In this document: in pieces, positions 1-30,784 of the stretch
Numbering within the stretch: position 1 is the stretch's first letter
Layout: the number at the start of each line of letters is the position of its first letter
From: a virus
Direction: 5' to 3' (one strand)
IMG/VR virus record: IMGVR_UViG_3300028392_000213
Span: 1 to 30,784 of that record
DNA length: 30,784 nucleotides
Translations under genes and position numbers: made by a program
Notes under the pieces: model-generated
The model's input: the letters and a program-made list of their open reading frames with translations, nothing else
Database searches by the model: none
What the model was told of the DNA's origin: nothing

Positions 1-975
1 AAACGTCAACAGGCGTTTGTTGGACAAACTGCTGCCGCAAGAATACAATCATTCAAAGAAGTCAACAACGAGCGGGCTCTTGCTGGTATGGCTCCACTCA
101 CACCTGACCAAATGGGTCTCAATCCCAATGGTGAATTGATTGGACAAGCACAACCCACAGTGCCTGGCCTGGCTCAACCTGCTGCCACTGGTGCACCTGC
201 TGTTCCTGCTGTTCCTGCTGTTCCTGCCGCTGGTGGCGTTGCATCTGCTGCCGCACCTGCTGTGGCCCCTGCTGTGCCTGGCACAGCCGCAACTGGTCAG
301 GCTCCATTGCCTGTGGCAGGTGGTGCAAAAACTCCTGCACAAATGCAAGCCGAAAGATTGGCAGCCGCCGCAGGATCCAAAACTGAAGCAACCAAAACTG
401 CTGAAAATTTAGTAGCAGACCGCGAAGCCCTGCCTAAAATTGAAAGCAGTGCAGAAAACACTCTACGCACACTCAATGATGTGTTGTATGAAACAGATGC
501 CAAAGGCAACATCAAAATGGATCGCAATGGTCGTCCCAAACCCAATCCTGGATTTGAAACCAATGTGGGTGTGCCTGGCATAACTGGTATCCTGCAGTTG
601 CCCGGAACTGCCGCAAGAGATTGGCAAGCCAAATACAAACAACTGCAAGGACAACAATTTCTTGAAGCATTCAACAGTCTGCGTGGTGGCGGTTCAATTA
701 CCGAAGTTGAAGGCACCAAAGCGGAACAAGCCATTGCTGCCTTGCGTGATCCTGGTATTTCGGAAGTTGAATTTAAACGCAATGCCACCATCCTGGAAGA
801 CACAATCAAACGTGGTGTTGATCGTGCCAGAGCCAAGGTTGGACAAAAGCCCAAGTATGATACAGGTGCCCAGCCTGCAGATGTCAAATCCACAGGCGGC
901 CCTGTCACAGGAGCAACCAGCACAGTGGATGGCGTGACTTATGTTTACGATGGCAAGGGCTGGAAGAAACAATGA
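1..975 (+). CDS. Internal virion / DNA-ejection-type protein, 5'-truncated by window edge
   Basis: The frame is open from base 1 to a TGA at 973-975, so the true start lies upstream; the Met codon at 88 is internal and has no Shine-Dalgarno sequence. The visible 324 residues contain a Pro/Ala-rich linker (about residues 45-95), partly encoded by three tandem 9-bp CCTGCTGTT units at 196-222. A helical region follows with GQQFLEAFNSLRGGG and ITEVEGTKAEQAIAAL, and the C-terminus ends VYDGKGWKKQ. The GGG-ITEVEG-KA-EAI pattern is one I associate with C-terminal parts of phage internal or tail proteins that reach the cell during DNA ejection; that is recall, not a search. Its stop overlaps the next start (ATGA at 972-975), consistent with co-translation with the next virion gene. 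The exact role is unknown. Confidence 0.75.
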   Translation, partial: KRQQAFVGQTAAARIQSFKEVNNERALAGMAPLTPDQMGLNPNGELIGQAQPTVPGLAQPAATGAPAVPAVPAVPAAGGVASAAAPAVAPAVPGTAATGQAPLPVAGGAKTPAQMQAERLAAAAGSKTEATKTAENLVADREALPKIESSAENTLRTLNDVLYETDAKGNIKMDRNGRPKPNPGFETNVGVPGITGILQLPGTAARDWQAKYKQLQGQQFLEAFNSLRGGGSITEVEGTKAEQAIAALRDPGISEVEFKRNATILEDTIKRGVDRARAKVGQKPKYDTGAQPADVKSTGGPVTGATSTVDGVTYVYDGKGWKKQ

Positions 976-2027
976 GTGATGAATACGTCAAGGATCCAGA
1001 ACTCTTACAACAATTAAATAGTTCTGTTGCGGCCACTGCTCCTCAAACCAAGTCTGAAGAATATGTGTCAGATCCTGCTTTGTTACAAAAATTAAATGCG
1101 GCCACACCTTTAACTGCTCCGGCCAACACAGAAGTCTCATCAGACTATGAAGACACAGTGATACCTGCCATGGGTGCAAGAATCCCTGGCCCCACTGGTC
1201 TTGGCCCAATTGCTTCTGGTGCTGTGAGTCCTTTTGTGGATGCTGCCAAAGGAGCCATACAAGGATACAAGACAAATCCTGTGGGTGCTGTGGCAGACAC
1301 ACTGTTGGTATCTCATGGTTTACCTCCTGTTGTGGGTGGCATCAACACCTTGCAATCGGCCAATGAAGCAAGACAAAAAATTGCACAAAGCGTGAGCCAG
1401 GGTGTGCCATTGCCCAGTGGACGCACAACTACCATGGAACCTTATTGGGGAGTGCGTGATGCTCTTAGAGATGCTGGTCGTGGAGATCTTTATCAAGGCA
1501 TGGCGGATGCTTGGAAAGCAGGCAAAAATGATGCTGTGATAAAATATCTAAATGAGCATCCTGAAATTCAGACCATGGCCAAGAAAGATCCTAATCTTGC
1601 AGCCAAACTTGCTGTCTATTCTGAATCTGCTCCTGGACTGTTCACACGTGCCGGAAGAATTGCCGCACCTATCCTGCGTGGTGTAAGTAAAGTGGCTGCA
1701 CCTGTGGGTGCCGCACTGGAAGCAGGACAAGGCGTTCAACAAGCACAGCAAGGTGACTATACCGGAGCCACTCTAAGTGGTTTAGGTGCCGCAAGTATGT
1801 TCAACCCTGTGGGCATGTTGGCACAACCTGGCTTGGGCATGATGCAATCAGCCAACCAAAACTTCCAACAGCAACCTCGCTATCAACAGCGTCAAAGTGT
1901 TGATGCAAGTTTGGGTGGCCAAGCACCAGGCATGTTTGGTGGTGACTTTCCGCAACAAGACAATGAACGAGCAATTCAAATGGCTGTGAGACTCAAGGCC
2001 GCCAAGAAAGTATTAGGACAACCATGA
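972..2027 (+). CDS. Putative internal virion protein with duplicated EYV-DP-LLQ-LN motif
   Basis: A 351-residue protein whose ATG overlaps the previous stop. The N-terminus carries the same short motif twice: EYVKDPELLQQLN at residues 4-16 and EYVSDPALLQKLN at 30-42. Motifs of this form recur at the N-terminus of podovirus internal or pilot proteins (family knowledge). A Gly/Ala/Pro-rich, moderately hydrophobic middle (about residues 65-130, with VADTLLVSHGLPPVVGG) could interact with membrane during ejection; this is inference. The C-terminal third is rich in Gln, Gly and Ala and ends in a basic helix. No enzyme motif is visible. It is followed by the Dps-like gene with another ATGA overlap, so the three genes look like one translational unit. 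Confidence 0.8.
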   Translation: MSDEYVKDPELLQQLNSSVAATAPQTKSEEYVSDPALLQKLNAATPLTAPANTEVSSDYEDTVIPAMGARIPGPTGLGPIASGAVSPFVDAAKGAIQGYKTNPVGAVADTLLVSHGLPPVVGGINTLQSANEARQKIAQSVSQGVPLPSGRTTTMEPYWGVRDALRDAGRGDLYQGMADAWKAGKNDAVIKYLNEHPEIQTMAKKDPNLAAKLAVYSESAPGLFTRAGRIAAPILRGVSKVAAPVGAALEAGQGVQQAQQGDYTGATLSGLGAASMFNPVGMLAQPGLGMMQSANQNFQQQPRYQQRQSVDASLGGQAPGMFGGDFPQQDNERAIQMAVRLKAAKKVLGQP

Positions 2028-2503
2028 ACCCATTAGATCAACTACACGAAGAACTCACAAGAACCTACAGTTCGGTATTTGTGGCCTATCACAGAGCACA
2101 CATTGCACACATCAATATCCGTTCAAGAACCTTTTATTCAGATCACAAACTGCTACAAAAGATTTATGAATTCCTACAAGACACAGTGGACACAGTGGGT
2201 GAAAAGATACAGTCATGTGGCCTGGGCGGAGTGCCTGTGAGTCTTGGCGAAACTATCAGTTTGAGCGACGTAGAAGATCAAGATGTAGATGGCGACAGTG
2301 AAGAACTTTTAATGACAGTTTGGGAAAACCTAAACACGCTAATTGATGTGTATCATGATCTGGCTGACGCTGCCAGAGAAGTCAACTATCCTGATGTGGA
2401 CAACATGGCAGCCGATCACATTGGCACCATTGCCACCTTTGCCTGGAAGATCGAAGCCACCTTGGATCTTGAAGGTCGTCACACACGCAGAGCACCCATT
2501 TAA
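2024..2503 (+). CDS. dps-like: Dps-family miniferritin (DNA-binding ferritin-like protein)
   Basis: A 159-residue protein that aligns by eye with E. coli Dps through the ferroxidase region. E. coli H51, H63, D67, D78 and E82 correspond to H29, H41, Q45, D56 and E60 here with identical spacing. Four of five iron ligands are kept and D67 is replaced by Gln. The flanking pattern also fits: HINIRSRTFYSDH for HWN-RG--F---H, LQDTVDTVGEKIQ for L-DHLDTMAERA-, then a GG turn, and a C-terminal helix AADHIGTIATFAWKIEATL. Dps proteins form dodecamers that oxidise iron with peroxide and may coat DNA. The gene overlaps the upstream virion gene by ATGA, so it is made with late proteins; whether it is packaged is unknown. 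An acidic loop (about residues 82-94, DVEDQDVDGDSEE) is not typical of E. coli Dps. Confidence 0.85.
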   Translation: MNPLDQLHEELTRTYSSVFVAYHRAHIAHINIRSRTFYSDHKLLQKIYEFLQDTVDTVGEKIQSCGLGGVPVSLGETISLSDVEDQDVDGDSEELLMTVWENLNTLIDVYHDLADAAREVNYPDVDNMAADHIGTIATFAWKIEATLDLEGRHTRRAPI

Positions 2504-2507
2504 GGTT

Positions 2508-2565
2508 AACTGGCCCAGAACACTATCAAGAACCCAGTGATTTTGCCAGTTTCTAACTGGGGTTC
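2508..2565. other. Inverted-repeat cluster between convergent genes
   Basis: Between the convergent stops at 2503 and 2597 lies a perfect 6-bp stem, CCAGTT (2546-2551) with AACTGG (2555-2560) and a TCT loop. A third copy of the arm, AACTGGC at 2508-2514, can pair instead with GCCAGTT at 2545-2551. GAACCC (2530-2535) can also pair with GGGTTC (2560-2565). There is no T-run, so this is not a standard intrinsic terminator. It may be a weak bidirectional transcript end or a leftover of an insertion junction. No gene is seen in 2504-2596. Confidence 0.35.
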
Positions 2566-2596
2566 AACGAATTGGCAGGCGTGGCTTGTGTCGTGT

Positions 2597-2767
2597 TCAA
2601 CCGTTTTTAAATTGCTGGGCTTTATGTTCAATGTTGGTCCATATAATTTTGATCTGTTGTTCATTCATCCGTGGACCAAATACAATTTGATCAATAATAG
2701 ATTCTATTATTGCTTTTGCATGTGATTCTGCATCATCTATTTCGTTTTTTAATAAATCTGTTTTCAT
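2597..2767 (-). CDS. Small protein translationally coupled to the GNAT-like gene
   Basis: A 56-codon frame reads MKTDLLKNEIDDAESHAKAI and onward, ending HKAQQFKNG. Its ATG shares one base with the TAA of the upstream - strand gene (TAATG at 2769-2765), a usual sign of translational coupling. It is Lys/Glu/Ile-rich and predicted helical, with no Cys, no signal peptide and no known motif that I can name. The frame fills most of the gap between the GNAT-like gene and the convergent + strand genes, which supports its being real. Its function is unknown. Confidence 0.55.
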   Translation of the reverse strand: MKTDLLKNEIDDAESHAKAIIESIIDQIVFGPRMNEQQIKIIWTNIEHKAQQFKNG

Positions 2768-3258
2768 TATAATCCCAATCTTTTGTAAGCATATGACCCA
2801 CGCACATCGTAGCCTAACTTGCGATGTATTTCCAAAAAACCCTCTTGATCACGCCGCATGGTGGTTGAACATACCACAGGCACACCACATGCTTGTGCCC
2901 AAGTCTCCCAAAGCACAATCATGCCTGTAACCAGCCGTAAACGTTGACGAACAGGCAGACTCGAGTCCACATGTGCCATTTTTGCACAAATCATCTCATC
3001 ATCAGACCACGGGGCACGTTCGCCACGGATAGCCCAGGTATAAGCGAGGATACGGTCAGTATCATGTTCTTTAGCGACTTTTAACAGTTCGGTTCGACTA
3101 TTGTAAAATTGTTGCACTGTGGCCAAGGTCAAGTTCCTGGCATAGGCCACAGGATCTGGTTGAAAGATTTGATCTATCTCTTGTTCAAAGTGTTGTTCAG
3201 CCATTCGCACCATGTGCGGCACATCTGTGCCTGCGGTTGATTCCCAAGTCCAGTTCAT
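2767..3258 (-). CDS. GNAT-like N-acetyltransferase-fold protein
   Basis: A 163-residue protein preceded by AAGGA about 8 bases before the ATG on the - strand. The N-terminus (VPHMVRMAEQHFEQEIDQIF) resembles the first helix of small phage GNAT proteins. The C-terminus, FLEIHRKLGYDVRGSYAYKRL, matches the GNAT motif-B pattern of an alpha-helix followed by RKLGY-v-G-yaykK. A strand near the middle (IVLWETWAQACGVPVVCSTT) fits the acetyl-CoA side of the fold, but the classical Q/R-x-x-G-x-G/A pyrophosphate loop is not obvious, so catalytic activity is uncertain. Phage GNAT-like proteins can modify host proteins or occur as virion parts. It lies on the opposite strand to the flanking late genes, as an accessory (moron-like) unit would. 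Confidence 0.6.
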   Translation of the reverse strand: MNWTWESTAGTDVPHMVRMAEQHFEQEIDQIFQPDPVAYARNLTLATVQQFYNSRTELLKVAKEHDTDRILAYTWAIRGERAPWSDDEMICAKMAHVDSSLPVRQRLRLVTGMIVLWETWAQACGVPVVCSTTMRRDQEGFLEIHRKLGYDVRGSYAYKRLGL

Positions 3259-3287
3259 AACTAATCCTTTCTCGTGCTTTACTTATA

Positions 3288-3295
3288 TATAAATA
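3288..3295 (+). promoter_or_regulatory. TATAAATA late-type promoter candidate for HNH gene
   Basis: TATAAATA matches the T4 late promoter octamer exactly. With T4-late spacing the start would be A3301, the first base of AGGAGAATACTT-ATG, giving a 12-nt leader that opens with the ribosome binding site. The other candidates in this window show similar geometry. No -35 is seen. Confidence 0.5.
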
Positions 3296-3312
3296 AGTCA
3301 AGGAGAATACTT

Positions 3313-3846
3313 ATGGGAAGACCCCGAATACCACTAACACCTGTGTATGACATATCAATCAACTGGGAATACTATCAACGTCATCAAGTGCCGGATGCCA
3401 ATCATTTGGGATGCACACACTGGGACGCAGGACAACACAAACAGGGCTATGGCATGACACATGCTGTGCGTCACGCAGACAATGCGGCCATCATGGTTAC
3501 TACGCATAGAGTAGCGGCCAGACTTAAATATCAACGAGCAATCTCCAGCCGGGAAATGGTGTTGCACTCCTGCTCCAACATGGCCTGTATGAATCCTGAT
3601 CACCTGTTTATTGGCGACAGATATGACATGCAGACCATTATGTTTCGGAACAAGCGACATCGCCATGGTGTGCCACCACGCAAGCCCACAGTGGAGGATA
3701 TTGTGGCCACATATGCCACCGAGGAATTGGAACGCATAGTTCACATGAGATTTACCGAAGTTGCCCGGCACCTGGATATCACAGTGAACCGAGCCAAGTA
3801 TATCAAAACAGCCAGTCACAGAGAACTGGTCAAAAGACAGCCATAA
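3313..3846 (+). CDS. HNH homing-type endonuclease
   Basis: The ATG at 3313 is chosen because AAGGAGA (3300-3306) sits 6 bases upstream; an earlier in-frame ATG at 3274 has no ribosome binding site. The 177-residue product has an HNH core: H65-R66 (TTHRVAARL), then LHSC-SNMACMNPDHL with H85, N94 and H97 as the HNH residues and C34, C87 and C92 as possible zinc ligands. This is the HNH_3 arrangement common in phage free-standing endonucleases. A basic C-terminal part (about residues 112-177) reads like a DNA-recognition helix-turn-helix: FTEVARHLDITVNRAKYIK. Such enzymes nick or cut DNA and often promote spread of their own locus. It is divergent from the GNAT-like gene and ends at a strong terminator. 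Confidence 0.85.
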   Translation: MGRPRIPLTPVYDISINWEYYQRHQVPDANHLGCTHWDAGQHKQGYGMTHAVRHADNAAIMVTTHRVAARLKYQRAISSREMVLHSCSNMACMNPDHLFIGDRYDMQTIMFRNKRHRHGVPPRKPTVEDIVATYATEELERIVHMRFTEVARHLDITVNRAKYIKTASHRELVKRQP

Positions 3847-3872
3847 AAAAGCCCCGACCCGGGGGCTTTTTT
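3845..3872. terminator. Bidirectional rho-independent terminator
   Basis: GCCCC (3851-3855) pairs with GGGGC (3862-3866), flanked by A-run 3845-3850 and T-run 3867-3872. Because an A-run precedes and a T-run follows, it can stop the HNH transcript on the + strand and a leftward transcript on the - strand, including the ncRNA candidate at 3847-4026. Confidence 0.85.
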
Positions 3873-4026
3873 ACGATCAAGGATGACAGCAGTGTGGGAC
3901 TCAATAACAGGAATGATGTAAACAATACACCAAGTTTTATAGGAGCCCCCAAAATGTCATTTCCGTGGAGCGGTCTGTGAGTCTCAGACTGCGTTTAATC
4001 ATATCTCTATGATCCACACTGCTGTC
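3847..4026 (-). ncRNA. Candidate structured small RNA with four-way junction
   Basis: A perfect 13-bp inverted repeat, GACAGCAGTGTGG (3885-3897) and its complement (4014-4026), closes about 142 bases. Inside are three arms. The first is a bulged 7-bp stem, GGAATGA 3910-3916 with TCA 3957-3959 plus TTCC 3961-3964. The second is an 8-bp stem, 3970-3977 with 3985-3992. The third is a 6-bp stem, ATCATA 3998-4003 with TATGAT 4008-4013, abutting the closing stem directly. Strand call: on the - strand CATAAATA (4039-4032) would place +1 at G4026, the first base of the closing stem, and the transcript would end at the terminator at 3845-3872, giving about 180 nt. Against this, the 8-bp stem has one G-T pair that is a wobble only in + strand RNA. 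An 8-codon + strand frame (3954-3980, AGGAG upstream) lies inside. The family was not recognised. Confidence 0.55.
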
Positions 4027-4031
4027 TATAA

Positions 4032-4039
4032 TATTTATG
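4032..4039 (-). promoter_or_regulatory. CATAAATA promoter candidate for the ncRNA
   Basis: Read on the - strand the bases are CATAAATA-TTATA-G, with the G at 4026. The spacing from the last A to the first base of the closing stem is the same as in T4 late promoters. TATTAT inside the same stretch could alternatively act as a sigma70 -10, but no good -35 lies 17 bases upstream. The identical octamer occurs at 7377-7384 on the + strand. Confidence 0.4.
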
Positions 4040-4049
4040 CAAGTGAAAA

Positions 4050-4075
4050 AAATCCCCACATTTCTGCAGGGATTT
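4050..4075 (+). other. 7-bp hairpin in a gene-free stretch
   Basis: AAATCCC (4050-4056) pairs with GGGATTT (4069-4075) around a 12-base loop. A weaker GTGCT/AGCAC pair lies at 4081-4108. Apart from these and the promoter candidates just before 4194, I see no gene in 4040-4193. Confidence 0.4.
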
Positions 4076-4154
4076 GGAAAGTGCTTTTATTATTGTTTGG
4101 TTTCAGCACTCAATACTTATCTACCAAAAGATTAGGAAAAAAGCATAATTCTGT

Positions 4155-4169
4155 TATACTTGCTAAATA
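4155..4169 (+). promoter_or_regulatory. Promoter region upstream of the 4194 gene
   Basis: TATACT at 4155-4160 resembles a sigma70 -10, with a poor -35 (TTAGGA, 4132-4137) 17 bases away. CTAAATA at 4163-4169 overlaps this leader and would place a late-type start at 4175, directly at the CAGGAAG ribosome-binding stretch. Which one is used cannot be told from sequence. Confidence 0.4.
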
Positions 4170-4193
4170 CTCCACAGGAAGTTAAAGTAAACA

Positions 4194-4550
4194 ATGATAT
4201 CCAATTTATCAGCAGAAAAAAACTATTCACGTGATCAGCAGGAAGTTCGTCAAAACTGGCGTATTTCAGACTGGGCTCGCAGGCATGGTTTATCATTGTC
4301 CAAAATACAACATCATCCCAACATCAGCAATGTGGCACTGCTACTGGAATTTGATGAGCACAGCATTTGGTTCTCCCCCAAGGATACTGAGATCTGGACT
4401 CATTGCTGGCAGTGGTGCTACCGATATGAACACGAACTTTCACTATATCACAGACGCAAATTATTATCAATCATAGACGGCATAGAATTCAGGCAACAAA
4501 GATTACGACACATTCAGGCAAGACAACAAAAAAAACTGGCCGCAGTATAA
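4194..4550 (+). CDS. Hypothetical protein, Trp/His/Arg-rich
   Basis: A 118-residue protein. The N-terminal part reads NWRISDWARRHGLSLSKIQHHP, which could form a helix-turn-helix (DWARRHGLSLSKIQ), so DNA binding is conceivable. The middle (IWFSPKDTEIWTHCWQWCYRYEHEL) is Trp-rich, and the C-terminal helix (RQQRLRHIQARQQKKLAAV) is strongly basic. The ribosome binding site is weak (AGGAAG about 13 bases before the ATG). It is a single gene between the two structured-RNA stretches and is not coupled to a neighbour. I do not recognise the family. Confidence 0.6.
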   Translation: MISNLSAEKNYSRDQQEVRQNWRISDWARRHGLSLSKIQHHPNISNVALLLEFDEHSIWFSPKDTEIWTHCWQWCYRYEHELSLYHRRKLLSIIDGIEFRQQRLRHIQARQQKKLAAV

Positions 4551-4560
4551 ACGAGTTGGA

Positions 4561-4930
4561 AAATGGGAGTAATAATGAGGCTAAAGGCTCCCGCCAGCCA
4601 AGTTCAACTTACGGACTTGGAACCACTGGAGTGCCGTAGAGTCCCCAGCAATGGGCCAGAGTATGCTATAGTCAAAGATCTCTGGGGTAACGCTCTGTAA
4701 GTCAATCCTTGCCCGTGAGGGACGACAGGTCAAAGTATTTTTAGAGAGAATATTTTGACCTGGCGTGAACAAGAGGTTGTAGGAAAGGTTCGATGTAGGC
4801 ATGTTTTTTTTGAACACCCTACATTTAGCCGTCCTATGGCTTCTTGGTCATGAGTTATAAACTTTATTTCTGAAATAGGCAACATTGAATGTCGCAAGAC
4901 ATTCAATAGATCTCGCAAGAGATCTTGAAA
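4561..4930 (+). ncRNA. Candidate structured RNA / long structured 5' leader rich in GNRA hairpins
   Basis: About 400 bases (4551-4958) hold no gene but a chain of hairpins. (1) GGGAGT 4565-4570 with GCTCCC 4587-4592. (2) CCAAGT 4598-4603 with ACTTGG 4615-4620. (3) CCCA-GCAA-TGGG 4644-4655. (4) CCAGAG 4656-4661 with CTCTGG 4680-4685, directly abutting (3). (5) CCC-GTGA-GGG 4712-4721. (6) A 14-bp stem 4726-4739 with 4749-4762, containing one G-T pair and a 9-base loop. (7) ATGTAGG 4793-4799 with CCTACAT 4818-4824. (8, 9) Two abutting GCAA hairpins at 4884-4907 and 4908-4925. Four of these loops are GNRA tetraloops. It ends about 30 bases before the ribosome binding site of the 4959 gene, so it may be an independent RNA or a regulatory leader. 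No Rfam family was recognised by eye. Confidence 0.55.
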
Positions 4931-4958
4931 TCTCATACAATAACACAAAGGAAACACA

Positions 4959-5180
4959 ATGCCACTCACACGTGAACAACTGATAACCATGGAAAATCTC
5001 ACAGGACGTCAATACTATCTCAATGGGCGTGCAAGACCCATTGATCGTCCAAGACCCTGGGCTGAATCTCAACGCCTGGACATCGAATCTCACACTCGTG
5101 ATTTGAGATCACGTGAGGTTCTGGGCAGTGGCATACGCAGTGTTCGATTACAACAACTGTTACGGGAAATTTCAGTATGA
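4959..5180 (+). CDS. Hypothetical small basic protein
   Basis: A 73-residue protein with a good ribosome binding site (AAAGGA about 8 bases before the ATG). It is Arg-rich (REQL, GRQYYLNGRARPIDRPRP, RDLRSREVLGSGIRSVRLQQLLREI), predicted helical at both ends, with no Cys and no membrane segment. It follows the structured leader 4561-4930 and overlaps the next gene by ATGA (5177-5180), so the two form a unit. The high positive charge would suit binding to nucleic acid, but that is only inference. Confidence 0.65.
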   Translation: MPLTREQLITMENLTGRQYYLNGRARPIDRPRPWAESQRLDIESHTRDLRSREVLGSGIRSVRLQQLLREISV

Positions 5181-5542
5181 ATGACGAATATATCTTGATA
5201 GACCGCCGTGAACAACCAGGTAAAAATGGTGTCACAATGTGGCGATTGACATTTCAGTGTGTGGGTGACAATGAGATTGTGGAAATGACAGTGGATCCCA
5301 CTTACAGAAACTTTCGAAAGCAAGGTTGGGATCATGTGGTGCGTCATGCATGCCCTTGGGGTGTTTATCGCGGACTCACGAGAACCGCAAGGCAAACCGC
5401 TTCGGGTGTGACAGTGGTGTCAGCCGACAGCCTGGCTTCGATCACACATCGCTGTGAGAGTCACGAACAGGCCCTGGAGTTGGCACAGGCTTCGTTGAAT
5501 CACAACTCTCCTGCGGAGCGGCTGGCCTCTCTGTTTGAATAA
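5177..5542 (+). CDS. Hypothetical protein coupled to the 4959 gene
   Basis: A 121-residue protein starting in an ATGA overlap. The N-terminal half alternates strands (EYILIDRREQ, VTMWRLTFQCVGDNEIVEMTVDP), and the C-terminal half is helical (HEQALELAQASLNHNSPAERLASLF). No motif was recognised. Its last 100 bases are antisense to a - strand frame ending at 5442, so the convergent pair may overlap. Confidence 0.65.
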   Translation: MNDEYILIDRREQPGKNGVTMWRLTFQCVGDNEIVEMTVDPTYRNFRKQGWDHVVRHACPWGVYRGLTRTARQTASGVTVVSADSLASITHRCESHEQALELAQASLNHNSPAERLASLFE

Positions 5543-5645
5543 CACGCTGAGCCAACCAGGCACGTGTGGTCCGATCCAGTTCATAAGGTTCCTGCCGCTC
5601 ACGCCAGGCACCACGTGACCAACGCCAGGTCGTTCTTGCTGTCAT
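5442..5645 (-). CDS. Possible small Arg-rich protein downstream of the 5648 gene
   Basis: A 67-codon frame whose ATG lies 2 bases after the stop of the upstream - strand gene, with a weak AGGG upstream. The first 40 residues (TTWRWSRGAWRERQEPYELD and following) are covered by no other gene, while the rest runs antisense through the end of the 5177-5542 gene. Close spacing favours a real coupled gene; the Pro/Ser-rich tail in the overlap favours chance. It may equally be a true N-terminus with an unconstrained tail. No function can be assigned. Confidence 0.4.
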   Translation of the reverse strand: MTARTTWRWSRGAWRERQEPYELDRTTRAWLAQRVIQTERPAAPQESCDSTKPVPTPGPVRDSHSDV

Positions 5646-5647
5646 GA

Positions 5648-6067
5648 TTACCCTACAACTCGTGGTTGATCACCCACAAAGATCTGATACTGATCATCAC
5701 GCGGTGTGATACCGGTTGTGGTGTCCAATTCAATCAGTTCCACACCACAGTGCTCAACATGCAAGGTTGCAGGATAGTGATAGATCAAGATTTGGTTCAC
5801 CACAGGAGCCAGGAGATCTCTACGAATGTCATCAGCGGCAATGCGTAGCACATACACCGGAGCCCAGGTCTTGGTTCTGTCTCTATATTCCTGATCACAT
5901 GTGACCGCGGCACCGGTCAGCACAATGTGTGTGCGACCCCGCATGGCCATTGTGTTGATGTCATATACAACTGAACCGGACACCTCAATTGTTCGGCTGT
6001 GTTCGAATTCAGAATACTCTTCGGGACTCAAGGCATGATAGTAATACTTTAGTTTGGGTGTCTTCAT
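5648..6067 (-). CDS. Hypothetical protein, possible ADP-ribosyltransferase-like fold
   Basis: A 139-residue protein divergent from the small-gene cluster. The N-terminus YYYHALSPEEYSEFEHSRTI followed by GRTHIVLTGAAV and a strand-turn APVYVLRIAADDIRRDLL resembles the order seen in ART/KptA-like proteins: an initial Tyr-His, a short helix, then strands leading to an acidic site. The later EHCGVELIELDT could supply a Glu. I cannot confirm the catalytic triad, so this fold guess is weak. Phage ART proteins modify host RNA polymerase or toxins in other systems. No good ribosome binding site is visible before the ATG at 6067. Three GTAATACTT sites surround the start, suggesting control. Confidence 0.65.
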   Translation of the reverse strand: MKTPKLKYYYHALSPEEYSEFEHSRTIEVSGSVVYDINTMAMRGRTHIVLTGAAVTCDQEYRDRTKTWAPVYVLRIAADDIRRDLLAPVVNQILIYHYPATLHVEHCGVELIELDTTTGITPRDDQYQIFVGDQPRVVG

Positions 6068-6115
6068 GGTAATACTTATTGCTACCCAAAAACCCTACAG
6101 TCAAAAGTAATACTT
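6041..6115. promoter_or_regulatory. Three GTAATACTT sites in a divergent control region
   Basis: GTAATACTT occurs at 6041-6049 (inside the start of the - strand gene), 6069-6077 and 6107-6115. The third is AAGTAATACTT, a near-palindrome (AAGTA-A-TACTT). A possible - strand promoter (TTGACT at 6104-6099, poor -10 CAATAA) overlaps sites two and three. This could be an operator for the gene at 5648-6067. Confidence 0.35.
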
Positions 6116-6125
6116 TGGCATTACA

Positions 6126-6154
6126 TTGACCGCTAATTCACATGATGCTATACT
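6126..6154 (+). promoter_or_regulatory. Sigma70 promoter for the 6190 gene
   Basis: TTGACC (6126-6131), a 17-base spacer, and TATACT (6149-6154) make five of six matches to each consensus hexamer. The leader after it (ATAGACTTACAAACAAACGC, then AAGGAGC) is nearly identical to that of the 6420 promoter. Confidence 0.8.
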
Positions 6155-6189
6155 ATAGACTTACAAACAAACGCTTCAAGGAGCATGAG

Positions 6190-6405
6190 ATGGCAAAAAT
6201 CAAGTCTGGCACTTTTATTCCATTGGCACAAACAAGTCAAGTCCTGTGTCCTAATATCAAAGAGGCATACAAAATCCAAGCCAATAATGATTGATTCCAA
6301 AGAACTTTTGGCATGTTGAAAGATGGTGGTCATGCTGTAAGTCCAGATGGCTCCTATCAAACATTGACCAAAGATGAATCACGCAACGGTTGGATTGTTG
6401 CATAA
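6190..6405 (+). pseudogene. Small gene interrupted by an in-frame TGA
   Basis: From the ATG at 6190 (AAGGAG upstream) the frame reads 34 codons beginning MAKIKSGTFIPLAQTSQVLC, then meets TGA at 6292-6294. It continues in the same frame for 36 codons (FQRTFGMLKDGGHAVSPDGS and on to NGWIVA) to TAA at 6405. Both halves look protein-like and keep one frame, so a single Trp codon TGG changed to TGA is the simplest reading. It may be a true pseudogene, a sequencing or assembly error, readthrough, or two tiny genes (a second start at 6319 lacks a ribosome binding site). It has its own strong promoter. Other genes here end in TGA, so the code has not been reassigned generally. Confidence 0.55.
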
Positions 6406-6419
6406 ACGCAACACACGGG

Positions 6420-6448
6420 TTGACCCCAAAATCACATTTTGTTATACT
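6420..6448 (+). promoter_or_regulatory. Sigma70 promoter for the small acidic protein cluster
   Basis: TTGACC (6420-6425), 17 bases, TATACT (6443-6448). It drives the chain of four small coupled genes from 6481 to 7301, which ends at the terminator at 7345-7369. Confidence 0.8.
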
Positions 6449-6480
6449 ATAGACTTACTAACAAACGCAAGGAGCGTGAG

Positions 6481-6762
6481 ATGACAACTTTTAAGATTAC
6501 CGTGCCTTATACCTATATGGTTAGTGGTGAGTATGAACATTTGGTTGATGAAGATCAAGTGTTGGATCATTTTGAAGTTGATAGCCTGGAGCAGATAGAT
6601 CCTGCGGCTTTGGAAGAGTATCTGCGTGAGGAAGCAGATGATCAAGCAGGATGGGAGATTACAGATGACCAGGTGTGTGAATTGGTGCGTGAGCAAAAAG
6701 GTCTTGAAACACAACCAGACGATATCACTATTGAAACTGAAGAACAAGAGGCCGCAGAATGA
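6481..6762 (+). CDS. Small highly acidic protein
   Basis: The start at 6481 is set by AAGGAG nine bases upstream; an earlier in-frame ATG at 6439 lies inside the promoter. The 93-residue product begins with a beta-rich stretch (TTFKITVPYTYMVSGEYEHL) and then is dominated by Asp and Glu, ending EEQEAAE. Such acidity is typical of phage DNA mimics and host-takeover inhibitors, but no family was recognised and this is inference. Its end is the first of four copies of the GAGGCCGCAGAATGA junction, through which the next gene starts in an ATGA overlap. Confidence 0.75.
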   Translation: MTTFKITVPYTYMVSGEYEHLVDEDQVLDHFEVDSLEQIDPAALEEYLREEADDQAGWEITDDQVCELVREQKGLETQPDDITIETEEQEAAE

Positions 6763-6938
6763 CCGCAAATAAACTACAATCCCTTATGGACCGTGCTTGG
6801 CGGTTGGCAGTAGCAGATTTTGACTACGATGAAGACAACTTGGCAAGTTATCAGCAACAAGATCTCAACGCTCGCCAGGATCGTTATTTTCAAGAACTTG
6901 GCGGTGATTTAGAAGAATACCGCGAAAAATGTTATTAA
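6759..6938 (+). CDS. Small acidic helical protein
   Basis: A 59-residue protein starting in the ATGA overlap at 6759. The sequence is helical and charged (LMDRAWRLAVADFDYDEDNL, then QQDLNARQDRYFQELGGDLE) and ends EYREKCY. It is the only member of the cluster that does not end in EAAE: its TAA comes three bases before the next GAGGCCGCAGAATGA copy, which is therefore non-coding here. The function is unknown. Confidence 0.65.
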   Translation: MTANKLQSLMDRAWRLAVADFDYDEDNLASYQQQDLNARQDRYFQELGGDLEEYREKCY

Positions 6939-6951
6939 AAGAGGCCGCAGA

Positions 6952-7140
6952 ATGAAATACACTATTTTTGGTCAATATCACAAGCGTATAGAGACTGTGA
7001 AATTTAGCACACTGAAAGAACTTGCCCAGTATCTCAACCAGGAGTATACGGTTGAAGACCTATGTTGCGTAGAAGACGCAGATGGGTTTGGATACAATGC
7101 TGTTGATTTGGTAGAACAAGAATTGGAGGCCGCAGAATGA
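6952..7140 (+). CDS. Small acidic protein with EAAE tail
   Basis: A 62-residue protein whose ATG lies inside the second junction copy, with GAGG seven bases upstream as ribosome binding site. It has a beta start (KYTIFGQYHKRIETVKF), a helix (TLKELAQYLNQEY), then an acidic region VEDLCCVEDADGFGYNAVDL, and ends EQELEAAE. The layout of strand, basic patch and acidic helix resembles the neighbour at 6481 in style but not in alignment. The function is unknown. Confidence 0.7.
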   Translation: MKYTIFGQYHKRIETVKFSTLKELAQYLNQEYTVEDLCCVEDADGFGYNAVDLVEQELEAAE

Positions 7141-7301
7141 AACACATTACTATTGGTGAGTTCCTGGATCATGTAAATGACCTGGCTTACGACAATCCAG
7201 ATTTGCTGAATATGTCATTGGATGGATTGTATGTTTATCTAAAAGGCTATGATGCTGAACCTATTGAAATTTCTACTAACGAACTGGAGGCCGCAGAATG
7301 A
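7137..7301 (+). CDS. Small acidic protein with EAAE tail, last of the cluster
   Basis: A 54-residue protein (MKHITIGEFLDHVNDLAYDN and on to STNELEAAE) starting in an ATGA overlap, with GGAGG seven bases upstream supplied by the third junction copy. It is acidic and mostly helical with a short strand YVYLKGYD. It ends in the fourth junction copy, whose ATG leads only to Met-Ile-stop, so nothing follows. The function is unknown. Confidence 0.65.
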   Translation: MKHITIGEFLDHVNDLAYDNPDLLNMSLDGLYVYLKGYDAEPIEISTNELEAAE

Positions 7302-7344
7302 TCTAAACCCCAGTGGCTGCTTGCAAGTTAGTCTGGAAGGTTTG

Positions 7345-7369
7345 AGCCCGGAATCCGCCGGGCTTTTTT
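7345..7369 (+). terminator. Rho-independent terminator after the small acidic gene cluster
   Basis: AGCCCGG (7345-7351) pairs with CCGGGCT (7358-7364) around a 6-base loop, followed by a T-run to 7369. It separates the sigma70-driven cluster from the packaging region. Confidence 0.9.
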
Positions 7370-7376
7370 GTGGCCG

Positions 7377-7384
7377 CATAAATA
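7377..7384 (+). promoter_or_regulatory. CATAAATA late-type promoter candidate
   Basis: It lies just after the terminator. T4-late spacing would place +1 at 7390, the A of the next gene's ATG, predicting a leaderless message. Confidence 0.45.
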
Positions 7385-7389
7385 TCCGT

Positions 7390-7761
7390 ATGACAACGGA
7401 AACAAAAACAAAAAAAACAATGCCTGCAAACCGGCAGCGGGCACCCTCACGCGGTGGCGCAAGACCAGGAGGCGGCCGCCCCAAAGGTTCTACCACCAAG
7501 ATCAAGATTGAAGACCTCATGGCACAGATTGAATTGCAGTCAGGAGAGAGTTATGATCAGTTGCTGGCCAAGAACTATGTGCTGGCCATTCACAGAGAAG
7601 ACTGGGGTGGCGTTAGAGACTACGACAAAGCCTTCATGAACAAGATGATTGCTGATCGCTCTGAGGTCACTGTGCTGGAATCTGAAGATGTGATTGCCAC
7701 CAAGCAGGCTGCCTTTGCCGCTGCCATAGCGCAAATCACCGGTATTGCCAGTAAAGACTAA
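7390..7761 (+). CDS. terS?: Putative small terminase subunit / DNA-packaging protein
   Basis: A 123-residue protein. Its Arg/Gly-rich N-terminus (RGGARPGGGRPKGSTTKIKI) is the motif found at the start of many phage small terminase subunits, followed by a helical body (EDLMAQIELQSGESYDQLLA and KAFMNKMIADRSEVTVLES). Small terminases recognise phage DNA and hand it to the large subunit. The large subunit gene is 2.6 kb downstream, which is unusual but not prohibitive; the 10076 gene is a rival candidate by position. I chose the ATG at 7390 because the frame upstream runs through the terminator. There is no ribosome binding site, consistent with a leaderless start at the CATAAATA motif; an alternative ATG lies at 7420. 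Confidence 0.6.
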   Translation: MTTETKTKKTMPANRQRAPSRGGARPGGGRPKGSTTKIKIEDLMAQIELQSGESYDQLLAKNYVLAIHREDWGGVRDYDKAFMNKMIADRSEVTVLESEDVIATKQAAFAAAIAQITGIASKD

Positions 7762-7764
7762 ATA
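7758..7764 (+). promoter_or_regulatory. CTAAATA late-type promoter candidate
   Basis: It overlaps the stop codon of the preceding gene. The predicted start at G7770 is the first base of GAGGACAAACACA-ATG, so the leader would begin with the ribosome binding site. Confidence 0.45.
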
Positions 7765-7782
7765 ACATAGAGGACAAACACA

Positions 7783-7968
7783 ATGCCATTAGACAAATCA
7801 AAATCGCCTAAAGCGTTCCAAAAGAACATCCGGACTGAAGTTGCCGCGGGCAAACCAGTAAAACAAGCAGTGGCCATTGCCTATGCTGTGGCAGGTAAGA
7901 AAAAGAAAACAGGCGAGAAGATTTCTGCCACAATGAAAAAAGACTCAATGTCTAAAGGAAAAATGTAA
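7783..7968 (+). CDS. Small basic Lys-rich phage protein
   Basis: A 61-residue protein with a GAGGA ribosome binding site. It begins MPLDKSKSPKAFQKNIRTEV and continues AAGKPVKQAVAIAYAVAGKK. Proteins with the pattern SPKAFKKN---E--AGKP-KQAVAIAY are widespread in phages, often near packaging genes (recall, no search); their function is not established. The C-terminus is very Lys-rich, so binding to DNA is plausible. The stop overlaps the next start by one base (TAATG). Confidence 0.75.
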   Translation: MPLDKSKSPKAFQKNIRTEVAAGKPVKQAVAIAYAVAGKKKKTGEKISATMKKDSMSKGKM

Positions 7969-8447
7969 TGAAAAATCGTTCTACACAATCAGATACCAAC
8001 ATGAACTTTGATGGCATGGAGCGTATGGCTCCCTCCAAGAGTTCTAAATACCAGACCAACACATGGTCAGGTCACATGAATGATGGTCGTGAAGTCAACA
8101 TGGGTCGTGGTCCTACCAAGGGCAACATGGGCTGTGGCCGGCCAGGCAAGCCCGGTGCAATGGCCAGTGTGACCAAAGACTCATTCCGTGCCGCACCAAC
8201 TGATGCATTGCCTTCCAGCATGAAGATCAAAAACCCAGACTACATCAATGGTGGTGCACAGGTTCGCACACCTGGTGGCACAAGGTCATGGGATCCCAAA
8301 GCCGGACAGAACTATGCAGGCAACCCAGACCGGATCCGCATGGGACAAAGCGGTGGTGGTAGTTTCAATCGTGAAACAGCAGGCAAGACACCCTCAACCA
8401 GTCGTGGCGAAACCAACTTCAACTATGGCCCCAAGAGCCAATATTAA
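7968..8447 (+). CDS. Hypothetical low-complexity Gly/Asn/Ser-rich protein with GRGPTKGN motif
   Basis: A 159-residue protein, basic and apparently largely disordered (rich in Gly, Asn, Ser, Thr, Lys). It contains NMGRGPTKGNMG at about residues 44-55, closely resembling NVGRGPTRGNAG and NVKRGPTTGN in the gene at 8816. It ends in an aromatic tail, NFNYGPKSQY, and the 8816 protein likewise ends GATSGY. Translational coupling (TAATG) links it to the Lys-rich protein. It may be a minor virion or DNA-condensing protein, but this is inference. Confidence 0.65.
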   Translation: MKNRSTQSDTNMNFDGMERMAPSKSSKYQTNTWSGHMNDGREVNMGRGPTKGNMGCGRPGKPGAMASVTKDSFRAAPTDALPSSMKIKNPDYINGGAQVRTPGGTRSWDPKAGQNYAGNPDRIRMGQSGGGSFNRETAGKTPSTSRGETNFNYGPKSQY

Positions 8448-8457
8448 GGACGAGACT

Positions 8458-8805
8458 GTGAACACACCATTTCAAATTCAAGGAACCAACTGGGCAATAG
8501 ATGCGTCAGATGATTCAGCCTTGTATCAATTAGAGATAGGCAATGCTGATGTTCCCAACGCACTGTTGGTCAGCATTCCTGTTGCAACATCAAACACAGT
8601 GGTAGCAGTGCATGCCAGTTTCAATGAGTTTGATAGTGATGCAGTGATTCCTGTGAATGGCACACCAGGTCGTGGAGCCATTGTGATTCCAGGAGCACCC
8701 ACATTGTTCACTCTCAACACCATGGGTGCCGCTGATGGCAACCTGTATGTGAGCGTGGCAACCACAGCCAACGTCACTGTGTATCTAACAGGCGTGATCG
8801 TTTAA
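8458..8805 (+). CDS. Putative small virion / decoration-type beta protein
   Basis: It starts at GTG 8458, where AAGGA (8447 region) lies about 8 bases upstream; the longer frame from 8248 overlaps the previous gene and is rejected. The 115-residue product is almost entirely beta-strand and hydrophobic turns (ALYQLEIGNADVPNALLVSI, FTLNTMGAADGNLYVSVATT, VTVYLTGVIV), with no charge clusters or Cys. Small beta-sandwich proteins of this type are often capsid decoration proteins; the position close to packaging genes fits, but no homologue was identified. Confidence 0.7.
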   Translation: MNTPFQIQGTNWAIDASDDSALYQLEIGNADVPNALLVSIPVATSNTVVAVHASFNEFDSDAVIPVNGTPGRGAIVIPGAPTLFTLNTMGAADGNLYVSVATTANVTVYLTGVIV

Positions 8806-8815
8806 GGAAAACAAA

Positions 8816-9142
8816 ATGGCAAGAATATCAACAAAGAATCCAGAAGCCCGTGAAATCAATGTCAAGCGTGGCCCAACAACTGGCAACCAATCAACAGGCT
8901 CCAAGCGAGCAGACTTCATGGCTGAAAAGTCACGCACTGGTTCAGAGAAGTCAGAACTGGCCACGATGATCACAGACGCTGTGGCAGCCCGCGGCCGAGG
9001 AATGGAACCATTCCACCTACCAGCAGTGGAAGGCCTACATACCAGGACCAATGTGGGTCGTGGACCTACTCGAGGCAACGCAGGCCGACAAAAGTCTGCA
9101 GGTGCTCGTCGTGGTGCGTTAGGTGCCACAAGCGGTTATTAA
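8816..9142 (+). CDS. Basic hypothetical protein with two GPT-GN motifs
   Basis: A 108-residue basic protein with AAGGA before the ATG. NVKRGPTTGN near residue 20 and NVGRGPTRGNAG near residue 83 repeat the motif found in the 7968 protein. The rest is Arg/Ala/Gly-rich (VAARGRGMEPFHLPAVEG and GRQKSAGARRGALGATSGY). The motif pairs suggest a binding repeat used in more than one protein of this region. A terminator follows. The function is unknown. Confidence 0.7.
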   Translation: MARISTKNPEAREINVKRGPTTGNQSTGSKRADFMAEKSRTGSEKSELATMITDAVAARGRGMEPFHLPAVEGLHTRTNVGRGPTRGNAGRQKSAGARRGALGATSGY

Positions 9143-9149
9143 AACCCCC

Positions 9150-9182
9150 ACAGTCTTGACACTGGGTTGAGACTGTTTTTTT
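9150..9182 (+). terminator. Rho-independent terminator before the packaging module
   Basis: ACAGTCT (9150-9156) pairs with AGACTGT (9170-9176) around a 13-base loop, with an uninterrupted T-run 9176-9182. Confidence 0.8.
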
Positions 9183-9206
9183 GTATAGTTTAGAAAGGCT
9201 TAGACA

Positions 9207-10079
9207 ATGAACAAGAACCAACCTCCTGGCGACAACGCCAACATCTGGGATGATGTCCCAAAAGAAACCCCCAAAAAGAAAACCACCAAAGCAGAAGTTA
9301 CACTGCCTGCTGGCACCACAAAAGAACAGGCACGCGATTTCTTAGAATCCAATCCTGGTCATGAGTCAGTGTCAGTAGCACGCCCTGCTGCCACGGCCAC
9401 TCCCACCACTGCGTCACCCGAATACGACATAGAAGGTTTGATGACAGACTTTCCCACTGCCACTGACCTTGAACGCTTTGTGTTTGACGAAACAGGTGTG
9501 GTGCTGAGTCTAAAAGGTCGTGCCAACAAACTCAAATACCAAGTGGCCATGGATGTGCTCAACGGTGAGCCAGTGGATCCCAAGTTTGTGGGCGAGGGCA
9601 ATCCTTACCTGGACCGTGCTGACCTTGTGCCAGAAGAGCCCATGAAGGCTTTGCCACCGCGTGATCCAGAGATTCCGCACCGTGATGAGATTCAGAACGA
9701 ATTCTTCACTGCGTTTGTGCCACATTCTGATCCAGACTATCATGCCCGCGGGGTCAAGATGCACTGCACATTCCGCAAATACAAGAATGGTTGCATCACC
9801 TATGAAGTGCTGGGACCAATTGAACCCAAGCCCTACGGTGAAAAGATTGACAAGTTTGGCCGCATGAGACCTGAAATCATCAAGTGGACCGATCCACGCA
9901 CAGGCGAACAGATTGTGCAACGCGAAGATGGCTCAATGACACCTGTGGGTCGCAGACTCAAGGCCATGATGCAGACACTCAAATACAACGACTCCAATCA
10001 ATGGCTCAAATACATTGACCGTGACTTTGTGAGCCTGGATCAACGTGCCGCTGCCAACCCCTGGGACTTGCAGTCGTGA
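9207..10079 (+). CDS. Hypothetical protein upstream of terminase
   Basis: A 290-residue protein with GAAAGG about 9 bases before the ATG. The N-terminus (about residues 1-70) is disordered, Lys/Pro/Thr-rich and contains KKKTTKAEVTLPAGTTKEQA. The ordered part has FPTATDLERFVFDETGVVL, which looks like a small helical module, and then a conserved-looking domain (FFTAFVPHSDPDYHARGVKM, CTFRKYKNGCITYEVLGPIE). It is acidic overall with a Trp-containing C-terminus. Its stop overlaps the GTG of the next gene (GTGA), so it is in the terminase operon. No family was recognised; a packaging accessory role is inferred only from position. Confidence 0.7.
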   Translation: MNKNQPPGDNANIWDDVPKETPKKKTTKAEVTLPAGTTKEQARDFLESNPGHESVSVARPAATATPTTASPEYDIEGLMTDFPTATDLERFVFDETGVVLSLKGRANKLKYQVAMDVLNGEPVDPKFVGEGNPYLDRADLVPEEPMKALPPRDPEIPHRDEIQNEFFTAFVPHSDPDYHARGVKMHCTFRKYKNGCITYEVLGPIEPKPYGEKIDKFGRMRPEIIKWTDPRTGEQIVQREDGSMTPVGRRLKAMMQTLKYNDSNQWLKYIDRDFVSLDQRAAANPWDLQS

Positions 10080-10387
10080 GCCAAGAACTAAGAGACGCCA
10101 CCATACATGCCGCAGTAGAACAACGGCGTGCAAGAGATGTCAAGATCATGCAAGGCATCAATGCGGCACACCGTGAGGCCTTTGTGGTTCGCTTGCCTGG
10201 ACAGATTGAACACTCAATGCGACTGATTGCTGAAAGATTGATTGCCTGCCTGGCCAAGCCGGAAGGCTGCCACCTGGACCAACCAGACACCTGGCCTGCC
10301 TCTGCTGATGACATTCACAGTCTCACACAGGCTCTATGGCAACTGGAGCAACTGCGTGAACACTGGCCCATTCCTGAGGCCCTATAA
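10076..10387 (+). CDS. Helical protein immediately upstream of large terminase (alternative small subunit candidate)
   Basis: A 103-residue protein starting at GTG in a GTGA overlap and ending TAATG at the start of the large terminase. It is almost fully alpha-helical (ELRDATIHAAVEQRRARDVK, QIEHSMRLIAERLIACL, DDIHSLTQALWQLEQLREHW). The size, helical content and direct coupling to the large subunit are what one expects of a small terminase subunit, but there is no recognisable DNA-binding motif. Compare the gene at 7390, which has the motif but not the position. Confidence 0.65.
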   Translation: MSQELRDATIHAAVEQRRARDVKIMQGINAAHREAFVVRLPGQIEHSMRLIAERLIACLAKPEGCHLDQPDTWPASADDIHSLTQALWQLEQLREHWPIPEAL

Positions 10388-11997
10388 TGCTGGATCCAGG
10401 CGTGTTGATGCGCAGGGCCATCCGGTATGTGTGTGAACAAAACAACCTCAAGCCTGACAGTCTCTCCCAGTTTGATCATGCTACACAAGAACACTTTAGA
10501 GATCTTGCTATCGAAGTGGCGGATCACATGCGGCACAATCAATTGGAATACTTCAGACCATTTGATCACCAGCGTGAGTTCTTTCAGACCCAGAGTGATC
10601 GTAGAGGTATCCTGGCAGCCAACCGAATTGGCAAAACAGTTTCAACCTGCTATGAAACTGCCATGCATCTAACTGGTCGCTATCCTGACTGGTGGGTGGG
10701 CAAACGCTACAACAAACCAATAACTGTGATGGTTGCTGGTGAAGGTTGGAGTCAAGTTGCCCTGGTGCTACAGAATGAACTGTTGGGTGCTCCAGACATC
10801 AAACAGAGTGATTCATTAGGCACAGGAGCCATACCGCGTGACTGCATCATTAGAGACACCATGCGGTCGGATGGGGCCAACTGTATTGGTGTTGAGATAC
10901 GTCACTCCTCGGGAGGCAAGAGTTATTTGCTGTTTGCTAACTACACACAAGAGGTGCGACAACTGCAGGGTTTCAAATTGGACCTGGCTGTGTTTGATGA
11001 GCAGCCACCAGATGATTTCTTTTCAGAAATTGTCACACGCACTGCTACCACACAGGGCATGATCCTGTGCAGTTTCACACCGCTAAAAGGATTGAATGGC
11101 CTGGTATCAAAATTCTGGAATCGTGAACAGGGTTACGATTACATTCGTGTGTCTTGGGACGATGTGCCTGAGTATGATCTTTGGCACGAACCCTTTCTCT
11201 TGGCACACACGCGACAGCAATTGGAACGTGATTACCTGCCGCACGAGCGAGAGGCTCGCATGCAAGGCCGTCCAATCATGGGCAAGGGTGCGGTGTTTCA
11301 GATCCGATCCTGGCCTGTCTATACCACGGGCGACTATGACTTCAGCCGCATGCCTCAAATACAGAGAGTCATTGCTCTGGACCTGGGCCTTGTGAATGAC
11401 AAAACTGTGATCAGTTTGATGTATTGGGAACCACGCGAACGCGAAGCCTGGCTGCATCGTCAGATTGTGGTGCAAGGAGTTGAAGAAGCAGTGCCCACGC
11501 AATACATCAATCATCTCTTGAGACCCGAAGTGTATGGCACACCCATTGTGTTGCCAGCAGATGCCTCCACGCCCGGACGCTACACCATGAGTTCAACATC
11601 AATCCGCGAACTGTTTGAACAGTATGAACTCAATGTGATCGAAGGTGCCATAATGAACCCACCAGATGCACAAGGACGCAGAACCAACCACAAGAGTTAT
11701 GGCATAAACCAAATGCGACAGATGCTGGAAGTGGGCGTGTTGCATGTGAATGAGAACTGCGTGGACTTCTTGAGAGAAGCCTCCAACTACTATGTGGACA
11801 CACAAGGCAGATTCTCGGATCCGGATGACTGTATTGATTCTGCTCGTTACGCACTGTTGGCCTGCTTGCAAGGCATTGCCGAACCCTGGGATGACAAGAG
11901 CCCACAACAACGCATGGCCGCACAGCGTGATCGCTATGTGAAGTTTGATGATTCCAACAAGCCGTCATGGAAGCGTGCCTTCAACGCACAAGGATAA
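10387..11997 (+). CDS. terL: Terminase large subunit (DNA-packaging ATPase/nuclease)
   Basis: A 536-residue protein. The N-terminal ATPase domain has a variant Walker A, GILAANRIGKT (residues 74-84), and Walker B LAVFDEQ with D204-E205, followed by the coupling motif ILCSFTPLKG. The C-terminal RNase-H-like nuclease has a first acidic strand VIALDLGLVND (D332) and a last acidic cluster DDCIDSARYA (D480, D481, D484). It cuts concatemeric DNA and pumps it through the portal using ATP. The length is normal for the family. The start overlaps the previous stop (TAATG). All motifs expected for activity are present. Confidence 0.95.
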   Translation: MLDPGVLMRRAIRYVCEQNNLKPDSLSQFDHATQEHFRDLAIEVADHMRHNQLEYFRPFDHQREFFQTQSDRRGILAANRIGKTVSTCYETAMHLTGRYPDWWVGKRYNKPITVMVAGEGWSQVALVLQNELLGAPDIKQSDSLGTGAIPRDCIIRDTMRSDGANCIGVEIRHSSGGKSYLLFANYTQEVRQLQGFKLDLAVFDEQPPDDFFSEIVTRTATTQGMILCSFTPLKGLNGLVSKFWNREQGYDYIRVSWDDVPEYDLWHEPFLLAHTRQQLERDYLPHEREARMQGRPIMGKGAVFQIRSWPVYTTGDYDFSRMPQIQRVIALDLGLVNDKTVISLMYWEPREREAWLHRQIVVQGVEEAVPTQYINHLLRPEVYGTPIVLPADASTPGRYTMSSTSIRELFEQYELNVIEGAIMNPPDAQGRRTNHKSYGINQMRQMLEVGVLHVNENCVDFLREASNYYVDTQGRFSDPDDCIDSARYALLACLQGIAEPWDDKSPQQRMAAQRDRYVKFDDSNKPSWKRAFNAQG

Positions 11998-11998
11998 C

Positions 11999-12190
11999 AT
12001 GGATTCACGCACAGCACAAGCCATTCAAGCACACACAGCACCTGTCATGTGGGAGGATCCTGTGCCACCCTGGGTGTTTGCAGGACGCATGGTCACTGTG
12101 CGTGAAATGGCCGATTTAATTTGGCCAGAAACCTGTGCGGACAAAACAGCATTCTTATTGAAATGGGCCACCTGGAATGAACACAATTGA
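11999..12190 (+). CDS. Small hypothetical protein
   Basis: The start at 11999 is set by AAGGA directly upstream and lies just after the terminase stop; an earlier in-frame ATG at 11945 would overlap terminase. The 63-residue product (MDSRTAQAIQAHTAPVMWED and on to FLLKWATWNEHN) is Trp-rich, with VTVREMADLIWPETCADKTAF possibly a short helix-turn-helix. It overlaps the next gene by 14 bases. The function is unknown. Confidence 0.6.
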   Translation: MDSRTAQAIQAHTAPVMWEDPVPPWVFAGRMVTVREMADLIWPETCADKTAFLLKWATWNEHN

Positions 12191-12383
12191 ATTAGCAGAA
12201 TATCTTATCATGATGGACGGTGGTGCCACTGTGCTGTGTGAACGGCACACGCAGGCATTTGAACACATCAACACTGCCATGAACCGGATCTACGAAGTGT
12301 ATGAGATGGGCGAAGATGAAGACCCCATCTCATGCCAGGCCTGTCACTTGGCTGCTGTGCAGGCCAATCAAACGCACCATTAG
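12177..12383 (+). CDS. Small Cys/His protein, possible zinc binder
   Basis: A 68-residue protein overlapping the previous gene by 14 bases. Potential ligands are C-x2-H in VLCERHTQAF (about residues 21-24) and C-x2-C-H in ISCQACHLA (about 53-57), joined by an acidic helix (INTAMNRIYEVYEMGEDED). The pattern would suit a small zinc-stabilised fold, seen in many phage regulators, but other explanations are open. Confidence 0.6.
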   Translation: MNTIELAEYLIMMDGGATVLCERHTQAFEHINTAMNRIYEVYEMGEDEDPISCQACHLAAVQANQTHH

Positions 12384-12404
12384 AACTGGGTTTAGCCCGA
12401 ACCG

Positions 12405-12411
12405 CTAAATA
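12405..12411 (+). promoter_or_regulatory. CTAAATA late-type promoter candidate for portal operon
   Basis: It sits in the only gap between the terminase and portal genes. The predicted start at 12417 is 4 bases before GAGGAAA (12421-12427), the portal ribosome binding site. Confidence 0.5.
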
Positions 12412-12432
12412 ACATATCGTGAGGAAACCACT

Positions 12433-14697
12433 GTGCTTGACCTAAAAAATATTACGATTGACCGTATCAATCAAAACCGACGAATCAATTCAAACTTTGT
12501 GCGTATGAAGAACCTGATGGATGTGAAAATGGCATCCTATCTACGCTATCTGGGCACCAAAAACGCCATCAACAGAGCCAGTGATTACCACTACTTGTGC
12601 CTGGCAGTTACCGACTCCACAGCACCGGTCAACGGCATTGACTATATTCACCCTTCAGTCAAACCAGTGGTGGATTACGCTACCGCAGTTATCACCAAAG
12701 GCCTGGTGCCCAACGGTGAAGTCAACTTTGAATTTGTGGCTGATGATGAAGGTGATGAATACGCCGCACGACAGGCCTCAGAAATGGTGTCGGCAGTGAT
12801 CAATGAACAAAACGATCCGCACTTTATCCTGGAACGCTGGGTCATGGATGCTGCCATGCACAAGAATGGCATGATGATGATCATGCCTGTGCGTGAACCC
12901 ATCACAAGGTATGTGGAAACACAGGGCACACAAGATCAACTGCGAGCCTTTGAACAACAGGCAGCCGATGGCGGCCTCACAGCCCTACGCCAAACACGAC
13001 GTCGCACCTCAGTAGATTTGCAAAAGGTCATGGCCGAAGTGCAACAACTCATGGGCGAACATCAGCAAGAACAAGTGCAAGGCATGATTGACCAGCACAT
13101 TGCCAGCCTGGGCGAAGAACAAGATCAGGATGCTGTCATGGCTGACCAGCAGGCCATAGACATTGAGGGACAAGAAGATATTCTCAACGAAGCCATTGCT
13201 CGCAACACCATCTACACTGCCAAATACAAACTCACAGGCTACAACCTACGCATCAAGTTCAACCCAATTGCACAGCACTACTGGATCTGTGATCCCACAG
13301 TGGCTGAAATGCGTGACCAACCCTTCTGCGGCTACTATGATCCAATGACCATTCAAGAAGCAGTAGAACTGTATCCTGGCATTGACCTGGAAGAATTTGC
13401 TCGCCACGCTGAATACAACATGAACGGTGCTTACCAAGCAGGTTCAGTCTTGAACAACTTGGCCATTCACGCACGTGACTCAGTGCCTGTGATGGGTATA
13501 CCTGTGAACTCGGCAGCCTCTGCTGATCCTTATTCACGCCAGGTATCAATTGTGACTGTATGGAACAAGTATGACATCGACGGTGATGGTGAACTGGAAC
13601 TGGTTGAATTGATCTATTCTGGCACCTACATCATATCAGCACGTGAAGTGGAATTTATCCCAGTGGCCAACATGTGTCCCAAGCCACTACCTGGCAACTT
13701 CTATGGCATGAGCATTGCTGAGAGTGTGATCCCCATGCAGGAATACAACACCTCAGCCGCCCGTGCAGAAATCCAACTGGGCCTGCTCACAGCCACGCCC
13801 CGCATTGGTGTCAAACCAGACCGCCTGGACTTTGAAATGTTGCAGGATGGTGAATCAGCAATCTTTATCTTGGATTCAAAATTTGATCCTACCAAAGACA
13901 TCTATCAACTGCCTCCGCCCTCGGGCAACCTCCAATTCCTGGAAGTGGCCATGAACCGTATTCAGCAGGACACCATGGCCATGGTAGGTATGACCACACC
14001 TTCAGACGTGTTCAATCCCGAAGTCATGAGTCCAGGCAATTCAGGTATCAAACTGCAGATGGCTCTCACGCCCAACCAGATCATTCAAGACAACACAGTG
14101 CGTAATGCCGCTGATGGCTTGAAAGAAGCCATTTGGTTGGTATGGCGAACACTCATACAGTATGGTGATGACTATGGTGTCAAGCGTCTGGCACAACAAT
14201 ACCACCCAGAAAAGAAACCGGTGTTCATGGACTATGAATCCTGGGACGACATGAACTTCTGTGATCGTCATCACATTCAAACTGAATTGGCATTAGGCAT
14301 GATGAGTCAAGAAAACGCCCTGGGTCGCCAGCAGATCATCCAGAAATGTCAGCAGGACCTGTATCAAACAGTGCAAGGCATGGCTTCAGCAGGCACACTC
14401 AATCCTGACGTTTACAAAAAGGTCAAGAAGCCCTTTGCTGACACCCTGTATGTGCTGGGTGTGAAAGACTGTGACGCTTACTTGCCGTCGGATGCAGAAG
14501 TGGTGGCCATGGTCAAGGCTGGTCAAGAGGCTGCCAAGAACCGCGAACCTTCAGCAGAAGACAAGAAACGCCTGGCCGATGCAGGATTATCACAGGCCAG
14601 AACCGAACAGATCAAGGCCGAGATACAAGGATCCGATTCCCAATCTCAACTGGACTACATGGCAGTGGCAGCAGGCAACCCCAAGGTTTACAACTAA
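12433..14697 (+). CDS. Portal protein
   Basis: A 754-residue protein starting at GTG with GAGGAAA six bases upstream. The pattern matches large podovirus (P22-like) portals: an N-terminal helical segment followed by IHPSVKPVVDYATAVITKGL, then an acidic stretch VADDEGDEYAARQASEMVSA, the strand YDIDGDGELELVELIYSG, the crown entry NFYGMSIAESVIPMQEYNTS, and a C-terminal Gln/Lys helical barrel. An insertion of Gln/Glu-rich coiled coil (about residues 175-260) is notable. The dodecameric portal sits at one capsid vertex, is the channel for DNA and docks the terminase. It is followed by a small gene and the scaffold. Confidence 0.9.
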   Translation: MLDLKNITIDRINQNRRINSNFVRMKNLMDVKMASYLRYLGTKNAINRASDYHYLCLAVTDSTAPVNGIDYIHPSVKPVVDYATAVITKGLVPNGEVNFEFVADDEGDEYAARQASEMVSAVINEQNDPHFILERWVMDAAMHKNGMMMIMPVREPITRYVETQGTQDQLRAFEQQAADGGLTALRQTRRRTSVDLQKVMAEVQQLMGEHQQEQVQGMIDQHIASLGEEQDQDAVMADQQAIDIEGQEDILNEAIARNTIYTAKYKLTGYNLRIKFNPIAQHYWICDPTVAEMRDQPFCGYYDPMTIQEAVELYPGIDLEEFARHAEYNMNGAYQAGSVLNNLAIHARDSVPVMGIPVNSAASADPYSRQVSIVTVWNKYDIDGDGELELVELIYSGTYIISAREVEFIPVANMCPKPLPGNFYGMSIAESVIPMQEYNTSAARAEIQLGLLTATPRIGVKPDRLDFEMLQDGESAIFILDSKFDPTKDIYQLPPPSGNLQFLEVAMNRIQQDTMAMVGMTTPSDVFNPEVMSPGNSGIKLQMALTPNQIIQDNTVRNAADGLKEAIWLVWRTLIQYGDDYGVKRLAQQYHPEKKPVFMDYESWDDMNFCDRHHIQTELALGMMSQENALGRQQIIQKCQQDLYQTVQGMASAGTLNPDVYKKVKKPFADTLYVLGVKDCDAYLPSDAEVVAMVKAGQEAAKNREPSAEDKKRLADAGLSQARTEQIKAEIQGSDSQSQLDYMAVAAGNPKVYN

Positions 14698-14740
14698 CAC
14701 TATAAGCGTGTGACTTTTTTAGAATAGACAGGATTAGATC

Positions 14741-15103
14741 ATGATAGAAACAGAAACAGTGGAGAGTTTCAACACGAGACTCACCGTAGATACCTCAAAT
14801 CTCAAGAGGTTAACACCCAGCCAGCGTGATCAAATCAAGCACTATGGCTCACAGGCAGAAGCCCTGCTAAAAAATCGCGAACTGGCCATGTTTGTGCATC
14901 ACTACAAGTTTGAATTGGCCGACAGCATGGTCACAATCACCGGCCACACTGACACAGACAACCTGACTCGCATTGCCATGGCCAACTACTTGAGTGGCAT
15001 TGATGGCTTTGTGTCAAGTCTCAAGCGAGCAGTGTATCAAAAGAACAAAGTGATCTCTTTTGAAGCCAATGCACGTGACGATAATCAGCCCAATTTAGGG
15101 TAA
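14741..15103 (+). CDS. Hypothetical virion-region protein
   Basis: A 120-residue protein with AGGA about 8 bases before the ATG. It is predicted helical (TPSQRDQIKHYGSQAEALLK, ANYLSGIDGFVSSLKRAVYQ) with a central strand MVTITGHTDTDNL. It lies between portal and scaffold, where many podoviruses encode a small head protein. In the 43-base gap before it, TAGAATA (14720-14726) resembles the TAAATA promoter motif with the same distance to the ribosome binding site. No family was recognised. Confidence 0.65.
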   Translation: MIETETVESFNTRLTVDTSNLKRLTPSQRDQIKHYGSQAEALLKNRELAMFVHHYKFELADSMVTITGHTDTDNLTRIAMANYLSGIDGFVSSLKRAVYQKNKVISFEANARDDNQPNLG

Positions 15104-15106
15104 TGA

Positions 15107-15114
15107 TATAAATA
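15107..15114 (+). promoter_or_regulatory. TATAAATA late-type promoter candidate for scaffold and capsid
   Basis: It matches the T4 late octamer exactly, in the gap after the 14741 gene. The predicted start at about 15120 leaves a leader of about 40 bases before the scaffold start. Confidence 0.5.
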
Positions 15115-15160
15115 AAACACCAAAGGTAACCGCAAGGCCCTTTTAACAATTAGGAAATAT

Positions 15161-16303
15161 ATGATGACAACGATCACGCCTAATGCCCCCGCAGGCACGG
15201 CCAATGACGCACCAGCAGTCAGCGATGAATCAATAGCAAGTAAAATGGCCGCCATGCGTAACCAGGTTATTGCTACCAGACCAACTGCACCAGGTCCTGT
15301 GGAGAGTGAGGCAGAAGCCACAAGCCCTGTAACCCCAGAAGGGTTAGAAGATGAAACCAATTTGGATTCTGACATGCCCATCGGCGATGCAGAGGAAGTC
15401 ACCCAGCAAGATGCTGTAAGTGAACCAGACGCAGACAGTAGTAGTGAAGAACTAATAGACTTTATTGAATTTGCAGAGACTAATCCCAATGCCAAGTTCA
15501 AGTTTACCAGGAATGGTCGAGAAGTTGTTATCGACGCTAAGAAAGCCGCAAGCATATTGGGTCAAGGAGGTGCCATACATGAAGAAGCACGCCAGTTAAA
15601 AGTAGAACGCAGTGAGTTTGACGAATTTGTCAAGGAACAGCGGGCTCGCCAGGAAGGTTTAACATTGGCCATGGAGTTTACGGTTCAACCGCAACTGCAA
15701 AAGGCTTATGATGAGATAGTGAAGACGCAAGGGTATCAAACTGTTTTCCAACAACAGATGAACCAAACACAGGATCCAGCCCAACAGGCTCGTATCCAGG
15801 CCAGTATGCAACAGAATGAGCAATACATTCAGCAACAGCAGGCTGTGATTGGTCAATTGAAACCCGCAGTGGACGAATTTCGAACCATAAGACGACAACA
15901 GGTGCAGGAAGTTCTTGAAAATACTCGCAAGGGATTTACTGACAAGGAGTTGAGAAACGAATTTGTCTATAATGAATTGCGTGGCAAGATCGAAAAACTG
16001 TGGACCGGGGCCAAGACAGAACTCATACCAGGTGTTCCCAACATTGACTTGATAGCGTCAGATGAAACCCTGTTGGGACTTGTGAGAGACGGATTGAAAT
16101 ATCGATCCAAACCTCAAACACGTCAAGCAGGATCCAGCATCGCACAATTGACACAGCGTAAAGGCACTGTTCAGAATCGAGGTTCTGATTCAGGCATTGA
16201 AAAACTTCGTGAGCAAGCCAAGGCCGGTGATAAAAAAGCCGGAGACAACCTCTTGATGCAGAGACTGAGTCAAATCAGATCCACAGCAAGAGGTGGTAGA
16301 TAA
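15161..16303 (+). CDS. Scaffolding protein
   Basis: A 380-residue protein immediately upstream of the major capsid gene. Composition is as in scaffolds: an N-terminal acidic disordered region (about residues 45-95), a central Gln-rich coiled coil (about 160-255, with QQQMNQTQDPAQQARIQASM), and a basic C-terminus (YRSKPQTRQAG, QIRSTARGGR) that would bind the capsid protein. Scaffolds guide procapsid assembly and then leave. Two adjacent ATGs (15161 and 15164) follow AGGA; the second has the better spacing (8 bases), so the protein may be one residue shorter. Confidence 0.8.
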   Translation: MMTTITPNAPAGTANDAPAVSDESIASKMAAMRNQVIATRPTAPGPVESEAEATSPVTPEGLEDETNLDSDMPIGDAEEVTQQDAVSEPDADSSSEELIDFIEFAETNPNAKFKFTRNGREVVIDAKKAASILGQGGAIHEEARQLKVERSEFDEFVKEQRARQEGLTLAMEFTVQPQLQKAYDEIVKTQGYQTVFQQQMNQTQDPAQQARIQASMQQNEQYIQQQQAVIGQLKPAVDEFRTIRRQQVQEVLENTRKGFTDKELRNEFVYNELRGKIEKLWTGAKTELIPGVPNIDLIASDETLLGLVRDGLKYRSKPQTRQAGSSIAQLTQRKGTVQNRGSDSGIEKLREQAKAGDKKAGDNLLMQRLSQIRSTARGGR

Positions 16304-16311
16304 TAGCCTAA

Positions 16312-16318
16312 TATAATA
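16312..16318 (+). promoter_or_regulatory. TATAATA promoter-like element before the capsid gene
   Basis: TATAATA followed by 5 bases and then GGAG of the ribosome binding site repeats the spacing of the TAAATA sites. It also reads as a sigma70 -10 but without a -35, so it could be a variant late promoter. Confidence 0.35.
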
Positions 16319-16333
16319 TTCAAGGAGAATAAC

Positions 16334-17506
16334 ATGGCAGAAATTACAACCAGTCAAATTGGTAACGGCACGACCGCATATGGAAGTGACATCGTTGTCA
16401 AAGACTTAGACTTAGACGTTTCAAATCGTGTAAAAGACGATACCCCAGTGCTCAACATGTGTATGAGCAAAAAACGCAAGGTGAATTCAACACTCCCATT
16501 GTGGACTGATGACATCTATCGTTTGCCTTCCGCACAAGCCGTGCAAGAGGGTGCCAATGTGTCAACAAGCAACGCTGAATCTAATTCACGTTACAACTTG
16601 GCCAACTACACACAGATTTTCCAGACAACCATTGCGGCTTCTGGAACTGCTCGTGCTGTAATGCAATCAGGTGGCGATCCTCAAGCATACCAAGAAGTTA
16701 AACAATTGATCGAACTCATGTTCGACGTTGAGCAACAACTTGTTCGTGCTGACCAAATCGGCACACAGTATAGTGGACAATCTGGAACTGCTATCACCAA
16801 CCCAGGCACAGCCCAGACAGGCGGTCGTCGTATGGGTAGTTTGGCCAGTTTCGCAGGCACATTGAGTTTCAACCCTTCTAATGCTGCCATTGCCAACATC
16901 ACCACAAACACCAACAACGCCTCCAGTGACAGTTCTACTGCCAACATTGGTAACTTGGTGATCAACTCCAACGGCACACAGTTCTACACTGGCACGTTCA
17001 CCAACCAAACATTTGCTCCTGTAATCTACAAGCAATTGGTCACTGTGGCTGAACAGCGTTACAATGCCAAGATCCGCACAATGGTTGTTCCAACATCATT
17101 ACGCACCATGATCTCTGACAACATTGTGAACTCCAACACCAGTGTGAACCGTCGTAATGTGGAGCGTGGCGACACAATCCAGACTTATGAGGGAGATTTT
17201 AACTACACATACGAAATCTATGATTCCTGGATCATGGACCAGTCTGGTGTGTCAAACTCAATCTACTTCTTGAATGAGGACGTTCTGCAATGGGGCTCGC
17301 TCCGTGATTTGGGACCAAACAACGAAGTGTTCTCCAACGCTGACGCAAGTTTGGATCAGTTCTTGCTTGAAGGAACTCTAATTGTTCGTAACCCAGCAGG
17401 CGTTGGTTTGTTGAACAACATCTCCACAACAGGTTCTGCTCCGGCAGCACCACGTGGTGCAACATTCGTCAGTCGCACAAACGCAGGCGGCGGAAGCACT
17501 TACTAA
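16334..17506 (+). CDS. Major capsid protein, SU10/phiEco32-like HK97 fold
   Basis: A 390-residue protein with AAGGAG eight bases before the ATG. Features of the SU10-type capsid family are visible: an N-terminal segment with DTPVLNMCMSKKRKVNSTLP, then PLWTDDIYRLPSAQAVQEGA (the tDD--P---EGA pattern), a central insertion rich in Asn/Thr/Ser, and the C-terminal MVVPTSLRTMISDNI and YEIYDSWIMDQSGVSNSIYF. It forms the icosahedral shell. It is preceded by the scaffold and followed by a strong terminator, as expected for a highly expressed gene. Confidence 0.9.
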   Translation: MAEITTSQIGNGTTAYGSDIVVKDLDLDVSNRVKDDTPVLNMCMSKKRKVNSTLPLWTDDIYRLPSAQAVQEGANVSTSNAESNSRYNLANYTQIFQTTIAASGTARAVMQSGGDPQAYQEVKQLIELMFDVEQQLVRADQIGTQYSGQSGTAITNPGTAQTGGRRMGSLASFAGTLSFNPSNAAIANITTNTNNASSDSSTANIGNLVINSNGTQFYTGTFTNQTFAPVIYKQLVTVAEQRYNAKIRTMVVPTSLRTMISDNIVNSNTSVNRRNVERGDTIQTYEGDFNYTYEIYDSWIMDQSGVSNSIYFLNEDVLQWGSLRDLGPNNEVFSNADASLDQFLLEGTLIVRNPAGVGLLNNISTTGSAPAAPRGATFVSRTNAGGGSTY

Positions 17507-17528
17507 TCACCCTGGTGATTGGAAATAC

Positions 17529-17550
17529 AAAAGGCCCTTCGGGGCCTTTT
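17529..17550 (+). terminator. Strong rho-independent terminator with TTCG loop after capsid gene
   Basis: AAAAGGCCC (17529-17537) pairs with GGGCCTTTT (17542-17550), a perfect 9-bp stem around TTCG, a very stable tetraloop. It would allow separate dosage of capsid and tail messages. Confidence 0.95.
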
Positions 17551-17582
17551 CTGTTGCTTTCAAGTGGTTCTTTACGGATCCA

Positions 17583-17590
17583 CTAAATAC
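17583..17590 (+). promoter_or_regulatory. CTAAATAC late-type promoter candidate for tail module
   Basis: It lies between the capsid terminator and the next gene. T4-late spacing gives a start at about 17594-17595, at or next to the A of the ATG, so the message would be leaderless. Confidence 0.5.
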
Positions 17591-17593
17591 TGG

Positions 17594-18187
17594 ATGAGTT
17601 ATGATATCAACCAACCCGAATACTTAGACGACACTGACCCAGAAAGAAATCACGACTACTGGCGTCAAGACCACGGTGGCACTGTGACAAACCACAATGG
17701 TGTGGCTGACAAACTGCTAAAAAACGACAAGTTATACAACGCCATGAAAGGCGATTGGAGCCGCACTGCCTGGAATGCCAGCCATAATATCAAGACCACA
17801 ACTGGTCGCGAAGATGGCAAGTTCTACATCCGTCGCGAGCAAATGAACGCTGAAGCAGTGGCACGCCGTTGTGCTGAATACCGCAAGGCAGCCGAAGCAG
17901 GCTATCCAGATCCACTTGCTCCACTCATGCCGGACGGCACCCTGGGTTGGAAATGGATGGACTTGCCCAATGTTGTGAGCATTAGAATCTCAGACACTTA
18001 TTTTGGTGGCATGCCCTGGGCGGCTATCAAGCATGATCGCACACTAAAAGCACAATTCTATCGTGTGGTGCAACAAGAGTGCCCACAGTATATTTGCTAT
18101 CCAGGTGGCAAATTGCCCATTCCAATTGATGTTCCCTATCCTGCAAAGGCTGGTGAACAAAAGTTCTTTAAAGGACATACCCTATGA
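17594..18187 (+). CDS. Hypothetical head-tail-region protein
   Basis: A 197-residue protein. The ATG at 17594 is chosen because the upstream frame runs through the capsid terminator. It has no ribosome binding site and lies at the predicted start of the CTAAATAC promoter. The sequence has an acidic N-terminus (MSYDINQPEYLDDTDPERNH), a basic-aromatic middle and a Pro/Gly/Trp-rich C-terminal half (LGWKWMDLPNVVSIRISDTY, FGGMPWAAIKHDRTLKAQFY). Position between capsid and connector suits a connector component or internal protein. The stop overlaps the next start (ATGA). Confidence 0.7.
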   Translation: MSYDINQPEYLDDTDPERNHDYWRQDHGGTVTNHNGVADKLLKNDKLYNAMKGDWSRTAWNASHNIKTTTGREDGKFYIRREQMNAEAVARRCAEYRKAAEAGYPDPLAPLMPDGTLGWKWMDLPNVVSIRISDTYFGGMPWAAIKHDRTLKAQFYRVVQQECPQYICYPGGKLPIPIDVPYPAKAGEQKFFKGHTL

Positions 18188-19137
18188 GTTTTCAGATCCC
18201 AGATGGTGACAGTTTAGTTGATTTCTTAAAAGACTTTACAGGGTCAACCAACACAGCCGAAATCAAACAATGTATCTACCTGGCAGAGTTGTCAATGCGT
18301 AACATTGAACTGCCTGCCCTGCGTAGTGATCCATATGCAATAGAAAACATTGGCGTGGCTGACAGTCAGGGACGCATACCAATTCCGTTAGACATGAACA
18401 AGCCCATCTTGTTTTTCAAGCAAGGCAATCAATATTCAACGTCAGCCACTGCCACAGGCACCATTGGTCAATACACCATTGACTTGACCTCAACACCCTC
18501 ACAGAGTCTACAGGTAGGCATGATTGTGGCAGGTTCAGGCATTGCGTCCGGAGCCTCAATTGCCAGTTTCAATTCAACCACAAACATTGTGTTGGACTTG
18601 CCCAACACAGGCACTGTGTCAGGCACACTCACATTCTCCACAGTGGCAAGCACATCAGGTGCCACAGGTCCTTGGATTGTGTATGACCGCATTGGCGATC
18701 GTGACATCATCACACAGGGCATGATTGCCCAATTGTATTTGAGTCCTGTCAACGTGCCAGCAGTTATCCGCGGCAAGTTCTCAGAAGTTTATGATCAGTA
18801 TCAATTCCTGCCCTGGATTGGTGCAGGTGCACAGGTCAACATGTATTACTACAAGGCCTGGCCCTTGTTGTTTGCTCCTGTAGATACCAATCCGCCTACC
18901 ACAGTGCAAACCAATGCTGTGCTTCAGACCTGGCCCGAAGGCTATGTGTATGCCAGCCTGCGTGAATACTACATCAAACGCCACAATGACGCAGATGCCG
19001 CTGTGTATCAACAGAAATATGCTGATGCCTGGAACATTGTGAATGATCAAAACAATCTGGGCAAATGGTCAGGTGGGCACACGCGACTCACCAGTGTTTG
19101 GCAGCCAAGACAATATCGCCAATACAGTTTAAAATAA
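18184..19137 (+). CDS. Head-tail connector/adaptor protein with inserted beta domain
   Basis: A 317-residue protein. The frame around the insertion reads like podovirus adaptor proteins: helical start (about residues 10-45), then PLDMNKPILFFKQG, later GPWIVYDRIGDRDIITQGM, and a C-terminal YASLREYYIKRHNDADAAVY helix. Residues of about 84-158 form an extra beta module (VGMIVAGSGIASGASIASF, then a V-L-L strand) sitting exactly where the adaptor fold would have a loop. The same module pattern occurs in the protein at 29079. It is coupled by ATGA to the previous gene. Confidence 0.75.
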   Translation: MSFQIPDGDSLVDFLKDFTGSTNTAEIKQCIYLAELSMRNIELPALRSDPYAIENIGVADSQGRIPIPLDMNKPILFFKQGNQYSTSATATGTIGQYTIDLTSTPSQSLQVGMIVAGSGIASGASIASFNSTTNIVLDLPNTGTVSGTLTFSTVASTSGATGPWIVYDRIGDRDIITQGMIAQLYLSPVNVPAVIRGKFSEVYDQYQFLPWIGAGAQVNMYYYKAWPLLFAPVDTNPPTTVQTNAVLQTWPEGYVYASLREYYIKRHNDADAAVYQQKYADAWNIVNDQNNLGKWSGGHTRLTSVWQPRQYRQYSLK

Positions 19138-19147
19138 GGATCCAGCA

Positions 19148-22100
19148 ATGGCAACAACAAGTTCAAGCAATTACACCTCGCTTTACAGCACATCAACTGG
19201 TAATGCTACACCGGGAGCCACTGGATATGGCAACGCCAATGTGGTTTCATTGCTGGCAGTGGGATCAGATGCTGGCGGCAATGTGGTTGGTGCAATCAAT
19301 GCCAACGGCAACATAACCACAACAGGTTATTTCATTGGCACGTTTCTGGGCAACATCACAGGCAACTTGGTTGTGCCAGGTGCCAACACTGACATTCTCT
19401 ACAACAACAACGGCAATGCCGGTGCTACCAACAATTTTACATTCAATCAAGCCACCAATCAGATGGGCATCACTGGCACAGCCAGCGTGAGTGGCAACAT
19501 CACAGGTGGCAATCTACGCACAGGTGGACAAGTCAGTGCTGGCGGCAACATTTACACAGCAGGTGTTATCTCTTCAGCAGGCACTGTGACCGGCAGTTAC
19601 TTTGTGGGCAATGGTAGTTTGCTCACAGGCATAGCCGCTAATTATTCAAATGCCAACGCAACCAGTTTGATGGCCAATTTTGGTTCCAACACCATTGTGA
19701 CCACAGGCAACATCACAGGTGGATATTTCATTGGTAATGGATCACAACTGACAGGCATAGCCGCCAGTTATGGCAATGCCAATGTGTCAAACTTCTTGGC
19801 TAACGGATTTGGTTCAAACACCATTTCAACCACAGGCAATATCTCAGGTGGCTACATTTTAGGCAATGGTTCGCAGTTGACAGGACTGCCAGCCAGTTAC
19901 TCCAATGCCAACGTTGTGAGCCTGATGGCTGCATTTGGTAGCAACACCATATCAACCACAGGCAATGTGACTTCGGGCAATTTCCTAACTTCTGGACAGG
20001 TCAGTGCCACAGGCAATGTCACAGCACCTTATTTCTTTGGTAATGGCTCACAACTGACTGGTTTACCAGCCACATATGGTAATGCCAATGTGGCCAACTT
20101 CTTGCCCACATATGGTGGAACAGTGCTGGCCAATCTGATCAATTTTACCAACAACAGTGGCATAATTGAACAAGGTGATCAGAGAATCACCATTACAGGC
20201 AATGCCCAGGGAGTCAACACAGGTGCTTATTTCAATGATACTGGTGAAGCCGCAATATTTTCCAATAGTTATGTTGCCATAGCCACCAATACCATCGGCA
20301 ATATAAATCCAACCTGGACCTTTGACGCTGTAGGTAATCTATCAGCACCAGGCGCTATCAGTGCTGTGGGCAATATTACAGCAGCCAACTTCATCGGCAA
20401 CATTACAGGCAATGTGGGCGGTGGTAGTATCAGTGTGACAGGCAATATCACAGGTGGCAATCTATTGACCGCAGGTGCTGTGAGTGCAGGTGGCAATGTC
20501 ACTGCCGCTTATCATATTGGCAACGGATCTTTGTTGTCAAATCTAACTGGTGCCAATGTAACAGGAACTGTGGCCAATGCTGCCTATGCTGTCACAGCAG
20601 GCTCAGCAGGCACTGCCAACACAGCACAATATGTCACAGCAAACGCACAGGCCAATATCACAAGTGTTGGCATCTTGACCAGTTTGAGTAGTAGTGGTAA
20701 TATCACAGGTGCCAATATCAATGGCAACGGAAGTGGTTTGTCAAATATCACAGGTGCCAATGTCACAGGTCAAGTGGCCAATGCCTTGGTTGCTGGCACA
20801 GTTTACACTGCCGCACAACCCAACATCACTTCAGTTGGAACTCTAAGCACATTGAGTGTGAATGGAAACACACAATCTGGCAACTTGTTGACCGCAGGTG
20901 CTGTGAGTGCAGGTGGCAATGTCACTGCCGCTTATGTGATTGGCAATGGTAGTTTGTTAACCAACTTGACTGGTGCCAACGTAACAGGCACTGTGGCCAA
21001 TGCCACATACGCTCTCAATGCCAACAACTCAACCTACGCTGGCACTGTGACCACAAACGCACAACCCAACATCACAAGTGTAGGCATCTTGAGCAGCCTC
21101 AGTGTGTCAGGCAATGTGCAGGGTGGTAACCTATTGACAGGTGGTTTGATATCCAGCACAGGAACCATAACAGGCTCCAGTCATCTGGGCGGTGTGGTAT
21201 CAGTTACTGGCAATGTCACAGGTGGTAATGTCTTAACAGGTGGCCTAATCAGTGCAACTGGCACAATAACATCAGCCGCTACCATAACAGGTGGCAATAT
21301 TGCAACAGGTGGCACAGTGTCAGCCACAGGCAATATTACAGGTGCCAATCTGACCATCACAACAGATGCTGTGATCAATGGCAACTTGACAGTGAATGGC
21401 AACACCACATTCATCAACAGCAACACAGTCACTATCAATGACAAATTTATCAATGTGGCCAACAATGCTGCCACAGCAGCCGCTGCCAATGGTGGTGGAC
21501 TGGGCGTGGGTCCTGTGGGCTCTGAATATGCCACACTCACATACAATTCAACTGCCAATGCCTGGAATACCAGCATAGGCATCAGTGCCACAGGCAACAT
21601 CGCAGGCACATACGTGATTGGCAATGGTTCAGCACTCACAAGTCTAACCGGAGCCAATGTCACAGGCACAGTGGCCAATGCCACCTATGCCTTAAATGCC
21701 AATAACTCAACATTTGCTGGCACAGTCACAACCAATGCACAACCAAATATCACCAGTGTCGGCACACTGACCTCATTGTCAGTGTCAGGCAACACCACCA
21801 GTGGTAACCTGCTTACAGGTGGCTTGATAAGTTCTACAGGAACCGTTACTGGTTCAAGTCATCTGGGTGGTGTAGTATCAGTAACTGGCAATATTACAGG
21901 TGCTTACATAATTGGCAACGGATCTTTGTTGTCAAATCTAACAGGAGCCAATGTCACAGGCACGGTGGCCAATGCCACCTATGCTCTCAATGCCAATAAC
22001 TCAACCTTTGCCGGCACAGTCACAACCAATGCACAGCCCAACATCACTTCAGTTGGTATTCTAACCAGTTTAAGTGTGAGTGGCAACAGTGTGAATGGCA

Positions 22101-24775
22101 ACTTGTTGTCCACAGGCATAATTAGTGCCGCAGGCACAGTGACTGGATCCAGCCTATTGGGCAGTGTGGTTTCGGCAACAGGCAATGTGACAGGTGGCAA
22201 CCTGATCACAGGTGGCGTGATCTCGGCCACATCAACAATCACAAGTGCTGCCAATATCACAGGTGGCAACCTGTTGAGTGGTGGTGTGATTTCAGCCGCA
22301 GGCACAGTGACAGGAAGCAGTTTCTTGGGTGGTGTGGTATCAGCATCAGGCAACGTCACAGGCGGTAATTTCAACACAGCAGGTGCAGTATCAGCCGCAG
22401 GCAATGTAACAGGCACATACATCATAGGCAATGGTTCATTGCTGACCAACATCACAGGTGCCAACGTTAGTGGCACCGTGGCCAACGCTACCTATGCCCT
22501 CAACGCCAACAACTCCACATTCTCAGGCACTGTGACCACAAATGCACAGCCCAATATCACCTCAGTAGGTATATTGAGCAGTCTAAGCGTGAGTGGCAAC
22601 ACACAAGGCGGCAACCTGCTCACCGCAGGACAGGTCAGTGCCGCAGGTGCTGTTACAGGAGCAACCTTGATTGGCAGTGTGATCACTGCCACAGGCAACA
22701 TCACAGGTGGCAACATAAGAACTGCTGGCCTGGTCAGTGCCACAGGCAATGTCACAGGCTCATACATCATTGGCAACGGTTCATTGTTGACCAGTCTAAC
22801 AGGTGCCAACGTTACAGGACAAGTGGCCAATGCCTTGGTTGCTGGCACAGTTTACACTGCCGCCCAGCCCAATATTACAAGTGTAGGCACACTCACAAGT
22901 TTGACAGTGAGTGGCAATACCACAAGCGGCAATTTGATCACAACCGGTGTATTATCCACAAGTGGCAATATCACTGGTGGTAATCTTATTAGTCTTGGCA
23001 TTGTCACAGCCACTGGTAACCTAATAGGTGCTGGCGTTGTGACCACAGGCACCAGCGGTAATATCAGCAATGTAAATTATGTCACTGCCAACTATTTTGT
23101 TGGTAATGGTTATTATCTAACAGGCATATCAGGCGGCAACAGCACATATTCAAACACCAATGTGAGTGCATTTTTAGCCAGTTTTGGTAGCAACACCATT
23201 TCAACTTCGGGCAATATCACAGCCGGTTACTTTGTGGGCAATGGATCACTGTTGACCAATATTACAGGTGCCAATGTCACAGGCACTGTGGCCAATGCCA
23301 CTTATGCAACCTCAGCAGGCTCAGCCACAACTGCTGGCACAGTGACCTCAAATGCTCAAGCCAATATCACAAGTGTTGGAGTGTTGACAAGCCTAAGTGT
23401 AAGCGGAAACACACAATCAGGCAACTTGCTCACAGCAGGTGTGGTATCAGCCACAGGCAATATCTCTGGCAACTACTTTATTGGTAATGGATCGCAACTG
23501 ACAGGCATCTCAGGAGGCGGCGGTTCGCCAGGTGGTTCCAACACACAGATTCAATACAACAATGCTTCAGCATTTGCTGGCAATGCCAATTTCACATTCA
23601 ATCAAGCCACTGGCAATGTGAACCTTGGTAATCTAATCATTACCACCAGCAATGCCATCAACTTTGTCAACACAGTGGCACCATTTACAGGCATCCCAGC
23701 CAATGTCACAGCAATTTCAAACAGTCAAATTGTGATAGGCACAGGCTTCAACGGCAATACCAGTCTTACGAATATAAGTTTAAATGGTGCCAGAGGCGGC
23801 AAAGTGTTAATATACGACACTTACGCTGTGGCTGATTCAGGAGGACCCAGAATAGCAGGCCTGGCCGTGGCATCTATTCTAAGCCTTACAGGCAACATAT
23901 CAAATACCAACTCATTCCTACGCGGTGTGGTTGGTGCTGCCATCATAGGTGGAGGCAGCAGTAATTATCAAGTTCAATATCCCAGTCTCAACTCTGTGCA
24001 AGGTGGCAGTATGTCACTGACTGTGGGTCAACCCAACACAGTGGTAGCCTATGGCAACACCAATGTGTATTCTGGTGTGGGCCTGGTAGCATCGACCACA
24101 CTAAACAATGGTTCCACAGCAGGCAACCTGGTGACCCTTTTTAGTTCTACCAGTGTAACTGGTGTTGCCAACAATGTGGCAGGCCTGGTGTTGCAACTGC
24201 AAGGCAATCCAGGCGGTTCAAGCAATCCCATACCTACCAATGTGTATGGCATTTACATGAACAGTGCCACCAGTCAAGGCATATTTGGTCAGACTGCGGG
24301 CACAGGCACCAATACAGAACAGATGCGATCGGCCACCAACTATTATTTCTTGAGAAATGATGATGATCTTGCTCAGGTAAAACTGGGCAGTTTGAGACTG
24401 TTCAATGAATTCCAATATGATGGTGCCAATACTTCAGGCACTCTTGCAGTGGACAAAAATAATGGTCAGGTGCAAACGATATATTTGTCTGGTGCTATTA
24501 CATCAGTCACATTCTCCAATTTTGTGACTTCAGCCAGTCAGACATATACTCCTGCTACCAAGTATCAAACTGACACAGTGACCTTGATCCTGCGGCAGGG
24601 TTCAACACCATACGCTGTGACCATGCCCACAGGCTCCGCCTACAAGTATGCGGCAGGTTCTACCACCGTGGGTGCCACTGCCAACGCTGTGACCATGATA
24701 TCAATCACAGCCACTTATGATACAGTATCAGCAGCCAATCAATATCTCATTACCATATCACCGGAGTTCACATAA
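19148..24775 (+). CDS. Giant repetitive tail fibre protein
   Basis: A 1875-residue protein, the largest in the window. Residues 1-60 are Ser/Thr/Gly-rich. Then come repeated units, the full form of about 80 residues being a VSATGNVTGGN-type part, IGNGSLLTNLTGANVTGTVA, NATYALNANNST, and NAQPNITSVG-LSSLSVSGN. The signature AQ[PA]NITSVG occurs 8 times. Repeats are flanked on both sides by the same boundary element (NFTFNQAT at the start and again near residue 1480). The C-terminal 400 residues are non-repetitive beta sheet ending YLITISPEFT. No peptidase S74 domain is visible. The repeats are probably a long beta-helical shaft and the C-terminus the host-binding tip. The start has AAGGA upstream. 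Confidence 0.85.
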   Translation: MATTSSSNYTSLYSTSTGNATPGATGYGNANVVSLLAVGSDAGGNVVGAINANGNITTTGYFIGTFLGNITGNLVVPGANTDILYNNNGNAGATNNFTFNQATNQMGITGTASVSGNITGGNLRTGGQVSAGGNIYTAGVISSAGTVTGSYFVGNGSLLTGIAANYSNANATSLMANFGSNTIVTTGNITGGYFIGNGSQLTGIAASYGNANVSNFLANGFGSNTISTTGNISGGYILGNGSQLTGLPASYSNANVVSLMAAFGSNTISTTGNVTSGNFLTSGQVSATGNVTAPYFFGNGSQLTGLPATYGNANVANFLPTYGGTVLANLINFTNNSGIIEQGDQRITITGNAQGVNTGAYFNDTGEAAIFSNSYVAIATNTIGNINPTWTFDAVGNLSAPGAISAVGNITAANFIGNITGNVGGGSISVTGNITGGNLLTAGAVSAGGNVTAAYHIGNGSLLSNLTGANVTGTVANAAYAVTAGSAGTANTAQYVTANAQANITSVGILTSLSSSGNITGANINGNGSGLSNITGANVTGQVANALVAGTVYTAAQPNITSVGTLSTLSVNGNTQSGNLLTAGAVSAGGNVTAAYVIGNGSLLTNLTGANVTGTVANATYALNANNSTYAGTVTTNAQPNITSVGILSSLSVSGNVQGGNLLTGGLISSTGTITGSSHLGGVVSVTGNVTGGNVLTGGLISATGTITSAATITGGNIATGGTVSATGNITGANLTITTDAVINGNLTVNGNTTFINSNTVTINDKFINVANNAATAAAANGGGLGVGPVGSEYATLTYNSTANAWNTSIGISATGNIAGTYVIGNGSALTSLTGANVTGTVANATYALNANNSTFAGTVTTNAQPNITSVGTLTSLSVSGNTTSGNLLTGGLISSTGTVTGSSHLGGVVSVTGNITGAYIIGNGSLLSNLTGANVTGTVANATYALNANNSTFAGTVTTNAQPNITSVGILTSLSVSGNSVNGNLLSTGIISAAGTVTGSSLLGSVVSATGNVTGGNLITGGVISATSTITSAANITGGNLLSGGVISAAGTVTGSSFLGGVVSASGNVTGGNFNTAGAVSAAGNVTGTYIIGNGSLLTNITGANVSGTVANATYALNANNSTFSGTVTTNAQPNITSVGILSSLSVSGNTQGGNLLTAGQVSAAGAVTGATLIGSVITATGNITGGNIRTAGLVSATGNVTGSYIIGNGSLLTSLTGANVTGQVANALVAGTVYTAAQPNITSVGTLTSLTVSGNTTSGNLITTGVLSTSGNITGGNLISLGIVTATGNLIGAGVVTTGTSGNISNVNYVTANYFVGNGYYLTGISGGNSTYSNTNVSAFLASFGSNTISTSGNITAGYFVGNGSLLTNITGANVTGTVANATYATSAGSATTAGTVTSNAQANITSVGVLTSLSVSGNTQSGNLLTAGVVSATGNISGNYFIGNGSQLTGISGGGGSPGGSNTQIQYNNASAFAGNANFTFNQATGNVNLGNLIITTSNAINFVNTVAPFTGIPANVTAISNSQIVIGTGFNGNTSLTNISLNGARGGKVLIYDTYAVADSGGPRIAGLAVASILSLTGNISNTNSFLRGVVGAAIIGGGSSNYQVQYPSLNSVQGGSMSLTVGQPNTVVAYGNTNVYSGVGLVASTTLNNGSTAGNLVTLFSSTSVTGVANNVAGLVLQLQGNPGGSSNPIPTNVYGIYMNSATSQGIFGQTAGTGTNTEQMRSATNYYFLRNDDDLAQVKLGSLRLFNEFQYDGANTSGTLAVDKNNGQVQTIYLSGAITSVTFSNFVTSASQTYTPATKYQTDTVTLILRQGSTPYAVTMPTGSAYKYAAGSTTVGATANAVTMISITATYDTVSAANQYLITISPEFT
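19480..23520 (+). repeat. DNA repeats within the fibre gene
   Basis: Units of about 240 bases share long identical stretches; for example about 48 identical bases starting at TTGACCGCAGG near 20466 recur near 20889, and about 44 identical bases recur near 20768 and 22812 (coding VANALVAGTVYTA). Such identity would allow recombination to change the number of units. Confidence 0.9.
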
Positions 24776-24776
24776 T

Positions 24777-25820
24777 ATGTTGGGATTAGGCCGAGCCAGT
24801 CAATACGCAGGATGGTGGAACCAGGGTGGAGCCATCAACATCAACATCCCTGTGGCCACTTCTGTAAGCCAAGCGGCTTATCAAACACCTGCTTTCTCTT
24901 GGCTCACAGGTGGCACATATCCCAACTATGGTAACTGGACTGTGCCATATTCAGGATCTGTGAATGTGAGTGGTTACAACAGTCTCACAGGTTACAACAC
25001 ACTGAGATGCACTCTGGCTTGGACCATGCAACTGCCCTGGCCCAGCGGACTGTCCACCAATACCTATTATGGTGGTCCAATCTACACCATGAACAACAAT
25101 GGTGCTGTGTATGAATTTGGACCTCAGGTGCAGATCAATTCAGCAGGCAACTTGGTATTCAGTGCAGGATCTCTAAATGGATCAGGTGGTCCTGCTTTGT
25201 TTCCTCCTAATGGTTTGCCAGGTCCCTACACCAACTGGACCAGCACCTGGTTTACCGTGGTCTATTGTCAAGCAGAAACTTCGGCAGTGTATACCAATTG
25301 GACAGGCACAGGCTCAGGCAATACCTATTGTCGTTTGGCTGTGTATAATGCTCAAACAGGTGCATTGTTGTTGAAATCTGACCAACAACAGTCATCAGGA
25401 TCCTGGACAAATATTACAGATTACATTGTGAATTCTGGCGGATCAATTGATCTCAACAACACTGGCAGTTATACAATGAATTGGCGACCTAATGCAGGTG
25501 GTAACACCACTATCAATACCTATGCACAAAACTGGATCAGTCTTGGCACCATGTGGGATCCGCTCACAGCCGCAGCCAGTGGTGATACCACATGGTTGAC
25601 CACAAGACCCAACAACACCATTGGCACAGGCAAGGCCTGGGTCAATCATCAATGGACCAATTACGAAAATGTTTCAAATTCAAATTGGTATCTAACAGAC
25701 ACAGCAGGCGATCTTGTGACAGGCACAACCAACAATCGTCAGGCCACAATTGTGCCTGCAGGTAACACCACTGTGTTCAACAACGCTTATTCAACTTCTA
25801 TTCCCAAGGACACATCATAA
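24777..25820 (+). CDS. Putative fibre or receptor-binding protein
   Basis: Start at 24777, one base after the fibre stop, with GGAG about 11 bases upstream; the earlier in-frame ATG at 24717 overlaps the fibre. The 347-residue product is rich in Gly, Asn, Thr, Tyr and Trp and nearly all beta (TYPNYGNWTVPYSGSVNVSG, YCRLAVYNAQTGALLL, YTMNWRPNAGGNTTINTYAQ). It resembles tail-tip or receptor-binding proteins only by composition and position after the shaft. The next gene starts in a TAATG overlap. Confidence 0.7.
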   Translation: MLGLGRASQYAGWWNQGGAININIPVATSVSQAAYQTPAFSWLTGGTYPNYGNWTVPYSGSVNVSGYNSLTGYNTLRCTLAWTMQLPWPSGLSTNTYYGGPIYTMNNNGAVYEFGPQVQINSAGNLVFSAGSLNGSGGPALFPPNGLPGPYTNWTSTWFTVVYCQAETSAVYTNWTGTGSGNTYCRLAVYNAQTGALLLKSDQQQSSGSWTNITDYIVNSGGSIDLNNTGSYTMNWRPNAGGNTTINTYAQNWISLGTMWDPLTAAASGDTTWLTTRPNNTIGTGKAWVNHQWTNYENVSNSNWYLTDTAGDLVTGTTNNRQATIVPAGNTTVFNNAYSTSIPKDTS

Positions 25821-26203
25821 TGCCAATGACCTACAACCTGGCCAATCAAATAGCCAATGCAACCTTAAGAAATCAATCATACACAAGCCCTGCTAATGTG
25901 TATGCGGCCCTGTATTCCGTAGCACCCACTGTGAGCACAAGTGGCACTGAACTCACAGGCAATGGATACTCACGAACAAGTGTGACATTTTCAAATCCTG
26001 CCAATGGTGCAGTCTCCAGCAATGTGGCCACAACCTTTGGTCCTGCCACAGGCAACAACTGGCCCACAGTGGTTGCATTCAGCATTGTGGATAGTTCAAC
26101 AGCGGGCAACATCATGTATTACAAAGGTATCTCTGGTAGAAACATCAAGATCGGTGATTCATTCACCATTGATTCAGGCAATCTAACCATTGCCATCAGT
26201 TAA
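25820..26203 (+). CDS. Small phage tail-fibre-type beta protein
   Basis: A 127-residue protein starting in TAATG. The pattern YAALYSVAPTVSTSGTELTG then GYSRTSVTFSNPANGAVSSN, a central Trp-Pro-TVVAFSIVD and terminal GNIMYYKG follows a common phage protein type found next to tail fibres (gYaR--v-F--p--G, D-a--G). Function is taken to be structural; no biochemical role is known to me. The next gene follows after AAGGA. Confidence 0.75.
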   Translation: MPMTYNLANQIANATLRNQSYTSPANVYAALYSVAPTVSTSGTELTGNGYSRTSVTFSNPANGAVSSNVATTFGPATGNNWPTVVAFSIVDSSTAGNIMYYKGISGRNIKIGDSFTIDSGNLTIAIS

Positions 26204-26212
26204 GGACTGATC

Positions 26213-27142
26213 ATGACAACAAATATTGGTTCTGGTATCAACATCGGATCGGGAATTTACGTAGATCAAGGTGCAGTAATTTATATAACAAATTCTTTAA
26301 ATAGTGTGGTAGGCAATGTGACCACATACACTTCTGGTGGAACCACATATCGTGTGCATACATTGACCAATGCCAGCACTGGGGCTCCTTATAATACATT
26401 CACGTTGAACATAGACAGCACTGGTTCAGGACCTATAGATGTTTTATTGGTCGGTGGTGGTGGCGGTGGTGGTTATAGCAATGGTGGTGGCGGTGGTGGC
26501 GGACAAGTGGTATCCACTACCATACCTAACCTTGCAGTAGATTATACCATTATTGTGGGCAATGGTGGCAGTGGTGGTCGTGGAAGTCATCCTCAAGGAT
26601 ATCCAGGAAATGCTACCAGCATAGCAGGAGAAAGAATTTCTACTGTCACAGCAATTGGTGGCGGAGCAGGTGGAACTTTAGGATCTGGTGGCGGTGCTGT
26701 AGCAGGATCTGATGGTGGTGGTGGTGGTGGTGCTCCTGGCAATAATGGGGCTGGAGCCGGTGTCAGCACTGTGGGTGGAGGCAATGGTGGAACTACCATA
26801 AGTGGCAACACAGGTGGCGGCGGCGGAGGCGGTGCTGTTTATTCGGGCAGCAATGGCTACACCGGTTTTGGTGGCGACGGTGGCGACGGTGCTGTATCCA
26901 GCATAACAGGCACTGCAACTTATTATGGAGGTGGTGGTGGTGGTGGATTTCCTGAAGCAGGTCCACCCTGGGATTATGTTGGCATCGGTGGTCAAGGTGG
27001 CGGTGGCGGAAGAGGAAATGGTTTTGGCGATTTAAATGGCACCAATGGACTTGGTGGTGGAGGTGCTGGCGGTGCTTATAATCTGTCGCCTTATGGCTAT
27101 GATGGTGGTGATGGCGTGATTATAATCCGTTACCCAATATAA
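26213..27142 (+). CDS. Glycine-rich adhesin-like protein
   Basis: A 309-residue protein. A short N-terminal part (NIGSGINIGSGIYVDQG) and a beta stretch lead into DVLLVGGGGGGG, and the last residues are GYDGGDGVIIIRYPI. The bracket LLVGGGGGG to DGVIIIRY is the hallmark of the glycine-rich domain family. In between are many runs of 4-8 Gly, coded by GGT/GGC repeats. In T-even gp38 adhesins, Gly runs form polyglycine-II helices that carry host-specific loops; by analogy this may be the receptor-binding tip. The loops between Gly runs (SHPQGYPG, PEAGPPWDYVGI, NLSPYGY) are the likely contact sites. AAGGA precedes the ATG. Confidence 0.8.
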   Translation: MTTNIGSGINIGSGIYVDQGAVIYITNSLNSVVGNVTTYTSGGTTYRVHTLTNASTGAPYNTFTLNIDSTGSGPIDVLLVGGGGGGGYSNGGGGGGGQVVSTTIPNLAVDYTIIVGNGGSGGRGSHPQGYPGNATSIAGERISTVTAIGGGAGGTLGSGGGAVAGSDGGGGGGAPGNNGAGAGVSTVGGGNGGTTISGNTGGGGGGGAVYSGSNGYTGFGGDGGDGAVSSITGTATYYGGGGGGGFPEAGPPWDYVGIGGQGGGGGRGNGFGDLNGTNGLGGGGAGGAYNLSPYGYDGGDGVIIIRYPI

Positions 27143-27156
27143 CAAGGAAAAAACAA

Positions 27157-29079
27157 GTGGCTCAAATAAACTCAAGTTATCAAGAAGCAAGAATACCATT
27201 TGCCAAAATGACCTACACACCCGACGTGCCATCAACGGCTCTGGGTCCCAACGAATACAACGCAGGCATCAACGTGGAAGCAGATGTGCGTGGCATACGC
27301 TCAGTGGCCGGTGATCAAGAATTTTTATCAACCATCACTGGCACACCCACCTATGTGAGTTCGGGCTTTAGACGCAATGGCACATTCTGGTTCATAGTGG
27401 CCACCACAGAAGGTCATTGGTATGCCAGATCAGACACAGTGGCCTGGTATGAAATTACACCTGTGGGCGGAGTAGGCGTTTATGCACAAAATACCAACAT
27501 CACAGAAGGTTGGTCAGGCACAGTGCCTTTCTTCAATGACGCACAAAATCCTCCCATGTTCTTGCCCGATGAAGCAGGTGCAATCTTGGTCAAATACAGC
27601 AACACCCTGCCTTTAAGTATCAGCACCATTGTGTATGTGAGTGCCACTGTGCAACAGATTCAGTTGAGCACCACACAAGCATCAGCACCTTATGTGGCCG
27701 GTGAAAAGATTATTCTTTCTGGATGTGGCAACTATTATAATGGCACATTCACAGTGGTATCCAGCACCACCTCCACCATCAACTACACAGCCTCACCTGC
27801 TGGTGGCCTGCTGAAAAATGGTGCAACTGTGACGCCATTGTATGCTTGGAACTACAACTCAAATTGGAAAAGTTATTATGCCAACTTCTTGCGTATCTAT
27901 AACACACCCAACGTGGGTTCAATCCTGGTTGCTGGCAATTTAACAGCCACACAACTTGACGACACCATAGTAAATTATCCTGTCACAGTGCAATGGAGCC
28001 AGGCATTTGGTCTGAATCAAGCACCACAAAGTTGGACACCCACTGTGACCAACGTGGCCAACCAATTGGAGGTGCCGCTTCGTGGTTCATGTCTGGATGC
28101 TTTCCCATCCAATGGTCAATTCTTCCTGTGCAGTTACTGGGACACAGTTGTGTTTTCACCCTTGAACTATTCTACAACATCAGCACCTATCCTGGGTGTT
28201 AGACTGTATAATCAAGGTCGCGGCCTGCTGAGTAGCAACACCTGGGCCAACACAGACAAACTGGTGTATGGAATTGATGCCAGAGATGTCTGGGTGTTTG
28301 ATGGCAATGACTTTACAGGTATTGGCAATCAGCGTGTGAAGAACTGGTTCTTTGATCAGTTGAATCCTCAATATTATGATCGTGTGTTTATGGAAACCAA
28401 CACACAAAAAAATCAAATTGAAATCTACTATCCAGATAGTTCAGCCGTGGGTGGTGTGCCCAACAAGATGTTGGCCTATCGCTATGATCTTGACTGCTGG
28501 AACGCACCAAGAGATGTGACTTCGGCCACAATGGGTTGTGAATCACCCATCTATACCTTGACAGGCAATACTTGGACACCCAATTATGGCAGCCGAACCA
28601 TTGTGTATGCACGTGGCGAAACCAACCAAAAACTGGTGCAAAAAGACATTGGTTATACATTTGTCGCCAGCAATGCCAATCCCACAGGTGCCATTGCGTC
28701 AACATTCCGCAGAGACAATATCAAACTGATCAAAGACTATTCAGGCAAACTCATGGTGCATCGCATCTTGCCCGAGGTTGTGAACATTGGTGCCACACCA
28801 TTCACAGGCACAGATAACATACCAATTATACCTTCACCAGGCAATCTAACTGTCACAATAGAAGGATCAAACTCAGTGGGGTCAACACCCACTACCAAGA
28901 CTCCTGTGACCATACCCGTTGATGCCAATGGGGCCAGCAATAGTCAAAATCCCTGGGCACAGATCAATCAAAATGCGTTCCGTGTGAACACAATCGAACT
29001 GTCAAATTCATCAACCACAGATGTGTGGATATGTTCAGCCACTACCTGGCAAATCACACAAGTTGAGGATGATCGCTAA
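27157..29079 (+). CDS. Tail tube / nozzle-type structural protein
   Basis: A 640-residue protein starting at GTG with AAGGA about 12 bases upstream. The opening RIPFAKMTYTPDVPSTALGP followed by NAGINVEADVRGIRSVAGDQ is typical of podovirus tail-tubular or DNA-stabilisation proteins that describe the tail nozzle. A beta insertion (about residues 155-228) with VAGEKIILSGCGNYYNGTFT interrupts the propeller-like core, and the rest continues with strands such as DKLVYGIDARDVWVFDGNDF. It overlaps the next gene by TAATG. It would close the tail channel after packaging. Confidence 0.75.
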   Translation: MAQINSSYQEARIPFAKMTYTPDVPSTALGPNEYNAGINVEADVRGIRSVAGDQEFLSTITGTPTYVSSGFRRNGTFWFIVATTEGHWYARSDTVAWYEITPVGGVGVYAQNTNITEGWSGTVPFFNDAQNPPMFLPDEAGAILVKYSNTLPLSISTIVYVSATVQQIQLSTTQASAPYVAGEKIILSGCGNYYNGTFTVVSSTTSTINYTASPAGGLLKNGATVTPLYAWNYNSNWKSYYANFLRIYNTPNVGSILVAGNLTATQLDDTIVNYPVTVQWSQAFGLNQAPQSWTPTVTNVANQLEVPLRGSCLDAFPSNGQFFLCSYWDTVVFSPLNYSTTSAPILGVRLYNQGRGLLSSNTWANTDKLVYGIDARDVWVFDGNDFTGIGNQRVKNWFFDQLNPQYYDRVFMETNTQKNQIEIYYPDSSAVGGVPNKMLAYRYDLDCWNAPRDVTSATMGCESPIYTLTGNTWTPNYGSRTIVYARGETNQKLVQKDIGYTFVASNANPTGAIASTFRRDNIKLIKDYSGKLMVHRILPEVVNIGATPFTGTDNIPIIPSPGNLTVTIEGSNSVGSTPTTKTPVTIPVDANGASNSQNPWAQINQNAFRVNTIELSNSSTTDVWICSATTWQITQVEDDR

Positions 29080-30482
29080 TGCAATTTCCAGTTCAAACAG
29101 GCAATGATGCGGCCGTAGCAGAAGCCCTAAACTATTTGTTGTCAGGTCCTGCAGGCCTGGGTCAGGACTTCAATGGCTATGAACAATGGACTCCTGGTTA
29201 TCTAACAGGCAACTTTAGAATACCTTACACACAAATCAGTATCAATAGTGCTGCCACAGGTGTGAGTGGCGACAACTATGTGAGTGTGAATCCCACTGCG
29301 GCTGGTATCCTTGTGGGCATGACAGTGAGTGGTTATGGCATAACTCCAGGCACTACTGTGACCAGTATTGGTGCTCAAACTTCAGGTGGTGTGCGTGTGA
29401 ATCTAAGTGCAGTGATCACAGCCGACATTGACAATGATCTAACATTCACACCAAATCCTGTTCCAAAATTGTATGTGGCACCTATTGCCTTGGGCACCAG
29501 CACACTGTTGGATCCATACACCTGGAAGTTTGAATTTGCCACACCCCAGGCTGCACCACCATTTGTGCCTGGCAACAACATCACAGTTAATGATGTTGTA
29601 GATGGACAACAAGGGGCCAAAGAATTCACATTGTCTGGCACTAAAGCAATATCGGCATCTATCACAACCTATAGTGGAATAATTCCAACAACATTAACTG
29701 GATCTGGAACCGGCCTTGAATTAGATATAACCTTGGCAGTATCTGGTGCTGTTGCTTATTCCTCAGCAAATACCACTATTGACATTGTTGAATCTGGCAT
29801 GGGTTATCAGATTGGAGATACAGTTAAAGTATTAGGCACTGATTTGGGAGGATTTTCGCCTGCTAATGACCTAACATTGACAGTTTTGCATACCAGCAGT
29901 TCATATGATGGTTCATATGATCCTATTGGTGTGGCCACATGCACCACAACCTATGTTATTGCCAGAACCGCAGATCCTTACACGGTGCCTGGACCCGGCT
30001 CAGGTGGAACTGTCAAGTTATTTAACACCAGTGCTGTGCCCAAAGTCTATGCACTCAGCACTGATTGCAATGCCAAGATTGTTGTAAATGGCGGCAATGA
30101 CCGTGTGTTCATATCTGCTCAACTCAACAACCGGATCAGTTATTTGGCCACAACCTCAAGTGATTTAAGTTATGCTGTGGCCATCAATAGATACATTGGC
30201 AGTCCCAACACTGATCCTGCCAATCCGGGTTATTTCTTTGAATTCGACAAATTGATTGCCAAACGAGTCTACACAGGCACAGGATTTACTGGACTCACAG
30301 GCACAGGAACCTTGCCCAACATAGAAACCATATTCACAAACTTTCCAGATCAAAATATCACACCAGCCTACTATTGGTATATCATGGACGTGAGTTTTCA
30401 AGTGACCAATGGCGGAGATCTACAGGTCACACAAAGTGAACTGGGTCTGAGAAGCATGAGCACTCAGACTGTGAAGCAATAA
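29079..30482 (+). CDS. Virion protein with two inserted beta modules
   Basis: A 467-residue protein starting in TAATG. The N- and C-terminal parts (about residues 1-50 and 280-467) form a single structural framework ending MDVSFQVTNGGDLQVTQSEL. Two modules lie inside: residues about 55-126 (VGMTVSGYGITPGTTVTSIG) resemble the insertion in the connector at 18184, and residues about 190-272 (ESGMGYQIGDTVKVLGTDLG with ANDLTLTV) are a module seen in many phage structural proteins (recall). The DNA of the second (29646-29894) is AT-richer than its surroundings, hinting at recent acquisition. It is probably a tail or collar protein. Confidence 0.75.
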   Translation: MQFPVQTGNDAAVAEALNYLLSGPAGLGQDFNGYEQWTPGYLTGNFRIPYTQISINSAATGVSGDNYVSVNPTAAGILVGMTVSGYGITPGTTVTSIGAQTSGGVRVNLSAVITADIDNDLTFTPNPVPKLYVAPIALGTSTLLDPYTWKFEFATPQAAPPFVPGNNITVNDVVDGQQGAKEFTLSGTKAISASITTYSGIIPTTLTGSGTGLELDITLAVSGAVAYSSANTTIDIVESGMGYQIGDTVKVLGTDLGGFSPANDLTLTVLHTSSSYDGSYDPIGVATCTTTYVIARTADPYTVPGPGSGGTVKLFNTSAVPKVYALSTDCNAKIVVNGGNDRVFISAQLNNRISYLATTSSDLSYAVAINRYIGSPNTDPANPGYFFEFDKLIAKRVYTGTGFTGLTGTGTLPNIETIFTNFPDQNITPAYYWYIMDVSFQVTNGGDLQVTQSELGLRSMSTQTVKQ

Positions 30483-30496
30483 GCCAGTTAAAATGC

Positions 30497-30517
30497 AATA
30501 CTAATAAGTATAGTATT
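30497..30517 (+). promoter_or_regulatory. AT-rich hairpin in the ACP gene leader
   Basis: AATACTA (30497-30503) pairs with TAGTATT (30511-30517) around ATAAGTA. CTAATAAG and TATAGTATTATAG in it resemble promoter elements, but no clear consensus. The gap 30483-30532 holds no gene. Confidence 0.4.
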
Positions 30518-30532
30518 ATAGATTGGAATAGT

Positions 30533-30784
30533 ATGGACTTTTTAGAATTGTTTAATGCAGTGGCTCGTGTGGCAAGACCTGTTCATGTCACACACAATCC
30601 TGTGCTTGATACCACAGAGAAGTTGTTGGACACAGGCCTGGATAGCCTGGATATATTGATGATATGCATATACATGTGCGAACTGTATGGCATCGACGAA
30701 GATGCAGGCAAAAACATGCCTGCCGCAACAGTAGAGGAAATTAGAGAATTTGTTATGGCCAATCACACACAACAACCTGAAAGT
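30533..30784 (+). CDS. acpP-like: Acyl-carrier-protein-like protein (3' end cut by window)
   Basis: An ATG at 30533 opens a frame of 84 codons to the window edge. The central GLDSLDILMICIYMCELYGI matches the ACP signature: the Asp-Ser-Leu motif with Ser38 as the phosphopantetheine site (Ser36 in E. coli AcpP), followed by helix II. MPAATVEEIREFVMAN fits the final helix, and the acidic GIDEDAG fits loop and helix III. Length and order match a stand-alone ACP of about 80-90 residues. ACPs carry acyl chains on 4'-phosphopantetheine for fatty acid and related synthesis. The start has no strong ribosome binding site (GGA five bases upstream). A carrier without its enzymes in view could act with host enzymes or with genes to the right. 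Confidence 0.75.
   Translation, partial: MDFLELFNAVARVARPVHVTHNPVLDTTEKLLDTGLDSLDILMICIYMCELYGIDEDAGKNMPAATVEEIREFVMANHTQQPES

Follow-up and report, generated by a model that had tools for sequence, protein, structure and literature searches.

Genomic setting of the RNA locus

The window, meaning the whole record of 30,784 bases from a bacterial virus of which environmental DNA is the sole source, contains genes for a terminase, a portal and a major head protein. The RNA described here occupies its minus strand between gene E, coding for an HNH homing-type endonuclease, and gene F (Table 1). Wherever gene D was found, the RNA, if present, was located 5' of it and on the same strand. Among loci fetched with the terminase only, 19 had a match to D, with the RNA present in 11 and absent from 8; over all fetched loci it was present in 30 of the 39 with D, a figure inflated by pattern fetching. 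On a D protein tree (23 rows, mostly weak branches, loci with a cut-off D left out) the label for RNA presence requires four changes, a tree that shows neither a single origin nor several origins of the RNA.

Small genes land in the interval that separates the RNA from D (3313-3846 in the window, and in the relatives' loci): it contains either a convergent HNH endonuclease gene or a co-directional ORF, the latter of two unrelated kinds. Beside D a Ferritin-like/DNA-binding protein gene is present at 2024-2503 (+; PHROG 3636, Pfam Ferritin). A second strongly folding non-coding stretch was observed at 4551-4860 (+; -118.9 kcal/mol, z -6.83), with two long hairpins, and was not seen in relatives by blastn. 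In several relatives the upstream flank of the RNA gene carries, within some 600 bases, a recurring short run of inverted repeats around AGATCTCGCAAGAGATCT (Table 1).

Table 1. Positions of the RNA, its parts and the surrounding features (window coordinates unless a relative is named).
Feature	Position	Strand	Description
Gene D	2767-3258	-	Closest conserved gene on the same strand as the RNA; matches no known family
Gene E, HNH homing-type endonuclease	3313-3846	+	PHROG 1872 and 6254; convergent with the RNA
Intrinsic terminator, bidirectional	3841-3876	-	Common to the RNA and the convergent HNH gene
RNA core, P1 to P1	3885-4026	-	142 nt; match of model R1
P1 3' strand	3885-3897	-	Pairs with 4014-4026
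Pseudoknot 3' strand	3898-3903	-	UGAGUC; immediately 5' of the P1 3' strand
P5 hairpin	3914-3932	-	Covariation
J4/5	3933-3944	-	UCCUAUAAAACU; UCCUUUCAAGUU in most relatives
P4	3945-3971	-	Shortened here; outer GCUCC/GGGGC, inner AAAU/AUUU
P3 hairpin	3973-3989	-	5 bp, 7-nt loop
Pseudoknot 5' strand	3978-3983	-	GACUCA, within the P3 loop; covariation
J2/3	3990-3997	-	UAAACGCA; most conserved unpaired strand, identical in 22/22 rows
P2 hairpin	3998-4013	-	Short here, GAGA loop; longer in most relatives, hexaloop AAUCGC
P1 5' strand	4014-4026	-	13 bp with 3885-3897, perfect
Late-type promoter motif	4032-4039	-	CATAAATA; predicted +1 at 4026, first base of P1
Second terminator	4050-4075	-	Just upstream of the RNA promoter
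Gene F	4194-4550	+	Divergent from the RNA; own TAAATA at 4164
Inverted-repeat run, window	4881-4925		
Inverted-repeat run, L068	3150-3193		
Inverted-repeat run, L104	1685-1758		
Inverted-repeat run, L098	1249-1290		
Inverted-repeat run, L120	2700-2749		

Members of the RNA family

Relatives were found neither with gene F nor with the HNH gene as query. The terminase query gave 80 loci and gene D two more, and blastn recognised the RNA in two of the terminase loci, L039 and L040. An unpaired motif common to the first RNA loci, TAAACGCAG, led to further members, and a pattern scan of viral contigs yielded 56 stretches, 23 of them with a true model match; in L092 the opposite strand was also listed, with a match of 13.1 bits. 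Removal of rows with an identical core, and also of L040 (a copy of L039) and L065 (a copy of L061), left 21 members, and L059, added by the model, brought the set to 22 distinct members of 134-193 nt.

Eighteen phage sequences went into the covariance model R1; the window, L039, L061 and L059 were left out of it. Applied to 83 sources, R1 returned 13 matches with E no higher than 1, the weakest with an E value of 4.5e-12. The window was matched exactly over the core from P1 to P1 (58.8 bits, E 1.5e-12), and L059, L061, L065, L039 and L040 were also matched. The RNA was present in 12 of the 30 phage records searched.

Further searches were made in both viral and bacterial sequences. Another model, based on the full set of 22, was run over 84 sources and added no member. 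L041, which has D and no RNA, reached at best 7 bits in a scan with filters off. Pattern searching based on P3 gave six viral stretches, every one from contigs already known to carry the RNA, while a P2-loop pattern gave at least 120 stretches in viral contigs; the model, run on 100 loci (99 of the new ones and L274), matched L274 only, and for loci L378-L388 the check was by motif alone. The annotated phage collection returned short chance or terminator pieces only, an exact-pattern search with the RNA's 5' end returned no match, and the RNA was absent from the full phage record MW202484. At least 118 stretches with the core pattern were present in bacterial genomes, and a motif check of 118 of them found the conserved context in none; on the first 80 of these, together with part of MW202484, the model reached at best 13.1 bits and identified no member. 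Two whole bacterial genomes gave no match, which shows little. The RNA family was found only in one podovirus-like clade.

Fold and covariation

The initial annotation had described a perfect 13-bp closing stem around three further helices in a four-way junction. The stem is present as P1 and does enclose further helices; the layout goes beyond a four-way junction, with P1 closing P2 to P5 and a pseudoknot formed by the P3 loop. The 142 nt of the minus strand fold at -53.3 kcal/mol (z -5.18, a value as good in 0 of 200 shuffles) and those of the plus strand at -48.1 kcal/mol (z -4.26, likewise reached by 0 of 200 shuffles). The minimum-energy fold employs the pseudoknot strand differently from the comparative structure.

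Compensatory changes in homologues had been named beforehand as a check, and in the 22-row model alignment both sides changed at 43 of the 46 pairs of the structure. Over these pairs and rows, 92.3% of the cells were paired compared to 67.8% after shuffling, and the covariation score was 0.631 compared to 0.217 after shuffling and 0.071-0.114 with the strands slid, values that lean towards the model in the nested part of the alignment, which was fitted to it. In P1, 96.2% of the cells were paired, with both-side changes at 10 of 11 modelled pairs; in P3, 100%, with such changes at four of five pairs; and in P5, 80.8%, with such changes at all four modelled pairs. P2 was paired in 91.2% of the cells, and P4, family-wide, in 76.1% (outer) and 95.6% (inner); the inner P4 pairing of the window itself is tentative. 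In the window all 36 countable pairs form, 34 of them Watson-Crick and two G-U.

The pseudoknot joins six of the seven P3-loop bases with the 6 nt preceding the 3' strand of P1. It is absent from the model, and the alignment was never fitted to it. Both sides changed at all six pairs, 98.5% of the cells were paired, and the score was 0.672 compared to 0.308 after shuffling and at most 0.126 with the strands slid. The P3 loop occurs in 10 distinct sequences with full complementarity in 21 of 22 rows; the exception, L112, is apparently one column out of register. When loops and strands were combined across rows with differing loops, full pairing was obtained in 94 of 404 combinations. Taken as a comparison of sequences, these data indicate a fold that is preserved among related viruses while its letters change.

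The members fall into two subtypes. In 18 of them P2 is long and carries the hexaloop AAUCGC (AAUCGA in L107 and L111), and GGUAAAGUG is found in the P4 loop; in the window, L039, L059 and L061 P2 is short, and neither AAUCGC nor GGUAAAGUG is present. This split is partly search-made, as 12 of the 18 long-P2 members were fetched by a pattern requiring GGUAAAGUG; L008, L018, L035, L060, L068 and L085 were reached first via the terminase or D and have both loop motifs. Similarly, UAAACGCA was used to fetch many rows, and the loci found by R1, L059 included, carry it too. A possible kissing contact between the P4 and P5 loops (GGUAA/UUGCC) was noted by eye; GGUAA is invariant where present, leaving no covariation to test.

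Functional strand

Counted over all pairs and 22 rows, G-U occupied 60 cells and A-C 20, and among the pair columns G-U occurred in 25 of 46 and A-C in nine of 46. The minus strand is favoured because G-U outnumbers A-C in cells as well as in columns. A single G-T wobble had earlier been taken as an argument for the plus strand; this was overturned once all 22 members were counted. The strand, previously left open, is now decided, and from the promoter motif in 22 of 22 members, the balance of G-U and A-C and the R1 match we regard it as settled that the minus strand is the functional one.

Promoter

The initial annotation had placed the first transcribed base on the first base of the closing stem by means of CATAAATA, which is present (Table 1); TAAATA precedes P1 in 22 of 22 members. 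According to excerpts of PMC1524935, late promoters read TATAAATA, spanning -13 to -6, in T4 and CTAAATA, starting from -12, in phage Aeh1; with this spacing the start is predicted at 4026. The motif is like T4-type late promoters in sequence and in spacing to +1 as given in the same excerpts (PMC1524935), and differs in that it sits in a podovirus-like clade. No gp55-like sigma factor was found in 20 ORFs (19 from the fragmentary contigs of two relatives and one from the window).

In the window TAAATA occurs in 13 copies compared to 7.4 expected by shuffling. Besides the RNA's copy, five copies (3290, 4164, 7759, 12406 and 15109) are located 23-52 nt upstream of gene starts, gene E having its TAAATA 23 nt 5' of the ATG. 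Up to 70 nt upstream of the portal start, the motif was present in 67 of 67 loci, mostly at 26-33 nt (12406-12411 in the window); it was likewise present upstream of the gene at 15161 in 28 of 33 relatives and upstream of the head protein gene in nine of 22; the background was 319 of 21,622 windows of 70 nt. The script counted it upstream of the terminase in 1 of 80 loci, which is an edge artefact. In relatives lacking the RNA, D has TAAATA just upstream, and a similar motif was seen by eye in the window. By motif, the promoter class is common to the RNA and the virion genes, and late expression of the RNA is inferred from this shared class.

Sigma-70-like promoters instead serve the genes at about 6190 and 6480. 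Positions 6126-6174 and 6420-6468 repeat TTGACC, 17 nt, TATACT, followed by AAGGAGC and ATG, as is the case in relatives too; this repeated promoter with leader and ribosome site is probably an early promoter class.

Terminators and genes following the RNA

The bidirectional terminator proposed for the far end of the RNA was located (Table 1), and the predicted transcript extends from 4026 to about 3845 (-), about 180 bases. The second terminator, at 4050-4075, would insulate the RNA promoter, and a similar one was seen by eye before the RNA of L039. A terminator follows P1 at a distance of 8-24 nt in 12 of 22 members, window included. L039 has neither a terminator nor a co-directional ORF after P1. 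In the window, L106 and L122 the script also listed an open frame that overlaps the terminator or lies past it, and these frames were taken for chance.

The covariation, the promoter in 22 of 22 members and the terminator support the earlier proposal of a small structured RNA candidate with its own promoter and terminator. As the followers vary while the RNA stays, the arrangement argues for a stand-alone, trans-acting RNA.

Comparison with known RNAs

Rfam 15, the scan of which had been suggested in the initial annotation, gave no match to any family at the gathering score, neither in the window nor in the loci of eight relatives. Permissive Rfam scans of the window's element and of two relatives gave chance-level matches only, and 6S RNA was not among the permissive matches at E up to 10. 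ARAGORN detected no tRNA or tmRNA in the window.

The likeness to 6S RNA that had been pointed out earlier holds for the size, the long closing stem and the single transcription unit, as does the remark that the layout differs; it is not borne out by an Rfam match or by the fold, as 6S RNA is a rod with a central bubble whereas a multi-helix junction with a pseudoknot is found here. 6S RNA binds sigma-70 RNA polymerase and templates a product RNA. The pRNA of phi29, required by the packaging ATPase of phi29-type phages, is also a phage RNA of similar size with paired ends and helices at a junction; in contrast, the RNA described here has an intramolecular pseudoknot beside the closing stem, a late-type promoter and no Rfam match. 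GOLLD and ROOL are likewise phage-borne (phage and prophage) and highly structured, but much larger (many GOLLD exceed 800 nt, compared to 134-193 nt here) and often near tRNA islands. In the excerpted text of PMC12286853, the GOLLD level increases during lysis. A literature search covering mostly titles and abstract openings, plus portions of PMC1524935, PMC12286853 and PMC12197685, contained no description of this RNA family. As judged by sequence comparison, the RNA family is new, while its kind, the structured RNAs carried by phages, is a known one.

Possible function of the RNA

We consider it probable that the element is a stand-alone minus-strand RNA with a T4-late-type promoter and an intrinsic terminator, acting in trans. 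Transcription would start from this promoter and end at the terminator, and the pseudoknotted core would, judging from its anatomy, present invariant single strands (UAAACGCA, J4/5 and the loops of P2 and P4) to a partner. J4/5, a pyrimidine-rich strand with UCCUUU, is complementary to a Shine-Dalgarno-like sequence; it could pair with phage mRNAs at their Shine-Dalgarno regions or 5' ends, and late-phase translation of these mRNAs would then be blocked by the pairing.

In pairing with start regions, J4/5 did better than shuffled versions of itself in 14 of the 16 loci tested (from the 22 members), with z below -2.5 in three. In pairing with the adjacent divergent region, its rank was at most 0.07 in eight of 22 loci, 0.09 in one more and above 0.1 in 13. 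Windows as good as this region numbered 0 of 440 in L008, 0 of 282 in L106 and 5 of 489 in L059; for the J4/5 of the window itself, 681 of 805 were equal or better. In L094 and L113 a divergent gene, some 320 nt upstream of the RNA, has an 11-nt perfect complement of J4/5 at its ribosome site. A swap test for the adjacent region gave 29 and then 28 of 2000, and proves nothing because two control regions on the other strand match it (20 of 2000 each); four other single-stranded segments gave no signal. Against an antisense role of J4/5, invariant pseudoknotted folds are commoner in protein- or ligand-binding RNAs than in antisense RNAs. Such pairing of J4/5 with phage mRNAs is a lead only, and a doubtful one; it is our leading specific guess, with a protein partner close behind.

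It is quite possible, though short of probable, that the family is a new compact pseudoknotted RNA class made with the virion genes and working as a folded body (an RNA-protein particle, a decoy, or in anti-defence or assembly), not as an antisense RNA. Rather unlikely, in our estimate, is that the RNA acts via a protein or the ribosome, as a decoy, an inhibitor, an anti-defence or a virion-assembly RNA, with no mRNA pairing at all. Such a partner would fit the invariance of UAAACGCA and the near invariance of several loops, the maintenance of the pseudoknot across 10 loop sequences and the use of the virion genes' promoter class. The P2 loop motif and GGUAAAGUG are jointly present in 18 of 22 members and jointly absent from four, like one binding site, but this split is partly due to fetching by GGUAAAGUG; moreover, no gene is tied to the RNA, as seen from the terminase-fetched D loci that lack it.

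An improbable reading is that the RNA acts in cis as the leader of the next gene, an attenuator or a riboswitch, with P1 and the U-run as a ligand-controlled terminator. Nine of 22 members run, 9-25 nt past P1 and without a separate terminator, into an ORF of the same direction (62-92 aa), eight of these nine with a run of at least four T within 24 nt; running into an ORF is leader-like and speaks against a stand-alone RNA. The ORFs after P1, however, are of two unrelated kinds, a dedicated terminator is present in 12 of 22 members, the HNH gene beyond, where present, is convergent, and D has a TAAATA of its own in relatives lacking the RNA.

That the plus strand is functional, as an RNA or through two tiny peptides that have Shine-Dalgarno sites, is very improbable. 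The 8-codon plus-strand frame with AGGAG reported earlier exists in the window and is not conserved: AGGA, GGAG or AAGG is found 4-12 nt before an ATG on the plus strand in 16 of 22 members, compared to 1 of 22 on the minus strand, yet the frames differ in register and in length, from two codons to open-ended, and are missing from six of 22. The pattern arises because UCCU and GCCAU are conserved unpaired on the minus strand, the AGGAG being the complement of J4/5, and both the G-U excess and the direction of the promoter point to the minus strand. A cruciform-forming DNA element (an origin, a recombination or an endonuclease site) is scarcely credible, as the inverted repeats and the adjoining homing-type endonuclease genes that would suit it stand against the greater tolerance of G-U than of A-C, the flanking promoter motif and terminators, and a loop-to-strand pseudoknot characteristic of RNA.

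Significance

GOLLD, ROOL and pRNA are either very large or limited to one phage group and, to our knowledge, few phage-borne structured RNAs have statistical support for nearly every helix. The RNA described here is small, has a defined fold and strand and a predicted start and end, and turns up in many phage contigs from metagenomes, which makes it open to synthesis, probing and structure determination. On the folded-body reading, the loops of P2 and P4 would form a single binding module that can be removed, and the RNA gene would be under a T4-late-type promoter in a podovirus-like clade. The RNA locus reveals, by its predicted promoter, a T4-late-type promoter class among podovirus-like phages.

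Follow-up and report, generated by a model that had tools for sequence, protein, structure and literature searches.

The window analysed here, meaning the whole stretch of 30,784 bases, is a linear virus record from an uncultured water phage, with a terminase gene at 10387-11997 and a portal gene at 12433-14697. The stretch 4561-4930 is flanked by genes for proteins of 118 aa and 73 aa, the latter followed by a 121-aa gene (Table 1). Neither the 73-aa nor the 121-aa protein significantly matched a Pfam or PHROGs family, and the 118-aa protein likewise has no such family and no usable fold match. On the + strand of the window the motif TAAATA occurs 11 times (4.6 expected), several times just 5' of genes; the instances just upstream of genes at 3290, 4164, 7379, 7759, 12406 and 15109 resemble T4-type late promoters. 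None stands directly before the RNA described below. The one at 4164 precedes the 118-aa gene, and transcription of the RNA probably starts in the region 4158-4193, from which we infer that the RNA and the 118-aa gene would lie on one transcript. As no terminator was found after the last hairpin, T2, the RNA may belong to a longer mRNA.

Table 1. Features of the window around the structured RNA; sequences of the two homologous loci follow those of the window.
Feature	Position	Strand	Description
TAAATA promoter-like element and ribosome-binding region	4158-4193	+	TAAATA at 4164; precedes the 118-aa gene
118-aa protein gene	4194-4550	+	small, basic (pI 9.5), predicted all-helical; directly upstream of the RNA
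H1	4565-4592	+	covarying stem GGGAGU/GCUCCC; homologues CGGUC/GACCG, GGAUC/GAUCC; loop with invariant GGCUAAAGG
P2	4594-4629	+	outer CCAG/CUGG (homologues CCUG/CAGG, CUCA/UGAG), inner CCAAGU/ACUUGG
Pseudoknot	4607-4702	+	ACUUAC (4607-4612)/GUAAGU (4697-4702); homologues ACUGACAC/GUGUUGGU, ACUUACAC/GUGUAAGU
Invariant block GAGUGCCGU	4629-4637	+	between P2 and P4
P4	4638-4696	+	AGAGU/GCUCU (homologues CAGAU/AUCUG, GGAGA/UCUCU); encloses P5 and H6
P5	4644-4655	+	CCCA-GCAA-UGGG; same position in homologues, but loop and length vary
H6	4656-4685	+	CCAGAG/CUCUGG; homologues UAGUGAG/CUCACUA, GGCGAG/CUCGCC
CCC-GUGA-GGG hairpin	4712-4721	+	window only, absent in homologues
17-bp hairpin	~4727-4763	+	minimum-energy fold; window only
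Long interrupted hairpin	4764-4855	+	three of its helices show covariation across the three phages
Twin terminal hairpins T1, T2	4884-4925	+	GCAA loops; the different RNA of sister phages has a similar pair at its end
Downstream genes, 73 aa (4959-5180) and 121 aa (5177-5542)	4959-5542	+	

The + strand of 4561-4930 has a folding energy of -141.1 kcal/mol, compared with -96.1 kcal/mol in shuffles (z -8.6), and the - strand gives a z-score of -3.3; for the wider interval 4551-4958 the values are -7.5 and -2.8. When the whole window was scanned on both strands, the three best + strand stretches (z -8.35, -5.21 and -5.03) all fell in this area, the next best one reached -3.38, and no other part of the 30.8 kb came near 4561-4930. 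The dense hairpins reported in the initial annotation, which had proposed a comparison with shuffled sequence, are thereby confirmed, and the directly abutting stems that it placed at 4644-4685 and 4884-4925 are real. The same holds for its four GNRA tetraloops, which cap hairpins at 4644-4655, 4884-4907 and 4908-4925 (GCAA) and at 4712-4721 (GTGA): shuffled sequences carry a mean of 0.26 GNRA hairpins and none of 1000 reached four. The stretch was also rightly called gene-free, as the forward open reading frame across it comprises 41 aa (from 4575) and this frame is not kept in homologues.

A terminase search yielded 80 loci of one phage clade, and an alignment built from three homologues of the 121-aa protein matched 16 loci. 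Two loci, L127 and L128, carry sequence upstream of the 121-aa family gene that can be aligned with the window RNA; as L128 is also present as L129 and L130, the distinct sequences number three. When two of the conserved blocks were used as a pattern against 2.9 million viral contigs, only the L127 and L128 records were found besides chance matches. Scans with single proteins (118-aa, 121-aa and HNH) gave no relatives, blastn against 50,697 phage records gave no relative of the window RNA but short chance matches only, and the family was found in none of 229 betaproteobacterial genomes, in a search that had no positive control.

All three sequences can form twelve helices, the pseudoknot among them; the conserved structure spans 4565-4925, and all pairs are standard except for one interrupted stem in L127. 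The stems are thus kept in homologues, as the initial annotation had asked of a genuine RNA. In the 5' domain, which comprises six helices, 97.7% of the pair cells hold in a structure-blind MAFFT alignment of the three sequences and 16 of 31 pairs show a double-sided change, values that none of 500 shuffles matched; when the partners were slid by one to three columns as a control, pairing dropped to 28-44%. Compensatory changes between independent phages are found in P2, P4, H6 and the pseudoknot, and in P4 all five pairs are altered on both sides among the three phages. The pseudoknot is formed by the loop of P2, which carries its 5' strand, and the strand immediately 3' of P4. Conservation outside the stems is concentrated in GGCUAAAGG in H1, GAGUGCCGU after P2 and an 18-nt loop of H6, UANRCUAUAGUCAAAGRU. 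A profile made from L127 and L128 alone, with the window left out, found window 4572-4698 as its sole hit in 2.6 Mb (E 1.9e-9). RNAalifold, applied to the full-length alignment, returned a mixed structure in which one long-range helix was doubtful; the helices given here were set by hand and then tested.

The RNA domain is about 64-69% identical among the phages, compared with 23-39% for the 118-aa protein. Reading frames across the 5' domain differ among the three phages and break, and what is conserved is therefore an RNA. The 118-aa reading frame of L127 and L128 extends into the 5' domain, while the window gene ends before the RNA; some of the conservation there could thus reflect coding as well, despite the difference in frame. 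The L127 and L128 RNAs, folded alone, give z-scores of -3.4 and -4.8, which are less extreme than that of the window and show no strand bias. As neither homologue has a GNRA hairpin, these loops, on which the initial annotation had placed weight, are not supported as the key feature. Its broader suggestion of an ornate phage RNA is supported by the covarying stems and the pseudoknot of the homologues: the window encodes a genuine phage RNA that is conserved and pseudoknotted and whose family is absent from Rfam. Several of the hairpins are perfect palindromes and the - strand too folds better than shuffled sequence, as might be expected of an element that works at the DNA level, through cruciforms or as a set of binding sites (an origin or a packaging site, for instance). 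We consider this extremely unlikely, because in the window folding is far stronger on the + strand than on the - strand, G-U pairs occur in the conserved helices H1 and P4 and in the L127 pseudoknot, and conserved loops and a pseudoknot are features of RNA.

The RNA is paired exclusively with the 118-aa gene. In L127 and L128 a homologue of this gene immediately precedes the RNA, and when 50 records were searched with a profile of the protein, only 3 matched, all of them carrying the RNA. Such an exclusive link between a small basic protein and a structured RNA could also be read as a toxin-antitoxin-like or anti-defence pair of the type III kind, with the RNA as partner of the protein. This appears very unlikely, as the 118-aa protein lacks a Pfam or PHROGs toxin family and a fold match, type III antitoxins are tandem repeats of which the window RNA has none, and the protein gene lies upstream and not downstream of the RNA.

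No Rfam family matched the window at gathering scores, and no informative match was seen around the region at E 10. The initial annotation had named known large RNAs and group I introns as candidates; Rfam, which includes GOLLD, ROOL and group I introns, thus does not bear this out, and neither the group I and II intron models nor the GOLLD and ROOL covariance models matched the window. A catalytic RNA, either a degenerate self-splicing intron or a novel self-cleaving ribozyme, might be suspected from the pseudoknotted core with its invariant loops and from the nearby HNH endonuclease gene (3274-3846). However, no intron or ribozyme model of Rfam matched even at E 10, no HNH homologue was found in L127 or L128 and no split gene surrounds the RNA, and we regard a catalytic role as very improbable. 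GOLLD and ROOL are large, elaborate and pseudoknotted phage ncRNAs of unknown function (PMC12286853). They measure about 660 and over 800 nt and often lie near tRNA islands (PMC12286853), whereas the window RNA has about 360 nt and the 30.8-kb window contains no tRNA gene; nearby tRNAs are usual though not universal for GOLLD and ROOL. A homo-oligomeric nanocage is a further feature of these two RNAs. The abundant ncRNA of ICP1 and the lncRNAs of phage K are likewise intergenic phage RNAs of unknown role outside known families (PMC7567579, PMC9241854); they are known from RNA-seq, whereas the window RNA is predicted from DNA, and for a sequence relation the comparison covered the blastn search of the 50,697 phage records with its short chance matches. 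No description of the window RNA was found in the open-access literature.

In eight sister phages (L124, L126, L131, L134, L135, L038, L065 and L011) this slot is occupied by another RNA, about 450 nt long. All of these except L134 contain the exact hairpin CCGUUCUGAUGUGUGACGG, a motif that was also traced to at least 120 viral contigs and to 35 loci in bacterial genomes, mostly of Polynucleobacter, Limnohabitans and Rhodobacteraceae. In all 27 members that were aligned, a seven-pair helix has standard pairs throughout, and each of its positions shows two to five pair types. A model built from these 27 members, R3, hit all 80 viral sources given to it, a few of them by the hairpin alone, and 34 of 35 genome loci; one of its helices is two columns off, which lowers but does not create scores. 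Of 83 non-redundant loci, 41 have TAAATA 5' of this RNA, compared with 11.9 expected; among genome loci the count is 23 of 25. A first reading that this family is absent from Rfam was overturned by its T4-like members, which reach the gathering score for Polynucleobacter-1 (RF01718), while other members do not. The slot RNA of the sister phages is thus best regarded as a large extension of Rfam's Polynucleobacter-1 RNA, whose function is unknown (Weinberg et al. 2010, PMC2864571). Further members (L148-L302, e.g. L272:4675-5260 and L160:3074-3241) come from podovirus-like and T4-like water phages and from proteobacterial genomes, where they lie near tyrosine-integrase-like and DUF6641 genes; Polynucleobacter sinensis has three copies. 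For two extended RNAs that were tried, blastn found no relative among the 50,697 phages.

The window RNA and the extended Polynucleobacter-1 RNA share the slot, with the 121-aa family gene after it, and both have a core with a loop-to-strand pairing, but they show no sequence or covariance-model relation, and their helix order and conserved loops differ. Neither the window RNA nor L128 matches RF01718 (for the window RNA even at E 10), R3 run unfiltered on the window RNA gave at best 3 bits, the CCGUUCUGAUGUGUGACGG hairpin is absent from window 3000-8000, and the model of the window family, R2, matches none of 42 Polynucleobacter-1-type loci. The two RNAs were never found together in 50 records, so that one replaces the other. 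Within this phage clade both end in closely similar twin hairpins, the T1/T2 region being 90% identical to the twin hairpins of L124 over 52 nt. The idea that such hairpins close all extended Polynucleobacter-1 RNAs was given up after a strict test, in which 7 of 73 had them compared with 2 upstream and 0 in shuffled sequence; they are common only in this clade. In L122:1966-2460, L123:302-745, L125:1650-1985 and L136:1932-2470 the slot before the 121-aa family gene contains hairpin-rich non-coding sequences (fold z -1.9 to -4.7 on the + strand), which could be aligned to neither RNA. In some sister phages (L065:3600-2930, L069:5780-4503) the RNA has been inverted along with genes beside it, and the slot therefore seems to move as a cassette.

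The main rival to a trans-acting RNA is an element acting in cis, as a 3' UTR of the 118-aa mRNA or a 5' leader of the genes at 4959-5542, in the manner of a riboswitch, a protein-autoregulated element or an element of RNA stability. The RNA fits tightly between genes of the same strand, always directly behind the 118-aa gene, with T2 ending only about 30 nt before the start codon at 4959 and with no terminator after it. In the sister phages found through the 121-aa family it is this family that follows the slot and not the 73-aa gene. The downstream gene differs among the three phages, however: L127 and L128 lack the first gene of the 4959-5542 pair and their second gene has a TAAATA of its own between the RNA and its start codon. 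This weakens the leader of the pair, which the initial annotation had offered besides an independent RNA, and leaves some room for a cis role in the window itself. As no terminator resembling an expression platform was seen, and as size and pseudoknot go beyond those of usual leaders, we think that a cis element is unlikely, though the most serious competitor.

We therefore favor, with a probability of roughly 0.6, the view that 4565-4925 (+) encodes a large, structured ncRNA that belongs to a new family of phage RNAs and acts in trans, probably together with the adjacent 118-aa protein. The 5' domain of about 140 nt would form a compact pseudoknotted fold in which H6 displays its invariant loop, and the 3' domain would consist of the long hairpin, a linker and the two terminal hairpins. 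The RNA would arise from the transcript of the 118-aa gene, be released or used as a stable RNA, and act as RNA or as RNA-protein complex, with the basic 118-aa protein as its likeliest partner. Its role may equal that of the unrelated extended Polynucleobacter-1-type RNA in the same slot of sister phages. The slot could even be a hypervariable RNA cassette of this water-borne clade, in which unrelated ornate RNAs, placed behind similar twin hairpins, are rapidly swapped like anti-defence genes and serve as RNA-based factors of counter-defence or host takeover, the window RNA in complex with the 118-aa protein; the candidates are the families of the window RNA and of the extended Polynucleobacter-1 RNA, and perhaps the further unaligned types. 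This wider proposal is speculative and rather doubtful. The window RNA adds a further family to the large phage ncRNAs. Its pseudoknotted core is compact, a protein gene accompanies it exclusively, and the sister phages have an RNA that may be its functional equivalent. GOLLD and ROOL are also without known function, and here the neighbour and the equivalent make protein binding and gene replacement directly testable. Polynucleobacter-1, known as a model of 141 nt, belongs to a family of about 450 nt that is present in over a hundred viral contigs and dozens of proteobacterial genomes.

A second structured non-coding stretch lies at window 4037-3847 (-) and is apparently transcribed leftwards, with a TAAATA element at 4037, an intrinsic terminator at 3864-3852 and a long-range stem GACAGCAGUG/CACUGCUGUC with a conserved GAUUAAACGCAGUC; this RNA is conserved in L036 and L037, after an HNH gene. 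Repeated leader segments (ACAAACGC..AGGAGC) and repeated GAGGCCGCAGAATGA junctions are found between small genes at window 6146-6193, 6419-6480, 7076-7140 and 7255-7300.

Follow-up and report, generated by a model that had tools for sequence, protein, structure and literature searches.

The window analysed here is the whole of an IMG/VR virus record of 30784 bases, and its right-hand end carries a run of plus-strand genes that begins with components of the phage tail. A gene for a tail-hub protein of 640 aa (27157..29079) is followed by a 467-aa tail gene, T467 (29079..30482), and, after a further 50 bases, by a reading frame with an ATG start (30533..30784, plus strand) that is still open at the contig end. 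This last frame encodes the N-terminal 84 of about 93-95 residues of an acyl carrier protein (ACP), whose stop codon is expected 10-11 codons past the window end by comparison with related loci (L073-L077). Within it, the segment Asp37-Ser38-Leu39-Asp40 (30641..30652, plus strand; Ser38 codon at 30644-30646) is, from its invariance and from a structural model, the predicted phosphopantetheine attachment site at the start of helix II. Just 5' of the ACP start lies an imperfect inverted repeat, AATACTA...TAGTATT (30498-30518), a possible promoter or terminator element. Further to the left in the window, a protein of 1875 aa (19148-24775) contains many similar Gly/Asn/Thr-rich repeats of the ITGGNLLTGGVISATGTVTGS type and is probably a beta-helical tail fibre.

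Searched as a single sequence, the window ACP matched the TIGR00517 acyl_carrier model weakly (E=0.007) and a PHROGs family of unknown function, phrog_28189 (E=3e-4). Single-sequence matches to MOZART1 were weak, local and under the Pfam cut-off, carried no family-level signal and were set aside. A family HMM was built from an alignment of 46 sequences (the window ACP and 45 relatives) and found 112 PDB sequences at E<=1; all 60 of those listed were carrier proteins, with a best value of 1.3e-5. The preliminary description of this DNA had proposed a PP-binding (PF00550) search as a check on the ACP assignment; no such match was found in Pfam for the window sequence alone, whereas 14 of the 46 family members reached PP-binding singly at E<=0.05, the best at 3e-4. 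An AF2 model of the window ACP (pLDDT 85) is a four-helix ACP-like bundle, with helices at residues 3-14, 38-52, 56-60 and 67-77 and with Ser38 opening helix II. The structural matches listed for this model were carrier proteins, aligned over 69-81 residues (best Z 8.2).

A first scan of viral contigs identified 16 homologous IMG/VR loci encoding proteins of 93-95 aa, and a profile search returned 216 candidate stretches. Residues D37, S38 and D40 are invariant across the 46 aligned ACPs, and the motif DS[LMIV][DE] is kept in 145/145 distinct homologues, which have a median net charge of -10. The N-terminal segment MDFLELFN is unusually conserved. Median dN/dS for the ACP is 0.079 over 678 pairs, and the genes of the cassette described below are under strong purifying selection. 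Together, the family profile, the invariant motif, the ACP fold in the model and the low dN/dS confirm that the frame at 30533-30784 is the start of a genuine ACP. The original observation, an ACP with its DSL motif at Ser38 in helix II and placed after tail genes, is thus upheld by the family HMM, the invariance and the model, taken together. A chance DSL motif was ruled out by the profile matches, the invariance and the dN/dS. Bacterial contamination of the contig was likewise rejected, since phage tail genes precede the reading frame and members of the family were found in viral contigs and in a phage record.

We then examined the genes around the ACP in its relatives. The usual order is the ACP, a gene of about 370 aa for a ketosynthase (KS), a gene of about 148 aa for a GNAT-fold protein (GNAT), and a large gene whose product starts MSAVV or MGAVA. 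Linkage was counted over 301 loci with duplicates removed, most of them fetched with cassette proteins as baits, so that the counts describe linkage and not frequency in phages. The KS lies directly 3' of the ACP in 114 of 118 distinct ACP sequences, and a further 2 run into the contig end. The full series ACP-KS-GNAT was found at 99 distinct loci. ACP-KS without a visible GNAT was found at 15 distinct loci, 14 of which are cut by the contig end, and ACP-GNAT without a KS at 2 (the L009 type, which includes L009-L011, and L163); at 2 further distinct loci the ACP is cut, and at 1 KS-GNAT is cut. The GNAT stands alone, with no adjacent ACP or KS, at about 7 loci (e.g., L108, L153 and L157). At all 91 loci that include the KS start, the ACP is directly upstream and its stop overlaps that start by a few bases, which suggests that the two genes may be translationally coupled.

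The ACPs closest to that of the window (L073-L077, 51-57%) have flanks that, where of sufficient length, show ACP-KS-GNAT. The window ACP had one significant match to a named record in the phage collection, MW202545. The sole match in the bacterial and archaeal genome collection came from a Balneolaceae MAG (L096, JAGYJQ010000016.1), where a complete ACP-KS-GNAT set lies on a phage-like contig, possibly as a host clue or as a binning error. In one contig of 65.7 kb (L010) the ACP and GNAT are present and the KS is absent from the whole contig, a case that is useful for distinguishing what the KS contributes from what the ACP does. The one true instance of ACP-KS without a GNAT is a contig of 13.9 kb (L007), whose ACP and KS genes are not in the tail operon but close to a DNA methyltransferase-like gene, with no GNAT beside them.

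Searches of 25 long cassette-bearing contigs, records that may be fragments, found no AcpS or other phosphopantetheinyl transferase (PPTase; PF01648) and no FabG-type reductase (PF13561), with controls matching in each case; priming and reduction are therefore probably carried out by the host. The preliminary description had suggested that partner enzymes might lie to the right of the ACP and form a small acyl-transfer system, and had named a ketosynthase and a phosphopantetheinyl transferase among the genes to look for in the following DNA. In relatives, the ketosynthase is indeed the next gene and is followed by the GNAT-fold protein, whereas no such transferase matched in the long contigs just described. 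As the predicted partners do lie to the right of the ACP in relatives, interpreting the genes as a small acyl-transfer system goes in the right direction, although the window's own partner genes would lie off the contig.

The second gene is annotated as a 3-oxoacyl-ACP synthase in MW202545. Both the N and C domains of ketoacyl-synt in Pfam were above cut-off in each of 6 proteins tested (6/6), the nearest models were those of FabF (to 6e-33), and a comparison with the PDB returned FabF enzymes (E=3e-28). As in FabF-type beta-ketoacyl-ACP synthases, condensing-enzyme domains are combined with a Cys-His-Lys-His active site, and the catalytic residues C128, H270, K298 and H303 are invariant in 29/29 aligned sequences. 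Among 136 distinct KS proteins longer than 330 aa, the K...GHT motif and the active-site Cys are present in all 136 (for the Cys, exceptions to the regular expression were inspected), and the first catalytic His was confirmed by regular expression and inspection in all but L154. Unlike FabF, the phage KS is shorter at its N-terminus, lacking parts of the FabF N-terminal region (about 370 aa versus about 412), and in 136/136 proteins GMGN replaces the FabF gate loop GFGG; E. coli FabF served as the landmark for this comparison, and the catalytic motifs were checked independently against FabF in the PDB. Identity to cellular-type KS in phage-collection records is roughly 25-30%, PHROGs lists the KS family as function unknown, and at least 207 IMG/VR stretches encode the protein. 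As judged from its sequence, the gene downstream of the ACP in relatives is a predicted FabF-like ketosynthase that keeps its catalytic residues.

The third gene, of about 148 aa, had no match in Pfam, the HlyC family included. Its AF2 model (pLDDT 89) has secondary-structure elements in the order H H E E E H E H E E, which is the order of a GNAT minus its first strand. The top PDB matches from Foldseek were GNATs (E 7e-5), and a VIA structural search placed RimI first (Z 11.7, rmsd 2.7, 124 residues aligned), with many CoA-type GNATs matching at Z 10-11.7 and no HlyC-type chain among the 50 matches listed. The CoA pyrophosphate loop, [QR]xxGx[GA], is absent at the beta4-alpha3 position in 135/135 homologues, among which the pattern matches 6 times elsewhere in the chain. 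The best-conserved residues are Gly51-Asn52, the Asn and Asp of an NADT segment, Glu39 and Ser5. On the evidence of its model and its sequence, the third gene encodes a GNAT-fold protein without the CoA-binding P-loop.

This combination resembles that of the toxin-activating acyltransferases, which have a GNAT-like fold, use acyl-ACP as donor and have no CoA-binding elements (PMC8339906, PMC8510554). In ApxIC, which is GNAT-like, the CoA loop is missing and the family takes its acyl group from ACP, and the GNAT resemblance of the HlyC/RtxC family is reported to be undetectable by sequence (PMC8339906). The phage GNAT is like RtxC/HlyC, ApxIC and CdiC (class IV CDI) in having the fold without the usual CoA-binding elements; in those systems the donor is acyl-ACP, the gene lies beside that of the target, and the lipid helps membrane engagement (PMC8339906, PMC8510554). 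Unlike the phage cassette, however, toxin-activating acyltransferases borrow the host ACP and have no KS. A further parallel is offered by N-acyl amino acid synthases of the FeeM type, which use long-chain acyl-ACP to N-acylate an amine (PMC8762209); unlike these, the phage GNAT is only about 148 aa long, has no sequence relation to them in Pfam and lies beside a virion gene.

The gene after the GNAT nearly always encodes, across several tail lineages, a large protein, putatively an ejection protein, with a valine-rich amphipathic stretch at its N-terminus. Its first two residues are Met-Ser or Met-Gly in 115 of 127 cases, versus 20% of other long ORFs. Ser or Gly at position 2 is also found in some relatives that lack the GNAT (L100, L104, L109, L120, L121, L124 and L138), and a Met-Ser or Met-Gly start was counted in 10 of 35 distinct tail-hub relatives, the majority of which lack the cassette GNAT. 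We therefore rejected the N-terminal Ser/Gly as proof of an acylation target: its occurrence in GNAT-less relatives indicates that the signal may come with the amphipathic domain, and it is confounded by descent and by that domain itself. By simple ORF calling, the downstream proteins of L002 and L024 have N-terminal extensions. A different start, MCGGF, is seen in the virion protein of L133, L136 and L140 and may mark a further N-terminus that is modified; the gene before it in L136 and L140 is a canonical GNAT-like one.

The tail hub of the window is distantly related to a gene of about 620 aa near the ACP in other cassette phages (E=1e-6 to L015, 26% identity) and has a homologue in MW202484. 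By tail hub, the window has 51 relatives (56-77% identity), in nearly all of which T467 follows the hub and a cargo slot begins after T467, corresponding to the right of position 30482 in the window. The order hub, T467, slot, IVP1, IVP2 and W2024 is found in L130, L145 and L146 and partly in others. In the window, the last three of these genes instead occupy the left end, all on the plus strand: the putative internal-virion genes IVP1 (1-975) and IVP2 (972-2027) and a 159-aa gene, W2024 (2024-2503). As the first 2.5 kb of the window thus correspond to the genes right of the slot in relatives, the contig looks circularly permuted, with a stretch missing between its ends, into which a KS and a GNAT would fit. 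An exact-match search with the window's last 27 bases found no contig. The left-end gene at 972-2027 had no match in 20 cassette-phage records, which indicates that the window represents a distant lineage.

None of the 51 tail-hub relatives has an ACP after T467, the slot being empty or occupied by other cargo. It holds the cassette GNAT alone in L108 (4e-50) and a divergent form of it in L135 (5e-5). Across L097-L147 the cargo is variable, and absent in some; genes named from sequence reading include a canonical GNAT-like gene (L115, L136 and L140), a 2OG-Fe(II) oxygenase-like gene (L141-L144) and a phosphoribosyltransferase-like gene (L118, L119, L137, L145 and L146). Given that 114 of 116 ACP cases with a readable next gene have a KS, a KS is likely in the window's own phage, which by inference would carry the remaining cassette genes past the point where the contig stops.

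Several of the parts are already known from viruses: phage ACPs (PMC11705849, PMC5463345), prophage fabG-acpP-fabF sets (PMC8224337) and a viral fabF (PMC7029224). The phage ACP genes on record are Alteromonas phage R22Y gp30, Erythrobacter phage R6L ORF32 and roseobacter prophage acpP. Known phage ACPs have been read as metabolic genes, and the passages on them describe no acyltransferase cassette (PMC11705849, PMC5463345). In three roseobacter prophages, fabG-acpP-fabF follows the order of the cellular fab cluster (PMC8224337), whereas the order here is ACP-KS-GNAT, without FabG. A literature search covering mainly open-access journal articles returned no account of an ACP-KS-GNAT cassette in a virion gene region. 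Among named phage records, the whole cassette was found only in Caudoviricetes sp. ctpbd312 (MW202545, Manatee Spring), with genes UOF78446 (the ACP, annotated hypothetical), UOF78413 (the annotated 3-oxoacyl-ACP synthase) and UOF78445; it differs from the window in tail lineage, and its ACP is 40.5% identical.

The position of the cassette among tail and injection genes raises the possibility that a fatty chain is added to one of the phage's own proteins. The explanation that we tentatively favour, at somewhat less than an even chance, is that the ACP belongs to a phage-borne acyl-transfer cassette between tail and ejection-protein genes, in which the GNAT would acylate an amine, with the neighbouring virion protein as the most plausible substrate. 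Host AcpS would place phosphopantetheine on Ser38, host fatty-acid synthesis together with the phage KS would build or elongate an acyl chain on the phage ACP, and the GNAT would take this chain from acyl-ACP, not acyl-CoA, to form an amide. The most likely acceptor would be the virion protein encoded directly downstream, with its valine-rich amphipathic N-terminus, and, when DNA is ejected, the lipid would aid entry of that protein into the membrane, or its anchoring there, much as RTX toxins and CdiA are activated by acylation. Against this explanation we count the ACP-KS pair of L007, outside the tail operon and without a GNAT, and the N-terminal extensions of the downstream proteins in L002 and L024; in addition, the loci with a GNAT and no adjacent ACP or KS indicate that the GNAT may not need them. 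A more specific form of the explanation, which we consider doubtful, is a dedicated virion-lipidation system with its own ACP, condensing enzyme and CoA-independent GNAT, placing a specific acyl group on the ejection protein, perhaps at its N-terminal Ser/Gly, to breach the cell membrane.

An ACP, a KS and a GNAT would also suffice to produce a small N-acylated molecule or amino lipid (an N-acyl amino acid, an acyl-homoserine-lactone-like signal or an ornithine-lipid-like compound), with the GNAT joining the ACP-borne acyl group to a free amine and the product perturbing the membrane, signalling or aiding lysis. GNAT-like folds also occur in FeeM and LuxI enzymes. Acyl-ACP is the donor for known N-acyl amino acid synthases (PMC8762209). 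We nevertheless regard a small-molecule product as unlikely: the cassette is tied to virion genes, with the large amphipathic protein nearly always after the GNAT in several tail lineages, and no export or other biosynthesis gene was recognised within it. A comparably low probability is given to the view that the ACP and KS are auxiliary metabolic genes that push host fatty-acid elongation, and so membrane composition or fluidity, while the GNAT is a virion gene with no connection to them. Such an interpretation has been given to phage ACPs and to prophage fabG-acpP-fabF sets (PMC11705849, PMC8224337), fabF is among the lipid genes of a pelagimyophage (PMC7029224), and ACP-KS without GNAT in L007 and GNAT alone in some phages fit such a separation. 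This view is at odds with the back-to-back arrangement of KS and GNAT in nearly all cassettes, with the existence of ACP-GNAT pairs that lack a KS (L009-L011 and L163), with the missing parts of the FabF N-terminus in the KS, and with the lack of a FabG-type reductase or PPTase match in the 25 long contigs.

A further view gives the ACP the main job of a protein partner or scaffold, or a place inside the virion, and treats the KS and the GNAT-fold protein as degenerate or as structural components. The retention of the catalytic residues in KS proteins throughout the family and the strong purifying selection on the cassette genes make this quite improbable. It would suit the lack of a P-loop in the GNAT-fold protein, the position of that protein among structural genes, and the unusually conserved MDFLELFN segment of the ACP. 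ACP binds MukB or IscS, which provides a precedent. On balance, the fixed place of the cassette among virion genes in several tail lineages leads us to prefer protein acylation, by a modest margin, over small-molecule or metabolic roles.

An ACP in a phage genome is usually recorded as an auxiliary metabolic gene, whereas the one described here lies in a compact, widespread cassette among virion genes. Should a virion protein prove to be acylated by the cassette, phages would have an equivalent of the lipidation of RTX toxins and CdiA, with a bearing on the means by which the ejection proteins of short-tailed phages cross membranes.
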